This document shows positions 1-64,000 of a stretch of 64,000 bases of DNA, one piece after another (position 1 is the first letter of the stretch; each line of letters opens with the position of its first letter). The notes under the pieces were generated by a model that did no database searches, was not told where the DNA came from, and saw only the letters and a program-made list of their open reading frames with translations. A program made the translations under genes and the position numbers. Source of the stretch: Shinella zoogloeoides (GTDB lineage Bacteria > Pseudomonadota > Alphaproteobacteria > Rhizobiales > Rhizobiaceae); the NCBI RefSeq assembly GCF_003574625.1, contig NZ_QNUJ01000004.1, forward strand, positions 372,001-436,000. The letters run 5' to 3'.

Positions 1-40
1 GATAGCTTAAGACACGGGCCTGGGGTTCGGTCAGCTTCAT
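1..40 (-). CDS. Start of a leftward phage gene, cut by the window edge
   Basis: Only the first 13 codons are visible (reads MKLTEPQARVLSY). The ATG at 40 sits a few bases after a GGAGGAG ribosome site and overlaps the TGA of the upstream gene as ATGA, which is the usual coupling in this leftward block. Product unknown. Confidence 0.6.
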   Translation of the reverse strand, partial: MKLTEPQARVLSY

Positions 41-378
41 TCGCTTTCTCCTCCAGAAAGTGCGTTGCGGGAGGAGGGGGCGGTTCCAGTTGGTTCTGTG
101 TTGGCAATGACGAGCTGCCGCGCCTCGTGCAGGACCTCGTCCAACGGCGCGGGGCCAAATTCGTGCTCGCCGAAGCCATGGCGGTAGCCGTCGATGACAA
201 CGCGATGCTGACCGCGATCCATTCCGGTGGCCTCGAAAACCTGCCAATACAGGTTCTTTGCTCGCCGGCTGACGAACTTGCGAAAGGCTTCGATCTTGGC
301 TTGCTGATCGGCCCGTTCCTCGGCGGATGGGCCTTTCAGGGCGGCCGAGATCACCGCCATCGTCTCAGCGCTCAGCAT
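37..378 (-). CDS. Hypothetical phage protein, 113 aa
   Basis: I do not recognise a family. The start at 378 is chosen because GGAGGCGACC lies directly before the ATG; the same 10-base leader stands before the gene starting at 1002. The open frame continues 30 codons further upstream but that part looks non-coding. The middle has a charged helical segment followed by a GMDRGQHRVVIDGYRHGFG-like stretch. The first bases overlap the end of the 365-838 gene and the stop overlaps the next start, so the genes look co-transcribed leftwards. Confidence 0.6.
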   Translation of the reverse strand: MLSAETMAVISAALKGPSAEERADQQAKIEAFRKFVSRRAKNLYWQVFEATGMDRGQHRVVIDGYRHGFGEHEFGPAPLDEVLHEARQLVIANTEPTGTAPSSRNALSGGESE

Positions 379-838
379 GGTCGCCTCCGGTCGATACGTT
401 GGCGGCAATATCGTTGAGCCGGGCGGCGATGATCTTTTGAGCCTCGTCCGGCGAGTACGGGACGTCATCAGGGACGCCGATTTTCTCGATGAGGAGCCAT
501 GCCAAGACCTCCTCGGCGGCAGTCATAGGCGTGTCGCCGCCGTCTGCCATTGGCGCTGCGGCATCATACAGGCGATTGTCAGGATGGAGTGGCGCCCATC
601 CGATAACGCGCCCCCGACCTTCGCAGAAGCAATCCTGAGACCATGACCAGCCGGCGAACCTCCACTCGTCGATCTCGCTGTCCTCGAAGTTGTTGAGGCC
701 GATCGTCCACGCCTGTTCTGCATCCTCAAGCGGATGGTCGCCGTCTTCGCCGGAATAATCGACCAGTAGGCGGACAAGTGTGTTGTTCTTCGGGGCGGTA
801 TCCATCGGCAGCGCCGACGCAGGGGCCTGATTGCTCAT
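365..838 (-). CDS. Hypothetical phage protein, 157 aa
   Basis: An acidic protein with a tryptophan-rich stretch in its first half (EWRFAGWSWSQDCF around residues 58-71). The second half looks like a separate helical segment (TAAEEVLAWLLIEKIG, then SPDEAQKIIAARLNDIA). No family recognised. It overlaps the genes on both sides by 4 to 14 bases, which supports a translationally coupled leftward operon. Small accessory phage proteins of this type are common in rhizobial temperate phages; the function is unknown. Confidence 0.6.
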   Translation of the reverse strand: MSNQAPASALPMDTAPKNNTLVRLLVDYSGEDGDHPLEDAEQAWTIGLNNFEDSEIDEWRFAGWSWSQDCFCEGRGRVIGWAPLHPDNRLYDAAAPMADGGDTPMTAAEEVLAWLLIEKIGVPDDVPYSPDEAQKIIAARLNDIAANVSTGGDHAER

Positions 839-1002
839 TCGGAAACTCCCTTCACTGTCAGGGACGCAATGATTTGCTTTGCCGTCTCAGCAACTTGGAC
901 AGGCGTGAATTTCCAACCCATCTTCACAAGATGGCGCTCGGCAATCCGCAGTGCTTCGGCGTGGGTTTCGTCGCCGATGACCGGTTTCGGTTTATCGGTC
1001 AT
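835..1002 (-). CDS. Small hypothetical phage protein, 55 aa
   Basis: The start at 1002 follows the leader CCGGAGGCGACC, which is nearly identical to that of the gene at 378. The product is short and basic, with a helical AEALRIAERHLVKMGW stretch and a TPVQVAETAKQIIASL helix. No family recognised. It overlaps the end of the DfrB-like gene by 11 bases and the next gene by 4. Confidence 0.55.
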   Translation of the reverse strand: MTDKPKPVIGDETHAEALRIAERHLVKMGWKFTPVQVAETAKQIIASLTVKGVSE

Positions 1003-1558
1003 GGTCGCCTCCGGAAGATGTGGTGGCGGAACCGCTGCGCGTGGCGGCGAGGGCGCTCTCGGGGTAGATTTGCACGGAGCCGGGCTCACGTTCGCTTTCG
1101 ACTGCGTAGCCGACGGGCGTCATGGCCGTGCTGTAGAAGCCGACGATGCGACCGTTCCACGATGAGTCCTTCGTCTTGGTCACGCGGTCGCCAAGCTTGA
1201 ACTTCCGGTCCAACTCCGCGCTGTCCTCTCCTTCTCTATGGGGAGGGCAGCGCAGAGCACGCCATGCCGCTGCTGCACCGCGATCCGCAAATGATTTTGC
1301 AAGCTGAAACTGTTCGTATGTATCCTTGGTCTCGGTCACATTCTGGACGCAGGAAATCCGGTCCAGCTCTTGCGCTGCTGCGGTGAGCGCTTCTTTCCAG
1401 CTTCCCACCGGCTCTACCGGCACATCGACAAGGGCGGAGCGGAGCTTGGCGGCGTCGGCGCGCTCTTGATCGGGTAGGGCGGAGCGACGGTTCGCCGCGT
1501 TGCGCGCAAGGGCTTGGAGTGGCTTGGCAGCATAGAGGCGGAATATGGGGTGGCGCAC
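992..1558 (-). CDS. Protein with C-terminal R67/DfrB-type dihydrofolate-reductase-like domain
   Basis: The last third (residues about 123-170, bases 1049-1192) aligns without gaps to type-B dihydrofolate reductase (R67 DHFR) positions 27-74. It has GDRV, the catalytic-lysine position (K32 of R67), W38, the TP-GYAVESE strand and the active-site run VQIY (R67 66-69). By eye about 31 of 48 positions match my memory of R67. R67 is a 78-residue SH3-like tetramer with one central pore that reduces dihydrofolate with NADPH and resists trimethoprim. Here the domain is preceded by about 120 helical residues of unknown role and followed by an 18-residue tail. The start is uncertain: I use the GTG at 1558, 2 bp from the divergent ATG at 1561. 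Enzyme activity is inference. Confidence 0.75.
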   Translation of the reverse strand: MRHPIFRLYAAKPLQALARNAANRRSALPDQERADAAKLRSALVDVPVEPVGSWKEALTAAAQELDRISCVQNVTETKDTYEQFQLAKSFADRGAAAAWRALRCPPHREGEDSAELDRKFKLGDRVTKTKDSSWNGRIVGFYSTAMTPVGYAVESEREPGSVQIYPESALAATRSGSATTSSGGDHDR

Positions 1559-1560
1559 TG

Positions 1561-1761
1561 ATGACCGACCCCGCCGAGATGATCGCATGGCTTGATCGCC
1601 GTATCGCCAGTGCAAAAACATGGCTCGAAGACCATGGCCGAGGCTCCAAGAAGCCACGCCCCGAAATGGAAATCGAGACCAAGGAATACGACATCGCCCG
1701 GTTCGAAGAGATCCGCGTCGCCTATTGCCGCGCCCTTGAGAACAGGAGGGCGAGCGCATGA
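1561..1761 (+). CDS. Small hypothetical phage protein, 66 aa
   Basis: First gene of the rightward block. It is a mostly helical charged protein (MIAWLDRRIASAKTWLEDHG). No family recognised. A GGGGTGG stretch precedes the ATG; the start lies 2 bp from the likely start of the opposite gene, so both ribosome sites fall inside the other gene's leader. The stop overlaps the next start (ATGA). Confidence 0.6.
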   Translation: MTDPAEMIAWLDRRIASAKTWLEDHGRGSKKPRPEMEIETKEYDIARFEEIRVAYCRALENRRASA

Positions 1762-2021
1762 CGTGGATGGACGAAGCCCGCGCCGTCATCAGCCGCTACG
1801 ACAGCGAGATGCCCGGCACGATATCGCTTGAGGACCGCAAGCGGCATCTGCGCCAACTCTGCCCGGCGCACTTCCGCTCGACGAGTTGGGGCCGGAAGGT
1901 CTGGCCGAAGGCCTGCAAAGAGTATCTGAAGCGGTTCGAGCCGGTGGCGAAGTCCGATGCCGCGATCCCGGCCAGCCACCTTTCGCCGCTTGAGCGCTTG
2001 ATGCGGAGGGCAGGGGCATGA
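1758..2021 (+). CDS. Small hypothetical phage protein, 87 aa
   Basis: A basic protein with a helical N-terminus (DEARAVISRYDSEM) and a conserved-looking core SWGRKVWPKACKEYL. I do not recognise the family. Four-base overlaps on both sides place it in the same rightward early operon as the methyltransferase that follows. Confidence 0.6.
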   Translation: MTWMDEARAVISRYDSEMPGTISLEDRKRHLRQLCPAHFRSTSWGRKVWPKACKEYLKRFEPVAKSDAAIPASHLSPLERLMRRAGA

Positions 2022-2677
2022 GCCAGAACACCTCTTCCGCCGTGATGCAGCAGCGCACCGAGGCACACGACAGCCTCAACGACTTCCCGACCCAGCCCTG
2101 GGGAACGCGGGCACTCTGCAAGCATGTGCTCTCCGGCTGCTACCTCAAGAACAAGACGGTCTGGGAACCAACCTGCAATCGCGGGCACATGGTCGACCCT
2201 CTCGGCGAGTTTTTTTCCGAGGTATGGGCGTCCGATATCCATGACTACGGCCTTGAAGGCGCGTTCCAGCATGATTTCCTGATGCCTTTCGTGCCGCCTG
2301 TCTTCCAGCGGCCCGGCCATAGTCCCGACTGGGTTGTCGCCAACCCGCCGTTCCGCCTTGCCGAGCAGTTCATCGCCCGCGCGCTTGAGGTTGCCACCGA
2401 AGGTGTAGCGATGATCGTCCGCACCTCGTTTCTTGAGGGCGTTGGCCGCTTCGAAAACCTCTACAGCAAGCGACCGCCGAACATCGTTGCACAGTTCTCT
2501 GAGCGCATCCCTATGGTCAAAGGCCGTCTGACCGCGAGGGGATCAACCGCGACCTCCTATTGCTGGCTGGTCTGGCTCACCGGCGTGACCGGCACTAAGC
2601 TGGTGTGGATCCCGCCTTGCCGTAAGCAGCTTGAGCGTACTGAGGACTACGCGGCCTATCGCGAGGTAGCGGCATGA
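2018..2677 (+). CDS. Phage DNA adenine/cytosine-N4 methyltransferase-like protein
   Basis: The protein has motif IV NPPF (residues 109-112, in VVANPPFRLAEQF), which marks amino-methylating DNA methyltransferases. A motif-I-like WEPTCNRGHM stretch at 49-58 is the probable S-adenosylmethionine loop. At 219 aa it is a short stand-alone phage form with no recognisable target-recognition domain and no restriction partner beside it. Phages use such enzymes to mark their own DNA against host restriction; that role here is inferred. The start overlaps the preceding stop. Confidence 0.75.
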   Translation: MSQNTSSAVMQQRTEAHDSLNDFPTQPWGTRALCKHVLSGCYLKNKTVWEPTCNRGHMVDPLGEFFSEVWASDIHDYGLEGAFQHDFLMPFVPPVFQRPGHSPDWVVANPPFRLAEQFIARALEVATEGVAMIVRTSFLEGVGRFENLYSKRPPNIVAQFSERIPMVKGRLTARGSTATSYCWLVWLTGVTGTKLVWIPPCRKQLERTEDYAAYREVAA

Positions 2678-2733
2678 TCCAGCCATTTGGAAAGAGAGGC
2701 CGCATTGGCAGCCTCTCCAGATCGCTACATTCC

Positions 2734-3036
2734 TTACGCGGAAACACGTCCGCCGCCGGAGCGCGAACGGATCATCCACGGCATGACGCCGGGGGATTTC
2801 ACCAGTATGCCCTTTTTCTCTCCAAAGGAGCGGATGGCATCGCGCCCGACCTTCAACGGCTTGTGCCCGTCAAAGGCCATGTAGCAGGTCTTAAGGGCCG
2901 CCTCGTGCACGATGTCACGATCTCTTTGCGGCCATTCTTCAAGGAAGTCGATGGCGTCTTCCAAGCACGTTATCTCTCGGATCAGCTCTCTGCGTTCCTT
3001 CAGATAGACGGGCTTATCAAATACCTTCGAGTTCAT
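2734..3036 (-). CDS. DUF982 family protein
   Basis: Residues about 25-80 fit the short rhizobial DUF982 pattern: AIDFLEEWPQRDRDIVHEAA, then TCYMAFDGHKPLKVGRDAIRSF. DUF982 proteins are about 80-100 aa, of unknown function and abundant in Rhizobiales, often on plasmids and islands. The ATG at 3036 follows GTGAGGTAGAA. It lies opposite to the surrounding early operon, so it is probably separately expressed cargo. Another DUF982 gene lies at 10289. Confidence 0.7.
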   Translation of the reverse strand: MNSKVFDKPVYLKERRELIREITCLEDAIDFLEEWPQRDRDIVHEAALKTCYMAFDGHKPLKVGRDAIRSFGEKKGILVKSPGVMPWMIRSRSGGGRVSA

Positions 3037-3173
3037 TTCTACCTCACTGAAAACGTTGGTGATCAACAAGGGTGGCGTCGGAATCGAACGCCGTCCGGGA
3101 ATCTATTTTCGAGGCATGTCCGGTTCAAGATCGGGCAGCCGATCACCGTCGGAAAATTTAGCGGGGTGGCGGC

Positions 3174-3545
3174 ATGACCCTCCACCTCACCAGAGAGCAG
3201 GGCCAAGCCCTCCTGTCATCGAAGCCGAAGCGCAGCAAGTACGGCGCCAAGCGGACACTGCTCGACGGCATCTGCTTCGATAGCAAAGCCGAAGCCAACT
3301 TCTACGCCGAACTCAAGCAGCGGGAGAAGGCCGGCGAGGTAACCGACATCGACCGCCAGCGCGAGTACGACCTGATGGTCAACGGCGTGCTAGTCGCTCG
3401 GTACAGGGCCGATTTCGTATTCTTCGACCGAATCCTCCGCTCGCGCCGCGTCGTGGACGTAAAGGGCGTTGCCACCAGAGATTTTCGTCTCAAGGCCAAG
3501 CTCATGAAGGCGTGCTTCGGCATAGAGGTCGAGGTGGTCAAATGA
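3174..3545 (+). CDS. DUF1064 family PD-(D/E)xK nuclease-like phage protein
   Basis: It shows the KYGAKRTLLDGICFDSKAEA start typical of phage DUF1064 proteins, then the DFVFFD strand and VVDVKG, which together look like the acid and (D/E)xK part of a PD-(D/E)xK nuclease fold. The length (123 aa) is normal for the family. A role as recombination or junction nuclease in phage DNA replication is inference from fold and neighbours. The stop overlaps the start of the DUF1376 gene (ATGA). Confidence 0.75.
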   Translation: MTLHLTREQGQALLSSKPKRSKYGAKRTLLDGICFDSKAEANFYAELKQREKAGEVTDIDRQREYDLMVNGVLVARYRADFVFFDRILRSRRVVDVKGVATRDFRLKAKLMKACFGIEVEVVK

Positions 3546-4396
3546 GCAACCGCGCCTGGATGCCGCTCCACATCGCTGACTATCTCGCTGACACAGGCCA
3601 CCTGACGGCAACCGAGCACGGCGCCTACCTGCTGATGATCATGCACTATTGGCAGAACGGGAGCTTGCCGGCGAACGAGCGCGTTATCGCTCGCATCGCC
3701 AAGCTGACCGTCGAGCAGTGGGAGGATAGCCGCGACATCCTGGTGATGCTTTTTGGCCCCGGCTGGACGCACAAACGCATCGATGCGGAATTGTCGAAGG
3801 CCGACGAGATCATCGAGAAGCGTCGCTCGGCCGCAGAGGCGCGGCACGGAAAGGGGAAGAAGCAAACCCAAGATGCAAATGCAATGCATGTGCAAAGCAA
3901 TTGCAGTGATACGGGCGTGCCACCTTTAACCGATAACCTATCTGCTCCTGCTTCTGACGAAGCAGCAGCAGCCTGCGCGGGGCCTGACCTCGATCCGCAG
4001 GTGCTCGAAAGCAAATTGCGGGATGCGGCTGGCGACAAGATGCAGCCGCACGGCGGATTCGTCGTCGGCCCCGTGATGGAGCTCATCCGCCAGGGCGCTG
4101 ACATCGATCTCGACGTGCTGCCGACGGTCCGCTCCGTCGCGGCGCGGCTCGGTCGCCCGGCCAGATCCTGGGATTATTTCGTCCCGGCCATCCAGGAAGC
4201 CTTCGACAAACGGAAGGCTGCCGGCTCGTGGGAGCACCGCAGCGGAGCGCCCCCGCCGGTGAAGCCGGCCAGCCCGGCCATGCAGCGCCACGAGCGCATC
4301 CGCCAGAACCTCAAACGCGAAATCTACGGTGATGAAAATGCAGACAATGCCGGCCCTGTCATCGACCTTGCAGAGCGAGATTACCGCCCTCACTGA
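3542..4396 (+). CDS. DUF1376 (YdaU-like) phage replication protein
   Basis: The N-terminus (WMPLHIADYLADTGHLTATEHGAYLLM, about residues 6-32) is the DUF1376 signature found in phage replication proteins that resemble O-type initiators. A low-complexity linker with KGKKQTQ and alanine-rich runs follows at about 105-150, then a C-terminal helical part. The family usually sits beside a helicase loader or DnaA-like gene, as here. The start at 3542 is chosen because it couples to the upstream stop. 284 aa. Confidence 0.8.
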   Translation: MSNRAWMPLHIADYLADTGHLTATEHGAYLLMIMHYWQNGSLPANERVIARIAKLTVEQWEDSRDILVMLFGPGWTHKRIDAELSKADEIIEKRRSAAEARHGKGKKQTQDANAMHVQSNCSDTGVPPLTDNLSAPASDEAAAACAGPDLDPQVLESKLRDAAGDKMQPHGGFVVGPVMELIRQGADIDLDVLPTVRSVAARLGRPARSWDYFVPAIQEAFDKRKAAGSWEHRSGAPPPVKPASPAMQRHERIRQNLKREIYGDENADNAGPVIDLAERDYRPH

Positions 4397-4943
4397 AAAG
4401 CTTTCGGCCGCTGGCTCCGACGAGGTGGCGAAGTGCATCAATGCCCTGCTTGAGGCTGGGCTTATGATCCCGTCGGCCGTGAGCGAGAACGAGGCTATCG
4501 ACCTTTACCGCGAAGCTCTCTCCGCAACCCCGATCGAGGGGCTTCGCAAGGCCTTCATCAAGCTTAAGCGCGGCGGCTACGCGAAGCACGTCACGTTCCT
4601 GCCGAACCCGTCCGAGCTGGCGGCACTCGCCAATGCCGAAGCGGAATCGCTGCGCGCCGACCGCGCTCGGATTTCTGAGCGCGCCAGGATGGTCCGCGAG
4701 AATGCTGCCCTAGGCGTAAAGGCCGGCAAGCACGTCATGCTCAAGAACATCACGACCGACGCTCGGCTGCGCGCCGAAGAGCTTTCGCTTCTCGGCTGGT
4801 ATCTCGTGGACAACTGCCCATCGCAAGAAAGCTGGGTCGGGCGCGTGAAGAAAGGCCTTCCGGTCGGCGCTGTATTTCTGTGGGCCATAGGTGAAATCTG
4901 GGCTCCTCCGGCGGCGCAGGAATCAGGTAGGGCAGCAGCATGA
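4332..4943 (+). CDS. Hypothetical phage protein, 203 aa
   Basis: No family recognised with confidence. The first 100 residues are helical with conserved-looking [20 protein letters not shown] and [18 protein letters not shown]. This resembles phage proteins placed between initiators and DnaA-like genes, possibly helicase-loader accessories, but I cannot show it. It overlaps the DUF1376 gene by 65 bases in another frame; starts at 4329 (GTG), 4332 or 4338 are possible. Confidence 0.6.
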
Positions 4944-5410
4944 ACATCCAGTTCACAGCGAAGACGTTCACCAGCGCCGCGGCGCTGATAGCCGATCATG
5001 CAGCGGTTCGCCGCCGGCTGTTCAACCCGCCAAAGCCGAAGCCGGTTATTGCTCCTCCGGTCTCTGTTGTGGTCAAGCGTCAGACCTCACGGGACGACCT
5101 GCAGCAACACGACGCGCACGTCATGGCCTATCGGCGCTGGCAGATGGTTTCCGCCAACGGACCTTGCTCTGCCCATATCCTTGAGCGCTGCGAGCAGGAG
5201 GGGATGCCATACGGACTTGTGACAGGCCCATGCCGCCAGAAGCATATTGCCCGGTTCCGGCAGAAGCTGATGTGGGAGATCAAGACGATGATCAAACCCT
5301 CGGCGAGCCTGCCGGAAATTGGCCGACTGTTCGGCGGCCGGGATCATACGACCGTTCTGCACGGCGTTCGCCAGCACGCGAAGAGGATCAGCCATGAGCC
5401 ACAAGCCTGA
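4940..5410 (+). CDS. DnaA domain-IV-like DNA-binding protein
   Basis: Residues about 121-146 ([20 protein letters not shown]) match the helix-turn-helix signature by which DnaA domain IV reads DnaA boxes. The AAA+ ATPase domain of DnaA is absent and the 156-residue protein instead has about 100 unassigned N-terminal residues. Proline-rich residues 29-44 look like a linker. It probably binds DnaA-box-like sites at the phage origin or competes with host DnaA; this is inference. The ATG overlaps the previous stop. Confidence 0.85.
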
Positions 5411-5583
5411 CCTCCAAGCCATCAAGAGAGAGCGAACGGAGAGCGCAAGCGCCGTGAGACGGCAATCCATAGGGTTATCGACGCCTATGTACGTGGGAAG
5501 AGCCCGGATTACTGCATGCGGGAGATCTGCCAGATCATCGGACGGATTCCCCGAGGCTCGATCCTCAACGGCAAGGAGGGGTG
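5394..5583 (+). pseudogene. Small phage gene, apparently frameshifted
   Basis: From the ATG at 5394 the frame reads [13 protein letters not shown] and then loses coding character. The -1 frame reads on convincingly (ETAIHRVIDAYVRGKS, then YCMREICQIIGRIPRG) to a TGA at 5581, just before the next gene's ribosome site. The frames cross in the AGAGAGAG tract near 5426-5435. Either a one-base change broke the gene or the tract is a slippage site; the second half has no start codon of its own. No family recognised. Confidence 0.4.
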
Positions 5584-5586
5584 AGG

Positions 5587-5772
5587 ATGACGGATGGGAA
5601 GCCTGAGAGATGGCTTGAACTCATGGGACCGCATATCAGGCGTTTCGAGGTGGCGGCGAAGTTCGGACAAAGCGCTACCTACAACGCGACTGGCAGCGCA
5701 GCGATGGCCCAACTCATCAAGAAAATGGCGACGATCATCGACGAAGAGATCGACCGTCGTCGCAAACAATGA
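5587..5772 (+). CDS. Small hypothetical phage protein, 61 aa
   Basis: It starts after GGAGGGGTGAGG. The protein is helical and ends in a strongly charged tail (TIIDEEIDRRRKQ). No family recognised. It sits between the frameshifted gene and the NusG-like gene in the rightward block. Confidence 0.55.
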   Translation: MTDGKPERWLELMGPHIRRFEVAAKFGQSATYNATGSAAMAQLIKKMATIIDEEIDRRRKQ

Positions 5773-5795
5773 ACGGCGGAACACGAGGAAAAACC

Positions 5796-6443
5796 ATGAA
5801 ATCTTACTGGTACGCGGTACGAGCAAAGCCCGGCACACAGCGGATGGCAAGGCCGCTCCCGATTCCGGCGAACATCACCGAGAAGGAGAAGATCGAGGCC
5901 GAGCGTCGCAAGGGCGAAAGCATCCTTGAGCGCCAGCTTCGCCAGGAGGGCATCGACGTCTTCATGCCGTCCTACTGGATCCGGACCAAGCACCACCGGA
6001 CGAACAAGCTCATCGAGCGCCGGCAGCCTTTTCTCGTCGGCTACGCCTTCGTGCATCTGCCGCGGCTTGAGTTCGAGCGGGTGAGGGCGGTCGATGCCGT
6101 CATGTGCATGCTGGCGCCGACCAGAAGCGCCGGCCCGGTGCGCTTCCCCGAGAACATGATCGCTCAGTTCATGATGGACGAGTTCGAGGCGGACCAGGCG
6201 CACAAGCTGCAGGAATGGTCCGACATGGAGCGCCAGCGCTTCAACAAGCAGAACCATCTTCGCGGCCAGTTGAAGAAGGTGTTGCCGAAGGGCCGGAACC
6301 CGAAGACATCCCTGCGCGAACACGCGGATATGGCGATCGACCGGCTGAGCGAGGTGGTCCGTGCCCGAGTTCTGGCGATTACTGCACAACTTGATGCGCT
6401 GGAAGCCGCTGAGACGCTTGCGGAAATTGATCAGGTCGCTTAG
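5796..6443 (+). CDS. Phage-encoded NusG-like transcription factor (NGN domain)
   Basis: The N-terminus (SYWYAVRAKPGTQ) begins a NusG N-terminal (NGN) domain: about residues 3-18, an inserted charged helix, then ILERQLRQEGIDVFMPSYW and PFLVGYAFVHLP near residues 75-90. NGN domains bind the RNA-polymerase clamp and control elongation and termination. No KOW domain is visible; the second half is a charged helix. NusG paralogues usually act on the operon they belong to, and this one directly precedes an 800-base structured RNA stretch, so antitermination or RNA-linked control is attractive but inferred. The start at 5796 follows CACGAGGAAAAACC. Confidence 0.75.
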   Translation: MKSYWYAVRAKPGTQRMARPLPIPANITEKEKIEAERRKGESILERQLRQEGIDVFMPSYWIRTKHHRTNKLIERRQPFLVGYAFVHLPRLEFERVRAVDAVMCMLAPTRSAGPVRFPENMIAQFMMDEFEADQAHKLQEWSDMERQRFNKQNHLRGQLKKVLPKGRNPKTSLREHADMAIDRLSEVVRARVLAITAQLDALEAAETLAEIDQVA

Positions 6444-6569
6444 AATCACCGAAACCTTTGGTGATTTGTGGCTGTTCTGATCGCGGACCTCGATTAACGA
6501 GGGAACACTCGCCGGGCCACGGGGCGGATTTCACCGCGCCCCGCTGTTGAAGAATATTGTCATTTTTCT

Positions 6570-6646
6570 GTCGGTGTAGAGCAGCCCGGTAGCTCGCCAG
6601 CCTCATAAGCTGGAGGCCGCAGGTTCGAATCCTGCCACCGCAACCA
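6570..6646 (+). tRNA. Initiator-like tRNA-Met (CAT anticodon), phage-encoded
   Basis: The D-arm (GAGCAGCCCGGTAGCTC) is the bacterial initiator-tRNA sequence. The anticodon loop CTCATAA and T-arm GCAGG-TTCGAAT-CCTGC are regular, and CCA is encoded at 6644-6646. The stem above the anticodon is CCAGC/GCTGG, so it lacks the three G-C pairs (GGG/CCC) of true initiators. Acceptor pairs 1-72 (G-A) and 2-71 (T-C) are both mismatched; initiators mismatch only the first. Either the tRNA is decayed or it is a modified phage form. Confidence 0.8.
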
Positions 6647-6647
6647 G

Positions 6648-6754
6648 TTTGGAATGGCGGCGCTGAAGGAAGCGCGGACGTGATGAGCAATCCCCCTGCC
6701 TGCGGGTAGCCTTCTGAAAACAGGGAGCCGGTATCAAGCCCGGCCCATTCCAAA
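6648..6754 (+). ncRNA. Structured RNA unit A, tRNA-like ends
   Basis: A perfect 10-bp closing stem joins 6648-6657 (TTTGGAATGG) to 6745-6754 (CCATTCCAAA). Inside are a GCGC hairpin with 8-base loop at 6660-6675 in the D-arm position, a CCCTG/CAGGG pairing, and a GCCGG/CCGGC hairpin stacked directly on the 3' strand in the T-arm position. No normal anticodon arm can be drawn. It begins one base after the tRNA's CCA. Confidence 0.55.
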
Positions 6755-6758
6755 GCTA

Positions 6759-6853
6759 TTTGGACGATGATGTTCGGTGCTGTGCTGGGTTAGCAGCTTG
6801 CCCCTTTGGGTACAACGACCGAACATCTACAAGCGGCCCAGCGGTCGTCCAAA
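6759..6853 (+). ncRNA. Structured RNA unit B with possible pseudoknot
   Basis: The closing stem 6759-6767 with 6845-6853 is 9 bp and perfect (TTTGGACGA/TCGTCCAAA). A second perfect 10-bp helix joins 6769-6778 to 6818-6827. GCTGGG at 6784-6789, inside that helix, can pair with CCCAGC at 6837-6842 outside it, which would form a pseudoknot. It shares the TTTGGA start with unit A. Confidence 0.6.
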
Positions 6854-6858
6854 GCCCA

Positions 6859-6931
6859 TCGGGAAGGCGGGCACGGCGCGGAGCCGGTTCGCACAGGCAG
6901 ACGGAGAATGGTCCCTGCCGTTCCTTCCCGA
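6859..6931 (+). ncRNA. Structured RNA unit C
   Basis: The closing stem 6859-6867 with 6923-6931 is 9 bp and perfect (TCGGGAAGG/CCTTCCCGA). Inside are a CGGC/GCCG hairpin (6874-6886) and a long arm GGCAG-ac-GGA/TCC-CTGCC (6896-6919) with a 6-base loop. The 3' side CTGCCGTTCCTTC matches unit E at 12 of 13 bases. Confidence 0.55.
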
Positions 6932-6937
6932 CCTTGG

Positions 6938-7025
6938 AGAGCCGCGAAGACGCACATATGGGGAGTGACCCGTACTCGGCGTTGAAGCCATGGCCCGCAC
7001 ATGACGCGGGTGAAACAGCGGCACT
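6938..7025 (+). ncRNA. Structured RNA unit D, cloverleaf-like
   Basis: A weaker closing stem GCCGC/GCGGC (6941-6945 with 7018-7022, extendable past one mismatch) encloses three hairpins: GGG/CCC near 6961-6971, GGC/GCC near 6978-6989, and CCCGC/GCGGG with a 7-base loop at 6994-7010. The loop ACATGAC lacks the U33 of an anticodon loop. Confidence 0.4.
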
Positions 7026-7048
7026 GAATTCGCCGAAAGGCAAAGAAA

Positions 7049-7119
7049 TCGGGAATGCCTCAGCCTAAAGGCTCAGGCTGGAACAAGAGCGAGGCGCTGC
7101 CGTCCCTTCGCATTCCCGA
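7049..7119 (+). ncRNA. Structured RNA unit E
   Basis: The closing stem 7049-7058 with 7110-7119 is 10 bp and perfect (TCGGGAATGC/GCATTCCCGA). It encloses a hairpin with AGCC/GGCT core and TAAA loop at 7058-7077. Start (TCGGGAA), end (TTCCCGACC) and the internal CTGCCGTCCCTTC repeat those of unit C while the stem bases differ in a paired way. Confidence 0.55.
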
Positions 7120-7144
7120 CCCCATACGGCATAGCCGACAATCA

Positions 7145-7206
7145 TGCGGATACGGCCACCCGTCACAATGCCGCAGAGCCGGAGTGATTGATGTGATGCC
7201 GGCATC
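7145..7206 (+). other. Further hairpins after the RNA units
   Basis: TGCGG at 7145-7149 pairs with CCGCA at 7171-7175. The 12-base perfect palindrome GATGCCGGCATC follows at about 7195-7206. These could be part of a last, degraded unit; I cannot close it into one structure. Confidence 0.35.
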
Positions 7207-7213
7207 CATTCTG

Positions 7214-7240
7214 CCCGTCGCCTTCACTGGTGGCGGGTTT
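7214..7240 (+). terminator. Rho-independent terminator closing the RNA stretch
   Basis: CCCGTCGCC (7214-7222) pairs with GGTGGCGGG (7229-7237) through nine positions including two G-T pairs. The loop is 6 bases and TTTCTCATTT follows. Confidence 0.6.
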
Positions 7241-7259
7241 CTCATTTCAGGAGAGAGCG

Positions 7260-7463
7260 ATGACTGAGCCCGCCACGCTGTTCAAGCTCGCAGAGGACAT
7301 GCGCCGCGAGACCGAGAATGTGGTCAACCGCCTCCATCGCCGTTGCCGGATCGGCCGCGTCACCAGAAAGGTGATGATCCACGGCGGCAAGATGGTGCTC
7401 CCCAAGAGCTGGACGCCCGATCCGATGAAGCCGGCGCCGACGCCGTTCTACACTTCCGCCTAA
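7260..7463 (+). CDS. Small basic hypothetical protein, 67 aa
   Basis: It starts after CAGGAGAGAGCG. An N-terminal amphipathic helix (LFKLAEDMRRETENVVNRLH) is followed by a basic stretch (RRCRIGRVTRKVMIHGGK) and a proline-rich tail. No family recognised. It is the first gene after the RNA stretch and is followed closely by the secreted protein at 7493. Confidence 0.55.
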   Translation: MTEPATLFKLAEDMRRETENVVNRLHRRCRIGRVTRKVMIHGGKMVLPKSWTPDPMKPAPTPFYTSA

Positions 7464-7492
7464 CCCCTCCACCCCAGCAGAAAGGAACCAGC

Positions 7493-7813
7493 ATGCGCAG
7501 TATCCGAAGTCTGATCTGTGCCGGCCTCGCCCTTGCGGCCATGGCCTTCACCATCGCAGCGCCCGCCGTCGCGGCCACGCCCACCGATCCCGGCATTTAC
7601 GAGGCCGTGAAGGCCAGCGTCGAGAAGCCGATGATCCACCAGGTCTATGCCGACGTCGTCTGCCTCAGCGTCATCGCCCCGTCGGTCGAGCCGCAGAGCG
7701 CAGCCACCCGAAGTTCTGTCGGCCCGTCCATCCTGAACGTTGCCAGCACGCCCGTCGCCGTCGAAGCCTACAGCCGCATCGACCCTGACATCGGCGCCCG
7801 AAGTATCTCCTAA
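7493..7813 (+). CDS. Small secreted hypothetical protein
   Basis: A clear signal peptide (MRSIRSLICAGLALAAMAFT and then IAAPAVAA, cleavage about residue 28) precedes about 78 residues without recognised domain. The start at 7493 follows AGAAAGGAACCAGC. Its place between the RNA units and reverse-strand cargo suggests a cargo gene rather than a structural phage gene. Function unknown. Confidence 0.6.
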   Translation: MRSIRSLICAGLALAAMAFTIAAPAVAATPTDPGIYEAVKASVEKPMIHQVYADVVCLSVIAPSVEPQSAATRSSVGPSILNVASTPVAVEAYSRIDPDIGARSIS

Positions 7814-7866
7814 CCCCCGCATCCCCAAAACGAGAGCCGGGCTTAGGTCCGGCTGCTCAGGAACCG

Positions 7867-8070
7867 TCAATCGCCGCTCTTGCCGAGCCCGGAAGGGCCA
7901 TCCAGCCGACCCGCGGTCGCGGCAAGTGCTCGGATCGCTTCCATCGCGGTCGCTAGGCCCTGCATGAGCATTGCGGTGTCGCTCGCGCCACTAGCCTTAT
8001 CGATCTCGATCGCTCGGGTGCGCAGGCTGGTGCTTTCCGACTGCAGGCGGGCTAGAAGGTCATCGTTCAT
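7867..8070 (-). CDS. Small helical hypothetical protein, 67 aa
   Basis: The ATG at 8070 follows GGAGAGAAGCA. The product is almost entirely helical (DLLARLQSESTSLRTRAIEI, then MLMQGLATAMEAIRALAAT) and could form a coiled coil. No family recognised. It is the third gene of a short reverse-strand group with the 26-residue membrane peptide and the DUF4145 protein. Confidence 0.55.
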   Translation of the reverse strand: MNDDLLARLQSESTSLRTRAIEIDKASGASDTAMLMQGLATAMEAIRALAATAGRLDGPSGLGKSGD

Positions 8071-8137
8071 TGCTTCTCTCCATTTTCGGGAGAACGCTGT
8101 TGCGGCTGAGCCAGTTCCGCTCGCGATGGCCCTTGTG

Positions 8138-8218
8138 TCAGAACCACCGCAACGCCAACCAGAAGCAGGCATAGGCGAAAAGACCAATAACGATGAGCAA
8201 GGCAATCTGCCGAGCCAT
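8138..8218 (-). CDS. Single-helix membrane peptide, 26 aa
   Basis: Reads MARQIALLIVIGLFAYACFW and then LALRWF, which is nearly all one transmembrane helix. AGAGGAGG lies about 9 bases before the ATG, stronger than most sites in this region. It sits between the DUF4145 gene and the 67-residue gene on the same strand. Very short hydrophobic peptides can be toxins, holin-like or regulators; nothing here decides between these. Confidence 0.5.
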   Translation of the reverse strand: MARQIALLIVIGLFAYACFWLALRWF

Positions 8219-8297
8219 GTGGAAGTGCCTCCTCTTGTTCGAACTAGGGCTGGATTTCCCTCTCTGTATCCTCGATGGAGGAAAGAGAAAGGTGGCT

Positions 8298-8987
8298 TCA
8301 CTCACCGTTCCCGGATGACGGCCTTTTCAGAGCCTTCAGGCGTGCTACCAGAGAACTGTACTGGTAAACCGCCTTGAGCAATTCCTTCGCTAGATCTACC
8401 GCTAGTGCCGCTTCCGCCTCTCCAATCTTGTCGTAGTCTTTTGCTTCAACGTGAGCGGCATCGTTTCCTAGAATGCGCAGCTCATCAGCGGCGGCAAGCA
8501 GTTCATCAGGGATAACAGCTACCCCCTTTAGCGCAGCGATACGCGCTTTCAGATTTGCGCCATTGGCTGCTTTATCTTCGCAAAGCTCCTCAAGTACGCG
8601 GCGGACCATCAGAGCACAGGCTTTGAAAGCACCAGCTGCATGACAAGCTACAGCCTCCTGGAGGGACGACAGAATTTTGTCTGGAAGGGCAGTTGCATCA
8701 AAATCGATCAACTCAGGAGGGTAGCAGGCTCTGTTGCCGGTACGAGAATCTGAGGCGACAAATACCAAGGCGCCGCATTCAAAGTTAGGGCACCTTCGAA
8801 GGCCGGCGAGGCTGCGAACCTGTTGCACGCTTCCGGTGCCTGGAATCTGCTTGTTATGAACGTCCCACAGAATATCAGTGTTGTTCGGATATCCACCAAA
8901 CGCGCCTGCGTGACGACAAAATGGACAACGAAGATTGATCGTCTCAGGTGGGCCTTGGTGCACAGTCCCCTTTACAACTAGCTTCAT
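8298..8987 (-). CDS. DUF4145 (HEPN-like) protein with zinc ribbon
   Basis: The first 75 residues carry two cysteine pairs (CPFC near 21-24 and CPNFEC near 67-72), a likely zinc ribbon. The C-terminal part (MVRRVLEELCEDKAANG, then ELRILGNDAAH near 180) is the DUF4145 pattern. That is a HEPN-related helical fold often found near restriction and other defence genes. HEPN proteins with intact motifs cleave RNA; the GNDAAH end fits but an active site is not proven. The start at 8987 follows GGAGGCAAGTA. It lies against the phage direction, as cargo genes often do. Confidence 0.75.
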   Translation of the reverse strand: MKLVVKGTVHQGPPETINLRCPFCRHAGAFGGYPNNTDILWDVHNKQIPGTGSVQQVRSLAGLRRCPNFECGALVFVASDSRTGNRACYPPELIDFDATALPDKILSSLQEAVACHAAGAFKACALMVRRVLEELCEDKAANGANLKARIAALKGVAVIPDELLAAADELRILGNDAAHVEAKDYDKIGEAEAALAVDLAKELLKAVYQYSSLVARLKALKRPSSGNGE

Positions 8988-9093
8988 TACTTGCCTCCAA
9001 AGTTGTTTTCAGCAGCACAAGATCAAACTGAGCGCGAGATTTCAATAGGGCGCGATAGCCGCCGCTGATTGAATAACAATCAAGGAAATCAAG

Positions 9094-9260
9094 ATGGCCC
9101 ACGGCGGCAAGCGTGAAGGCGCCGGACGGAAGAAGGGTGCGGTAACGCAGGCGAAGAAAGACCTTGCCCAGATGGCAAAGGAACATGCCAAAAAGGCGCT
9201 CGGCGTCTTAGTGCAAGTCGCCCAAAGCGGCATGAGTGAGGCGGCGCGGGTTCTCTCTCC
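9094..9260 (+). pseudogene. Truncated terminase-small-subunit-like gene
   Basis: Reads MAHGGKREGAGRKKGAVTQA, then a helix ending KALGVLVQVAQSGMSEAARV. The GKREGAGRKKG start and this helix are usual in phage small-terminase or packaging-associated proteins, where the sequence normally continues AAANALLDR or similar. Here similarity stops after AARV near 9255 and the frame runs into arginine- and serine-rich shadow sequence to 9378. I read this as an internal deletion joining it to the lysis gene that follows. Confidence 0.6.
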
Positions 9261-9261
9261 G

Positions 9262-9557
9262 GCCGGCCGACGCCTGAGAAGCCGTCGATCATCGAGAAGA
9301 CGGTTGAGGTGCCGGTCGAAAAGCCCGTCGTCCCCGAGAAGGTCGAGCAGAGGGTCAAGGAGAAGTCCAACTGGCTGACCTGGCTGACGGGCGGCGGCGG
9401 TCTCGGCACGATCGGACTCGGCTGGCTCTCCGGCATGGACTGGCAGGCCATCGTTGCAGGCGGCGTCGTGCTCGTCGTTGTCCTGCTGGTCCTCGTTCTC
9501 CTGCGCAGCCAGATCATCGCGGCGGTTCGCGAGATCAAGGCGGAGGTGGCGGAGTGA
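9262..9557 (+). pseudogene. C-terminal remnant of a phage lysis protein (endolysin-type membrane anchor)
   Basis: In a different frame from the terminase-like start, the sequence reads TPEKPSIIEKTVEVPVEK, then NWLTWLTGGGGLGTIGLGWL and a long hydrophobic helix (VVLVVVLLVLVLLR). This proline- and valine-rich linker plus glycine-rich membrane segment resembles the tail of rhizobial phage muramidases (GH108-type). No catalytic domain remains. A GTG at 9309 could still give an 82-residue membrane protein. The end overlaps the spanin start (GTGATCG). Confidence 0.55.
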
Positions 9558-9814
9558 TCGACAAGCTCTCCCTCATAGGTGGCGCGCTGATCGGCGGCTT
9601 CATCGTGTTCCTCGGCTTCGGGGCCGTGAATGACCTCTGGCTTCTCCCGCGCGCCGAGGAGCAGGGCAGGGCGCTGGAGCGTGCCGACTCGCTCAAGAAA
9701 GCCATCGAACTCGTTCAGAAAAGGAGCCGCACCAATGCGGATGTTTCGAAGCTTGATGATGCTGGCATTTGCCGGGAGCTTGGCGGCGTGTTCGCAGACG
9801 GCATCTGTCAGTGA
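9554..9814 (+). CDS. Rz-like inner-membrane spanin
   Basis: It has one N-terminal membrane helix (LSLIGGALIGGFIVFLGFGA, residues about 5-24), then a charged helical periplasmic stretch (RAEEQGRALERADSLKKAIE). That is the plan of inner spanins, which fuse inner and outer membranes in phage lysis. It is short (86 aa) and ends with a CxxxxxxxxxxxC segment. The strongest support is the lipoprotein gene nested in its second half in another frame, as in Rz/Rz1 pairs. Confidence 0.7.
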   Translation: MIDKLSLIGGALIGGFIVFLGFGAVNDLWLLPRAEEQGRALERADSLKKAIELVQKRSRTNADVSKLDDAGICRELGGVFADGICQ

Positions 9815-9947
9815 TGGCTCAGGCTTCGAAGCCCTGACCCCATCGGCCGGTACCCGCGCCTATATCGTCGCCAATGACCGGCCTTTTGCCGAGCAGGTCA
9901 TCGCCCACAATCGCACATGCCAGACGCAGCCAGGATGCCGGAAATGA
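9735..9947 (+). CDS. Rz1-like outer-membrane spanin lipoprotein
   Basis: It starts inside the Rz-like gene in another frame. Its signal peptide ends in the lipobox LAAC (residues about 15-18 of RMFRSLMMLAFAGSLAAC), which predicts a lipidated cysteine. The mature part is about 52 residues. A nested or overlapping lipoprotein is the hallmark of outer spanins, partner of the inner spanin encoded around it. The TGA overlaps the next ATG. Confidence 0.75.
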   Translation: MRMFRSLMMLAFAGSLAACSQTASVSDGSGFEALTPSAGTRAYIVANDRPFAEQVIAHNRTCQTQPGCRK

Positions 9948-10234
9948 GCCCACCCGAAACTGACACCGATCTCAGGAGCCGCATGGTGAGCGCCGAGCAC
10001 ACCATCCAAGGCAACACACAACGCATCGCCGCCCTTGAGGCATGGCAGAGGCAAAGCGATCTGGCTGACGCTCGTAAGGAAGGCGAGTGGAAAGCCATGA
10101 ACGACAAAATCGACTCTGTCGGATCGAAGGTCGACAAGATATCCGATAGCCTTCAGTGGGTGGTGCGGCTGCTCATCGGGGGCATTATCATGGCTGTTCT
10201 CGCCTTCATGGTGAGAGGCGGTTTTGCGCCGTAG
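9944..10234 (+). CDS. XhlA-like holin/haemolysin-type membrane protein
   Basis: About 65 residues of heptad-like helix (AEHTIQGNTQRIAALEAWQR, then MNDKIDSVGSKVDKISDSL) precede one C-terminal membrane helix (VVRLLIGGIIMAVLAFMV). This is the XhlA family plan; such proteins assist phage lysis. The start is placed at 9944 because it overlaps the Rz1-like stop as ATGA and has AGGA upstream. It ends the surviving lysis cassette. Confidence 0.7.
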   Translation: MSPPETDTDLRSRMVSAEHTIQGNTQRIAALEAWQRQSDLADARKEGEWKAMNDKIDSVGSKVDKISDSLQWVVRLLIGGIIMAVLAFMVRGGFAP

Positions 10235-10288
10235 TGTCAATAAGAATTATATGAAATATGATTCCCTTAGAAGATGTACTCGACGCTT

Positions 10289-10540
10289 CTAACTATCGCG
10301 AACGAACACGCCAGCCTCTTCCGCGGCAGCGAGGAATGCCTCTCTTGCCGCTTCCGGCGCCTCGCGTCCCTCCAACACCGCTAAGCACGCCTTCTGCGCC
10401 TTCATGAACGCATGGCCTGAATGAACTGGCCAATCCATGAGTAGGGCCCGCGCAGCCTCGTCGGCGCTTGCGATCGTGCGATATTGACCGAGCCGCTGGG
10501 TTTCGAATGTGACCGGCTCATTCCATCTGCCAGAGTCCAT
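10289..10540 (-). CDS. DUF982 family protein
   Basis: The pattern is clear: TIASADEAARALLMDWPVHS, then AQKACLAVLEGREAPEAARE and AFLAAAEEAGVFV, matching the usual 80-residue rhizobial DUF982 protein. The start at 10540 lies after GTGTGAG. Function of the family is unknown. Only about 50 bases separate its stop from the holin-like gene on the other strand. A second, more divergent member is at 2734. Confidence 0.8.
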   Translation of the reverse strand: MDSGRWNEPVTFETQRLGQYRTIASADEAARALLMDWPVHSGHAFMKAQKACLAVLEGREAPEAAREAFLAAAEEAGVFVRDS

Positions 10541-10896
10541 CTCACACCTCACGCTATACAAAGCGCCCCGCGCGAGGCGGGGCAAAAGGCTGAACTAAGT
10601 AGAGTGGCGTTTCAGAACGAGCGCGAGAGAGAATTGTTCCGACAGGTGGCGGCGCAACGGGGGCTGCGCCGCCAAACAGGCCCCCGGACCTGCGCCTTTG
10701 GGTTGGCTTCCCAAGGCTCCCGCGCCTGTGCAGGCTGCTGAGGATGACATGATCTCATGTTCGGAGGAAGCCACAGTTAGTTTGCACCCAAGAATGGCCG
10801 GTAATCCGTTCTGTAGCGAACGGAACATACGCATTCTATTTTCGTTGCTCCTAAACAAGGGCTGCCGACTTTTCGGCGCCAAGGAGTTTCAGGGAT
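10541..10896. other. Gene-poor spacer with two hairpins
   Basis: No believable gene was found. The spacer has a perfect 9-bp hairpin at 10648-10673 (GGCGGCGCA/TGCGCCGCC) and a TCCGTTC/GAACGGA hairpin around 10807-10826. Either may sit in the leader of the DUF982 gene on the minus strand; neither is followed by a T run. Confidence 0.4.
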
Positions 10897-11127
10897 ATGG
10901 CAAGCGATTTCAGCTCCGGTGCAGCCGGTGCGGGGCTTCGCGCGTCCTTGGTATCGGCGATTGCATATGACGAGATTTGCAATAGTTGCCGGATCGAGGT
11001 CACAATCACGGCTCAGTCTGTCATTCTAAGTGGGACAGTCACACCCGAGGCTGCACAAAGAGCGCTGCAAATCGTGCGTGAAATCGCTGGCAGCGCACCC
11101 ATTTGGGACAGGATGATTTGGCTCTAA
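10897..11127 (+). CDS. Small BON-domain-like protein
   Basis: The C-terminal half (IEVTITAQSVILSGTVTPEA, then AQRALQIVREIAGSAPI) follows the BON pattern: strand, turn, LSG-V strand, long helix. BON domains bind lipids or surfaces in envelope proteins, but this one has no signal peptide and only about 76 residues. ICNSC at 28-32 is unusual. The similarity is weak and could be chance. The start follows AAGGAGTTTCAGGGAT. Confidence 0.45.
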   Translation: MASDFSSGAAGAGLRASLVSAIAYDEICNSCRIEVTITAQSVILSGTVTPEAAQRALQIVREIAGSAPIWDRMIWL

Positions 11128-11157
11128 AGCAGGATTTTCGTAGATCTTGGCGAAAAA

Positions 11158-11195
11158 AGAGACGAACCTCCTGGTTTTCAAGAAGGTTCGTCTCT
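11158..11195 (-). terminator. Rho-independent terminator of the SRAP operon
   Basis: A perfect 12-bp stem joins 11158-11169 to 11184-11195 with a 14-base loop. AAAAAA on the plus strand just left of it becomes a T run for minus-strand transcripts. It lies about 80 bases after the stop of the gene at 11275. Confidence 0.8.
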
Positions 11196-11274
11196 CGAAC
11201 AAATCCCGCTTGGGGACATCAGCGGGCGCGTCTACAACTCCGGAATATTCGCATTGTTCCGTGGCCATTGCGCA

Positions 11275-11457
11275 TCAGGCCCGGAGTTCGGCGGAAAGCA
11301 AGACTTCCTCGTCTGCTGCGCCCTCCTCGGCCGTTAGATAACCCGCTCCGATCAACCAGTCTTGGGCGATGACCGCAAGCGCTTCCTCGCGCGTTATGTC
11401 CTGCTCCAAAGCAAAGCGGTCTAAGGCGTCTTCAATCTCTGGCGCCAGCTTCATCAT
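11275..11457 (-). CDS. Ribbon-helix-helix-like small protein
   Basis: 60 aa. KLAPEIEDALDRFALEQDIT followed by REEALAVIAQDWLIGAGYL has the strand-helix-helix rhythm of small ribbon-helix-helix DNA-binding proteins such as antitoxins. No toxin gene is beside it. The start at 11457 follows GCGGAGGTGGA; the sequence further upstream is open but lacks a site. It is the last gene before the terminator at 11158-11195. Confidence 0.55.
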   Translation of the reverse strand: MMKLAPEIEDALDRFALEQDITREEALAVIAQDWLIGAGYLTAEEGAADEEVLLSAELRA

Positions 11458-11499
11458 TCCACCTCCGCTAGATGCTCCTTTGTTCGCAGGCATGCCCGA

Positions 11500-12168
11500 T
11501 CACAGCGAGTTGATGACCGGCTCGGGCTTGCCGGCAAACGTCGCCTTGTTCACCTCGCGACTGACGCGACGTATCCGCATCTGCCCGTTGAGGTGATGCG
11601 CCAGAATGCCCTTGAGATTTTCCTTCGGTGTGCTTTGGTTTAGCCAGCCCTCGAAGACCTCGGGCTGGAGGATGACGGGCATGCGGGCGTGAATCCGGCT
11701 TATGGGGGTGATCGAGGGGGCGGTGATAATTGTGCAACTCGTCACATCGAGCGTCGTGTTGTGCGCCCATAGGCCGGCGAAGGCGTAGGGGGCACCCCCA
11801 GGCATCTGGATCAGCCAAGGATCCTTGCCGCCGTCATCCCCTTTGGTCCACTCATAGAAGCCATCCGCCGGGATTAGGCAGCGCCTCATCCTGAACGCGT
11901 CGCGAAATGCTGGCGACCTGTCTACGGTTTCGATGCGGGCATTGAACATGGCCGCCTTCGGCATTTCCTTCGCCCAGTGTGGCACCAGCCACCACCGGCC
12001 GTCCTCGACGATCTGGCTACCTTCGTCATCGACCCGGATGAACGGGATTGTCTGCGTCGGCGCGATATTGTAGCGCGCTTCGGTGTTTCTGATCAGGTAT
12101 TTGTCGGTCAGGCGGTAGAGCGCGACAAGCTCGCGCCAGGACATCATCTGTGTGAAGCGGCCGCACAT
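11500..12168 (-). CDS. yedK: SOS response-associated peptidase (SRAP/YedK, HMCES family)
   Basis: It begins MCGRFTQ: after removal of Met, Cys2 is the residue that forms a thiazolidine crosslink with abasic sites in single-stranded DNA. The family motifs are in order: ARYNIAPTQ (residues about 29-37), NARIET near 75-80, CLIPADGFYEW (catalytic Glu region) and HARMPVIL with the active His. At 222 aa it is full length. SRAP protects abasic sites during replication. Phages and islands often carry it, and the LexA box at the head of its operon fits SOS control. Confidence 0.92.
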   Translation of the reverse strand: MCGRFTQMMSWRELVALYRLTDKYLIRNTEARYNIAPTQTIPFIRVDDEGSQIVEDGRWWLVPHWAKEMPKAAMFNARIETVDRSPAFRDAFRMRRCLIPADGFYEWTKGDDGGKDPWLIQMPGGAPYAFAGLWAHNTTLDVTSCTIITAPSITPISRIHARMPVILQPEVFEGWLNQSTPKENLKGILAHHLNGQMRIRRVSREVNKATFAGKPEPVINSL

Positions 12169-12214
12169 GCCTTTCAGCTCCTTAGGTCTACCGACAGAGG
12201 ATAGGGCGCGGTGT

Positions 12215-12409
12215 TCAGGCCGACAAGGGACCCGAATTTCGAGTGGAGCCCGGCTCCTTAAATGGATAATGCTCCCAGCACCACCAGCGCATCGGTTCGG
12301 CCTTGGATCGAGCCAGCCCGAATCCTCCCCATTTGTTGCAGCTGGGATGCTCGCAATAGTGCTCTTCTGGCGCATGAGGATGGGTATCGGTGCGGTCGTT
12401 GAGGCTCAT
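12215..12409 (-). CDS. Small putative zinc-binding protein, 64 aa
   Basis: Histidine- and cysteine-rich: HYCEHPSCNKWGGFGLAR, then MRWWCWEHYPF. The arrangement C-x4-C ... C-x2-H could hold one zinc ion. I have seen similar short phage and island proteins but cannot name a family. The ATG overlaps the stop of the upstream gene as ATGA, so it belongs to the SRAP operon. Confidence 0.6.
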   Translation of the reverse strand: MSLNDRTDTHPHAPEEHYCEHPSCNKWGGFGLARSKAEPMRWWCWEHYPFKEPGSTRNSGPLSA

Positions 12410-12807
12410 GCTTCTTCATCTTTCCCCTGCTGCTTCATCACTCTGATGCCGTTGCGAAGCCGTAAACCAGACGAATAATGAGGCCTGAGGTAGTTGTATA
12501 TCTCGATAGCCGCCCCTGCATTGTGCGCGCCACCCAGCCGTTCAATGGGCACGTCGTTGGAATCGACGCGATCAACCATAAAGGGGAAGGGGCCGGCGAA
12601 GAACTTGTCTTTTTCCGGGAGTATGATGATTTCGCTCTGCTCCCCGACGCGGCAAAAGAAGATGCTGTCAGGTCCATAGACCCACGCTGTCACTCGTTCG
12701 TAGTTGATGGTGCCTCGCGCCTGATAGCAGACCTGCCATGATCCTTTGTAGTTGATCAGCATCGGCTCGGTCAGCGGCGTTCGTCTCGTTTTCGATTTCT
12801 CCGTCAT
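12406..12807 (-). CDS. Hypothetical protein, first gene of the SRAP operon
   Basis: 133 aa, basic at the start (MTEKSKTRRTPLTE), then a strand-rich body (MLINYKGSWQVCYQARGTINY, then EIIILPEKDKFFAGPFPFMV). No family recognised. The ATG at 12807 is preferred over a GTG four codons upstream because GGAGA lies correctly before it. The LexA box at 12840-12854 stands 33 bases upstream. Confidence 0.6.
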   Translation of the reverse strand: MTEKSKTRRTPLTEPMLINYKGSWQVCYQARGTINYERVTAWVYGPDSIFFCRVGEQSEIIILPEKDKFFAGPFPFMVDRVDSNDVPIERLGGAHNAGAAIEIYNYLRPHYSSGLRLRNGIRVMKQQGKDEEA

Positions 12808-13199
12808 GCGGTTCTCCACCCGAAGGACCGCATTCCTTCGTTCTCTATGTGTTCACGTTCCGCCAGAGCGGTAAATGATCCAGGAAGAGGGAAGAGTCAA
12901 GGTGAGACCTAGGAGCGGAAATTCCTATTTGTTTTCAATGGGGCGGTGCATGGTCCCACCTTACAAGAACCAATTGATTTTACGTCATTTTTGCAGAACT
13001 GCAGGGGTCGCCAAATATGCAAGTAAAATCAACGCTTTCCGACATCCGTTGATGCTCATCTTGGCGAGATCCACCGATAGGCGGGTTTCGTGATATACCC
13101 TGCATAACCTACCCCTAATTTTCTTTTCCGCCCTCGCCTTTATCGCTACAGTTGCGTTCTGGCCCGAAGCATCGGGCCGTCGCGAGGGAGGGAAAGTGA
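12808..13199. other. Spacer at the probable right edge of the phage-derived region
   Basis: Besides the LexA box this AT-richer spacer holds a perfect 10-bp inverted repeat, TTGATTTTAC at 12974-12983 and GTAAAATCAA at 13023-13032. Between them is the short palindrome TGCAGAACTGCA. No integrase, tRNA or direct-repeat attachment site is visible, so the exact border is not fixed. Confidence 0.45.
12840..12854. promoter_or_regulatory. LexA (SOS) box
   Basis: GTTC at 12840-12843 and GTTC at 12851-12854 with exactly seven bases between form the GTTC-N7-GTTC direct repeat used by LexA of Alphaproteobacteria. It is 33 bases before the first gene of the SRAP operon, overlapping where a promoter would lie. 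A third GTTC follows at 12857-12860. Confidence 0.8.
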
Positions 13200-13697
13200 A
13201 TGCGAATGGGTCGATTTCTTGGCATGCTGGCATTGGGACTGCTGGGATCGGCAGGCCTTTGCATCGCGGATGAAATGCCCGCTTTCTGGGCGAAGTCGAT
13301 GACGAACGATCCGGCGACCAATTCCTATCTCGCCCGGACCTCCAAGCCCCTGCCGGACCATGACGCCGAGACGATGCGGGTCGTCACGCTCGTGAAAGTG
13401 CTCGGAAAGGAATGCCGGGGCGCTTCGGTCAACAAGAAGGCGTTGAAGGCCTTCATGAAGAGCGCGAACTACGCCGGTATCAAAGGGAAATCCTACGATA
13501 ACGCGGTCTTTCTCACGCAGCACAGCCTGAAATATTTCGACTACCGGATGCTCGCGCATCTGTGCGCGGGGAGCGACTATCTTTTCGGCCCACAGGGGCA
13601 CCTTGCCGCCGGTTTGATCAAGACGGGCAAGGGAAAACCCCGCGCCAGCTATGATCCGAGGAATCCCTATCTGCGCATTCAGGTCGGCAAGTCGTAG
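13200..13697 (+). CDS. Secreted hypothetical protein, 165 aa
   Basis: It has a signal peptide (RMGRFLGMLALGLLGSAGL, then CIADE) and a mature domain with two cysteines (GKECRGAS and AHLCAGSD) that may form a disulfide. No family recognised. GGGAGGGAAAGTGA precedes the ATG. This is the first gene with ordinary chromosomal codon use after the phage-derived region. Confidence 0.6.
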   Translation: MRMGRFLGMLALGLLGSAGLCIADEMPAFWAKSMTNDPATNSYLARTSKPLPDHDAETMRVVTLVKVLGKECRGASVNKKALKAFMKSANYAGIKGKSYDNAVFLTQHSLKYFDYRMLAHLCAGSDYLFGPQGHLAAGLIKTGKGKPRASYDPRNPYLRIQVGKS

Positions 13698-13715
13698 CGG
13701 CGCTCCGTTCGGGGA

Positions 13716-14867
13716 CTATGGCCCTGCCGGCGCTTCCTTGAGTTCGCAGGCGGCGGTGCCGATCGTCATCGTGTTGCCGCGCCAGTCGATGTTTCCGCCG
13801 AGCCAGGCGCGCAGCCAGATGGCGGGCATCATCATGTCGCGCAGCATCATCGCGGGTAGCGACCAGAGCGAGAGGCGCCAGCCCTTGGCGAGCGCGAGAC
13901 CGGCTTCCGGCAGGTAGATGCCGGCGAGCACCAGCAGAAGGGCGGGCGTCAGCGGGGTTCCGGCAAGGAGGGCGGCGGCGAGTGCGAGAAGGAGCGGCGG
14001 CAGGATGCCGAGCAGGATCTCCGGCGCGAAGAAGCCGGGGAAGGTGACACGGCGAAGGCGCGACCAGCGGCTCTGTCGCGACCAGATCTCGCGGCCGGTG
14101 CGGCGCCCCAGCGGCTGCTCGAAGGGCGAGGAGACGAGGTGCACCTTGAAACCGAGCCGGTTCACCAGCTTCGTCGAGGCGGCATCTTCGGCGATCTCGG
14201 CATTCAGCGCGTGGATGCCGCCGTTCTCGTCCAGCATCGGCTTGTACCAGAGCATGCTTTTTCCCTGGGCGAAGCCGAAGCCGAGCGCCTCGCCGGCATA
14301 TTGCCAGCGCGCCTGCTGGGTGTTGAGGAACATGCATTCCACCTCGGCCCAGAAGCCGTCCGGGCGCGAGCCGAGCGGCGTCGAGCAGACGACGCCCGTG
14401 TCGCCGCGCCAGGCGGCCATGAGGTGCTGGATATAGTCCGGCGGCATCAGCACGTTCGAATCGGCAAGGATGACCCAGTCGTGACGCGCGGCCTGCCAGC
14501 CCTTGACGCAATTGTTGAGCTTGGGATTGGCGCCGATGCGGTCGTCGCCGACGAGGATGCGGGCCTCGACATGCGGGTGGGCGGCTGCCGTCCGTTCGAT
14601 TTCCGGCACGATCGGATCGTTGCCGTGGGCGACGCAGAAGAGAAGCTCGTATTTCGGCCAGGTGAGGCGGAAGGCGCGGTCCAGCGTCTCCGCCGAGAAA
14701 TTCTCGATGCCGCGCACGGGAACGACGATGGAGACCGGCGGTTTCTTGCGAACCTCGGGCGGCGGCGCGCCGGCCGGGTCAAGCCGTCTTCCGGCGACGA
14801 GGATGCTCGCAAGGTTGGTCGCAACGAGGGCGCCCGAGGCAAGGGCGAGGGCCTGAGCCATGTCCAT
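13716..14867 (-). CDS. Ceramide glucosyltransferase-like family 21 glycosyltransferase
   Basis: The GT-A catalytic domain starts after one N-terminal membrane helix: PVSIVVPVRGIENFS, then WVILADSNVLMP (metal-binding aspartate) and IAEDAASTKLV. RQSRWSRLRR near residue 270 fits the (Q/R)xxRW motif of ceramide glucosyltransferases. Several C-terminal membrane helices follow. At 383 aa the length fits. Some Rhizobiaceae make glucosylated ceramides or diacylglycerols; the exact acceptor cannot be read. It ends 18 bases from the opposite gene's stop. Confidence 0.8.
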   Translation of the reverse strand: MDMAQALALASGALVATNLASILVAGRRLDPAGAPPPEVRKKPPVSIVVPVRGIENFSAETLDRAFRLTWPKYELLFCVAHGNDPIVPEIERTAAAHPHVEARILVGDDRIGANPKLNNCVKGWQAARHDWVILADSNVLMPPDYIQHLMAAWRGDTGVVCSTPLGSRPDGFWAEVECMFLNTQQARWQYAGEALGFGFAQGKSMLWYKPMLDENGGIHALNAEIAEDAASTKLVNRLGFKVHLVSSPFEQPLGRRTGREIWSRQSRWSRLRRVTFPGFFAPEILLGILPPLLLALAAALLAGTPLTPALLLVLAGIYLPEAGLALAKGWRLSLWSLPAMMLRDMMMPAIWLRAWLGGNIDWRGNTMTIGTAACELKEAPAGP

Positions 14868-14980
14868 TCACGCAAACTCCGATGGGCGCCGGCCCTCAAC
14901 GGGCGGCTGCCGGGGTGCATTCACGCGGGAAGAGACAGCACTGTCACATGACAGGGGAATGACGGGGCGTCCGGCCCCGT

Positions 14981-16384
14981 CTATTCCGGCGGCAGGCGGT
15001 TGCGCACGACGGTCACCGTGCAGGGCGCATGGGCGGCGACGCCGCCGGAAACGCTGCCGAGCATGGAGCGCATGGCCGATTCGGCGCGCGCGCCCATGAC
15101 GATATGGTCGACATAGTTTTCGCGGGCATATTCCAGGATGGCGTCGGCGGGCGAGACGGCCTCCAGCACATGGAAGGTGATTCCCCCTCCGGGGGCCGGC
15201 AGGTCGGTCGACCAGTTGCGAAGCTGCACGAGGCGCAGGACATGCTTGTTACGGCCTTCCTCGTCCAGCGAGGTGTCTATGGCGATGCGGTTGATCTTCA
15301 GCACGTTGATGAAGGCGATGCGGGCATCCGGCGTGTTCTCGATGATGCGGGCGACGGTCTTGCGGATGGCGTCGGCAAGGTCCGGTGTCTCGCCTGCAAG
15401 GTCGATGGCGACGGCGACGATGGGGGCACCCGCAAGCTGGGCTTCCGCCGTCCGGGGCCTCGCGGCCTCGATGGGCACGGGATTGAAGCGGCGGCGCAGC
15501 ACCATGCCGAGCGGGTCGCGCTTCATCTTCTCCGCCCGCGCCGTCAGCTTGACGGAAGAAAGATCCTGAAGGTCGAGGGCGAGCTGGGCGGCGCTCGGAT
15601 AGCGCCAGGCGGGGTTCACCTCCAGGCATCGCAGGATGATTTCCTGCAAGGCGGGCGGGATCGCGGCGTTGCGGACGCGCGGCGGCAGCGGATCGCGCCA
15701 GAGCCGGCGCTTCAGGCCTTTCAGTCGCTGCGGATCGCCGAAGGGGCGCTCGCCGGTCGCGAAGAAATAGAGCATGACGCCAAGCGCGAAGAGATCGCTG
15801 CGGAAATCGCTGCGCGTGCCGAGCACCTGTTCGGGCGCCATGTAGGGCGCGGTGCCGTAGGGCAGGCGGAACTGTTCGTCCATGAGGTCCGGCAGGTGGA
15901 TATGGCGGGCGAGGCCGTAGTCGATCAGCACGGCCTCGCCGGTCTCGCGGAACATGACGTTGGAGGGTTTCAGGTCAAGATGGACGACATGCTGGCGATG
16001 CAGCGAATCGAGCGCCACCGCCACCTTGGCGCCGATGGCGGCCACCTCTTCCGGCGGCAGCGGCAGGCGCTCGAGCAGCGGATAGAGCGAGGTGCCGGGC
16101 AGGCGCTCCATGACGATATAGGGGAGCGTCGCGAAATCGCCGTTTGCGACGAAGCGCGGCACATGCGGGCCGGAAAGGCGCGGCAGGATCATCTGCTCCA
16201 TCTCGAAGCCGACGATCGCTGCCGGATCGTCGCCCTCGCCGATGACCGGCACCTTCATCAGGATCGGGAAGTCGATATCCGGCCGACTGACCTTCCAGAT
16301 GCGCGCCATGCCGCCATTGTGGGCGATATCCTCGATGACGAAGCCGTCGATCACGTCGCCGGGTTTCAGCCTCGCCTTGACCAT
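14981..16384 (-). CDS. Serine/threonine protein kinase fused to a universal-stress-protein domain
   Basis: Residues about 10-285 form a Hanks-type kinase: ATP-site Lys44 (ILMKVP), catalytic loop HLDLKPSN (135-142), DYG at 155-157 in place of DFG, and APE near 182. From about 325 to the end lies a UspA fold (IVAVAIDLAGETPDLADAIR and, at the end, VDHIVMGARAESAMRSMLGS followed by CTVTVV). No membrane helix, so it is cytoplasmic. The ATG directly follows the stop of the phosphoesterase gene, so the two are one operon, possibly a writer with a partner phosphatase. Confidence 0.85.
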   Translation of the reverse strand: MVKARLKPGDVIDGFVIEDIAHNGGMARIWKVSRPDIDFPILMKVPVIGEGDDPAAIVGFEMEQMILPRLSGPHVPRFVANGDFATLPYIVMERLPGTSLYPLLERLPLPPEEVAAIGAKVAVALDSLHRQHVVHLDLKPSNVMFRETGEAVLIDYGLARHIHLPDLMDEQFRLPYGTAPYMAPEQVLGTRSDFRSDLFALGVMLYFFATGERPFGDPQRLKGLKRRLWRDPLPPRVRNAAIPPALQEIILRCLEVNPAWRYPSAAQLALDLQDLSSVKLTARAEKMKRDPLGMVLRRRFNPVPIEAARPRTAEAQLAGAPIVAVAIDLAGETPDLADAIRKTVARIIENTPDARIAFINVLKINRIAIDTSLDEEGRNKHVLRLVQLRNWSTDLPAPGGGITFHVLEAVSPADAILEYARENYVDHIVMGARAESAMRSMLGSVSGGVAAHAPCTVTVVRNRLPPE

Positions 16385-17125
16385 CTAGCGTCCCCGCAGC
16401 AGGCGGTCGGCGAGCGAGGCCGGAAGGCCCGCCGCGCGGATATTGCCGGCCGCCTTCTCCACGTCGTAGGCGGCGCGCATGAAGCGGAGTTCCGCGCTCT
16501 CGGTATCGTAGAGCGCGAAGGCCGCGGCCGGGTTGCCGTCGCGCGGCTGGCCGACCGAGCCCATGACGGCAAGCCAGCGACGCTGCGGCAGGAGCGGCAC
16601 CGGCGTCGCGGCGACCGGGGCAAAATGCGTGATCTTGCCGCCCGGCGCGGTGCAGTAGAGCGCCGGCTTGTGCACATGGCCGCAGAAGCTGACGCGCGCC
16701 TCGCAGGCGGCGAGATGCTGGCCGGCATCGCTGGCGTCGAGCACATAGTTCCAGTCGGCCGGCGCGCTGGCATCGGCATGGACGAAGAGACAGTCGCCCT
16801 CGCGTGCCTTGAAGGGCAGGGCGGCGAGAAAGGCGCGGGTGGCGCCGCCAAGCTGGCGGCGCGTCCATTCGAGCGCCAGCGTCGCCGTAGCATTCATCGA
16901 GACGGAAGGATTGCCGACCGCGTCGTCGTGGTTGCCGCGCAGCACGATGGCGCCGCCCGCGGCAAGCCACATCGCCTGTTCCGCGCACCATTCGGGATCC
17001 GCGCCATAGCCGACGATATCGCCGAGCAGCACGAAGCGCTCCGCCCCGGCCGCTTCCGCGGCCGCCAGCACGGCCTCGAAGGCCTCGCGGTTGGCGTGGA
17101 TATCGGAAAGGATAGCGAGCAGCAT
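16385..17125 (-). CDS. Metallophosphoesterase (YfcE/DevT-like)
   Basis: 246 aa. The start is placed at MLLAILSDIHANREAF, where DxH (SDIH) is metal motif 1. It is followed by LLGDIVGYGADP (GD), LRGNHDDAV (GNHD) and GHVHKP (GHxH), so the dinuclear metal site is complete. The family acts on phosphoproteins or cyclic nucleotides. Immediate junction to the kinase-Usp gene (stop then ATG) suggests the two act on the same signal; this is inference. Confidence 0.88.
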   Translation of the reverse strand: MLLAILSDIHANREAFEAVLAAAEAAGAERFVLLGDIVGYGADPEWCAEQAMWLAAGGAIVLRGNHDDAVGNPSVSMNATATLALEWTRRQLGGATRAFLAALPFKAREGDCLFVHADASAPADWNYVLDASDAGQHLAACEARVSFCGHVHKPALYCTAPGGKITHFAPVAATPVPLLPQRRWLAVMGSVGQPRDGNPAAAFALYDTESAELRFMRAAYDVEKAAGNIRAAGLPASLADRLLRGR

Positions 17126-17225
17126 GGCGATCCGGTCTTTCAAGGTCGATGACGAGCATAACGCGCCTTGCCGGCCGCAACCATTCGACGGAAGGGGAAT
17201 ATCGCCCGCGCGGACTGGCGTTTCG

Positions 17226-18467
17226 TCAGGAATCGCGGGCGCGGAAGGCGAAAAGATCGGCATCCGCATCGCCATGGCCGGCAATATCGGCGGCGACGAT
17301 CTCGGCCGCGATCTGGCTGAAGGTGATGCCGTTGCCGCCGAAACCCATCACGGCGAAGACGTTCGGCAGGCCGGGAACGCGGCCGATGAGCGGCAGGCCG
17401 GTGCGGGTGGTGCCGAAGGGGGCGGCCCAGACATGGGCCGGCTGCGGCAGGGAAAGGCCGAGCAGGGCCTCGACCTTGCGGTGGATCGTCTTCGCCTTCT
17501 GCCGAAGCTTTTGCGGCGAGGCATAGGCGTCCTCGCTCTCCTCGTCCTCGCCGCCCGCGATCAGTCGGCCGTCGCGGGAGCTGCGCAGGTAGAGATAAGG
17601 ATCGGCGCCCTCCCAGACGATGCAGTCCTTCAGCCAGTCCGGCAGCGCCGTGCCGGGCGGCGTCGAGAGCGCCCAGGTGGAGACGATGGCGTGATCCCGG
17701 TCGGCGACCGCTTCGAGGAATTCGTAACCGGAGCAGAAGACGGCGTGCCGCGCCGAGAGGATCCTGCCTTCTTCCGTGGCGAGGAACACGCCGTCCGCTG
17801 TGGCGCGCATGTCGGTGATCTCCAGCGGGCTGACGATCTCCACGCCGCGCGCGGCGGCGGCCCGCAGGATGCCGGCCGCCATCTGCGCCGGATTGGCGGA
17901 GGCCGAGATGTCGCTGAGAAGCGCGCCGGTGCGCTGGATGGAGAAGCGCTCGGCGAGGGTGGCGGCATCGAGGAAGTCCGCCGCGATGCCTGCCGCGTTG
18001 CGGGCGTCCAGTTCGTTTTGCAAGGCCCGCCGGCCATAGGCATCGCCGGCAAGGAAGAGTGTCTTCTCGCGCTCGAAGCCGCAGGATATGCCGGTATCCG
18101 CGACGATCCGCGTCAACTGTTCCACGGCGCGGGCGGAGCGCTGCCAGGCGCGCCGGGCCTTTTCCTCGCCGATCATGCCGGCGAGCCTGTGCAGGGGAAC
18201 GTCGATTTCGTGCTGGATCATCGCCGTGCTGGCGAGCGTGCTGCCATGGACGGGCTGCCGGCGGTCGACGACGAGCACGGACCGCTTGCCGTCGGCGAGC
18301 GCATGGGCTGCGAGGGCGCCCGAAATGCCGGCGCCGACGACGATGCAGTCGTAGTCCGTCCGCGACGGCCTGCCGCGCACGCGCAGGGTAATGCGCGGCG
18401 AGTCGGCCCAGAGGGGATGGGATTCATGCAGGTCGCGCTGGCGCGTGATGTCGCGGGATTTCGGAAT
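17226..18467 (-). CDS. FAD-dependent oxidoreductase of the D-amino-acid oxidase (DAO) type
   Basis: An FAD-binding Rossmann motif DYDCIVVGAGISGALAAHAL starts near residue 36 and the C-terminal PLIGRVPGLPNVFAVMGFGG is the usual DAO end. The substrate is unknown. The start is unclear: the best ribosome site, GGAGGGGCACC, stands before an ATT codon at 18467, and homologous-looking sequence begins there (IPKSRDITRQRDLHESHPLW). TTG at 18497 and GTG at 18380 are alternatives; the next in-frame ATG is too far inside. It is divergent from the glyoxalase-like gene. Confidence 0.8.
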   Translation of the reverse strand: MPKSRDITRQRDLHESHPLWADSPRITLRVRGRPSRTDYDCIVVGAGISGALAAHALADGKRSVLVVDRRQPVHGSTLASTAMIQHEIDVPLHRLAGMIGEEKARRAWQRSARAVEQLTRIVADTGISCGFEREKTLFLAGDAYGRRALQNELDARNAAGIAADFLDAATLAERFSIQRTGALLSDISASANPAQMAAGILRAAAARGVEIVSPLEITDMRATADGVFLATEEGRILSARHAVFCSGYEFLEAVADRDHAIVSTWALSTPPGTALPDWLKDCIVWEGADPYLYLRSSRDGRLIAGGEDEESEDAYASPQKLRQKAKTIHRKVEALLGLSLPQPAHVWAAPFGTTRTGLPLIGRVPGLPNVFAVMGFGGNGITFSQIAAEIVAADIAGHGDADADLFAFRARDS

Positions 18468-18610
18468 GGTGCCCCTCCATGCGAAAAGTCTTCCCAAACG
18501 GGCAAGGGGCGGAAAAGTTCCGGCCGGCCGCGGCGCAGGGCGCTGGTGCTTGCATTGCGGGCCGAAAGCATGCAAAGCACGGGGCGCCTGAAACACGACC
18601 GGATTTTGCC

Positions 18611-19504
18611 ATGACCGTGAGTTCGAGAACGCCCCGCCCGATCGACCATCTGGTGCTGCCGGTGTCCGAGCTTGGAATTGCCCGCGAGCGCCTGACGCAG
18701 CTCGGCTTCACCGTCGCCAAGGACGCGCGCCATCCGTTCGGCACGGAAAACTGTTGCGTCTTCCTTTCCGACGGCAGCTATCTGGAGCCGCTCGGCATCG
18801 CCAACCGCGAGGAATGCGAGGAAGCGGCGCGCAGCGGCAATACGTTCATCGCCCGCGACCAGGCGTTCCGCTTCCGCCGCGGGCAGGAGGGCTTTTCCGG
18901 CATCGCCATGGCGACAGGCGACGCTTGGGACGATGACCGGCGCTACCGGTCGGCGGGGATTTCCGGCGGCGAGATCCTGGAATTTTCCCGTGACATGCTG
19001 CTGCCGGACGGCACGTCCGCGACCGGCAGCTTCCGCCTTGCCTTCGCCGCCGACCTGCGCAGCCCCGATTTCTTCTTCTTCGCCTCCCAGCGCATCCTGC
19101 CGCTGCCCTCCGACCGCAAGGCGCTGGAAACGCACGGCAACGGCGTCGTGGCGCTCGCCGAGGTCGTGCTCTCCGAACAGAACCCGACGGACTTCCAGTA
19201 TCTCGTGCAGGAAGCCGCCGACGAGCGCGAGATCGAGGCCATGTCCTTCGGCATGTCGGTCGAGACGCCGCGCGGCCGCATCACCGTGCTGAACGATGCC
19301 GGCCTCGAAGGCTTCTACGGCATTGCGCCGGTCGCCGGCGCGGACCGTGGCCTCAAGGGGCAGGCGGTCGTCTTCAGGGTTTCCAGCCTGTCCGATTGTC
19401 GCCGCCTGCTGGCGCAGCGCGGCGTCGCCTTCCGCGAGCGGGACAACCGCCTTCTGGTGCCGCCGGCACCGGGTCAGGGCGTCCTCTTCGTCTTTGGAGA
19501 ATGA
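18611..19504 (+). CDS. VOC/glyoxalase-like domain protein
   Basis: 297 aa. [20 protein letters not shown] is the start of a VOC module with a metal-ligand His. [17 protein letters not shown] follows and a second module begins around residue 150. This fits the Glyoxalase_3 type, whose reactions are mostly unassigned. The stop overlaps the leader of kdsA (ATGAGATG), so the two are probably co-transcribed. Confidence 0.75.
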
Positions 19505-19505
19505 G

Positions 19506-20345
19506 ATGAAAACCAATTCCACCGTCATCGTCGGCGAAGGCACCAGGAAGGTCACCTTCGCCCAGGACAAGCGCTTCTCGCTGATCGCCGGCCCCTGCCA
19601 GATGGAAAGCCGCGACCACGCCTACATGATCGCCGGCACGCTCGTCGAGCTTTGCGACAAGCTCGGCATCGGCCTTGTCTACAAGTCGTCCTTCGACAAG
19701 GCGAACCGCACCTCGCTCTCCGGCAAGCGCGGCATCGGGCTTGACAAGGCGATGGAGATCTTCGCCGACCTCAAGAAGGATTTCGGCTTCCCGGTCCTGA
19801 CCGATATCCACACGGAAGAGCAATGCGCCGTCGTCGCCGAGACGGTCGATATCCTTCAGATCCCCGCCTTCCTGTCGCGCCAGACGGACCTTCTCGTCGC
19901 CGCCGCCAGGACCGGCCGCACGATCAACGTCAAGAAGGGCCAGTTCCTTGCGCCTTGGGACATGAAGAACGTGCTGGCGAAATTCACCGAGAGCGGCAAT
20001 CCGAATGTGCTGCTCTGCGAGCGCGGCGCGTCCTTCGGCTATAACACGCTGGTTTCCGACATGCGCTCGCTGCCGATCATGGCCGCCCTCGGCGCGCCGG
20101 TCGTCTTCGACGCCACCCATTCGGTGCAGCAGCCGGGCGGGCAGGGCGGTTCGACCGGCGGCCAGCGCGAATTCGTCGAGACGCTGGCGCGCGCCGCCGT
20201 CGCCGTCGGCATTGCCGGCCTCTTCGTCGAGACCCACGAGGACCCGGACAATGCGCCTTCCGACGGGCCGAACATGGTGCACCTCAAGGACATGCCGCGG
20301 CTGCTGGAAAAGCTGCTCGCCTTCGACGCCATCGCCAAGGCCTGA
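19506..20345 (+). CDS. kdsA: 3-deoxy-D-manno-octulosonate-8-phosphate synthase
   Basis: 279 aa, the normal length. It condenses arabinose 5-phosphate and phosphoenolpyruvate to KDO-8-phosphate for lipopolysaccharide. Motifs visible: [50 protein letters not shown] and [12 protein letters not shown]. It takes phosphoenolpyruvate, the product of the next gene, eno. A terminator follows within 10 bases of the stop. Confidence 0.97.
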
Positions 20346-20351
20346 GATTTC

Positions 20352-20386
20352 AAACGGATGACACGAAGAGGTGCCATCCGTTTTTC
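20352..20386 (+). terminator. Terminator after kdsA
   Basis: AAACGGATG (20352-20360) pairs with CATCCGTTT (20375-20383) and a run of T follows. Confidence 0.75.
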
Positions 20387-20419
20387 GGCGCCATCGTGCC
20401 ATTGTAATTTCCGAATGGT

Positions 20420-21747
<1,328 letters not shown>

Positions 21748-21775
21748 TCGGAAAAACAGTTTATCCGAAATGATG

Positions 21776-21809
21776 AAACCCGCGTCGCGAGACGCGGGTT
21801 TTGTTTTTT
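21776..21809 (+). terminator. Terminator after eno
   Basis: AAACCCGCGTC at 21776-21786 pairs perfectly with GACGCGGGTTT at 21791-21801 over a GCGA loop, followed by a T-rich tail. Confidence 0.9.
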
Positions 21810-22208
21810 AAGGGTCGGGGAGGCGTGCGGTTTTCTCCCTGGTCAGCCTTCTTTCTTTGACCTGTCCGGCTGTGGCGTGTGGCATTGTCCTTGGGGCGAT
21901 CCCCGAGAATGACGGCGGCAAAGGGCGAGGCTGCGGCGAGGGATTGAGCCCCCAGTCCATCAGTCGATGTATGGTGGAGCGTCGGGTGGTGCGGCATGGC
22001 GTGCCGCTGCTTCAGCCGGCGGTTTCTCTTCTGTCGTCATCCCCGGGCTCGGCCGGGGATCACACCACACCCAACCACGCTTCATTATGGCGCCACGAGG
22101 GAGCGCGCACCCGTCACATGCTTCCCTGCCGCCGCGCCCGTCATGGTCAATGATCGGTTAACCCCTTGGTGCTAGTGTACAATCCGTACTGCGTATCGGG
22201 GCACTTGC
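21810..22208. other. Spacer between eno and ftsB with a short repeat hairpin
   Basis: No gene seen. ATCCCCGG at 22039-22046 pairs with CCGGGGAT at 22053-22060; TCATCCCCGGGCTCGGCCGG is the kind of short dispersed palindrome common between rhizobial genes. The ftsB promoter presumably lies in the last 60 bases. Confidence 0.5.
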
Positions 22209-22517
22209 ATGTGGACCAAACATCACAAGAAGCGGAAGTTCGGCCGGCTTACTCTGCCGGTAATTACGGTCGCATTCCTTTCTTATTTCGGTTACCATTC
22301 CGTCCATGGCGATCTCGGCCTCAGGGGAATGGAGGAGTTTGAGCGGCAGAGGGTGGAGCGCCAGGCGCGTCTCGACGTGCTTGTGCGCCAGCGCCAGATC
22401 CTGGAAAAAGAGGTCGCCCTGATGAGCGACGGCTCGCTCGAGCGGGACATGCTCGACGAAAAAGCGCGCTCGTACCTGAACATGTCGCGCGCCGACGAAA
22501 TCGTCATTTTCCACTGA
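22209..22517 (+). CDS. ftsB: Cell division protein FtsB / DivIC-family septum initiator
   Basis: 102 aa with a short basic cytoplasmic start, one membrane helix (LTLPVITVAFLSYFGYHSV, about residues 14-33) and a coiled coil (RQRVERQARLDVLVRQRQIL). FtsB forms the FtsQLB complex that activates septal peptidoglycan synthesis. Its place between eno and the pdh genes is the usual alphaproteobacterial one. Confidence 0.88.
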   Translation: MWTKHHKKRKFGRLTLPVITVAFLSYFGYHSVHGDLGLRGMEEFERQRVERQARLDVLVRQRQILEKEVALMSDGSLERDMLDEKARSYLNMSRADEIVIFH

Positions 22518-22523
22518 AAGTGT

Positions 22524-22548
22524 CGATTAACTGAAATCTGGTTAATCG
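22524..22548. promoter_or_regulatory. Inverted repeat between ftsB and pdhA
   Basis: CGATTAAC at 22524-22531 and GTTAATCG at 22541-22548 are perfectly inverted. It lies just after the ftsB stop and 120 bases before pdhA. No T run follows, so a terminator is less likely than a leader structure or operator. Confidence 0.4.
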
Positions 22549-22667
22549 TAAATCAGCCTTATTATTCAGAGGCTTGTTCAGAATATAAGCCATGCAATTA
22601 TGGCATTGCTGCGGCCGGATTTCTCCCCTATGGTTTTCGCCAAGAAGGCAAACATAGGGAGGAACGA

Positions 22668-23714
22668 ATGGCTCCGCGCAAAAACGCGTCCACGTCCAGC
22701 CGCAAGCCTGCGGCAAAGCCTGCGAAGAAAGATTTCCTCGGCGGCACCATCGCCGACTTCTCCAAGGAAGACGACCTCAAGGCCTATCGCGAGATGCTGC
22801 TGATCCGGCGTTTCGAGGAAAAGGCCGGCCAGCTCTACGGCATGGGCTTCATCGGCGGCTTCTGTCACCTTTATATCGGCCAGGAAGCCGTCGTCGTCGG
22901 CATGCAGCTCGCGCTGAAGGAAGGCGACCAGGTCATCACCGGCTATCGCGACCATGGCCACATGCTGGCCTGCGGCATGAGTGCGCGCGGCGTGATGGCG
23001 GAACTGACCGGACGCCGCGGCGGCCTTTCCAAGGGCAAGGGCGGCTCCATGCATATGTTCTCCAAGGAGAAGCATTTCTACGGCGGCCACGGCATCGTCG
23101 GCGCCCAGGTCTCGCTCGGCACGGGCCTCGCCTTCGCCAACCGCTACCGCGGCAACGACAATGTCTCGCTCGCCTATTTCGGTGACGGCGCGGCCAACCA
23201 GGGCCAGGTCTACGAAAGCTTCAACATGGCGGCGCTCTGGAAGCTGCCGGTGATCTACGTGATCGAGAACAACCGCTACGCCATGGGCACGGCTGTCTCG
23301 CGCGCCTCCGCCCAGACCGACTTCTCGCATCGCGGCGCTTCCTTCAACATTCCCGGCTTCCAGGTGGACGGCATGGATGTGCGCGCCGTGAAGGCCGCCG
23401 CCGACGAGGCGGTCGAGCATTGCCGCGCCGGCAAGGGCCCGGTCATCCTCGAAATGCAGACCTACCGCTATCGCGGCCACTCCATGTCCGACCCGGCGAA
23501 GTACCGCTCGAAGGACGAGGTGCAGAAGATGCGCTCGGAGCACGATCCGATCGAGCAGGTGCGCGCGCGCCTTCTCGAAAAGGGCTGGGCCAGCGAGGAC
23601 GATCTCAAGCAGATCGACAAGGACGTCCGTGACATCGTCGCCGACAGTGCCGATTTCGCGCAGTCCGATCCGGAGCCGGATGTATCCGAACTCTACACCG
23701 ACATCCTGCTGTAA
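22668..23714 (+). CDS. pdhA: Pyruvate dehydrogenase E1 component, alpha subunit
   Basis: 348 aa. It decarboxylates pyruvate with thiamine diphosphate in the pyruvate dehydrogenase complex. The cofactor motif [16 protein letters not shown] ... ENNRYAMGT spans about residues 175-215, and [15 protein letters not shown] is the phosphorylation-loop region. An alanine- and lysine-rich start (residues 1-25) precedes the domain. It begins the pdhA-pdhB-pdhC operon, with 17 bases to pdhB. Confidence 0.97.
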
Positions 23715-23731
23715 TCCGGGGAGGGATACCT

Positions 23732-25111
23732 ATGCCAATCGAAATTCTCATGCCCGCCCTGTCTCCGACGATGGAAGAGGGCACGCTGTCCAAGTGGGTC
23801 AAGAACGAGGGCGACACCGTCAAGTCCGGTGACGTCATTGCCGAGATCGAAACCGACAAGGCCACGATGGAAGTCGAGGCCGTCGACGAGGGCGTTATCG
23901 GCAAGATCCTGATCGCCGCCGGCACCGAGGGCGTCAAGGTCAACACGGCCATCGCCGTGCTGCTGCAGGACGGCGAAAGCGCCGATGCCGTCGCCGCGCC
24001 GAAGGCTGCCGCCGCCGAAAAGCCGGCCGAAGCCGCCGCACCTGCGCCTGCTCCTGCTGCCGCAGCGCCGGTTCCGGCCGCGCCGAAGGGCGAGATCGCC
24101 GCCGATCCGGATATCCCGGCCGGCACCGAAATGGTGATGACGACGGTGCGTGAAGCGCTGCGCGACGCCATGGCGGAAGAAATGCGCCGCGACGAGGACG
24201 TCTTCGTCATGGGCGAGGAAGTCGCCGAATACCAGGGCGCCTACAAGATCACGCAGGGCCTGCTCCAGGAATTCGGCGCCCGCCGCGTCATCGATACGCC
24301 GATCACCGAGCATGGCTTTGCCGGCGTCGGCGTCGGCGCGGCCATGACGGGCCTCAAGCCCGTCGTCGAGTTCATGACCTTCAACTTCGCCATGCAGGCG
24401 ATCGACCAGATCATCAACTCCGCGGCCAAGACGCTCTACATGTCAGGCGGCCAGATGGGTGCGCCGATGGTCTTCCGCGGCCCGAACGGTGCGGCAGCCC
24501 GCGTCGCCGCCCAGCATTCGCAGTGCTACGCGGCCTGGTACAGCCACATCCCTGGCCTCAAGGTCGTCATGCCCTACACGGCAGCCGACGCCAAGGGCCT
24601 GCTCAAGGCCGCCATCCGCGATCCGAACCCGGTCATCTTCCTTGAGAACGAAATCCTCTACGGCCAGAGCTTCGAAGTGCCGAAGATGGACGATTTCGTC
24701 CTGCCGATCGGCAAGGCCCGCGTCCACAAGAAGGGCAACGACGTCACCGTCGTCTCCTTCGGCATCGGCATGACCTATGCGCTGAAGGCGATTGCCGAGC
24801 TTGAGAAGGACGGCATCGACGTCGAGCTGATCGACCTTCGCACCATCCGCCCGATGGACCTGCCGACCGTCATCGAATCGGTCAAGAAGACCGGCCGCCT
24901 CGTCACCGTGGAAGAGGGCTATCCGCAGTCTTCCGTCGGCACCGAGATCGCGACCCGCGTCATGCAGCAGGCCTTCGACTATCTCGACGCGCCGATCCTG
25001 ACGATCGCCGGCAAGGACGTCCCGATGCCCTATGCCGCAAACCTCGAGAAGCTGGCGCTGCCGAACGTCGATGAAGTCGTCCAGGCGGTGAAGGCCGTCT
25101 GCTACAAGTAA
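23732..25111 (+). CDS. pdhB: Pyruvate dehydrogenase E1 component, beta subunit with N-terminal lipoyl domain
   Basis: 459 aa. Residues 1-80 are a lipoyl domain with the lipoylated lysine in [14 protein letters not shown]. An alanine/proline linker (about 85-130) leads to the E1-beta part ([20 protein letters not shown], then [20 protein letters not shown]). A lipoyl domain on E1-beta is normal for Rhizobiales and makes it longer than enterobacterial-type beta subunits. It partners pdhA and pdhC; 15 bases separate it from pdhC. Confidence 0.97.
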
Positions 25112-25126
25112 GGGGAGGGCTGGGAT

Positions 25127-26467
25127 ATGCCGATCAACATCACGATGCCGGCCCTTTCGCCCACCATGGAAGAGGGCAATCTCGCCAAGTGGCTCGTCAA
25201 GGAAGGCGACACCGTGAAATCCGGTGACATCATCGCCGAGATCGAGACCGACAAGGCGACGATGGAAGTCGAAGCCGTCGACGAGGGCACGGTCGCCAAG
25301 ATCGTCGTGCCGGCCGGCACGGAAGGCGTGAAGGTCAACAGCCTGATCGCCATCCTCGCCGCCGACGGCGAGGACGTGGCGGCCGCAGCCAGCGGCGGCG
25401 GCTCCGCCCCGAAGACCGAGGCCAAGGCCGAGGCGCCGAAGGAAGCGGAAAAGCCGGCTGCTGCTGCTCCTGCCGCTGCCGCCTCGGTGTCCAAGCCCGC
25501 ATCGGCTGGCGACAATGGCGAACGCGTCGGCAACGGCTTGTTCTCCTCGCCGCTTGCTCGTCGTATCGCCAAGGATGCCGGCATCGACATCAAGGCGATC
25601 ACCGGCTCCGGCCCGCATGGCCGGGTGGTCAAGAGCGACGTCGAGAAGGCCGTCGCTTCCGGTGGCGCAAAGCCTGCTGCCGCAGCAGCCCCGGCCGCTT
25701 CCGCGGCCCCTGCCGCCGCGCCGAAGGGCATGTCCGAGGATGCCGTGCTCAAGCTCTTCGAGCCGGGCTCCTACGAGCTCGTGCCGCATGACGGCATGCG
25801 CAAGACCATCGCCAAGCGCCTGCAGGAATCCAAGCAGACGATCCCGCACTTCTACGTGTCGGTCGACGTGGAACTCGACGCGCTGCTCGCGCTGCGCGCC
25901 CAGCTCAACGACAGCGCCCCGCGCAAGGAAGACAAGCCGGCCTACAAGCTCTCGGTCAACGACATGGTGATCAAGGCCATGGCGCTCGCGCTGCGCGACG
26001 TGCCGGACGCCAACGTCTCCTGGACCGATACGAACATGGTCAAGCACAAGCATGCGGATGTCGGCGTCGCCGTCTCCATTCCGGGCGGCCTGATCACCCC
26101 GATCATCCGCAGCGCCGAGCTGAAGACGCTGTCCGCCATCTCCAACGAGATGAAGGACCTCGGCAAGCGCGCCAAGGAACGCAAGCTGAAGCCCGAGGAA
26201 TACCAGGGCGGCACCACGGCGGTCTCCAACATGGGCATGATGGGCGTGAAGAACTTCGCCGCCGTCGTCAACCCGCCGCATGCGACGATCCTGGCGGTCG
26301 GCGCGGGCGAGGAGCGGGTCGTGGTCAAGAAGGGCGAAATGGTGATCGTCAATGCGATGACCGTCACGCTCTCCACCGACCACCGTTGCGTCGACGGCGC
26401 GCTCGGGGCCGAGCTCCTCGGCGCCTTCAAGCGCTATATCGAGAACCCGATGGGGATGCTCGTCTGA
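25127..26467 (+). CDS. pdhC: Dihydrolipoamide acetyltransferase (E2) of pyruvate dehydrogenase
   Basis: 446 aa. One lipoyl domain ([15 protein letters not shown]) is followed by a linker, a peripheral-subunit-binding domain ([20 protein letters not shown], about 140-175) and the catalytic acetyltransferase domain ending with [14 protein letters not shown], where DHxxxDG carries the active histidine. It transfers the acetyl group to coenzyme A and forms the complex core. Confidence 0.97.
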
Positions 26468-26482
26468 TAGCGGGGTGCGGCC

Positions 26483-27124
26483 ATGAAGACGGTTCTCTGC
26501 TATGGCGATAGCCTGACCTGGGGTTACAACGCGGAAGCGCTCGACCGGCATCCCTTCGAGGATCGCTGGCCGAGCGTGCTCGCCAAGGCCCTGGGGCCCG
26601 AGGTCACCGTGATCGCGGAAGGTCTTAACGGCCGCACCACCGCCTATGACGACCATATGGCGGACTGCGACCGCAACGGCGCGCGCATCCTGCCGACCAT
26701 CCTGCATAGCCACGATCCGATCGACCTGGTCATCATCCTGCTCGGCACCAACGACATGAAGCCGGCCGTCTGCGGAACGGCGTTCGGTGCGGTGCAGGGC
26801 GTGGAGCGGCTGGTGTCGCTGGTGCGCCATCATGCCTGGTCGTTCAATGCGGAGGAGAGCCCGGAAGTACTGATCGTCTCGCCGCCGCCGCTTTGCGAGA
26901 CAGCGAACACCGCTTTTGCCGCGATGTTCGCCGGTGGCGTGGAGCAATCGGCCATGCTGGCGACGCTCTATTCGGACCTTGCGGACGAGATCGGCTGCGG
27001 CTTCTTCGACGCGGGTTCCGTGGCCGGGACGACGCCGCTCGACGGCGTGCATCTCGATGCGAAGAACACGCGGGCGATCGGCAAGGGCCTCGAGCCGATC
27101 GTGCGAATGATGCTCGGGCTTTGA
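26483..27124 (+). CDS. SGNH/GDSL-family hydrolase
   Basis: 213 aa. Block I GDSLTWGYN gives the catalytic Ser; LNGRTTAYDD and LLGTNDMKP give the oxyanion Gly and Asn; DGVHLDAKN near the end gives Asp and His. No signal peptide, so cytoplasmic. The family includes arylesterases and acyl hydrolases; the substrate is unknown. It starts 15 bases after pdhC, so it is probably read with the pdh operon. Confidence 0.85.
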   Translation: MKTVLCYGDSLTWGYNAEALDRHPFEDRWPSVLAKALGPEVTVIAEGLNGRTTAYDDHMADCDRNGARILPTILHSHDPIDLVIILLGTNDMKPAVCGTAFGAVQGVERLVSLVRHHAWSFNAEESPEVLIVSPPPLCETANTAFAAMFAGGVEQSAMLATLYSDLADEIGCGFFDAGSVAGTTPLDGVHLDAKNTRAIGKGLEPIVRMMLGL

Positions 27125-27192
27125 CCGGGATCAAGGAGTGAAGGCGCGGGAGAGCTAGGCTGTCACCATCAACCCCGGTTAAGGAGATGGAC

Positions 27193-27453
27193 ATGCCGAA
27201 CACCCCGCACCAACTGGCAGAGGAGTTTCCGGAGCACGTTGCCGCGATCCGCCATCTTCGCGAGACCGACGGCCACTTCCACCGGATCTGCGAGGAATAC
27301 CAGACGGTGAATCTCGCCATTCACCGTGCCGAGACTGACATCGAGCCGGTCGACGACTTCCACATGGCCGACATGCGGAAGGTGCGGATGCGGCTCAAGG
27401 ACGAAATCTACGGGATGCTCATCCGGCCGGAAAAGGTCGAGGACATTCCCTGA
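27193..27453 (+). CDS. DUF465 (YdcH-like) protein
   Basis: 86 aa, mainly a helical hairpin (LAEEFPEHVAAIRHLRETDG, then LKDEIYGMLI). This is the DUF465 pattern: short, cytoplasmic, unknown function. The second ATG (27193) is used because AAGGAGATGGAC puts the ribosome site at proper distance from it rather than from the ATG at 27187. It sits between the hydrolase and lpdA. Confidence 0.8.
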   Translation: MPNTPHQLAEEFPEHVAAIRHLRETDGHFHRICEEYQTVNLAIHRAETDIEPVDDFHMADMRKVRMRLKDEIYGMLIRPEKVEDIP

Positions 27454-27540
27454 GGAACGGGCTTCCCGCTCCTCGTCATGCTGCGCCGGGGCGACCCTCC
27501 GGCCGCGGCGCATGCGAACAACAGAGGAGTGGAAGCGCTC

Positions 27541-28986
27541 ATGTCGAATGCCTACGACGTCATCGTTATCGGTTCGGGTCCGGGCGGCTACATCGCCGCG
27601 ATCCGCGCCGCGCAATTGGGCCTGAAGACGGCCATCGTGGAGCGCGAGCACCTCGCCGGCATCTGCTCCAACTGGGGCTGCATCCCGACCAAGGCGCTGC
27701 TGCGCTCGGCCGAGATCTTCCATTACGCCCAGCATCCGGGCGATTACGGCGTGAAGATCGAAGGTTCGGTGACGCCGGACCTCAAGGCCATCGTCGCCCG
27801 CTCGCGCGGCATTGCCCAGCGCATGAACGGCGGCGTCGGCTTCCTGATGAAGAAGAACAAGGTCGATGTCATCTGGGGCGAGGCCAAGCTGACGAAGCCC
27901 GGCGAGATCGTCGTTTCCAAGACGACCAAGGCGATCCAGCAGCCGCAGGCGCCGGTTCCGAAGAACGTCCTTCCCGAAGGCACCTACACCGCCAAGCACA
28001 TCGTCATCGCCACCGGCGCCCGCCCGCGCGCCCTGCCGGGCATCGAGCCGGACGGCAAGCTCATCTGGACCTATTTCGAGGCGATGAAGCCGGAGGAAAT
28101 GCCGAAGTCGCTGCTCGTCATGGGCTCGGGCGCCATCGGCATCGAATTCGCTTCCTTCTACCGCACGCTCGGCGTCGATGTGACGGTGGTCGAAGTGATG
28201 AAGAGCGTCATGCCGGTCGAGGACGTCGAAATCTCGGCGCTCGCCAAGAAGCAATTCGAGAAGCAGGGCATGAAGATCCATCTGGAGGCCAAGGTCGCCA
28301 AGGTGGAGAAGGGCGCCAACTCCATCACCGCCCATGTCGAGATGAAGGACGGCAAGGTCGAGAAGATCACCGCCGACCGCATGATCTCGGCCGTCGGCGT
28401 GCAGGCCAATATCGAGAATATCGGCCTCGAGGCGATCGGCGTGAAGACCGACCGCGGCTTCATCGCCATCGACGGCTACGGCAAGACCAACGTTCCCGGC
28501 ATCTACGCCATCGGTGACGTTGCCGGCCCGCCGATGCTCGCCCACAAGGCCGAGCACGAGGCTGTCATCTGCATCGAGAAGATCGCCGGCCTGCCGAACG
28601 TCCATCCGATGGATAAGTCCAAGATCCCGGGCTGCACCTATTGCCATCCGCAGGTCGCCTCCGTCGGCCTCACGGAAGCCAAGGCCAAGGAGCAGGGCCG
28701 CGATATCCGTGTCGGCCGCTTCACCTTTGCCGGCAACGGCAAGGCCGTGGCGCTCGGCGAGGACCATGGCATGGTCAAGACGATCTTCGACAAGAAGACC
28801 GGCGAGCTTCTCGGCGCGCATATGGTCGGCGCGGAAGTGACGGAAATGATCCAGGGCTTCGTCGTCGCCATGAACCTCGAGACGACCGAAGAAGAGCTGA
28901 TGCACACGATCTTCCCGCATCCGACGATCTCGGAAACGATGAAGGAAAGCGTGCTCGACGCCTATGGACGTGCACTGAACGCTTGA
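27541..28986 (+). CDS. lpdA: Dihydrolipoyl dehydrogenase (E3)
   Basis: 481 aa. FAD site [20 protein letters not shown]; redox disulfide [13 protein letters not shown] site [21 protein letters not shown]-terminal active HPTISE. It reoxidises the lipoyl groups of E2. Its position downstream of pdhABC in the same direction marks it as the E3 of the pyruvate complex. The start at 27541 follows GAGGAGTGGAAGCGCTC. Confidence 0.96.
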
Positions 28987-28993
28987 ACGTGCT

Positions 28994-29024
28994 AAAGCCC
29001 GCCTCCACATGAGGCGGGCTTTCG
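28994..29024 (+). terminator. Terminator after lpdA
   Basis: AAAGCCCGCCTC (28994-29005) pairs perfectly with GAGGCGGGCTTT (29011-29022) over a 5-base loop. The T run is short, so it may be leaky towards lipA. Confidence 0.7.
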
Positions 29025-29074
29025 AATTTCGGTCCGCAAGACGGGCGCAGAAGCCCGCTAGGAAGTGGATAGAC

Positions 29075-30052
29075 ATGGTCACCATTCTCGACCGCACCAA
29101 TCCTGATCCGAACGCCCCGCGCGTTCGCCACCCGGAAAAGGCCCATCGGCCGGATACCGAGGTGCTGCGCAAGCCGGAATGGATCCGCGTCAAGGCGCCG
29201 GTCTCCAAGGGCTATCAGGAAACGCGCGATCTCGTGCGCTCGCACAAGCTGGTAACGGTCTGCGAGGAAGCGGGCTGCCCGAATATCGGCGAGTGCTGGG
29301 ACAAGAAGCACGCGACCTTCATGATCATGGGCGAGATTTGTACCCGCGCCTGCGCCTTCTGCAACGTGGCGACGGGCAAGCCCAATGCACTCGACATGGC
29401 GGAGCCGGAAAACGTCGCCAAGGCCGTCAAGCAGATGGGCCTGTCGCATGTCGTTATCACCTCCGTCGACCGCGACGATCTGGAAGACGGCGGCGCCGAG
29501 CATTTCGAGAAGGTGATCTGGGCGATCCGCGCGGCGTCTCCCGCAACGACCATCGAGATCCTGACGCCGGACTTCCTCAAGAAGCCGGGTGCGCTGGAGC
29601 GCGTCGTCGCCGCAAAGCCCGACGTCTTCAACCACAACATGGAGACCGTTCCGGGCAATTACCTGACGGTTCGCCCCGGCGCGCGCTACTTCCACTCCGT
29701 CCGCCTGTTGCAGCGCGTCAAGGAACTGGACCCGACCATGTTCACCAAGTCGGGCATCATGGTGGGCCTTGGCGAGGAGCGCAACGAAGTGCTCCAGCTC
29801 ATGGATGACCTGCGCACCGCCGATGTCGACTTCCTGACCATTGGCCAATATCTCCAGCCGACGCGCAAGCACCACAAGGTGGAAAAGTTCGTCACGCCGG
29901 AAGAGTTCAAGTCCTACGAGACCGTCGCCTATACCAAGGGCTTCCTGATGGTCTCCTCCAGCCCGCTGACGCGCTCCTCGCACCATGCCGGCGACGACTT
30001 CGCCCGCCTGCGCGCCGCGCGCGAGAAAAAACTTCTCGCCGCCGCGGAATAG
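29075..30052 (+). CDS. lipA: Lipoyl synthase
   Basis: 325 aa. Two iron-sulfur sites are visible: [12 protein letters not shown] for the auxiliary cluster and CTRACAFCN for the radical-SAM cluster, plus the C-terminal [10 protein letters not shown] with the serine ligand. It inserts sulfur into octanoyl groups on the lipoyl domains of the pdh subunits encoded just upstream. Confidence 0.97.
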
Positions 30053-30076
30053 ACTTTTCCGCCGGCCTCCTTTAAG

Positions 30077-30107
30077 CCCCGCCGTCCTGCCTGACGGCGG
30101 GGTTTTT
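30077..30107 (+). terminator. Terminator after lipA
   Basis: CCCCGCCGTC at 30077-30086 pairs with GACGGCGGGG at 30093-30102; TTTTT follows. Confidence 0.88.
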
Positions 30108-30123
30108 CATTTCGGAGGCGGCG

Positions 30124-30684
30124 ATGACGATCACGATCGAGGAAGCGGCGGAGCGGTTGAAGACCGCGGAGCGCGTGCTGGTGATCGGCTGTTCGGGCAG
30201 CGGCAAGAGCACGCTGGCGCTGAGGCTCGCCGGCCGGCTCGGCCTGCCTTACGTCTCGATGGACCGCGAGATCTTCTGGCTGCCGGGCTGGCAGACGCGG
30301 CCGCGTGCCGAGGCGCTGGCGCGTCTTCAGGGGATCGTCGCAGGCGAGCGCTGGATCATCGACGGCACCAGCCCCGGCACCCTGCCGCTGCGCCTGCCGC
30401 GCACTCATCTCGTGCTCTGGCTTCGTCCGCCGCGCTACATGTCGCTTTACGGCGTGATTTCGCGCTGGCTGCGCTATCGCGGGCGCTCGCGGCCGGAAAT
30501 GGCCGACGATTGCCCGGAGAAGATCGACCGTGAATTCCTTGCCTATGTCTGGAATTTCGAGAAGACGGAAAGCCCCGAGATCGAGGAGAATCTTGCGGCA
30601 TTTGGACCCGAAGTGCCGGTTTGCGTGTTGAAATCGCGGCGCGAGAACAACCGGCTACTTGCAAGACTTGCCGCGGTTCATTAG
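30124..30684 (+). CDS. P-loop nucleotide kinase-like protein (topology-modulation/FlaR type)
   Basis: 186 aa. Walker A is GCSGSGKST near residue 22. YVSMDREIFWLPGWQTRP and WIIDGTSPGTLPLRL follow, the usual order in small adenylate-kinase-like proteins annotated as topology-modulation proteins. No experimentally known substrate. It starts right after the lipA terminator and is followed after 9 bases by the coq10-like gene. Confidence 0.75.
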   Translation: MTITIEEAAERLKTAERVLVIGCSGSGKSTLALRLAGRLGLPYVSMDREIFWLPGWQTRPRAEALARLQGIVAGERWIIDGTSPGTLPLRLPRTHLVLWLRPPRYMSLYGVISRWLRYRGRSRPEMADDCPEKIDREFLAYVWNFEKTESPEIEENLAAFGPEVPVCVLKSRRENNRLLARLAAVH

Positions 30685-30693
30685 CTCTCGGCC

Positions 30694-31155
30694 ATGCCCC
30701 AGTTCGAAACCCGCAGACCCGTTCCCCATACGCCCGAGCAGATGTACGACCTCGTCGCCGATGTCGAGCGCTACCCGGAATTCCTGCCCCTCTGCGAGGG
30801 GCTGGCGGTGCGTTCGCGCAAGGAGCGGGACGGCAGGGAGCTGCTGATCGCCGATATGACGGTCGGCTACAAGGCGATCCGCGAGACCTTCACGACGCAG
30901 GTGCTGCTGAACCGGGCCGAGCGGGCCATCGACGTGAAATATATCGACGGACCGTTCCGCTATCTCGACAACCGCTGGCGCTTCGAGCCGACGCCGGACG
31001 GCGGCTGTTCGGTGCATTTCTTCATCGACTACGAGTTCAAGAGCCGCATCCTCGGCGCGTTGATGGGCTCGATGTTCGACCGCGCCTTCCGCATGTTCAC
31101 CGACGCCTTCGAGAAGCGCGCAGCGGCGATCTATGGCGATCCGTCAATCGGCTGA
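30694..31155 (+). CDS. COQ10/RatA-family START-domain protein
   Basis: 153 aa. TPEQMYDLVADVERYPEFLP and LCEGLAVRSRK open a START-like lipid-binding fold; FIDYEFKSRILGALMGSMFD closes it. In Alphaproteobacteria this is the COQ10 homologue that binds ubiquinone or its precursors; the RatA name comes from the E. coli relative. Its 3' end overlaps the end of cinA on the other strand by 12 bases. Confidence 0.85.
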   Translation: MPQFETRRPVPHTPEQMYDLVADVERYPEFLPLCEGLAVRSRKERDGRELLIADMTVGYKAIRETFTTQVLLNRAERAIDVKYIDGPFRYLDNRWRFEPTPDGGCSVHFFIDYEFKSRILGALMGSMFDRAFRMFTDAFEKRAAAIYGDPSIG

Positions 31156-31644
31156 CAATTCGACCAGCATTTCAAGGGCCGTGCGGATCGTCGCGAGCCG
31201 CACGGCGCTGCGGCCGATATCGCCGTAACGCATTTCCCGATGCAGCGTTTCGCGGCCCTTGCGCGCGGCGGCGAGATGGACGAGGCCGACCGGCTTTTCG
31301 TCCGAACCGCCGCCGGGGCCGGCAATGCCGGTGACTGCGACCGAGATGTCCGCGTTCGAATGCCGAATGGCGCCTTCCGCCATCTCCAGCGCCGTGGGAC
31401 GCGAGACGGCGCCATGCGCTTTCAGTGTTTCGGCCGAAACGCCGATCATCTGCTGCTTCGCCGCGTTGGAATAGGTGATGAAGCCGCGGTCGAAGGCGTT
31501 GGACGAGCCGGCGATCTCGGTGATCACGCCGGCAATGAGGCCCGCCGTGCAGGATTCGGCAGTCGCGATCATCAGCCCGCGCGCGGAAAAATCGGTGACG
31601 ATGCGCCGCGCGGTCTCCTCGATGTCCTCCGGCCAGATGCTCAT
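31144..31644 (-). CDS. CinA C-terminal domain protein (NMN amidase type)
   Basis: 166 aa, a stand-alone CinA C-terminal domain: [20 protein letters not shown] with the active-site ESCTAG, and [20 protein letters not shown]. This domain deamidates nicotinamide mononucleotide (PncC activity). The N-terminal molybdopterin-like domain of full CinA is absent, which is normal for proteobacterial PncC. The ATG overlaps the ispDF stop. Confidence 0.88.
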
Positions 31645-32852
31645 GCCTCGCTCCCCCTGTAAACGACGGTGGCCGTGGCGATGGCGGCGATGCCCTCGCG
31701 CCGTCCGACGAAGCCGATCTTCTCGTTCGTCGTCGCCTTCACCGAGCAGCGATCCTGCGAAATGCCAAGGAATTCCGCAAGGTTCCGCCGCATCGCCTCG
31801 CGGTGCGGGCCGACCTTCGGCGCTTCGGCGATCAGCGAAACGTCGGCATTCATGATCGTGCCGCCGTTGGCGCGCACGATGGCCGCCGCATGTTCGAGAA
31901 AGATGCGCGAGGCGGCGCCCTTCCATTGCGGATCGGACGGCGGGAAATGGTCGCCGATATCGCCGGCGCCGCAGGTGGCGAGCAGGGCGTCGGTCAGGGC
32001 GTGCAGGGCGACGTCCGCGTCGGAATGGCCGGAAAGCCTTTGGTCGTGCGGGATGAAGAGGCCGCAGAGCGTTACGCCGTCGCCTTCGACGAGCTGGTGC
32101 ACGTCATAGCCGTTGCCGGTGCGCACATCCGGTAGCCCGTGGGAAAGGCGCTGGTCGGCCATGGCGATATCCTTCCGTAGCGTGAGCTTGACGTTGCCGG
32201 CGCTGCCTTCGACGAGATGCACGCGCACCCCGGCCCATTCGGCGATCGAGGCGTCGTCGGTGAAATCCGTGCGGCCGGAGGCGCTTGCGCGGCGATGGGC
32301 TTCCAGGATGGTCTGGAAATGGAAGGACTGTGGCGTCTGCGCCGAGAAAAGGCCGGAGCGGGAAACGGTCTCGGCGACATTGCCGTTGGCATCCGCGCGC
32401 TTCAGCGTGTCTGCGACCGCGACGGCGGGCAGAACGGCGCGCGCGCCGTGATGGAAGGCGGTGAGCGTGCGCTCCAGGATAGCCGGCTCGACGAAGGGGC
32501 GCACGGCATCCTGGATCAGCACATGGCTGATCTCGTCTGCGGCCAGCGCTTCGAGGCCGGCAAGCACGGACTGCTGGCGTGTCTGGCCGCCATGGACGAC
32601 CGTCAGGCGGTCGCCGGCGGGCAGGGCGGCGGCGCGCGCGGTTTCGAACAGTGCCTCGTCATCGGGATGAATCACGACGACGATACGCTTGGCATGCGGC
32701 CAATTGACAAAGAGATCGAGCGTATGGGAGATGACCGGCCTTCCGCCGATGCGGCGGTATTGCTTGGGGCCTTCGGCATGGCTGCCCGCCCGCTCGCCGC
32801 GCCCGGCGGCAACGATCACAACACCGCAGGATAGCGCATTTTCCGCCAGCAT
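31641..32852 (-). CDS. ispDF: Bifunctional IspD/IspF isoprenoid enzyme
   Basis: 403 aa. The IspD half has [14 protein letters not shown] (cytidylyltransferase site) and DAVRPFVEP. The IspF half begins around residue 245 with [15 protein letters not shown] (metal-binding DVH) and [18 protein letters not shown]. It carries out two non-consecutive steps of the methylerythritol phosphate pathway; the fusion is typical of Alphaproteobacteria. The ATG at 32852 follows GGAGGTG; a TTG eight codons upstream is possible. Confidence 0.95.
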
Positions 32853-32996
32853 CTCGGTTCCACACCTCCGTTTCAAAGCGTTCGGGGTGGTTTAGCCGGA
32901 AGGATGCGGCAATGCCAGCGCCGCGCGGAAAATTGCGCCGAGGCGTGATTGCGGCTTGGCAAGAACGAGAACAGTGGCTAAAAATAGTGCAAAGAC

Positions 32997-34022
32997 ATGA
33001 CCTGCTTGAAAGATAAGCAATTGGCGATCCCCCAACTTTCCGCACCGCTGGCGATCGGTCCGCAGACCCTGCGCAACCGTGTGGTGCTGGCGCCGATGTC
33101 CGGCGTCACGGACCTGCCGTTCCGCGATCTCGCCTGGCGTTTTGGCGCGGGGCTGGTGGTTACGGAGATGGTGGCGAGCCGCGAGCTGGCGCTGAACGCG
33201 CGGGAAAGCTGGTCGCGTATCCGCAATTGCGGCATCCGCCCGCATATGGTGCAGCTCGCCGGGCGCGAGGCGCACTGGATGGCGGAGGCGGCGCGCATCG
33301 CGGAAGGCGAGGGCGCCGACATTATCGACATCAATATGGGTTGCCCGGCCAAGAAGGTGATTGGCGGCTATTCCGGCTCCGCGCTGATGCGCGATCCCGA
33401 CCATGCGCTCGGCCTGATCGAGGCGACCGTCGACGCCGTGAAGGTGCCGGTGACGGTGAAGATGCGGCTCGGCTGGGACCATGATTCGCTGAACGCCCCG
33501 CATATCGCGGCCCGCGCCGAGGCGGTGGGCGCGGCGATGATCACCGTGCACGGGCGCACGCGCATGCAGTTCTACGAGGGCAGGGCCGACTGGGATGCGA
33601 TCCGCGCGGTGCGCGATGTCCTCTCCATTCCGCTCATCGCCAATGGCGATGTCGACACGGCCGAGGACGCGCTGGAAATCCTCCGCCGCTCCGGGGCGGA
33701 TGCCGTGATGGTCGGCCGCTCCGCGCAGGGCCGGCCCTGGCATCCGGCGGTGCTGGCGGGGGCATGCGGGCACCCCTCCGCGGAGGAGGTTTCGACGCTC
33801 GCGGTCGAGCACTACCGCATGATGCTCGATTTCTACGGCGTTGAGGCGGGCCTGCGCCATGCGCGAAAACATGTCGGCTGGTATCTGGAGCGATTTGCGC
33901 CCGGCCTTCCCGGCGCGGCGAAGGCCGAGATCATGACGGCGCGCGACAGCGATCTCGTCGCCGGACGGCTGGCCGACGCCCTGCTTTCGGCCGGGGCAGC
34001 GAAGCTCGGAGAGGCCGCATGA
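32997..34022 (+). CDS. dusB: tRNA-dihydrouridine synthase (NifR3)
   Basis: 341 aa. [20 protein letters not shown] is the FMN-binding start, [11 protein letters not shown] holds the catalytic Cys, and [13 protein letters not shown] and [13 protein letters not shown] complete the barrel. It reduces uridines in tRNA D-loops. In Rhizobiales it is the first gene of the nifR3-ntrB-ntrC operon, as here: its stop overlaps the ntrB start (ATGA). Confidence 0.95.
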
Positions 34023-35166
34023 CCGGCAAGCCGGCAGATCCCAATGCGGCACGCGCGCCGGAGCTTGCGCTCGCCGTGCTCAACGCCATCCAGAACCCGG
34101 TGATCCTCGTCGATGCAGGCGGGCTGATCGCCTTCGCCAACTGGGAGGCCGAATCCTTCTTCGGGGCGAGCGCGAGCCATCTCGCGCGCCACGACATCTC
34201 GGCCTTCATCCCCTTCGGCAGTCCGCTCCTGACGTTGATCGACCAGGTGCGCGAGCGCAAGGCGCCGGTCAGCGAATACCGGGTGGACCTCAGCTCCCCG
34301 CGTCTCGGCGCGGAAAAGCTCGTCGATATCTACGTGGCGCCGGTCACCACCGATCCGGGCTCCGTGGTCGTGGTGATCCAGGAGCGCTCGATGGCGGACA
34401 AGATCGACCGCCAGCTCACCCACCGCGCCGCCGCCCGCTCGGTGACGGGCCTTGCCTCGATGCTGGCGCACGAGATCAAGAATCCGCTTTCGGGCATCCG
34501 CGGCGCGGCGCAGCTTCTGGAAACCTCCGTCATCGACGAGGACCGGGCGCTGACGCGGCTCATCTGCGACGAGACGGACCGCATCGTCTCGCTGGTCGAC
34601 CGCATGGAGGTCTTCTCCGACGAGCGCCCGGTGGACCGTATGCCCGTCAACATCCATTCCGTGCTCGACCATGTGAAGGCCGTCGCGAAGGCCGGCTTTG
34701 CGCGCAATATCAAGATCAGCGAGCTTTACGACCCCTCGCTGCCGCCGGTCTATGCCAATCGCGACCAGCTCGTGCAGGTGTTCCTCAACCTCATCAAGAA
34801 CGCCTCGGAAGCCATCGGCGACCGGCCGGACGGGGAGATACTGCTCACCACCGCCTACCGGCCGGGCATCCGACTTTCGGTCGCCGGTACTCGGGAGAAG
34901 ATCTCGCTGCCGCTGGAGTTCTGCGTGCACGACAACGGGCCGGGCGTTCCGACCGACCTGCTGCCGCATCTCTTCGATCCCTTCATCACCACCAAGACCA
35001 ACGGTTCCGGCCTTGGCCTGGCGCTGGTCGCCAAGATCATCGGCGGCCATGGCGGCATCGTCGAATGCGACAGCCAGGGCGCCCGGACCACCTTCCGCGT
35101 GCTGATGCCGGCCTCCCGCGGCGTCAGTGAAGACGACGACTATCCCAAGACCAAAGGACATGATTG

Positions 35167-35167
<1 letters not shown>
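34019..35167 (+). CDS. ntrB: Nitrogen regulation sensor kinase NtrB
   Basis: 382 aa, cytoplasmic. A PAS domain ([20 protein letters not shown]) precedes the phosphorylated histidine in [20 protein letters not shown] and the ATP-binding [23 protein letters not shown] and [18 protein letters not shown] boxes. It phosphorylates NtrC under nitrogen limitation, controlled by PII. Stop and ntrC start overlap by one base. Confidence 0.96.
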
Positions 35168-36621
<1,454 letters not shown>

Positions 36622-36813
36622 CTTGCCGGCAGGGGGCGTTGCATTTTGGCCACAATCTGTTGCTTGAGGGTAACAGAGGGGTTTGCGGCCGAATAGGCCC
36701 GCATGCCCGGCCGTCGGAACCATGGGCGCGTGGCACCCGGTTCCACGCGGCCGGCGCCATCCCGGAAAACAAGATAGAACGCCGGTGCCCCAAAAGAGCA
36801 CGGCCGGGGAGCG

Positions 36814-39093
36814 ATGCGGCAGATGACGGAAGGCGTGAGCCTGCTTTCGGAAGGACAGGAAAACGGGGCGATCGCCGACCGGCGCGCCTCCTTCGCCTTG
36901 CCGGGCCTTCTCCTGGCCGGCGGCGCGCTCGTCGCCGCGACGATCTCGCTGTTCATCCTGCTTGGCCTGACGCCGATCAAGCCGGAAGCCAACGTCGTCA
37001 TCGCCTCGGCGTCGGTCAACGCGCTCTTCGTCGTCGGCCTGATGTTCCTGATCGGCCGCGAGATCCTGCGGCTGCTGCGCGCCCGCAGCCGCGGCCGCGC
37101 CGCCGCGCGGCTTCACGTGCGCATCGTCGCGCTGTTCTCGATCGTGGCGATCACGCCCGCCGTGCTCGTCGCCATCTTCGCGTCCATCACGCTCGATGTC
37201 GGGCTCGACCGGTGGTTTTCCATCCGCACCCAGTCGATCGTCAGCTCGTCGCTGAACGTGGCGCAAGCCTATGTGCTGGAAAATGCCAGCTATCTGCAAG
37301 GCCAGACGGTCTCCATGGCCAACGACCTCGACCGCAACCGCCAACTCTACAGCCTCGACCGCACCGGCTTCATCGAGCTGATGACGCGGCAGGCGCGCGG
37401 GCGCGGGATGCTCGGCGCCTTCCTGATGCGCGCCGACGGATCGACCATCCTGCAGGCCAATATCCAGACCGAAAATCCCTTGCCGCCGATCCCCGAGGAC
37501 GCGCTGAGAGCCTCCGCTGCAGGCCAGCCGACGCTCATCCCGCCGGGCGCGACGAACCTCGTCGGCGCGATCATCAAGCTGGAAAACATACCGGATGCCT
37601 TCCTCTACACGATCCGCACGGTCGATCCCGAGGTGATGCGCTCGATGCGGCTGATGGAGGAGAACACCGCCGAGTACCGCGCACTCGAGGCCGGGCGCAC
37701 GACGCTGCAGATCGCCTTCGGTGTGCTCTATATCGGCTTCGCGCTGATCGTCCTTCTCGCCGCCATCTGGACCGCCATCGCGGTGGCCGACCGTATCGTG
37801 CGGCCGATCCGCCAGCTGATCGGCGCGGCCGACAGCGTCGCCTCCGGCAATCTCGACGTCAGCGTGCCGGTGCGCGTCGCCGATGGCGATGTCGGCAATC
37901 TCTCGCGCACCTTCAACAAGATGATCGCCGAGATTCGTGCCCAGCAGGACCAGATCCTCGACGCGAAGGACGAGGTCGACCATCGCCGGCGCTTCATCGA
38001 GGCGGTGCTGTCGGGCGTGACGGCCGCCGTCATCGGCGTCGAGGGCGACGGCCGCGTGACCATCGCCAATCTTTCCGCGGAAATCCTGCTCGGCCGGCAG
38101 GTGAACGACCTGATCGGCCAGCCGCTTGCCGAGGTGGCGCCGGAGATCGCCGCCGTGCTGGCGGAAGGATCGCACCGCCACCGCAACGATTACCGCCGGC
38201 AGGTCAACATCATGCATGGCGGCAAGGAGCGGACGCTGAACGTGCAGGTGACGCGCGAAGAGGCCAAGGACGCGCAGGAATCCTACGTCGTCACCATCGA
38301 CGACATTACGGACCTCGTCATCGCCCAGCGCTCGACCGCCTGGGCGGATGTCGCGCGCCGCATCGCCCACGAGATCAAGAACCCGCTGACGCCCATCCAG
38401 CTTTCCGCCGAACGCATCCGCCGCCGCTACGGCAAGCAGATCGACCAGGAGGATCGCGCGGTCTTCGACCAGTGTACGGATACTATCGTCCGGCAGGTCG
38501 AGGACATCGGCCGCATGGTGGACGAATTCTCCGCCTTCGCGCGCATGCCGAAGCCGACGAAGGAACGTTCCGACCTGCGCGGCATCCTCAAGGATGCGGT
38601 GTTCCTGCGCGAGATGGGCAACAACCACGTCGCCTTCCACAAGGACCTCGGCGAGGTGCCGCTGACCGGATTGTTCGATGCGCGCATGCTCGGCCAGGCT
38701 TTCGGCAATCTCATCAAGAATGCGGTGGAGGCCATCGAGGCGCTGTCGCCGGATGCCTCGCGCGACGAGCGCAAGATCCTCGTGCGCGCCCGGCCGGACG
38801 ATGCGGGCCGCCGCTTCGTCGTCGACGTCGTCGACAACGGCAAGGGCCTTCCGACCGAGAACCGGCACCGCATTCTCGAACCCTACATGACGATGCGCGA
38901 GAAGGGCACGGGCCTCGGCCTCGCAATCGTCAAGAAGATCATCGAAGACCATGGCGGGCAGCTCGAGCTGCACGATGCGCCTGCGGACTTCGACCACGGC
39001 CACGGGGCCATGATCCGCGTGATCCTGCCCTACGAGGAAACGGTGGCCGCCGATGCGGATAATAAGAGCAAGGAAATGAGCCATGGCGTCTGA
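36814..39093 (+). CDS. ntrY: Membrane sensor kinase NtrY
   Basis: 759 aa. Membrane helices lie near residues 25-110 (LPGLLLAGGALVAATISLFI and others) and one near 305, then a HAMP (RPIRQLIGAADSVASGNLDV), a PAS domain and a kinase with [20 protein letters not shown] and GTGLGLAIVKKIIEDHGG. It senses a signal linked to nitrogen or redox state and pairs with NtrX, whose start overlaps its end by 11 bases. The 192 bases between ntrC and ntrY contain no gene and may hold a promoter. Confidence 0.95.
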   Translation: MRQMTEGVSLLSEGQENGAIADRRASFALPGLLLAGGALVAATISLFILLGLTPIKPEANVVIASASVNALFVVGLMFLIGREILRLLRARSRGRAAARLHVRIVALFSIVAITPAVLVAIFASITLDVGLDRWFSIRTQSIVSSSLNVAQAYVLENASYLQGQTVSMANDLDRNRQLYSLDRTGFIELMTRQARGRGMLGAFLMRADGSTILQANIQTENPLPPIPEDALRASAAGQPTLIPPGATNLVGAIIKLENIPDAFLYTIRTVDPEVMRSMRLMEENTAEYRALEAGRTTLQIAFGVLYIGFALIVLLAAIWTAIAVADRIVRPIRQLIGAADSVASGNLDVSVPVRVADGDVGNLSRTFNKMIAEIRAQQDQILDAKDEVDHRRRFIEAVLSGVTAAVIGVEGDGRVTIANLSAEILLGRQVNDLIGQPLAEVAPEIAAVLAEGSHRHRNDYRRQVNIMHGGKERTLNVQVTREEAKDAQESYVVTIDDITDLVIAQRSTAWADVARRIAHEIKNPLTPIQLSAERIRRRYGKQIDQEDRAVFDQCTDTIVRQVEDIGRMVDEFSAFARMPKPTKERSDLRGILKDAVFLREMGNNHVAFHKDLGEVPLTGLFDARMLGQAFGNLIKNAVEAIEALSPDASRDERKILVRARPDDAGRRFVVDVVDNGKGLPTENRHRILEPYMTMREKGTGLGLAIVKKIIEDHGGQLELHDAPADFDHGHGAMIRVILPYEETVAADADNKSKEMSHGV

Positions 39094-40447
39094 TATTCTC
39101 GTAGTGGACGACGAAGAGGACATCCGCGAGATCGTCTCCGGCATTCTTTCGGACGAGGGGCACGAGACGCGTACCGCTTTCGACAGCGACAGCGCGCTTG
39201 CCGCCATCAGCGACCGCGTGCCACGCCTTGTCTTCCTCGACATCTGGATGCAGGGCAGCAAGCTCGACGGCCTCGCGCTGCTCGACGAGATCAAGAGCCG
39301 TCATCCGGACCTGCCGGTGGTGATGATCTCCGGTCACGGCAATATCGAGACGGCCGTTTCGGCGATCCGCCGCGGCGCCTACGATTTCATCGAGAAGCCC
39401 TTCAAGGCAGACCGGCTGATCCTGATCGCCGAGCGGGCGCTGGAGAATTCCAAGCTGCGCCGCGAGGTGACGGAACTGAAGAAGCGCTCCGGCGATCCGG
39501 CCGAGCTGATCGGCACCTCTGTCGCCGTCTCGCAGCTTCGCCAGAATATCGAGAAGGTTTCCCCGACCAACAGCCGCATCATGATCCTTGGCCCCTCCGG
39601 CTCCGGCAAGGAGCTGGTGGCGCGCATGATCCACCGCAAGTCGAGCCGTGCGAACGGCCCGTTCGTCGTATTGAACGCGGCGGCCATCACGCCGGAACGC
39701 ATGGAGATCGCGCTGTTCGGCACGGAGGGCACGCCCGGCCAGCCGCGCCGCACCGGCGCGCTGGAGGAGGCCCATGGCGGCATCCTCTATCTCGACGAAA
39801 TCGGCGAGATGCCGCGTGAGACGCAGAACAAGATCCTGCGCGTGCTCGTCGACCAGCAATTCGAGCGCGTCGGCGGCTCCAAGCGGGTCAAGGTGGATGT
39901 GCGCATCATCTCCTCCACGGCCTACAATCTCGAAAGCCTGATCGCCGAGGGCGGCTTCCGGGAAGACCTCTACCATCGCCTCGCGGTGGTGCCGGTGCGC
40001 GTGCCGCCGCTTGCCGAGCGGCGTGAGGACATTCCCTTCCTCGTCGACATGTTCATGCGCCAGGTCAGCGAGCAGGCCGGCATCCGCGCGCGCAAGATCG
40101 GCGACGACGCGCTGGCCGTGCTCCAGGCGCACGACTGGCCGGGCAATATCCGCCAGCTCCGCAACAATATCGAGCGCCTGATGATCCTCGCCCGCAGCGA
40201 CGGTCCCGATACGCCGATCACCGCCGACATGCTGCCGACGGAAGTGGGCGACATGCTGCCGAAGATATCGACCCAGGGCGACCAGCACATCATGACGCTG
40301 CCGTTGCGCGAGGCGCGCGAAATGTTCGAGCGGGACTATCTCATCGCCCAGATCAACCGTTTCGGCGGCAACATCTCCCGCACAGCCGAATTCGTCGGCA
40401 TGGAACGCTCCGCGCTCCATCGCAAACTGAAGTCGCTTGGCGTATAA
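39083..40447 (+). CDS. ntrX: Response regulator NtrX
   Basis: 454 aa. Receiver Asp in LVFLDIWMQGSKLDG; AAA+ domain with LGPSGSGKELVARMI and YLDEIGEMPRETQNK; C-terminal helix-turn-helix GGNISRTAEFVGMERSALHR. Where NtrC has GAFTGA, this protein reads FGTEGTPGQPRRTGALEE: the sigma-54 contact loop is missing, as in other alphaproteobacterial NtrX proteins. It probably does not drive sigma-54 promoters in the classical way. Confidence 0.95.
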   Translation: MASDILVVDDEEDIREIVSGILSDEGHETRTAFDSDSALAAISDRVPRLVFLDIWMQGSKLDGLALLDEIKSRHPDLPVVMISGHGNIETAVSAIRRGAYDFIEKPFKADRLILIAERALENSKLRREVTELKKRSGDPAELIGTSVAVSQLRQNIEKVSPTNSRIMILGPSGSGKELVARMIHRKSSRANGPFVVLNAAAITPERMEIALFGTEGTPGQPRRTGALEEAHGGILYLDEIGEMPRETQNKILRVLVDQQFERVGGSKRVKVDVRIISSTAYNLESLIAEGGFREDLYHRLAVVPVRVPPLAERREDIPFLVDMFMRQVSEQAGIRARKIGDDALAVLQAHDWPGNIRQLRNNIERLMILARSDGPDTPITADMLPTEVGDMLPKISTQGDQHIMTLPLREAREMFERDYLIAQINRFGGNISRTAEFVGMERSALHRKLKSLGV

Positions 40448-40477
40448 GGCCCTCGGGGATTTGAGGGATTCGACGTC

Positions 40478-41854
40478 ATGAAGGTCATCATCTGCGGCGC
40501 CGGACGCGTCGGCTACGGTATCGCAGAACGGTTGTCCGAAGAGGGTAACGACGTCTCGGTGATCGACAATCAGCCCTCGCTGATAGCGGCCATCACCGAG
40601 ACGCTCGACGTCAGCGGCGTCGTCGGCCACGGCGCGCATCCCGAGGTGCTGGCAAAGGCCGGCGCCGACCAGGCGGACATGATCATCGCCGTCACGCTGT
40701 TCGACGAGATCAACATGGTCGCCTGCCAGGTGGCGCATTCGCTCTTCAACGTGCCGACCAAGATCGCCCGCATCCGCTCGCAGAACTATCTCGCGCCGGA
40801 ATATTCCGATCTCTTCTCGCGCGAGAACATGCCCATCGACGTCACCATCTCGCCGGAGGTGGAGGTGGGCAAGATGGTGCTGCGGCGCATCTCCTTCCCC
40901 GGCGCGACGGATGTCGTTCGCTTTGCCGATGATCGCATCGTCATGGTGGCGATCGAGTGCATGGAGGATTGTCCGGTCGTCGAGACGCCGCTGAAGCAAT
41001 TGAGCGAGCTCTTCCCGGACCTCAACGCCACCGTCACCGGCATCTATTCCAACGGCAGGCTCTTCGTTCCCAATTCCTCCGACCAGCTCCATTCCGGCGA
41101 TCTCGCCTATGTCGTCTGCGACAAGGGCCATGTGCGGCGCACGCTCGCGCTCTTCGGCCACGAGGAGCAGGAGGCGGCCCGCATCGTCATCGCGGGCGGC
41201 GGCAATATCGGCTATTTCGTCGCCAAGGCCATCGAGGACTACCAGCCGAAGACGCGGCTCAAGATCATCGAGAGCGACCGCGAGCGTGCCGTGGCGGTTG
41301 CCGACAAGCTGCGCAATGCCGTCGTGCTGCATGGCTCCGCGCTCGACCAGCGGATGCTGCTGCAAGCCGATATCCAGGATGCGGACCTGATCGTCGCGCT
41401 CACCAACAACGACCAGATCAACATTCTCGGCAGCGTCATGGCCAAGCGCCTCGGCTGCAAGCAGAACCTCGTGCTGATCAACGATCCGGCCTATGAGGAT
41501 TTCACCAAGACCCTCGGCATCGACGCGCATATCAATCCGCGCGCCGTCACGATCTCCGGTATCCTGCAACATGTCCGCAAGGGTCGCATCCGCGCGGTCT
41601 ACGCGGTGCAGAAGGGCTCGGCCGAGGTGATCGAGGCCGAGGCGCTGGAGACGTCGCCGCTCGTCGGCCGCCCGCTGCGCGAGATCGAGCTGCCGCCGGG
41701 CATCCGCATCGGCGCGGTCTATCGCGACCAGACGGTGATCCGGCCGGATGGCAACACCAAGATCAAAGCGAAGGACCGGGTCGTGCTCTTCGCCGCGGCG
41801 GCGGCCGTGCGCCATGTCGAGCAGCTCTTCCGCGTCAGCATCCAGTATTTCTAG
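40478..41854 (+). CDS. trkA: Trk potassium uptake regulatory protein TrkA
   Basis: 458 aa with two RCK halves, each a Rossmann NAD site: MKVIICGAGRVGYGIAERLS at the start and IVIAGGGNIGYFVAKAIEDY near residue 230, each followed by a TrkA-C domain. It gates the membrane K+ channel TrkH/TrkG encoded elsewhere. It stands 30 bases after ntrX in the order usual for Rhizobiales. Confidence 0.95.
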   Translation: MKVIICGAGRVGYGIAERLSEEGNDVSVIDNQPSLIAAITETLDVSGVVGHGAHPEVLAKAGADQADMIIAVTLFDEINMVACQVAHSLFNVPTKIARIRSQNYLAPEYSDLFSRENMPIDVTISPEVEVGKMVLRRISFPGATDVVRFADDRIVMVAIECMEDCPVVETPLKQLSELFPDLNATVTGIYSNGRLFVPNSSDQLHSGDLAYVVCDKGHVRRTLALFGHEEQEAARIVIAGGGNIGYFVAKAIEDYQPKTRLKIIESDRERAVAVADKLRNAVVLHGSALDQRMLLQADIQDADLIVALTNNDQINILGSVMAKRLGCKQNLVLINDPAYEDFTKTLGIDAHINPRAVTISGILQHVRKGRIRAVYAVQKGSAEVIEAEALETSPLVGRPLREIELPPGIRIGAVYRDQTVIRPDGNTKIKAKDRVVLFAAAAAVRHVEQLFRVSIQYF

Positions 41855-41862
41855 GATTTCCC

Positions 41863-42726
41863 ATGCCCCGTTTCGCCTATGTCAACGGCCGCTACGTTCG
41901 CCATGCCGATGCCGCCGTGCATATCGACGACCGCGGCTTCCTCTTCGCCGATGCGGTCTACGAGGTCTGCCAGATCCGGCACGGCTTCATCGTGGACCTG
42001 ACGCGCCATCTCGACCGGCTCGACCGCTCGCTGGGCGAAATCCTCATCCGCCCGCCGATGCCCCGCGCCGCGCTGGTCGGAATCATGAAGGAAGTGCTTC
42101 GCCGCAACCGCGTGACCGACGGCATGGTCTATCTCCAGGTGACGCGCGGCACGGCCCGCCGTGACCATGTCTTTCCGTCGCCGGAGGTGCGGGCCTCGCT
42201 CGTCGTCACCGCGAAAGCCCTGAGCGCAGCGGCAGGCGCCGAGAAATATGCGGCCGGCATCAAGGCGGTGACCGTTCCGGACAATCGCTGGGAGCGGGTG
42301 GACATCAAGACGGTCGGCCTGCTGCCGAACGTGCTTGCCCGCCAGCAGGCGAAGGAGGCGGGCGCGCAGGAAGCGATCTTCGTCGATGCCGAGGGCAATG
42401 TGACGGAGGGCGGCGCGACGAACCTGTGGATCGTCGACAAGGCGGGCCGGCTCGTGACGCGCCCGGCCGACCGCGCGATCCTGCGCGGCATCACCCGCAC
42501 GACGCTGATCGACGTCGCCGCAAAGCTCGGCATTGCGGTGGAGGAGCGGCGCTTTTCCGTCGCGGAAATGCTGGAAGCGCGGGAAGTCTTCGTCACCGGC
42601 GCGACGACGATCTGCCTGCCGGTCGTCTCCATCGACGGCCACGCCATCGCCAATGGCCATCCCGGCCTGACCGCGCAGAAACTTCGGGACGCTTTTTTCG
42701 CCGTTGCGGAGAAGACCGCGATTTGA
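41863..42726 (+). CDS. dat: D-amino-acid transaminase (class IV aminotransferase)
   Basis: 287 aa. A class-IV PLP fold: [20 protein letters not shown] (start), the Schiff-base lysine in [12 protein letters not shown], and [20 protein letters not shown]. The arrangement suits D-alanine transaminase making D-glutamate or D-alanine for cell wall; branched-chain activity cannot be excluded by eye. It is 8 bases after trkA and precedes hfq. Confidence 0.88.
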
Positions 42727-42824
42727 TACCAAACCCGACGGTCCGGGAGTTTCTTCCGGGCCTGGGGACATTTATTTTCAGTCAATCCGGTCTTGAGGGC
42801 CGGCAATCAGAAAGAAGCGGCGCC

Positions 42825-43067
42825 ATGGCGGAACGTTCTCAGAACCTTCAGGATCTCTTCCTTAATACCGTTCGCAAGCAAAAGATTTCCCTGACGATCT
42901 TCCTCATCAACGGGGTCAAGCTGACCGGGGTTGTCACCTCCTTCGACAACTTCTGTGTGCTGCTTCGTCGCGACGGCCACTCGCAGCTCGTCTACAAGCA
43001 CGCGATCTCCACCATCATGCCCGGCCAGCCGCTGCAGATGTTCGAGACCGAGGAAAGCGGCTCCTGA
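42825..43067 (+). CDS. hfq: RNA chaperone Hfq
   Basis: 80 aa, normal for Alphaproteobacteria. Sm1 motif [20 protein letters not shown] and Sm2 motif [10 protein letters not shown] are intact; [15 protein letters not shown] is the RNA-binding first helix. It binds small RNAs and mRNAs as a hexamer. AAAGAAGCGGCGCC precedes the ATG. It is followed by hflX in the usual hfq-hflX pair. Confidence 0.98.
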
Positions 43068-43144
43068 CAGGACCCAAGAACATTAGCAAATCCGATACAA
43101 GCAAGGACTCCATCGTCCCGGAAGCCGAAAAGCACCGGGACGAC

Positions 43145-44470
43145 ATGCGTGCCGTCGTCATCGTGCCGGTGCTGAAGGCCGCGCGGGCCAAGCCCGATCC
43201 GGCAGCCCCCGCGCCGCGGTCCGACGAGGCGCGTCTGGAAGAGGCGATCGGCCTTGCCCGCGCCATCGACCTTACCGTCGCCTTCTCGGCCATCGTGCCC
43301 GTCAGCCAGCCGAAGCCCGGCACGCTGCTCGGCAGCGGCAAGATCGAGGAGATCAAGGCGGCGCTCGACGAGCACGATGCCGGCCTCGTCATCGTCGACC
43401 ATCCCCTGACGCCCGTGCAGCAGCGCAATCTCGAGAAGGAATGGAACGCCAAGGTCATCGACCGAACCGGCCTCATTCTCGAAATCTTCGGCCGCCGGGC
43501 CTCCACCAAGGAAGGCACGCTTCAGGTCGAGCTCGCCCATCTCAACTACCAGCGCGGTCGTCTCGTGCGGAGCTGGACCCACCTCGAGCGCCAGCGCGGC
43601 GGCGCGGGCTTCATGGGCGGCCCGGGCGAAACGCAGATCGAGGCCGACCGCCGCCTCTTGCAGGACAAGATCGTCAAGCTGGAGCGCGAGCTGGAGCAGG
43701 TGCGCCGCACCCGCCAGCTTCACCGCTCCAAGCGCAAGAAGGTGCCGCATCCCATCGTCGCGCTCGTCGGCTATACCAATGCCGGCAAGTCGACGCTGTT
43801 CAACCGCATCACCGGGGCAGGGGTGCTGGCCGAGGACATGCTCTTCGCCACGCTCGACCCGACCCTGCGCCGCATGAAGCTGCCGCAGGGCCGTACCGTC
43901 ATCCTCTCCGATACGGTGGGCTTCATCTCCGACCTGCCGACCCACCTCGTCGCCGCCTTCCGCGCGACGCTGGAAGAGGTGCTGGAGGCGGACCTGATCC
44001 TGCATGTGCGCGACATGTCCGACCCGGACAACGGCGCGCAGTCGTCCGACGTGCTGCGCATTCTCGCCGATCTCGGCATCGACGAGAAGGACGGCGCGGA
44101 ACGCATCCTCGAAGTCTGGAACAAGATCGACCGGCTGGAGCCGGAGGCGCGCGAGGCGCTGGTGCAGAAGGCGGGAAGCCAGCCCAACGTCATCGCCGTA
44201 TCGGCGATTTCCGGCGAGGGCGTCGACAGGCTGCTGGCAGAGATCAACCAGCGCCTTTCCGGCGTGCTGGTCGATCGGGACGTCGTCGTGCCCGTGATGC
44301 AGTTGCAGCTTCTGCCGTGGATCTACGACCATTCCATCGTCGATGCCCGCGAGGACCTCGAGGACGGCAATGTGCGGCTGGAACTGCGGCTGACGGAAAC
44401 AGAAGCCGCGGAGCTCGACCGCCGGCTTGGTATCGGCGGCAAGCCGGTGCGGGAAGATTGGGAGCGCTGA
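43145..44470 (+). CDS. hflX: GTPase HflX
   Basis: 441 aa from the ATG used. The N-terminal HflX domain (LLGSGKIEEIKAALDEHDAG and a QRNLEKEWNAKVIDR motif) is followed by a GTPase domain with GYTNAGKSTLFNRITG (G1) and DTVGFISDLP (G3). It splits stalled ribosomes. The frame stays open about 20 codons upstream to the hfq stop without a standard start codon, so the ATG at 43145 is the best choice. Confidence 0.95.
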   Translation: MRAVVIVPVLKAARAKPDPAAPAPRSDEARLEEAIGLARAIDLTVAFSAIVPVSQPKPGTLLGSGKIEEIKAALDEHDAGLVIVDHPLTPVQQRNLEKEWNAKVIDRTGLILEIFGRRASTKEGTLQVELAHLNYQRGRLVRSWTHLERQRGGAGFMGGPGETQIEADRRLLQDKIVKLERELEQVRRTRQLHRSKRKKVPHPIVALVGYTNAGKSTLFNRITGAGVLAEDMLFATLDPTLRRMKLPQGRTVILSDTVGFISDLPTHLVAAFRATLEEVLEADLILHVRDMSDPDNGAQSSDVLRILADLGIDEKDGAERILEVWNKIDRLEPEAREALVQKAGSQPNVIAVSAISGEGVDRLLAEINQRLSGVLVDRDVVVPVMQLQLLPWIYDHSIVDAREDLEDGNVRLELRLTETEAAELDRRLGIGGKPVREDWER

Positions 44471-44482
44471 GAACAACGTCTC

Positions 44483-44643
44483 GGCCCCTCATCCCGCTGC
44501 CGCGACCTTCTTCCCGCAAGCGGGGAGAAGGGAGATGTGGAGAGGTCCCGTTCTCTTGTTGGCGCCGATAGTTCGGGAAACCGGACCGGCATAGGCCTTC
44601 GCCCCGCTTGCGGGGAGAAGGTGCCGGCAGGCGGATGAGGGGC
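44483..44643. repeat. RIME-like intergenic palindromic repeat
   Basis: Outer ends CCCCTCATCC and GGATGAGGGG are inverted. Two inner palindromes built on CCGCAAGCGGGGAGAAGG and CCCCGCTTGCGGGGAGAAGG lie between them. This two-palindrome plan matches RIME elements dispersed between genes of Rhizobium, Sinorhizobium and Agrobacterium. It fills almost the whole gap between the converging hflX and mazG genes and may end transcription both ways. Confidence 0.75.
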
Positions 44644-44652
44644 GGCCCCGGC

Positions 44653-45489
44653 CTACTTCGCCAACTGCCGCTCGATCCCCTTCGCCGCCTGCCACAGCTC
44701 TTCCATCCGCTCCAGCGTCGCCTCTTCGAGGCTTTCCCCATTGGCCGCAAGGCTGTCCTCGATATGCGAGAACCGGTTGCGGAACTTGGTGTTGGTGCCA
44801 CGCAGCGCCATTTCCGGGTCGGCGCCGACATGGCGGCCGATATTGACCAGGGCGAAGATCAGGTCGCCGAGCTCGTCGGCAACGGCTTTCTTGTCGTCGT
44901 CGCGAAGGGCCTCGCGCAATTCGCCGATCTCCTCCTCGATCTTGTCGAGGATCGGCGCGGGCTTCGACCAGTCGAAGCCGACCTTCGCCGCGCGCTCCTG
45001 GAGCTTCAGCGCCTCGACGAGCGCCGGGAACGAGCGCTGCACCGAGCCGAGATGGCCGCGCAGCGGATCCTCCGGCAGGCCACGCTTGGCGCGGCGCTCC
45101 TTGCGCTCGCGCTTCTCCGTCTGCTTGATCTCGTCCCATTGCAGCTTCACCGCTTCGGGCGTGTCGGCATCCGAGCGGGCGAAGACATGCGGATGGCGGC
45201 GGATCATCTTGCGGGTCACGGCCTCGACCACGCTGCCGAAATCGAATTCGCCGCGCTCCTCGGCCATACGCGCATGGAAAACCACCTGCAGGAGGAGGTC
45301 GCCCAGCTCCTCGCAGAGGTCGTCCATGTCGTTCCGCTCGATGGCGTCGGCGACCTCGTAGGCTTCCTCGATCGTGTAGGGCTTGATCGTCTCGAAGGTC
45401 TGGACGACGTCCCAGGGGCAGCCGGTCTCGGGCTGGCGCAGGGCGGCCATGATTTCGATCAGGCGGTCGATGTCGCGGCTCGGCTGCAT
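44653..45489 (-). CDS. mazG: Nucleoside triphosphate pyrophosphohydrolase MazG
   Basis: 278 aa, the two-domain form. The first domain has CPWDVVQTFETIKPYTIEEA and ELGDLLLQVVFHA with the metal-binding ExxE/ExxD set. The second repeats it with EEEIGELREAL and DELGDLIFALVN. It removes non-canonical or excess NTPs. The ATG at 45489 is used; sequence upstream is open but non-coding in appearance. It is 8 bases from the deaminase gene on the same strand. Confidence 0.93.
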   Translation of the reverse strand: MQPSRDIDRLIEIMAALRQPETGCPWDVVQTFETIKPYTIEEAYEVADAIERNDMDDLCEELGDLLLQVVFHARMAEERGEFDFGSVVEAVTRKMIRRHPHVFARSDADTPEAVKLQWDEIKQTEKRERKERRAKRGLPEDPLRGHLGSVQRSFPALVEALKLQERAAKVGFDWSKPAPILDKIEEEIGELREALRDDDKKAVADELGDLIFALVNIGRHVGADPEMALRGTNTKFRNRFSHIEDSLAANGESLEEATLERMEELWQAAKGIERQLAK

Positions 45490-45497
45490 GGCGGCCC

Positions 45498-46085
45498 TCA
45501 GTTCAGCGGAATGGTGTTGCCGGCCTTGCCGGACTGGTAGCACTCGGAAAGCGCGTCATAGGCGGCGCGGATCTCGGCGTCCTGCCTCTTGAGATCGGCT
45601 TTTGCCGCTTCGTCGGAGGTGGCGATGAGATCGGCGATGGCGGCGGAATGCCAGAAGGCGTTGGTTTTCGCATAGCCGCCGGGATCGAGCCGGAAGACCT
45701 CCTTGAGGATGCGCAGGTCATGCGGGATCGCGAAGCTGTCGCGCGAATCCTCGTGGCTGAAGAAATAGTAGAAATTGTCGAAGCCGGCCCAGGTGATGGC
45801 CGAAAGGCACATGGAGCAGGGCTCGTGCGTCGAGAGGAAGACGTAGTCCTTCGTGTCCGGCTTTTCGACGCGCTCGTAAAGGCGCTTCAGCGTGTGCACT
45901 TCGCCGTGCCAGAGCGGATTTTCCGTCTCGTTGTTCGTTTCGGCGATGACCAGCGAGAGATCGGATTTGCGCAGGACCGCCGCGCCGAACACCTTGTTGC
46001 CGGCGCGAACGCCCTCGTGCGTCAGCGGCAGGATGTCGAATTCTATGACGTCGAGGAGGCGCTTTACGAGCGTAGCCTGATCCAT
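45498..46085 (-). CDS. Cytidine/deoxycytidylate-type nucleoside deaminase
   Basis: 195 aa. Zinc site: HGEVHTLKRLYE (HxE with catalytic Glu) and THEPCSMCLSAI (PCxxC). The spacing is that of the deoxycytidylate/guanine deaminase superfamily, but the C-terminal half (FYYFFSHEDSRDSFAIPHDL) does not match tRNA adenosine deaminase. The substrate is unknown. It shares the strand with mazG, which also cleans nucleotide pools. Confidence 0.8.
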   Translation of the reverse strand: MDQATLVKRLLDVIEFDILPLTHEGVRAGNKVFGAAVLRKSDLSLVIAETNNETENPLWHGEVHTLKRLYERVEKPDTKDYVFLSTHEPCSMCLSAITWAGFDNFYYFFSHEDSRDSFAIPHDLRILKEVFRLDPGGYAKTNAFWHSAAIADLIATSDEAAKADLKRQDAEIRAAYDALSECYQSGKAGNTIPLN

Positions 46086-46282
46086 GATGGGAATCCCGAT
46101 TGGCTTTTCCCGGCATCCTTAGCGGTCGCGAGCGCGGGCAGGCAAGGGCGGCCGGTGACTTATGCTCAAAATGCGAGGCCTATGAGCAAAACAATACGCC
46201 CCTCCAAGGCCATTGGAATTTCTGTTTCTTTTGTTGCTGGCCGATTTTCGCGATATTGCGCACACTTCAACCGGACCCGACC

Positions 46283-47722
46283 ATGACCGAAGCACAGGCC
46301 AAGCTCTCGACATTCCCGGCGTTCTTCCGCATCAGCGGCAGGACGGTCGTCGTCGTGGGCGAGGGCGACGAGGCTTTCGCCAAGACCCGCCTGCTTTTCA
46401 ACACGGATGCCCGGATCGTCGTTCTGGCCGAGGCGCCGGAGGCCGATTTCGCCCGCTTCATCGCCGAGAAGGGCCTCGACCTCGTCCACGCGCCCTTCTC
46501 GAAGGACGCCATCGCGGATGCGACGCTCGTCTTCGCCGCGACCGGCGATGCGGGTGCCGACCGCGCCATCGCCACGGCCGCCCGCGAACTGCGCATCCCG
46601 GTCAATGCCGTGGACCAGCCCGACTATTGCGATTTCTTCACGCCGGCGCTCGTCAACCGCGCGCCCGTCGCCGTCGCCATCGGCACGGAGGGCGCGGGCC
46701 CGGTCCTCGCGCAGATGATCCGCGCGCAGGTCGACCAGATCCTTTCGCCCTCGCTCGGCCGCCTTGCCAGCCTTGCCAACAGCTACCGCGAGGCCGTCGA
46801 CCGTGTGTTGCCGCGCGGCGTCACCCGCCGCGTCTTCTGGCGCCGCTTCTTCCAGGGCGCCGTCGCCGATGCCGTCGACAATGGCGATATCGAGCTCGCC
46901 CGCCGCTCCGCAAACGCGCTGCTGAATTCGCAGGACAGGGCCGCCGGCCATGTCTGGCTCGTCGGCGCCGGTCCGGGCGCGGAAGACCTGCTGACGCTGC
47001 GCGCCCAGCGCGTGATGATGAATGCCGATGTCATCGTCTTCGATGCGCTCGTGCCGCAGGCCATCGTCGACATGGGCCGTCGCGATGCCGAGCGGCTGTC
47101 CGTCGGCAAGCGCAAGGGCTGCCATTCCAAGTCGCAGGACGAGATCAACGACCTCCTGGTCGAGCTCGGCAAGGCGGGCAAGCGCGTCGTGCGCCTGAAG
47201 TCCGGCGATCCGCTCGTCTATGGCCGTGCCGGCGAGGAAATGGCCGCGCTCCGCCAGGCCGGCGTCACTTACGAGGTCGTGCCGGGCATCACCTCGGCCT
47301 TCGCGGCCGCCGCCGATTTCGAGCTGCCGCTGACGCTGCGCGGCGTTGCCTCCTCACTCGTCTTCACCACCGGCCACGACCTGACGGGCGCCGTGCTGCC
47401 CGACTGGGCGCGGCTTGCCATTTCCGGCGCCACCGTCGCCGTCTATATGGGCCGCACGGTCGCCGCTTCCGTCGCCGCGCGGCTGATGGATGCCGGCCTT
47501 CCGGCCGACACGACCGTCGCCGTCGTGGAGAATGCCAGCCGCCGCGAGAAGCGGCTGCTGCACGGCACGCTCAAGGACCTTCCGGGCCTCGAGCATCGCG
47601 ACGAGCTTTCCGGCCCGGTCATGGTGATCATCGGCGAAGCCGTCGCCGGCGCCAATTTCGAACATTCCGAACCGCTCGCCGCCCGCGATCCGGTTCGCGC
47701 CACAGCAGCATTGGGAGCATGA
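46283..47722 (+). CDS. cysG: Siroheme synthase
   Basis: 479 aa. The N-terminal third is the dehydrogenase/ferrochelatase part (FPAFFRISGRTVVVVGEGDE). From about residue 220 comes uroporphyrinogen III methyltransferase (HVWLVGAGPGAEDLLTLRAQ and RLKSGDPLVYGRAGEE). It makes siroheme, the cofactor of the sulfite/nitrite reductase two genes downstream. The start at 46283 (MTEAQAKLS) is chosen for the conserved length. Confidence 0.95.
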   Translation: MTEAQAKLSTFPAFFRISGRTVVVVGEGDEAFAKTRLLFNTDARIVVLAEAPEADFARFIAEKGLDLVHAPFSKDAIADATLVFAATGDAGADRAIATAARELRIPVNAVDQPDYCDFFTPALVNRAPVAVAIGTEGAGPVLAQMIRAQVDQILSPSLGRLASLANSYREAVDRVLPRGVTRRVFWRRFFQGAVADAVDNGDIELARRSANALLNSQDRAAGHVWLVGAGPGAEDLLTLRAQRVMMNADVIVFDALVPQAIVDMGRRDAERLSVGKRKGCHSKSQDEINDLLVELGKAGKRVVRLKSGDPLVYGRAGEEMAALRQAGVTYEVVPGITSAFAAAADFELPLTLRGVASSLVFTTGHDLTGAVLPDWARLAISGATVAVYMGRTVAASVAARLMDAGLPADTTVAVVENASRREKRLLHGTLKDLPGLEHRDELSGPVMVIIGEAVAGANFEHSEPLAARDPVRATAALGA

Positions 47723-47723
47723 C

Positions 47724-48032
47724 ATGGCCGACAAGGTTCTGACAGCCAATCGCCTTTCCGACGGCATCTCCGTCTGGCTCGACGCCGCCGGCACCTGGAA
47801 CGAACACCTCCAGGCCGCCTTCGTCGCGCGCCACAAGGAGGCCGTCGAGGCGCTGGAAGCCAACGGCAAGCAGGCCTTCGCCGACAACAAGGTGGTCGAC
47901 GTGAACGTGGTCGACGTCGAGGAGGTCGACGGCGTGCTGCGTCCGCTGCGCATGCGCGAGCGCATTCGTGCGCAGGGCCCGACCATCGCCTATGCCGCCG
48001 GCTATGTCGGCCTCGCCGCCACGGCCGCCTGA
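47724..48032 (+). CDS. DUF2849 protein of the sulfite-reduction operon
   Basis: 102 aa, alpha/beta with VLTANRLSDGISVWLDAAGT at the start. DUF2849 is a short family regularly found between cysG and cysI in Alphaproteobacteria; its function is unknown but the context says assimilatory sulfate reduction. The ATG is one base after the cysG stop; cysI follows after 9 bases. Confidence 0.88.
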   Translation: MADKVLTANRLSDGISVWLDAAGTWNEHLQAAFVARHKEAVEALEANGKQAFADNKVVDVNVVDVEEVDGVLRPLRMRERIRAQGPTIAYAAGYVGLAATAA

Positions 48033-48041
48033 GGATATTGC

Positions 48042-49715
48042 ATGTACCGTTACGACGAATTCGATCACGCCTTTGTCTCCGGCCGCGTGGAACAGTTCCG
48101 CGATCAGGTCGCACGCCGCCTTTCCGGCGAGCTGGCCGAGGATGCGTTCAAGCCGCTGCGCCTGATGAACGGCGTCTATCTCCAGCTTCACGCCTACATG
48201 CTGCGCGTCGCCATTCCCTACGGCACGCTGAATTCGCGCCAGATGCGCATGCTGGCCCATATCGCCCGCAAATATGACCGCGGCTACGGCCATTTCACCA
48301 CGCGCCAGAACATCCAGTACAACTGGCCGAAGCTTTCCGAGCTACCCGATGCGCTGGCCGAGCTCGCGACGGTCGAGATGCATGCGCTCCAGACCTCCGG
48401 CAACTGCATCCGCAACGTCACGGCCGATCATTTCGCAGGCGCCGCGGCCGACGAGGTCGCCGATCCGCGGCCCTATGCGGAGATCCTGCGCCAGTGGTCC
48501 TCCGTCCACCCGGAATTCTCCTTCCTGCCGCGCAAGTTCAAGATCGCCGTCACCGGCGCCGAGCGCGACCGTGCCGCCATCCAGGTGCATGACATCGGCC
48601 TGCACCTGAAGAAGAACGAGAAGGGCGAGATCGGCTTTGCCGTCTATGTCGGCGGCGGGCAGGGCCGCACGCCGCTGGTTGCCAAGAAGATCCGCGACTT
48701 CCTGCCGGAAGAGGACCTTCTGTCCTATACGACCGCGATCATGCGCGTTTACAACCTCCACGGCCGCCGCGACAACAAGTACAAGGCGCGCATCAAGATC
48801 CTCGTGCATGAGACGGGCGCGGAAGAACTGGCACGGCAGGTGGAAGTCGAGTTCGCCGAGCTCAAGGACAGCGAGCTGAAGCTGCCCGAGCAGGACGTTG
48901 CCGCCATCTCCGCCTATTTCGCGCCGCCGGAGCTCGCGCCCCGCGCCGAAGGTTGGGCAAGCCTTGCCCAATGGAAGAAGGCCGACCCGGACTTCGCCCG
49001 TTGGGTGCACCAGAACGTGCAGCCGCACAAGCATCCCGACTACGGCATGGTGACGATCTCGCTGAAGCCCATCGGCGGCATTCCGGGCGATGCGACCGAT
49101 GCGCAGATGGAGGCCGTCGCCGACATCGCCGCGGAATATGCCTTCGACGAGATCCGCGTCAGCCACGAGCAGAACCTCATCCTGCCGCATGTCGCGCTGG
49201 CCGATCTCGAAGCCGTCTATCGCGGCCTCGTCGCGGCCGGTCTCGCAACGGCCAATGCGGGCCTCATCACCGATATCATCGCCTGTCCGGGGCTGGACTA
49301 CTGCGCGCTGGCCAATGCCCGCTCGATCCCGGTCGCGCAGGAGATTTCCACCCGCTTCGGCGCGCCGGAGCGGCAGGCCGAGATCGGCGAGCTGAAGATC
49401 AAGATCTCCGGCTGCATCAATGCCTGCGGCCACCACCATGTCGGCCATATCGGCCTTCTGGGCGTGGAAAAGAAGGGCGAGGAGCTCTACCAGATCACGC
49501 TCGGCGGCTCGGGTGACGAGAACACGTCGATCGGCGAGATCATCGGCCGCGGCTTCGAGCCGGAGAAGGTGACGGATGCCATCGAGGTGATCGTCAATAC
49601 CTATCTCGGCCTTCGCCTCGATCCGTCTGAAATCTTCCTCGACGCCTACCGCCGCGTCGGACCGCAGCCTTTCAAGGATGCGCTCTACGGCGGCAAGACG
49701 GCCGAAGCGGCCTGA
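48042..49715 (+). CDS. cysI: Siroheme sulfite (or nitrite) reductase
   Basis: 557 aa. Two ferredoxin-like halves (TRQNIQYNWPKLSELPDALA and the later ISLKPIGGIPG region). The siroheme-[4Fe-4S] cysteines are in CPGLDYCALANARS and SGCINACGHHHVGHIG. It reduces sulfite to sulfide with six electrons. Context (cysG, DUF2849, DUF934, ferredoxin-NADP reductase) favours sulfite over nitrite. No separate CysJ flavoprotein is present; electrons probably come through ferredoxin. Confidence 0.93.
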   Translation: MYRYDEFDHAFVSGRVEQFRDQVARRLSGELAEDAFKPLRLMNGVYLQLHAYMLRVAIPYGTLNSRQMRMLAHIARKYDRGYGHFTTRQNIQYNWPKLSELPDALAELATVEMHALQTSGNCIRNVTADHFAGAAADEVADPRPYAEILRQWSSVHPEFSFLPRKFKIAVTGAERDRAAIQVHDIGLHLKKNEKGEIGFAVYVGGGQGRTPLVAKKIRDFLPEEDLLSYTTAIMRVYNLHGRRDNKYKARIKILVHETGAEELARQVEVEFAELKDSELKLPEQDVAAISAYFAPPELAPRAEGWASLAQWKKADPDFARWVHQNVQPHKHPDYGMVTISLKPIGGIPGDATDAQMEAVADIAAEYAFDEIRVSHEQNLILPHVALADLEAVYRGLVAAGLATANAGLITDIIACPGLDYCALANARSIPVAQEISTRFGAPERQAEIGELKIKISGCINACGHHHVGHIGLLGVEKKGEELYQITLGGSGDENTSIGEIIGRGFEPEKVTDAIEVIVNTYLGLRLDPSEIFLDAYRRVGPQPFKDALYGGKTAEAA

Positions 49716-49726
49716 GGAGGACGGTC

Positions 49727-50227
49727 ATGACGAAAATCTGGAACGAAGCCGGTTTCCTGGCGGACGATCCCTGGATCGTCGAAACGGAGGAGACCAAGGC
49801 CGGCTCGAACGAGAAGGCGATCCTCGGCCTCGACGCCTTCCTCGCGAAGGTCGCGGAGAGCGACGAGAAGGACCTCGGCGTGCTGATCAATCCGGCCGAC
49901 GACGTGCGCAGGCTGGAAGGGCATCAGGGCCGGCTGGCGCTGGTCGCGGTCGCGTTCCCGGCCTTCAGCGACGGGCGCGCCTTCAGCCATGCCTCGCTGC
50001 TGCGCTCGCGGCTCGGCTTCACGGGCGAGGTGAGGGCGGTCGGCGACGTGCTGATCGACCAGATCCCGCTGATGCTTCGCTGCGGCATCGACAGCTTTGC
50101 CGTCAGCAACGCGACGGCGCTGAAGCGGCTTGCGGAAAACCGCCTGCCGGGCATCGACAACCATTACCAGCCGGCCGCGCGCGCCTCGCAGGACGTCGGT
50201 TCCTACAGCTGGCGCCGCCGGGCCTGA
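49727..50227 (+). CDS. DUF934 protein of the sulfite-reduction operon
   Basis: 166 aa. Ends with GIDSFAVSNATALKRLAENR and LPGIDNHYQPAA, typical of DUF934. The family accompanies cysI and often cysH; here no cysH is between them. Function unproven. It starts 11 bases after cysI. Confidence 0.88.
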   Translation: MTKIWNEAGFLADDPWIVETEETKAGSNEKAILGLDAFLAKVAESDEKDLGVLINPADDVRRLEGHQGRLALVAVAFPAFSDGRAFSHASLLRSRLGFTGEVRAVGDVLIDQIPLMLRCGIDSFAVSNATALKRLAENRLPGIDNHYQPAARASQDVGSYSWRRRA

Positions 50228-50432
50228 CATCGGGGCCGGCGAATGGCCGTAATCGTGGTATAGTCTTGAGCAAGATCAAGGACAACGGCCGCGTGCCGCG
50301 CGAAAAGAGGCAGGCGGCAAACTATTGCGCGGCCAATCGGCGCATTGGAACGGAATACCTTCCTTTGCCGCTCAAGATGTAATATCTGCCTATCGTCAAT
50401 TTTTTCCGACGCAAGCCAGGATCGATCCCGAA

Positions 50433-51245
50433 ATGAACGCACCTGCCAAGACCGAAGAGTTCGTGCCCGCCATTCCCGCCGGCGTATTCGCCGAGACGGT
50501 GACGAGCGTGCAGCACTATACGGATCGCCTGTTCCGCTTCCGCATGACGCGCCCGGAAAGCTTCCGCTTCCGCTCCGGCGAATTCGCGATGATCGGCCTG
50601 ATGGTCGGCGACAAGCCGGTCTACCGCGCCTATTCCATCGCAAGCCCCGCCTGGGACGAGGAGCTGGAATTCTTCTCGATCAAGGTGCCGGACGGCCCGC
50701 TGACCTCTCATCTCCAGCAGATCAAGCCCGGCGACACCGTGCTGATGCGCAAGAAGCCGACCGGCACGCTCGTCCTCGACGCGCTGACGCCCGGCAAGCG
50801 GCTCTACATGTTCTCCACCGGCACCGGCATCGCGCCCTTCGCGAGCCTTATCCGCGACCCGGAGACCTACGAGAAGTTCGACGAGGTCATCCTAACGCAT
50901 ACCTGCCGCGAGGTCGCCGAGCTGAAATATGGCTTCGACCTCGTCGAGGAAATCCGCAACCACGAATTCCTCGCCGAAGTCGTCGGCGACAAGCTGCGCC
51001 ACTATGCGACGGTGACGCGCGAGGACTATCCGTTCCAGGGCCGCATCACGGACCTCATTTCCAACGGCAAGATGTTCGCCGATCTCGGCGTGCCGCGTTT
51101 CGATCCGGCGATCGACCGCGGCATGATCTGCGGCTCCGCCGCGATGCTGAAGGAAACCAAGGCGCTGCTGGAGCAGGCCGGCCTTACCGAGGGCGCCAAC
51201 AGCAAGCCCGCCGAATTCGTCATCGAGCGCGCCTTCGTCGACTGA
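50433..51245 (+). CDS. fpr: Ferredoxin-NADP+ reductase
   Basis: 270 aa, bacterial class. FAD site RAYSIASPAW; nucleotide site FSTGTGIAPFASLI; C-terminal FVIERAFVD, whose extended tail is typical of the rhizobial type. It likely supplies reduced ferredoxin or flavodoxin for the sulfite reductase upstream, and helps in oxidative stress. A strong terminator follows 20 bases after the stop. Confidence 0.93.
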   Translation: MNAPAKTEEFVPAIPAGVFAETVTSVQHYTDRLFRFRMTRPESFRFRSGEFAMIGLMVGDKPVYRAYSIASPAWDEELEFFSIKVPDGPLTSHLQQIKPGDTVLMRKKPTGTLVLDALTPGKRLYMFSTGTGIAPFASLIRDPETYEKFDEVILTHTCREVAELKYGFDLVEEIRNHEFLAEVVGDKLRHYATVTREDYPFQGRITDLISNGKMFADLGVPRFDPAIDRGMICGSAAMLKETKALLEQAGLTEGANSKPAEFVIERAFVD

Positions 51246-51264
51246 GCGAAGGACTGGTTCCTCG

Positions 51265-51290
51265 GAAAAGGCGCCTTCGGGCGCCTTTTT
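51265..51290 (+). terminator. Terminator after fpr
   Basis: AAAAGGCGCC pairs with GGCGCCTTTT over a TTCG tetraloop at 51275-51278, followed by more T. The symmetric A and T runs could stop transcription in both directions, also serving the converging GntR gene. Confidence 0.9.
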
Positions 51291-51305
51291 TGTGGGCGTT
51301 TTCCG

Positions 51306-51926
51306 TCAGTCGGACAGGTGATCCAGCAGGTCTGTCATCGCGGACGCTGCGGCCGGGCCGTCGCCGTTACGGATGGCGCGGATGACCTTGACGTGCAGGT
51401 CTACCGACCGGTCCATGTGCCGGTGATCGGCGCGGGCGAACCACAGGCGGCGCGAATGGGTCTGGAGCGAGGCGAGGGCGGAGGTCAGGAAGCGGTTGGG
51501 GCAGGCCGCCTCCATGATCTCGTCGAACGCCTTGTCGGCCGCCAGGAAGCCTTCCATGTCGGAGCGGATGGAGCAGGCGGTCATCTCCTGCGCGCAGGCG
51601 ACGAGTTGCTCGCGGTGCTCTTCGCCGGCATGGCGTGCGACGAGGTCGGCGGCAAGGGGTTCCAGCTGCCGGCGCGTCGTCATCACTTCCTCATGATCCT
51701 CGGGGCGGATCGCGGTGATCTGCAGGCCGGCGCGGGGGCGCACGGCGATCAGCCCCTGCCATTCCAGCTTCTGGATCGCCTCGCGCACCGGCGTGCGGCC
51801 ATGACCGGCAAGCTCGATGAGCTCTCTTTCCGTGACGAGCGAGCCGGGCTTCAGCTTGAGCGTGACGATGAGCCCTTCGAGGGCGAGATAGGCGAGGTGG
51901 GCCTGCGATGCCGCGGTTTCCGTCAT
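51306..51926 (-). CDS. GntR-family regulator, FCD type
   Basis: 206 aa. Winged helix: VTERELIELAGHGRTPVREA followed by IQKLEWQGLI. The FCD effector domain from about residue 75 has metal-type ligands in RRQLEPLAADLVARHAGEEH and later KAFDEIMEA and DLHVKVIRAI. FCD members sense small organic acids or lipids. Two identical palindromes lie 15 and 61 bases before its start. It is divergent from the NOX-like gene and may control that cluster. Confidence 0.9.
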   Translation of the reverse strand: MTETAASQAHLAYLALEGLIVTLKLKPGSLVTERELIELAGHGRTPVREAIQKLEWQGLIAVRPRAGLQITAIRPEDHEEVMTTRRQLEPLAADLVARHAGEEHREQLVACAQEMTACSIRSDMEGFLAADKAFDEIMEAACPNRFLTSALASLQTHSRRLWFARADHRHMDRSVDLHVKVIRAIRNGDGPAAASAMTDLLDHLSD

Positions 51927-51940
51927 TCCGTTGTCCCGGT

Positions 51941-51950
51941 TGATATATCA
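51941..51950. promoter_or_regulatory. Putative GntR operator, copy 1
   Basis: TGATATATCA, a perfect 10-base palindrome, 15 bases before the GntR start. An identical copy lies 46 bases away. Confidence 0.65.
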
Positions 51951-51986
51951 CATGGTGGCATGTCGCAAAATGAATGGCAAGGCGAC

Positions 51987-51996
51987 TGATATATCA
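51987..51996. promoter_or_regulatory. Putative GntR operator, copy 2
   Basis: A second exact TGATATATCA; both copies are followed by CA/CG on the plus strand. Palindromes of this length and AT-rich core suit dimers of FCD-type GntR proteins. Confidence 0.65.
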
Positions 51997-52310
51997 CGAG
52001 CGTTGCGGCGATGGGTTGGCGCGAGGCCCGGAAGTATCCGGGTAGAGGCGGGATTCGCCTGTCGTCCAGACCTCTCCGGGCGCGAGATGGCTTGCCGCTG
52101 GCTTAAAGGAAAACCGGCCAAGTCCATTTCTATGTGCCTTGTTCCGTTGTCATATTAGGTTTTCCCCAGCCGTTTCGCGGAGCAGCCCGAAAGCCCCCGA
52201 ATAAAGCCGCCGGCCCGCCCGTCGATAGGAGGATTGCGGTTGACGAATGTCATGGGCCTTGCCAGCATGCCCGCCACTCGGACCGTCCAGTTGCATTGTG
52301 GGGGCATAGG

Positions 52311-53570
52311 TTGACTGCGGGTTCCATCATCGCGACGATCCTGATCGTTCTCGCCGGCCTTCTCGCCGTGCCGGCCGTCAGCCATACCAATGCGGGCACC
52401 ACCTTCTCCCTGATGGCTTCCTCCATGGCCTTCGTCGCCATGGGCATCGCGCAGTTCATGGCGACGCGTCCGCCCTTCATCGAGAAGCTCTTCGGCGGCC
52501 TCGACCGCATCTACCAGTTCCACCGCAAGATCGGCATCGCGGTGCTCTGTCTTATCCTCGTGCACTATTTCGTGGCGCCGGATTTCCAGGGGCTCTCGCT
52601 GACGGGTGATCTCAACAAGCTCGCCAAGACGGCGGGCGAGTGGGCTTTCTACGGTTTCGTCTTCCTGCTCGTCCTCTCCATCGTGAAGGTCGTTCCAAAG
52701 ACGCGCTTCCAGATTCCCTACCAGTACTGGCGCTTCACGCACCGGTTCATCGGCCTGCTCTTCGTGCTCGTCGCCTTCCACCAGATGTTCATCAAACGCC
52801 CCTATGACGGCACGGCGCTGCTGGCGACCTATCTCAACCTCTTCGCCCTTCTCGGCGTCGTCAGCTATGCCTATACGCAATTGCTGCCCTGGCTCCGCAC
52901 GCGGAGATACGAGGTGGTCGACGTCGACCGCCACGACGGCGCGACGATCATCACGGCGCGGCCGACCGGCGGCAAGCTTCGGGCCTTGCCCGGCCAGTTC
53001 GGCTTCTTCCGGGTCAACAAGTCCGGCCTTCGCGAGCCGCATCCCTTCACCATCGCCGGCATCGAGGACGACGGTACCGTCCGCTTCGCTATCAAGCCGC
53101 TCGGCGATTATACCAAGGCGCTGCGGGAAGCTGTGGCGGTGGGGGATCCGCTGACGCTGGAGGGCGGATACGGCCATTTCAACCACAGGCGCGGCGGCAA
53201 GAAGCAGATCTGGCTTGCCGGCGGCATCGGCGTCACGCCGTTCCTCGCCATGGCGAGCCGGCTGAAGGGCGACGAGGGGCAGGACATCCACATGGTCTAC
53301 TGCGTGCGCGACGGCGCCGAAGCCATCGGCGTCGACACCTTCAGGGCGCAGGCGGAAAAGCTCGGCAATTTCAGCTTCGTGCTGCACAACTCGACGACCG
53401 ACGGCCGCTTCGACGCTTCCAAGCTCGTCGCCGGCACCAGCATGGACCCGGCGGAGGCGGACCTCTGGTTCTGCGGCCCGCCGCCCCTGCGCATGGCCAT
53501 CGAGAAGGGATTGAGGGAACTCGGTAAGCCGCCGCGCCGCGTCGAGTTCGAACGTTTCGAATTCCGTTGA
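52311..53570 (+). CDS. NOX/ferric-reductase-type transmembrane flavocytochrome
   Basis: About 419 aa. The membrane part has five to six helices and two histidine pairs: H71-x13-H85 (YQFHRKIG ... LVHYF) and H144-x12-H157 (RFTHRFIG ... VAFHQ). These are the spacings that hold two haems b in NADPH oxidases. The cytoplasmic part has the FAD site EPHPFTIAG, the NAD(P) site LAGGIGVTPFLAMA and WFCGPPPLRMAI. It moves electrons from cytoplasmic NAD(P)H across the inner membrane. No ATG fits; TTG at 52311 (or 52296) is used. The next gene, a periplasmic cytochrome, is 47 bases on. Confidence 0.85.
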   Translation: MTAGSIIATILIVLAGLLAVPAVSHTNAGTTFSLMASSMAFVAMGIAQFMATRPPFIEKLFGGLDRIYQFHRKIGIAVLCLILVHYFVAPDFQGLSLTGDLNKLAKTAGEWAFYGFVFLLVLSIVKVVPKTRFQIPYQYWRFTHRFIGLLFVLVAFHQMFIKRPYDGTALLATYLNLFALLGVVSYAYTQLLPWLRTRRYEVVDVDRHDGATIITARPTGGKLRALPGQFGFFRVNKSGLREPHPFTIAGIEDDGTVRFAIKPLGDYTKALREAVAVGDPLTLEGGYGHFNHRRGGKKQIWLAGGIGVTPFLAMASRLKGDEGQDIHMVYCVRDGAEAIGVDTFRAQAEKLGNFSFVLHNSTTDGRFDASKLVAGTSMDPAEADLWFCGPPPLRMAIEKGLRELGKPPRRVEFERFEFR

Positions 53571-53617
53571 GGATTTCCAGCCGGCGAGCCGGCATTCTGG
53601 AGCGAAGGGAACAAGCC

Positions 53618-56600
53618 ATGCGCGTGTTCAGCAAGTCATTCATCCGGCCCGGCGCGCGGCTTGCCGCGGCGCTCGGCCTTGCCGTGGCGGTTCTCTGTCC
53701 GACCGGGGCCTTCGCCATCGACCAGTTCGCGCCGGATGCCTACGGCAGCTACCAGGCGAATGTCGAGAACGGCAAGATCATGTTCAGCGCCGCTGGCTGC
53801 GGCGCCTGCCACGGCTCTGGCGACAATACCGGGCTGCTTTCCGGCGGCATGGAGATGCAGACGGCGATCGGCAAGTTCTTCGCGCCGAACATCTCCGCCC
53901 ATCCGAACGGCATCGGCGGCTGGTCGAATGCGGATTTCCTCAACGCCGTGATGGTCGGCCTCAAGAAGGACGGCGACAACCTCTATCCAGTCATGCCCTA
54001 CACTTCCTATGGCGGCATGAAGCCGGAGGACGTCCTCGATATCAAGGCCTATATTGAGACGCTGCCGCAATCGGACGCCGCCTCGAAGGAACACGAGATC
54101 GCCTTCCCCTTCAGCCGCCAGACGACGATCACGCTCTGGAAGCGCAGCCATTTCGTCGTGCAGGCCTACCAGAAGCGCGAAGAGACGCAGATGGAACGCG
54201 GCCGCTACCTCGTCGAGAATGTCGGCGGCTGCGGCGATTGCCATACGCCGCGCACGACCACCTATGGCCTCGACCTCGCCCGCGCCTACGAGGGCGAGAA
54301 AGGCCTGACCGGCGCCGTCGCGCCGGATATCACCAAGGCGCGCATGGCCGGCCTGGCCTCCCATGAGGTCTTCACCAAGGGGTTGATCGGGGAGGGCAAG
54401 AAGCTCTCGGGCTCGCCGCTTTCCGATCCGGTCATGCGCCGCATCGCCGAGGGCCTTTCCATCCTTTCCGATGAGGACAAGCAGGCGATGTACGCCTTCC
54501 TCGCCGACCGCGAGGTCAAGGTGACGCCGGTCGAGACGAGCCCGACGCCGGTGTGCAGCGAGGCGACGGCGGAAAGCGCGCTCGGCGCCGGTGGTGGCAG
54601 CACGGAATTCGCATCGGCGGCCGATGCCTTCATCGGCAAATATTGCCGCAACTGCCACGGGCCGGGCGAAAGCTCGCAGGGCTCGTTCCCCTCGGGCGAG
54701 CTGGGCTCGATTGCCGCGAACCCGGCCTTCGTCACACCCGGCGACGCCTCCAAGTCCCTGCTTTATACCAGCGTCACCAGCGGCCGCATGCCGCTCGGCA
54801 AGCGTCCCTCGGATGCCGAGGTACAGGGCCTTGCCGACTGGATCAATTCGCTGAACAAGTCGGCGATCCCCACCGCGGTTTCGGCGACGAAGACCGAGCG
54901 CTCCCGACCGATGCTGAAATATCTCGATTTCGTCGATCTGGCGTTGCGCGACATTTCCAAGGTGGATGCGCACGACCAGCCGTTCATGCGTTATTTCAGC
55001 TATCGCGACCAGTATAACGGCATGATGAGCTGTGAGACGCACGAGACCTTCCTCAAGCGCATGAAGGTGCTCGCCGGCGGCTTCAAGAAGCTCCTCAATT
55101 CGCTGTCCTACGGGCCGGAACTCGTCGTTCCCGAGGAGGTGGAAGGCTCCGACGGCCTTCTGGTGCGTATCGACCTGCGGGATCTCGAATGGAGCCAGGA
55201 AGACTACGATTTCCTGGTCAACGAATATTTCTACGGCGTCGATCCGGCCAGCAACGCCTCGCTGCAGGCGCTGGCCAAGGCGACGGAAACGCAGCTTCCC
55301 ATCATGCGGATAGACTGGTTCATGAGCAACGGCGCGCGGCCGAAGGTCTATAACCGCCTCATGAAGTTGCCGACCAACATCATCGAGCTGGAGCAGCGCT
55401 TCGGCGTCAACGTCGCGCAGAACATCGAGCGCCGCCGCGTCGTCCGCGCCGGCTTCGCCGACGGCTCGTCGGGGGTTTCCGACCATAACCGCATGCTGGA
55501 GCGGCACGACATGCCTTTCGGCGGCTATTACTGGAAATCCTACGATTTTGCCGGCGACGTCGGCCGGCAGGTACTCAAGCGTTTCCCGGCCGGTCCGGAC
55601 GGTATCAGCCTGAAAGCCGGCCTGCTGCCCTTCGAGCACGATGGCGGTGAAATGATCTTCTCGCTGCCGAACGGCATGCAGGGATATTACCTGTCGACCA
55701 ACAAGGGCGACCAGCTCGATGTCGGCCCGGCGAAGATCGTGTCCTTCCGCAAGCGGCCGATCGGCAAGGGCGTCGAGATCATCAATGCCCGCTCGTGCTT
55801 CGATTGCCATTTCGACGGTATCCTGTCGAAGCGCGACCAGTTGCGCGAGCATATCGAGACCTCCACGCTGTTCTCCAAGGACCAGCAGGACGAGCTGCTT
55901 GCCCTTTATGTGCCGCAGGAGGAGCTGAACGAGGCCTACAAGCGCGATACCGATCGCTTTGTCTCGGCGCTCGACCGCCTCGGCATCACCGAGGCGACGG
56001 CCGGCGGCGGCAAGACCAGCCTTAAGGCGCCCGGCGGGGCGGAGATCTTCACCTACTTCGCCGACAAGTACGAGGACGAGCTGAACTTCGAGCAGCTTGC
56101 CGCCGAGTTCGACATGACGCCCGAGCAGTTCGCCTCCGACATCCGCCGTCTGACGGATGCCGGCGCGCTGCGCATCGGCCTCGACTGGGTCGCGACGCTG
56201 GAGGCGGGGGCCACCGTTCCGCGCGTCGAGCTGGAGGAGCAATATGCCTTCATGCTTCAGCCGCTTCTGCAGCTCGAACCGCTGAAGCGCGGCGTCAACC
56301 ACGATGCGGTCGCCGTCGATACTGCCACCCACCAGCAGCCGGAGCAGGCAACCGGCGACGATCAGTATCAGGCGGCGACGAACACCGCCCACGCCGTTCC
56401 GGCCTACAAGCAGGACGACAAGGCGCAGGCTGACAAGGTGAAGCTTGCCCTGCATGTGCCGTCGACGAGCGCGAAGGTCGGGGATTACCTGAGCTTCGAG
56501 CTCAGCACGAACCACGACTGCGAGCTCCAGGTGGTCTATGTGGAGGATACCGGCAATGTCGAGATCATCCCGGACGAGATGATCGGCGACACGATGCTGC

Positions 56601-56860
56601 ATCCCGGCGAGCGGCGTGTCATTCCGCAATCCGGCAGCGGCAACCTGACCTTCGATTCGCCGTCGCCCGGCGAGACGATGATCGCCGTTTGCAAGATCGG
56701 CGGCCTCGGCGACCAGAAGCTTACGGCGGAAAAGGCCAAGCAGATCGTCGCGGGCTCCAGGCAGCCGACCACGCGCGGCCTTGCCATCAACCTTGCCAGG
56801 CAGGCCGAACAGGACAACGGTGCGAGCGGCCTGCAGATGGTGACGTTCGAAATCCAATGA
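53618..56860 (+). CDS. Periplasmic tetrahaem c-type cytochrome with C-terminal DUF4384-like domain
   Basis: 1080 aa with a signal peptide (cleavage about residue 33, after CPTGAFA). Haem-binding CxxCH motifs: CGACH (61-65), CGDCH (205-209), CRNCH (343-347) and CFDCH (727-731). The first two belong to a dihaem unit like the cytochrome subunits of membrane dehydrogenases; the third is a separate cytochrome domain. Residues 400-900 are not recognised. The last 150 (VGDYLSFELSTNHDCELQVV, then IIPDE) look like DUF4384, shared with both caspases downstream. It likely takes electrons from the NOX-like protein; this is inference. Confidence 0.85.
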   Translation: MRVFSKSFIRPGARLAAALGLAVAVLCPTGAFAIDQFAPDAYGSYQANVENGKIMFSAAGCGACHGSGDNTGLLSGGMEMQTAIGKFFAPNISAHPNGIGGWSNADFLNAVMVGLKKDGDNLYPVMPYTSYGGMKPEDVLDIKAYIETLPQSDAASKEHEIAFPFSRQTTITLWKRSHFVVQAYQKREETQMERGRYLVENVGGCGDCHTPRTTTYGLDLARAYEGEKGLTGAVAPDITKARMAGLASHEVFTKGLIGEGKKLSGSPLSDPVMRRIAEGLSILSDEDKQAMYAFLADREVKVTPVETSPTPVCSEATAESALGAGGGSTEFASAADAFIGKYCRNCHGPGESSQGSFPSGELGSIAANPAFVTPGDASKSLLYTSVTSGRMPLGKRPSDAEVQGLADWINSLNKSAIPTAVSATKTERSRPMLKYLDFVDLALRDISKVDAHDQPFMRYFSYRDQYNGMMSCETHETFLKRMKVLAGGFKKLLNSLSYGPELVVPEEVEGSDGLLVRIDLRDLEWSQEDYDFLVNEYFYGVDPASNASLQALAKATETQLPIMRIDWFMSNGARPKVYNRLMKLPTNIIELEQRFGVNVAQNIERRRVVRAGFADGSSGVSDHNRMLERHDMPFGGYYWKSYDFAGDVGRQVLKRFPAGPDGISLKAGLLPFEHDGGEMIFSLPNGMQGYYLSTNKGDQLDVGPAKIVSFRKRPIGKGVEIINARSCFDCHFDGILSKRDQLREHIETSTLFSKDQQDELLALYVPQEELNEAYKRDTDRFVSALDRLGITEATAGGGKTSLKAPGGAEIFTYFADKYEDELNFEQLAAEFDMTPEQFASDIRRLTDAGALRIGLDWVATLEAGATVPRVELEEQYAFMLQPLLQLEPLKRGVNHDAVAVDTATHQQPEQATGDDQYQAATNTAHAVPAYKQDDKAQADKVKLALHVPSTSAKVGDYLSFELSTNHDCELQVVYVEDTGNVEIIPDEMIGDTMLHPGERRVIPQSGSGNLTFDSPSPGETMIAVCKIGGLGDQKLTAEKAKQIVAGSRQPTTRGLAINLARQAEQDNGASGLQMVTFEIQ

Positions 56861-56867
56861 TAGCAAG

Positions 56868-56891
56868 GGCAGGGGCCTTCCGGCCCCTGCC
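56868..56891 (+). terminator. Strong hairpin between cytochrome and OmpA-like genes
   Basis: GGCAGGGGCC (56868-56877) pairs perfectly with GGCCCCTGCC (56882-56891) over a TTCC loop. No T run follows, so it may only slow transcription or set an RNA processing point between the two halves of the cluster. Confidence 0.5.
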
Positions 56892-56929
56892 TGCCGATTC
56901 GACGAGGACATGAGGGGACTGGACGGACC

Positions 56930-57913
56930 ATGCTGATGCGATACCGGGAGCATTTTTGCATTTCTTCGGCGCGCCAAGGCGGTCCTGCCCCCGATCTCGC
57001 GAGGGCACCGTTGCGGGCCTTCATCGCGATCGCGCTTGCGACGGCCGCTTTCGTCCTCGCGGACACGGCGCCGGCATCAGCGTCCTGCGAGGCGTTCAAC
57101 GGCGTCGTCGACGCCTTCAACGCCGGTGACGAGCAGAAGGCGTTTGCCGCCGCAGAGACGGCGGGCACGGCCAATTGCAGCGCCAACGAGCGCACGCTCG
57201 TCGGCCGCGTCGCCGCGCTGACCGCCTTCAACCGCATCGCCGCCGATGTCGGCAATGGCGGCAAGCTTGCCGATCACCGACAGGTGCTGGAGGAACTGAA
57301 GGAGAAATATGGCGGTCCCTGGCAGGTCTATGACGCGCTCGGCGACCTTGCCCGCGAGCGCAAGGATTACGAGGAGGCCGCGCGGCTCTACCAGATCGCG
57401 CTGGAGGATGGCTCCAACAAGACGCTGACGCCGGACTGGATGGCGCCCGACGAGGCGTACATCCTGCGCCTCGACCGGCTTGCCGGCGAAATGCGCCTTG
57501 CCGCCCCGCGCCCGGTCAAGCTCTCCATGCGCGGCGGCTGCAAGATCGCGTTCCGCGGGGTCACGATCAAGAAGAAGTCGACGCCGGTGCGCTACGTGTT
57601 CGGCACGGCGGATTTCACGCCGGAGGGCGTCGAGGCGGCGAAGGACCTCGCCGAATGCCTGAAGGCCGTGAAGCCGTCCGCCATCAAGCTCATCGGCCAC
57701 ACCGATCCGGTCGGCACCGCCGAGGCCAATTACAAGCTTTCGCTGGCGCGCGCCGAAACGCTGAAGACCTACCTTTACGACGCCGGTTATGCGGGCACGA
57801 TCACCACCATCGGCAAGGGCGAGGACGAGCCCTTCAAGCCGGACGATGCCAGCGCCTATGACACGGAGACGCTGAACCAGCTGCACCGCCGGGTCGAGGT
57901 GGATCTCGAATGA
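56930..57913 (+). CDS. OmpA-domain envelope protein
   Basis: 327 aa. A cytoplasmic-like extension of about 28 residues precedes a signal sequence (RAFIAIALATAAFVLADTAP, then ASAS). A helical, TPR-like part (YDALGDLARERKDYEEAARL) follows. The last 110 residues are an OmpA C-terminal domain: VRYVFGTADFTPEGVEAAKD, IKLIGHTDPVGTAEANYKLS, LARAETLKTYL. That domain binds peptidoglycan, so the protein probably anchors the system to the wall. The start may be one of several; the stop overlaps the caspase start (ATGA). Confidence 0.8.
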   Translation: MLMRYREHFCISSARQGGPAPDLARAPLRAFIAIALATAAFVLADTAPASASCEAFNGVVDAFNAGDEQKAFAAAETAGTANCSANERTLVGRVAALTAFNRIAADVGNGGKLADHRQVLEELKEKYGGPWQVYDALGDLARERKDYEEAARLYQIALEDGSNKTLTPDWMAPDEAYILRLDRLAGEMRLAAPRPVKLSMRGGCKIAFRGVTIKKKSTPVRYVFGTADFTPEGVEAAKDLAECLKAVKPSAIKLIGHTDPVGTAEANYKLSLARAETLKTYLYDAGYAGTITTIGKGEDEPFKPDDASAYDTETLNQLHRRVEVDLE

Positions 57914-59463
57914 GGGCGCTGCTGCCGCGCCTCCTGGCGCTTTCCCTCACCGCCGCCTTTCCGGGCGCCGCCCTCGCGGCGCAGACCTACGGGCTCGTCG
58001 TCGGCGTCGACCAGTATCCGAACGATGTCAGCCTCGACGGCGCGGTGCGCGACGCGGAGGACGTCTACCGCTCGATGAGCACCGCGGGCTTCAAGGTCGT
58101 GAAATTCACCAATGCCGAGGCGCGCAAGGACGATATCCGCAAGGCCTGGACGGATATGGTGGCCGAGGCGGCGGCGGGCGACACGATCATCTTCACCTAT
58201 GCCGGCCACGGCGCGCAGATGCCGGAACTCATCGCCGGCGACGAGGCGGACGGGCTCGACGAATTCCTCCAGCTTCCGGGCTTCGACCGCAACCGCTACG
58301 AGGAGACCTCCAGGGAGATCATCGTTGACAACGAGATGAACGCCTGGTTCGCGGAGGCGGAGGGCAAGGGCGTGCATGTGCTCTTCGTCTCCGACAGCTG
58401 CTTTTCCGGCGGCATGAGCCGGTCCATCAAGGGCAAGTCGCGCCTTGCGCCCGCCGTGAAGGTCAAGCTCGCCGCGCCCTCGCAGGAGGCGATCGACGGC
58501 GCCAATCTCAAGGAAATCGACTTCAAGCAGGTGACGGTGCTCGCCGCATCGCTGGAGAGCCAGCCGACGCCGGAGGTCATCATCGACGGCGAACCGCGCG
58601 GCGCGCTGAGCTGGAGCTTCGCCCGCGCGGTGGAGGGCAGCGCCGACCGCAACGGCGACGGCATCATCACCCGCATCGAACTGGAGGACTATGTCTTCTC
58701 CAATGTGAAGAACCGCTCGGAAGCGCTGCAGGTGCCGAATTTCACGCCGCAGGTGGCGCGCTCGGAGAGCGAGGTCGTCGTGCGCCTCACGCGCGGCCTT
58801 CCCGGTAATGGCGAGGCCGCCGGCGACAATGCGACGTCGCACGCCTTCAAACCGGCGCAGGAACTCGGCTGGACCGGCAAGATCGCCCTTGAGATCGACG
58901 GCGATGCCGAAAAGCCGGAGAACACGGACGGCACGGGCACGCCCTTCCGCTGGGATGTCACCAATGGCGTCTTCTATACGCCGAACGGCGATGTCGCCGC
59001 GGAAAATATCGGTCCGGACCGCATCCAGGCGGTGGTCGACAAGTTCGTGCTGCTCGATTTCCTGAAGGCCATGGCCAGCCAGAATCCCGGATCGGTCTCC
59101 CTGAGGCCGACGCGGGATATCTATGCCGCCGGTGATCGCCTGCGCTTCGACGCCCCGGCCGGGCGCTATCCCAACATGCTGGTCTTCAATCTTGCCAATA
59201 CGGGCGAGGTGCAGTTCCTCGACATGCAGGCGGCGGGAACGGCGAGTTCCGAGTTCAAGCTGACCGATGTCGAGGTGGTCAAGCCCTTCGGCGCCGATCA
59301 CCTGATCACGATCTGGACCGCCGAGCCGGTGGACGCCATCGGCGCGGTGCTCGCCGACCGCAATGTGACCGCCGCCGCCTTGCTCCAGGCCCTGATGACG
59401 CGCCTCGACGGCAAGGAGGCGAGCGTCGCCATCCAACCCCTTTACACGCGGGAAGCGCTATGA
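57910..59463 (+). CDS. Secreted caspase-family peptidase (orthocaspase) with DUF4384-like domain, first copy
   Basis: 517 aa. The signal peptide ends at ALAA (residue 24). The p20-like domain starts TYGLVVGVDQYPNDVSLDGA. The catalytic dyad is His100 (FTYAGHGAQ) and Cys164 (SDSCFSGG), both present, with the acidic DEADGLDEF loop between. From about residue 395 (SVSLRPTRDIYAAGDRLRFD) comes a DUF4384-like domain. Orthocaspases usually cut after Arg or Lys. No immunoglobulin, TPR or NACHT part is attached. Start and stop overlap the neighbours by 4 bases. Confidence 0.88.
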   Translation: MRALLPRLLALSLTAAFPGAALAAQTYGLVVGVDQYPNDVSLDGAVRDAEDVYRSMSTAGFKVVKFTNAEARKDDIRKAWTDMVAEAAAGDTIIFTYAGHGAQMPELIAGDEADGLDEFLQLPGFDRNRYEETSREIIVDNEMNAWFAEAEGKGVHVLFVSDSCFSGGMSRSIKGKSRLAPAVKVKLAAPSQEAIDGANLKEIDFKQVTVLAASLESQPTPEVIIDGEPRGALSWSFARAVEGSADRNGDGIITRIELEDYVFSNVKNRSEALQVPNFTPQVARSESEVVVRLTRGLPGNGEAAGDNATSHAFKPAQELGWTGKIALEIDGDAEKPENTDGTGTPFRWDVTNGVFYTPNGDVAAENIGPDRIQAVVDKFVLLDFLKAMASQNPGSVSLRPTRDIYAAGDRLRFDAPAGRYPNMLVFNLANTGEVQFLDMQAAGTASSEFKLTDVEVVKPFGADHLITIWTAEPVDAIGAVLADRNVTAAALLQALMTRLDGKEASVAIQPLYTREAL

Positions 59464-61007
59464 TGATCCGGTATGCCGCAGCCCTTCTGCTTTCGCTCGG
59501 TCTTGGCTCCATGGCCTCCGCCGCCGACCGCGCGCTGATCGTCGGCATCGGCACCTATGCCAACCTGCCGGAAAAGATGTTCCTCGAAGGACCGAAGAAC
59601 GACGCGCCGCTGATCGAGACGCTGCTGAAGGAAAAGCTCGGCTATCCGGCCGAATCGATCCGCGTCCTGCGGGACCAGGATGCCAGCCGGGCCGCGATCC
59701 TCGCCAGCATCGACGACTGGCTGGTCAACGGCACGCAGCCGGGGGACCGGGTCTATTTCTACTTTTCGGGCCATGGCCTGCAGGTGAAGGACGTGAGCGG
59801 CGACGAGGAGGACGGGCTCGACGAGGCGCTTTCCACCTATGACATCGCCGCCGGCGACGGCGACTGGACCAATGTGATTCTCGACGACGAGATCGACGCG
59901 ATGCTGGCGAAGCTCAAGGATCGCGCCGTCACCATCGTCATCGATGCCTGCCACTCCGGCACCATCTCCCGCTCGCTCTCGACGGAGGTCGCCGAGGCGA
60001 TGGAAAGCGCGCGCTTCCTGCCTCGCCCCCATGCAAAGCCAGGCGAGGCGGTGAAGACGCGCGGCCTGCGCATCGATGTCGCCGTGGTCGACAAGCCGGA
60101 GATCGCCAGGCAGAATGGCGTGGAGGCGTGGAGCGCCGCCTCGTCCTATCAGGTCGCCTGGGACGATACGCGCCTGCCGCCGGAGGAGCGGCACGGCGTC
60201 TTCACGCTCTCCTATGTCAACGGCCACGAGACCGCCGCCGCTGACAGCAATGGCAACGGCATCGTCTCCAATGCCGAATTGCTGGAATATGTGAAGAAGC
60301 AGTCGCAGTCCTATTGCGCCGCGCAGTCGGAATGCCAGGGCCTCGATCCGCAGTTGGAAGTGAATTACGCGCTGCTCGGCGCCAGCGCCGTCGCGCCGGC
60401 AGATGCTGGCGGGCAGGCGCAGCAGGCAGGCGGCGAGACCGCGCAGCAGCCGACGCCCGATTACGGCAAGGTCGAGGAGGTGAAGGTCGAGAACACCCAG
60501 CAGACGGCCTATGTCGCCGCCGACCCGGTCGAGGCCGTCGGCGATATCCTCGGCAAGGCCGAGACCGGCGACGTCAAGGTGGCGCTTTCCTCGGACTATC
60601 TGAAGACCGGCGATGCCTTCCGCATCACGGTGACGAGCGCCACGAGCGGGCACCTTATCCTCTACGACGTCGACAAGGACGGCAAGGCGACGCAGATCTT
60701 CCCCAACGAGGCGGCCCGCAAGATCACGCCGCTGACCGCCAACATGCCGCTCACCATTCCCGACGACTATTACGGCTTCGATTTCGAGGCCGACGGACCG
60801 AGCGAAAACGTCCTGGTCGCCATCGTCATCGCCGACGACGTCGACCTCACCAAGGTCGCCCCGAACGACTATGGCCTGACGAAGGAACTCGACGCCCGCA
60901 CCACCATCGCCGATATAGCGGGCACGCTGAAGCAGACCTGGACGCGCGACACGGAGAACCGCAGCGTGAACTGGTCGCTGGGACTGCTGAAATACGCGGT
61001 TCACTGA
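59460..61007 (+). CDS. Secreted caspase-family peptidase (orthocaspase) with DUF4384-like domain, second copy
   Basis: 515 aa. Signal peptide MMIRYAAALLLSLGLGSMAS then AA. The peptidase domain starts DRALIVGIGTYANLPEKMFL. Dyad His105 (YFSGHGLQ) and Cys164 (DACHSGTIS) are intact. An alanine/glutamine-rich linker (about 315-340) leads to the DUF4384-like domain (VKVALSSDYLKTGDAFRITV, then TSATSGHLILYDV). It is clearly diverged from the first copy, so the pair is old or the two were acquired separately. Last gene of the cluster. Confidence 0.88.
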   Translation: MMIRYAAALLLSLGLGSMASAADRALIVGIGTYANLPEKMFLEGPKNDAPLIETLLKEKLGYPAESIRVLRDQDASRAAILASIDDWLVNGTQPGDRVYFYFSGHGLQVKDVSGDEEDGLDEALSTYDIAAGDGDWTNVILDDEIDAMLAKLKDRAVTIVIDACHSGTISRSLSTEVAEAMESARFLPRPHAKPGEAVKTRGLRIDVAVVDKPEIARQNGVEAWSAASSYQVAWDDTRLPPEERHGVFTLSYVNGHETAAADSNGNGIVSNAELLEYVKKQSQSYCAAQSECQGLDPQLEVNYALLGASAVAPADAGGQAQQAGGETAQQPTPDYGKVEEVKVENTQQTAYVAADPVEAVGDILGKAETGDVKVALSSDYLKTGDAFRITVTSATSGHLILYDVDKDGKATQIFPNEAARKITPLTANMPLTIPDDYYGFDFEADGPSENVLVAIVIADDVDLTKVAPNDYGLTKELDARTTIADIAGTLKQTWTRDTENRSVNWSLGLLKYAVH

Positions 61008-61153
61008 GCGCTGCCGCTACCGCATTCCGGCGGCCTGCCGCTTTGCCAAACGGCAGTTGCAAAAGCTGTTTTCGGTGCATTTTCCGGGTTGACCCGGCAG
61101 AACCTCCTGCATATGTTCCGCGCACTTCCGCGGGGCGTATGCCCCACGCTCGG

Positions 61154-61229
61154 GAGCGCGTAGCTCAGCCGGTAGAGCAACTGACTTTTAATCAGTAGGT
61201 CCAGGGTTCGAATCCCTGCGCGCTCACCA
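61154..61229 (+). tRNA. tRNA-Lys (TTT anticodon)
   Basis: Full cloverleaf: acceptor GAGCGCG/CGCGCTC, D-arm GCTC/GAGC, anticodon arm ACTGA-CTTTTAA-TCAGT, T-arm CAGGG-TTCGAAT-CCCTG, discriminator A and encoded CCA at 61227-61229. Confidence 0.97.
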
Positions 61230-61432
61230 CAAGCTTCCTTGTTTGCGGTGGTCTGATTCTCACACCTGCTTTGCTCCTTCCCGACGTCGCCGCTCGCACA
61301 CGACATATCGCCGCGTTCTCCAAAAGGTGATTGGCAGGAGCGGGGTGCGGCGGCTATCAGAGGCCAAACGGAGATGCGGGCGGGCCGGTTGCGGGCTGGA
61401 GCCGCTTTCTCCGGCCGTCGTGGAGTAGCCCC
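61230..61432. other. Spacer between tRNA-Lys and ccdA
   Basis: No gene or clear regulatory structure seen. tRNA ends are common integration sites, but no integrase or repeat of the tRNA 3' end is visible here. Confidence 0.5.
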
Positions 61433-62182
61433 TTGTCGATTGCCGATATTTCCCTTCTGAGCGCGCTTCTTGCCGGAGCGCTGTCCTTCCTGTCGCCCTG
61501 CGTGCTGCCGCTTGTGCCGCCCTATCTGTGCTATATGGCGGGCATTTCGGTGGATCAGTTCCGCGGCAGCGAGGCGGTCGCGGTGCGGCGCGATACGCGG
61601 GGCGCTGTGCTGCTGGCGGCCTTCTTCTTCACGCTGGGCTTTGCGACGGTGTTCGTCGCGCTCGGCGCCGGGGCCTCGACGATCGGCATGGTGCTGCGCA
61701 AGCATCTCGACGTGCTCGCCCAGATCGGCGGCGTCATCATCATCCTGATGGGCCTGCATTTCCTCAGCGTGCTGCGAATCGGGCTCTTTGCCCGCGAGGC
61801 GCGCTTCCAGGGCGGTGGCAAGCCGGCGACCGCCTCCGGCGCCTATATCATGGGCCTTGCCTTCGCCTTCGGATGGACGCCCTGCATCGGTCCGGTGCTG
61901 GGGGCGATCCTCGGAATCGCCGCGGCGCGCGAGACCGTCGGCGACGGTGCGGTGCTGCTGGCCGTCTATTCGCTCGGCCTTGCCATTCCGTTCTGGATCG
62001 CGGCCGGCTTTTCCGGCGCCTTCATGCGCTTCCTCGTGCGCTTCCGCCGCCATCTCGGCACGGTGGAGAAGGTCATGGGAGGGTTGCTGATCCTCACCGG
62101 CCTAGCCTTCATCTTCGGCTATGTCAGCGCCGTTGCGATCTGGTTCCAGCAAACGTTTCCCATTCTCTCGCAAATCGGCTAG
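61433..62182 (+). CDS. ccdA: Cytochrome c biogenesis protein CcdA
   Basis: About 249 aa with six membrane helices. The redox cysteines lie in LSFLSPCVLPLVPPYLCYMA and FGWTPCIGPVLGAILG. CcdA carries reducing power to periplasmic thioredoxins that keep apocytochrome c haem sites reduced. The start is a TTG at 61433 preceded by GGAG; no ATG fits. Having it close to a multihaem cytochrome gene is suggestive, but the tRNA between them argues against one operon. Confidence 0.9.
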   Translation: MSIADISLLSALLAGALSFLSPCVLPLVPPYLCYMAGISVDQFRGSEAVAVRRDTRGAVLLAAFFFTLGFATVFVALGAGASTIGMVLRKHLDVLAQIGGVIIILMGLHFLSVLRIGLFAREARFQGGGKPATASGAYIMGLAFAFGWTPCIGPVLGAILGIAAARETVGDGAVLLAVYSLGLAIPFWIAAGFSGAFMRFLVRFRRHLGTVEKVMGGLLILTGLAFIFGYVSAVAIWFQQTFPILSQIG

Positions 62183-62224
62183 TCGGAAACATCATCCTCG
62201 GCAAGCGGAAGCAGACCTTAGCCC

Positions 62225-63187
62225 ATGGCGGATATCATCGGACTGGTCCTGCCGTTCTTCGGCATGATTCTCCTGGGCTACGTGGTCGCCAGGATCACGA
62301 AGCAGCCGGTCGAGGCACTCGGCTGGCTCAACACCTTCATCATCTACATCGCGCTGCCGGCCCTGTTCTTCAAGCTGGTGGCGAAGACGCCGATCGAGCA
62401 GCTGACCCGCGTCGATTTCATCGTCGCCGATGTCGGGGCGACCTATCTCGTCTTCTGCCTGATCTTCGCCCTGGGGCTGTGGCTTCGTCGCGCGAGCGTC
62501 GGCGACGCGACCATGCAGGGGCTTGCGGCGGCCTATGGCAATATCGGCTATATGGGGCCGGGCCTTGCGCTGCTCGCCTTCGGCGAGCCGGCGGCGGTGC
62601 CCGTGGCACTGGTCTTCTGCTTTGAGAACATGCTGCATTTCATGGTGGCGCCCGCTTTGATGGCGCTTGCCGGTGGCGAGAAGCGGCCGGCCCATCAGGT
62701 CGTCGGCGGCATCCTTCACAAGATCGTCACGCATCCCTTCATCATCGCGACGGCGGCCGGTTTCGCCGCCGCCTTTGCCGGTTTCGAGCCGCCGCAATCC
62801 CTGCAGCGGCTGATCGACTACCTGGCGCAGGCGGCCGCGCCCTGCGCGCTCTTCGCCATGGGCGTCACGCTGGCGCTGCGACCGTTGAAGCGCGTGCCGG
62901 TGGAGATCGGCTATATCGTGCCGGCAAAGCTCCTGCTGCTGCCGGTCACCATGTATCTGGTGCTCGGCCTTGCGGGCAATTTCGATCCGGTCTGGGTCTA
63001 TACGGCCGTGCTGCTTGCGGCGCTGCCGACGGCGACGAATGTCTTCGTCATCGGCCAGCAATATGGTGTGTGGCAGGAGAGGGCGTCGGCGACGATCCTC
63101 ATCACGACGGTGCTTTCCGTCGCGACGGTGACGATCGTGCTCTACCTCATCAAGTCAGGCCTGCTTCCGGGCGACCCGTTCCCTTAG
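62225..63187 (+). CDS. AEC-family (auxin efflux carrier type) transporter
   Basis: 320 aa with about ten membrane helices; LVLPFFGMILLGYVVARITK at the start and LPTATNVFVIGQQYGVWQER at the end are the usual AEC signatures. Bacterial members export or import malonate, malate or similar acids; the substrate is unknown. Its 3' end overlaps the opposite hydroxylase gene by 33 bases. Confidence 0.88.
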   Translation: MADIIGLVLPFFGMILLGYVVARITKQPVEALGWLNTFIIYIALPALFFKLVAKTPIEQLTRVDFIVADVGATYLVFCLIFALGLWLRRASVGDATMQGLAAAYGNIGYMGPGLALLAFGEPAAVPVALVFCFENMLHFMVAPALMALAGGEKRPAHQVVGGILHKIVTHPFIIATAAGFAAAFAGFEPPQSLQRLIDYLAQAAAPCALFAMGVTLALRPLKRVPVEIGYIVPAKLLLLPVTMYLVLGLAGNFDPVWVYTAVLLAALPTATNVFVIGQQYGVWQERASATILITTVLSVATVTIVLYLIKSGLLPGDPFP

Positions 63188-64000
63188 GCCCTCGCGAAAG
63201 GCCTTCAGCGAGCCGAGCGGTTCGATGCCCTCGCGCATGACGATGCTGCGCAGCGGTCCGAGGGCGGACAGCAGATGCAGGCCGGCGGACCGCAGGAACT
63301 GCACGGGCAGGAAATCGGAAAGCAGCGAGCGGTTGAGGAGATCGACGCTGAGCGTGCGCGAGCGGATATCGGCCTGGCGCCTGCGGTCGAAGCGCTCGCC
63401 GAGCGCAAAATAGTTCGCCGGCTCACTATCGCCGACCAAATCCCTGAGCGCCATGATGTCGCGCAGACTGAGGTTGAGCCCCTGCGCGCCGATCGGCGGG
63501 AAGGCGTGGGCGGCCTCGCCGAGCAACACGAATCGTCCCTTGCCGAAATGGTCGGCCGTCATGCCGGAGAGCGGGAAGCTCTGGGCGCCGGTTTCGACGG
63601 TGACCTTGCCGAGCATGGACTGCATGCGCTCTTCCACCGCCTGGCCGAGGTCGGAAACGGGCAGGTCCCGCAGCCGCGCCGCTTCCTTCGGCGGCAGGAC
63701 CCAGACGAGGCTGGAGCGCCGGCCGGGCAGAGGGACCTGCGTGAAGGGGCCGCTTTCCGTGTGGAATTCCGTCGAGACATTGCCGTGCGGCCGCTCATGC
63801 GCAAAGTTCAGCACCAGCGCGGATTGCGGATAGGACCAGGCGCGCACGCCGATGCCGGCGCTGTCGCGGATGCGCGACTTCTTGCCATCCGCGCCGACGA
63901 CCAATGAGGCGAGGACACGCTCGCCATCGTCCAGCACCAGTTCGACGCCGTTCTCGAAGCTGTTGGCGGCCGTCACGCCGTTTTCCAGCCGCGCGATATT
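63155..64000 (-). CDS. UbiH/COQ6-type FAD hydroxylase, C-terminal part
   Basis: Cut by the right window edge, so the N-terminal FAD motif is not seen. Visible: LVVGADGKKSRIRDSAGIGV (DG motif) and GRFVLLGEAAHAFPPIGAQG followed by LNLSLRDIMAL (GD-type motif with Glu for Asp at the usual GDAAH, here GEAAH). The family hydroxylates ubiquinone precursors. The ending REGLRERVARKQA reads antisense to the end of the AEC gene. Confidence 0.85.
   Translation of the reverse strand, partial: NIARLENGVTAANSFENGVELVLDDGERVLASLVVGADGKKSRIRDSAGIGVRAWSYPQSALVLNFAHERPHGNVSTEFHTESGPFTQVPLPGRRSSLVWVLPPKEAARLRDLPVSDLGQAVEERMQSMLGKVTVETGAQSFPLSGMTADHFGKGRFVLLGEAAHAFPPIGAQGLNLSLRDIMALRDLVGDSEPANYFALGERFDRRRQADIRSRTLSVDLLNRSLLSDFLPVQFLRSAGLHLLSALGPLRSIVMREGIEPLGSLKAFREGLRERVARKQA

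What the first reader, a model, noticed from the sequence alone, without database searches (positions are those of the whole stretch)
52311..61007. Envelope gene set joining a NOX-type flavocytochrome, a tetrahaem cytochrome, an OmpA anchor and two caspases
Five genes in one direction encode a complete electron path (NAD(P)H, FAD, two haems b, then four haems c in the periplasm) followed by a peptidoglycan-binding protein and two secreted orthocaspases with intact His-Cys dyads. The last three genes are coupled by ATGA overlaps. The cytochrome and both caspases appear to end in the same DUF4384-type domain. I know of no described system with this content. A possible reading is redox-gated proteolysis in the periplasm, for stress signalling, envelope quality control or self-killing. 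Only the gene content and motifs are seen; the function is inference.
Basis: partly seen in the sequence, partly recalled or inferred. Interest (0 to 1): 0.88.

Follow-up and report, generated by a model that had tools for sequence, protein, structure and literature searches.

The report
Redox-wired cell-wall protease gene module
A soil bacterium carries a conserved set of genes that joins an electron wire across the inner membrane to an envelope anchor and secreted caspase-type proteases; related bacteria keep the same set, and a sister version swaps the caspases for a trypsin-like protease, which suggests a real but uncharacterised envelope system.

Summary
Five same-strand genes (52311-61007) of a Shinella-like genome encode a SpNOX-type flavocytochrome, a tetrahaem cytochrome, an OmpA-family protein and two secreted caspase-family proteases. 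All 37 named loci found with the last gene hold all five, in the same order, three with interrupted frames. With cytochrome or NOX as bait the link persists: in 199 family genomes, the 18 with a NOX of at least 44% identity (cut-off chosen afterwards) are exactly the 18 with the long cytochrome, adjacent each time. Of 24 more distant scorable loci, 13 of 13 with a tetrahaem cytochrome have NOX and caspases; of 11 with a dihaem relative none has NOX or caspase and 10 have a trypsin-like protease. All 29 caspase dyads and 11 trypsin triads checked are intact. An upstream element has ECF26 promoter geometry. The middle domain of the cytochrome matches no Pfam, NCBIfam or PDB family. Redox-gated proteolysis is compatible but unproven: the conserved unit is cytochrome core + OmpA + active protease, and the NOX wire accompanies only the cysteine-protease version. 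My searches of an open-access library found no described counterpart.

The parts
52199..52222 (+). Conserved upstream element GAATAAA-N14-CGT, geometry of ECF26-type sigma promoters
   Evidence: Present with spacer 14 in 36 of 37 upstream regions; S. meliloti ECF26 consensus -35 GGAATA / -10 GT, and the SMc01022 promoter reads GAATAAA-N14-CGTC (PMC6180224, passages)
52240..52268 (+). Second conserved element TTGACGAA with hexamer CAGCAT, sigma-70-like -35/-10 candidate, 41 bp downstream of the first
   Evidence: TTGACGAA in 37 of 37 upstream regions; distance 41 in 35 and 40 in 1 of 36; the combination occurs once in the genome
52311..53570 (+). NOX-type flavocytochrome b (ferric-reductase domain, FAD and NAD(P)H domains; bis-His haem pairs H71/H85, H144/H157)
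   Evidence: Pfam; best PDB match 8qt6 E 1.2e-39; meets the sequence motifs of the published bacterial NOX filter (PMC5676040)
53618..56860 (+). Tetrahaem c-type cytochrome: N-terminal three-haem part like the fructose dehydrogenase cytochrome subunit, middle core with the fourth haem (no known family), C-terminal DUF4384-like domain
56930..57913 (+). Secreted OmpA-family protein (predicted peptidoglycan binding) with weak TPR signal
   Evidence: Pfam OmpA 44.5 bits (cut-off 27.2); conserved Asp/Arg/Asn in 24 of 24 module OmpA domains
57910..59463 (+). Secreted caspase-family protease 1 (H100/C164; C164 its only cysteine), EF-hand-like loop DRNGDGIITRIE at residue 246
59460..61007 (+). Secreted caspase-family protease 2 (H105/C164), EF-hand-like loop DSNGNGIVSNAE at residue 262, C-terminal DUF4384

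Best explanation
The five genes are one operon for a periplasmic, envelope-anchored protease module with its own electron supply. Shown by sequence: NAD(P)H/FAD/two-haem-b NOX, tetrahaem cytochrome, OmpA-family protein, two catalytically intact secreted caspases, all conserved together. Inferred: NOX passes electrons from cytosolic NAD(P)H to the N-terminal haems of the cytochrome and on to its core haem; OmpA and the Ig-like DUF4384 domains hold cytochrome and proteases together at the peptidoglycan; the redox state of the core (oxidised when an oxidant such as O2, peroxide or another acceptor drains it) decides whether the proteases act on envelope proteins. The conserved minimum is core + OmpA + protease. 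The NOX and the two extra haems are an add-on found with cysteine proteases, where steady reductant would keep the catalytic thiol usable in an oxidising compartment. Expression is probably driven by an ECF26-type sigma factor.
For: Gene set conserved in 37 of 37 close loci. NOX and long cytochrome co-occur and adjoin in 18 of 18 genomes that have either in the close form, of 199 searched; five of the seven more distant NOX copies were fetched and have no cytochrome core, OmpA or caspase within the 15-17 kb taken. Tetrahaem with NOX and caspase 13 of 13, dihaem with trypsin-type protease 10 of 11. Intact catalytic residues in 29 of 29 caspase and 11 of 11 trypsin domains. SH3_3 or PG_binding_1 domains over cut-off in 8 of 18 caspases of other loci scanned with Pfam, and SH3_3 in one of two trypsin-type proteases scanned. 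The catalytic cysteine is the only one in caspase 1; 29 of 38 sequences have exactly one. SpNOX reduces cytochrome c partly directly, also under argon (PMC5676040, passages). ECF26-like element in 36 of 37 upstream regions.
Against: No biochemical evidence for contact between cytochrome and protease. The two window caspases themselves carry no known wall-binding domain; their anchoring is inferred from OmpA and from relatives. The trypsin branch shows that the core does not need a thiol protease. The haem-number/protease switch is a single split in the tree, so the correlation may be inheritance only. The core fold is unknown: its model is poor (mean pLDDT 46) and gives no fold match at E 0.001 or better. 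The link of the three C-terminal domains is weak by profile comparison.
Confidence: 0.4

Rival explanations
1. The cytochrome core is itself an enzyme (a peroxidase- or MauG-like haem enzyme, fed by NOX in one branch) that detoxifies or oxidatively modifies something in the periplasm, and the proteases clear or mature its products.
For: Two c haems (third and fourth) plus a large core with many invariant charged and aromatic residues in both forms; dedicated electron supply in one branch.
Against: No sequence match to a peroxidase or MauG family in Pfam, NCBIfam or PDB; several proteases per locus are more than a maturation step needs (five caspases in L049).
Confidence: 0.25
2. Self-killing or conflict system: damage or invasion shifts the redox state, the proteases destroy envelope proteins and the cell lyses or halts.
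For: Patchy spread (core in 19 of 199 family genomes; 15 of 248 genomes of a second family); plasmid copy in Neorhizobium; caspase and trypsin replace each other in known conflict systems (PMC7159879, passages).
Against: The parts look extracytoplasmic apart from the NOX; no NTPase or toxin partner among the five genes; the same upstream neighbours in 26 of 37 close loci point to a stable place; the PADLOC scan gives only the generic caspase model for the proteases and weak ZorB/MotB hits for OmpA.
Confidence: 0.15
3. Two functions that merely share an operon: an electron-export or ferric/oxygen reduction chain (NOX + cytochrome) and an OmpA-protease envelope maintenance pair.
For: OmpA with metacaspases in 14 operons is reported in a paper whose text never mentions a cytochrome (PMC3501461); gaps of 47 and 69 bp precede the overlapping trio.
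Against: The cytochrome core keeps OmpA (11 of 11) and a protease (10 of 11) even where NOX is absent; gene order differs in distant loci yet the parts stay together.
Confidence: 0.15

Closest known systems
Bacterial NOX, SpNOX of Streptococcus pneumoniae (PMC5676040)
   Same: FAD and NADPH motifs and four haem-ligand histidines; best PDB match 8qt6 (that this entry is SpNOX is recalled)
   Different: Here it adjoins a dedicated multihaem cytochrome and secreted proteases
Metacaspase-OmpA operons (Asplund-Samuelsson 2012, PMC3501461)
   Same: Metacaspase and OmpA in one operon (14 reported); multi-metacaspase operons, Alphaproteobacteria among the groups
   Different: No cytochrome in the main text (0 occurrences; operon section read whole); its supplementary operon tables were not read, so single cases may lie there
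Caspase/trypsin effector exchange in vWA-MoxR-type conflict systems (Kaur 2020, PMC7159879)
   Same: Caspase and trypsin domains are mutually exclusive in one slot (passages)
   Different: NTP-dependent systems with NTPase partners; here secreted proteases with haem proteins and OmpA
Fructose/alcohol dehydrogenase cytochrome subunits (7w2j chain C)
   Same: Sequence of the first three haem domains, E 3e-35
   Different: NOX in place of the dehydrogenase; about 700 extra residues with a fourth haem and a DUF4384-like end
Alphaproteobacterial QC-dyad pseudo-orthocaspases with a trypsin-like domain and DUF4384 (PMC6426788)
   Same: Caspase-type domain, trypsin-like protease and DUF4384 again meet, there in single proteins (passages)
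   Different: There the caspase dyad is altered; here the dyads are intact and caspase and trypsin lie in separate versions of the module

Membership tests
Bacterial NOX (published motif filter) | FAD motif H(PSA)F[TS][LIMV] | tested here: met
   HPFTI in the protein; motif from PMC5676040
[quoted passage not shown]
   GIGVTP
Bacterial NOX (published motif filter) | Two His-X12/14-His pairs | tested here: met
   H71-X13-H85 and H144-X12-H157, each His the same in 97% of 38 sequences
Bacterial NOX (published motif filter) | 3 to 7 transmembrane helices by TMHMM | not tested
   no helix predictor was run; Pfam Ferric_reduct membrane domain over cut-off
Bacterial NOX (published motif filter) | Superoxide production from NAD(P)H | not testable with these tools
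   needs an assay
Orthocaspase | p20 domain with His-Cys dyad | tested here: met
   PF00656 over cut-off in both window proteins and in 18 of 18 caspases of other loci scanned; dyad 29 of 29
Orthocaspase | Cleavage after basic residues | not testable with these tools
   an Asp two before the Cys in 29 of 29 only fits it
DUF4384 in cytochrome, caspase 1 and caspase 2 | Pfam PF14326 over cut-off | tested here: inconclusive
   caspase 2 yes; cytochrome 24.8 of 27 bits; caspase 1 none; cytochrome relatives over cut-off in 2 of 6; caspase-1-type relatives over cut-off in 0 of 4
EACC1-type caspase conflict systems | NCBIfam NF047832 over cut-off | tested here: not met
   24.1 and 42.5 bits against 140
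Fructose/alcohol dehydrogenase complex | Adjacent dehydrogenase subunit | tested here: not met
   no such gene among the five window genes; a NOX stands next to the cytochrome

The most novel reading that the evidence does not exclude
A dedicated transmembrane reductant supply for secreted cysteine proteases: NOX and the extra haems exist to keep or switch the catalytic cysteine of envelope-bound caspases, so cytosolic NAD(P)H controls proteolysis outside the inner membrane. The sister version with a serine protease lacks the wire because it needs none. This would be a bacterial caspase system controlled by a NOX and a cytochrome c.
Probability: 0.2. Interest if true: 0.93.

Novelty: categorically new. 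Interest (0 to 1): 0.8.

Why it matters
What bacterial caspases do is an old open question. Here caspases sit in a stable, recurring set with an electron-transfer chain and an OmpA anchor, in culturable soil bacteria, with a natural control (the trypsin branch) that separates what the cytochrome core does from what the NOX does. The cytochrome core is also a conserved domain for which Pfam, NCBIfam and PDB searches gave no relative.

Tried and rejected
Rejected: chance neighbourhood (three baits give the same set); upstream GTG start of NOX (34 of 37 rows have a start codon at the place of 52311); a shared regulon of the upstream element in this genome (three other GAATAAAG-N12-14-CGT sites, against one match of the reversed control pattern; all three lie inside called open frames of other genes); tRNA-Lys as an insertion site (found beside the set in six of eight Shinella loci scanned and in L012, on either strand; absent from L001, L003 and from the eight Rhizobium, Pararhizobium, Ensifer and related loci scanned). 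Led nowhere: AlphaFold model of the cytochrome core (pLDDT mostly under 50 in the middle) and its Foldseek search (no match at E 0.001 or better); PDB profile search of the core (only the small third haem domain); Rfam (tRNA only); (six genomes, nothing new).

Weak points of my own method: the caspase profile was built from 12 sequences, five of them not trimmed to the domain because a text pattern failed, and it gave a second spurious hit in L038 and L041; caspase identity was therefore checked with Pfam in 20 proteins in all. Automatic start choice was wrong for caspase 2 in several Shinella loci, so Cys counts of whole caspase 2 proteins are not used. Of 25 distant loci, L045 (fragment) was left out of the count of 24; L040 was counted as tetrahaem although unread letters hide one motif. 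In L069 the OmpA lies 2.2 kb away on the other strand; in L080 the NOX lies 1.3 kb away on the other strand and no OmpA was found. L030 lacks the GAATAAA element. The close loci are related to one another, so counts such as 36 of 37 are not independent events. L037 was left out of the upstream comparison (contig end). The bait search reaches close relatives only. The 44% cut-off for NOX was set after seeing the list; the next copy has 43% (G060).
Full report
What is there. The window lies in a 5.4 Mb genome (G000) whose nearest named loci are Shinella. Five genes on the + strand run from 52311 to 61007. Gene 1 is a ferric-reductase/FAD/NAD(P)H protein; its best solved relative is 8qt6 (E 1.2e-39; that this entry is SpNOX is recalled, the listing calls it an FAD-binding FR-type protein). 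It meets the sequence motifs of the filter published for bacterial NOX (PMC5676040, passages read). Gene 2 has four CxxCH motifs. Its first three haem domains resemble the cytochrome subunit of fructose dehydrogenase (7w2j_C, E 3e-35). The middle core, which holds the fourth haem, matches nothing over cut-off in Pfam or NCBIfam, and the PDB search with its profile found only the small third haem domain. Gene 3 is an OmpA-family protein, and genes 4 and 5 are caspase-family proteases. Genes 2-5 begin with what read as signal peptides (my reading; no predictor was run).

Conservation near home. A search with caspase 2, which reaches close relatives only, returned 37 named loci in Shinella, Rhizobium, Pararhizobium, Ensifer and unnamed Rhizobiales. 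All 37 contain all five genes in the same order and strand; L018, L019 and L026 have one or more interrupted frames and L037 is cut by the contig end. At least one of the window's upstream neighbours (sulfite reductase, ferredoxin reductase, GntR) lies in the stretch in 26 of 37, the downstream DsbD-type gene in 7 of 37.

Conservation from other baits. In 199 genomes of the family, 18 hold the long cytochrome and one (G150) a short form. A NOX at E 1e-60 or better is in 23 genomes; the 18 with at least 44% identity (a cut-off set after seeing the list) are exactly the 18 with the long cytochrome, next to it on the same contig. Seven other NOX copies have 34-43% identity; five were fetched, and none has cytochrome core, OmpA or caspase within the 15-17 kb taken. 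With a profile of the core at E 1e-20, 3 of 398 genomes drawn over the phylum (own, G277, G528) and 2 of 385 over the class (own, G277) are positive, and 15 of 248 in the family of G277 at E 1e-15. One plasmid record, Neorhizobium petrolearium, has genes annotated caspase family, OmpA family, ferredoxin reductase family and c-type cytochrome in a row. So the module is patchy, and found in at least two families of the class.

Two architectures. I examined 25 loci outside the close set; one (L045) is a fragment. Of 24, 13 are tetrahaem and all 13 have NOX and one to five caspases; 12 of 13 have an OmpA gene in the stretch, one of them 2.2 kb off on the other strand. Eleven are dihaem; none has NOX or caspase, all 11 have OmpA, and 10 of 11 have a trypsin-like protease (the eleventh, L044, is a 5.8 kb contig). 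Tetrahaem and dihaem cores are two sides of one branch of the tree, support 100/100 (which warns of long branches), so the exchange is probably a single old event. Both forms occur in both families, the dihaem form in the window's family only as L044.

Active parts. The caspase His and Cys are present in 29 of 29 domains, the trypsin triad in 11 of 11, and the OmpA residues known (recalled) to bind diaminopimelate in 24 of 24. For comparison, Asplund-Samuelsson 2012 gives 75% intact dyads for Alphaproteobacteria (PMC3501461, passage). Of 18 caspases of other loci scanned with Pfam, 8 carry SH3_3 or PG_binding_1 over the cut-off, two LprI, two Sel1 and one a C-type lectin domain. Of two trypsin-type proteases scanned, one carries SH3_3 and one Sel1 repeats. 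This points to the cell wall or surface. The two window caspases carry none of these, so their place at the wall rests on the OmpA gene and on their relatives. Both hold an EF-hand-like loop (Pfam under its cut-off), so calcium control is possible.

C-terminal domain. DUF4384 is sure in caspase 2 and in two of six other cytochromes, likely in the window cytochrome, and only suggested in caspase 1. The end of the cytochrome is modelled with block pLDDT of about 70-90; the fold search of that model gave weak matches, many of them Ig-like or other sandwich domains, none at E 0.001 or better. The caspase 1 model matches metacaspases (7qp0, E 4e-7).

Control. Upstream of NOX, two short elements stand out of otherwise poorly aligned DNA: GAATAAA-N14-CGT in 36 of 37 regions and TTGACGAA in 37 of 37, 41 bp apart in 35 and 40 in one of the 36 that have both. 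In mononucleotide shuffles the first occurs 11 times in 11100. Its form fits ECF26 promoters of S. meliloti, whose targets include a cytochrome b-like protein, a sulfite oxidase and a serine protease (PMC6180224, passages). No other site in this genome has both elements. That an ECF26 factor drives the operon is an inference; the fixed distance could also mean an activator site for a sigma-70 promoter.

How it may work. Shown: content, conservation, intact catalytic and ligand residues. Inferred: electron flow NAD(P)H to FAD to haem b to haem c; assembly at the wall; redox control of proteolysis. The trypsin branch limits the idea of thiol gating: the core works with a serine protease too. But the NOX wire was found only with cysteine proteases, in line with a reductant supply for them. 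With one evolutionary switch this is a lead, not a test.

Novelty. Papers were searched over an open-access library only, and only the top of long lists was seen. None listed describes this set by title and abstract start. The tables behind that paper were not read.

Noticed in passing
window 61331-62182: A DsbD_TM/CcdA-type gene (Pfam 45.7 bits, cut-off 27.1; cytochrome c biogenesis, periplasmic reductant) lies just downstream, after tRNA-Lys 61154-61229. It was found in 7 of 37 close loci: six Shinella and L012.
   Followed up: partly
window 48042-51245: Sulfite/nitrite reductase, a DUF934 gene and a ferredoxin-reductase-like gene lie upstream; ECF26 factors RpoE1 and RpoE4 of S. meliloti answer to sulfite (title of PMC3511301, listing), so a link between sulfite stress and the operon is conceivable.
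   Followed up: no
L049 4565-6478: A caspase of the related module ends in a peptidoglycan-binding and a C-type lectin domain, both over cut-off.
   Followed up: partly
L069 5517-7007: A module caspase ends in a domain that Pfam names NAD glycohydrolase translocation F5/8 type C domain (85.5 bits, cut-off 27).
   Followed up: no
L050, L071-L079: Dihaem cytochrome, OmpA and trypsin-like protease form a second gene set in another family of the class (domains scanned in L050 and L077); I saw no description of it, but made no search aimed at it beyond.
   Followed up: partly
L018, L019, L026: Interrupted reading frames in NOX, OmpA or caspase 1 in three of 37 loci: decay or sequencing error.
   Followed up: no
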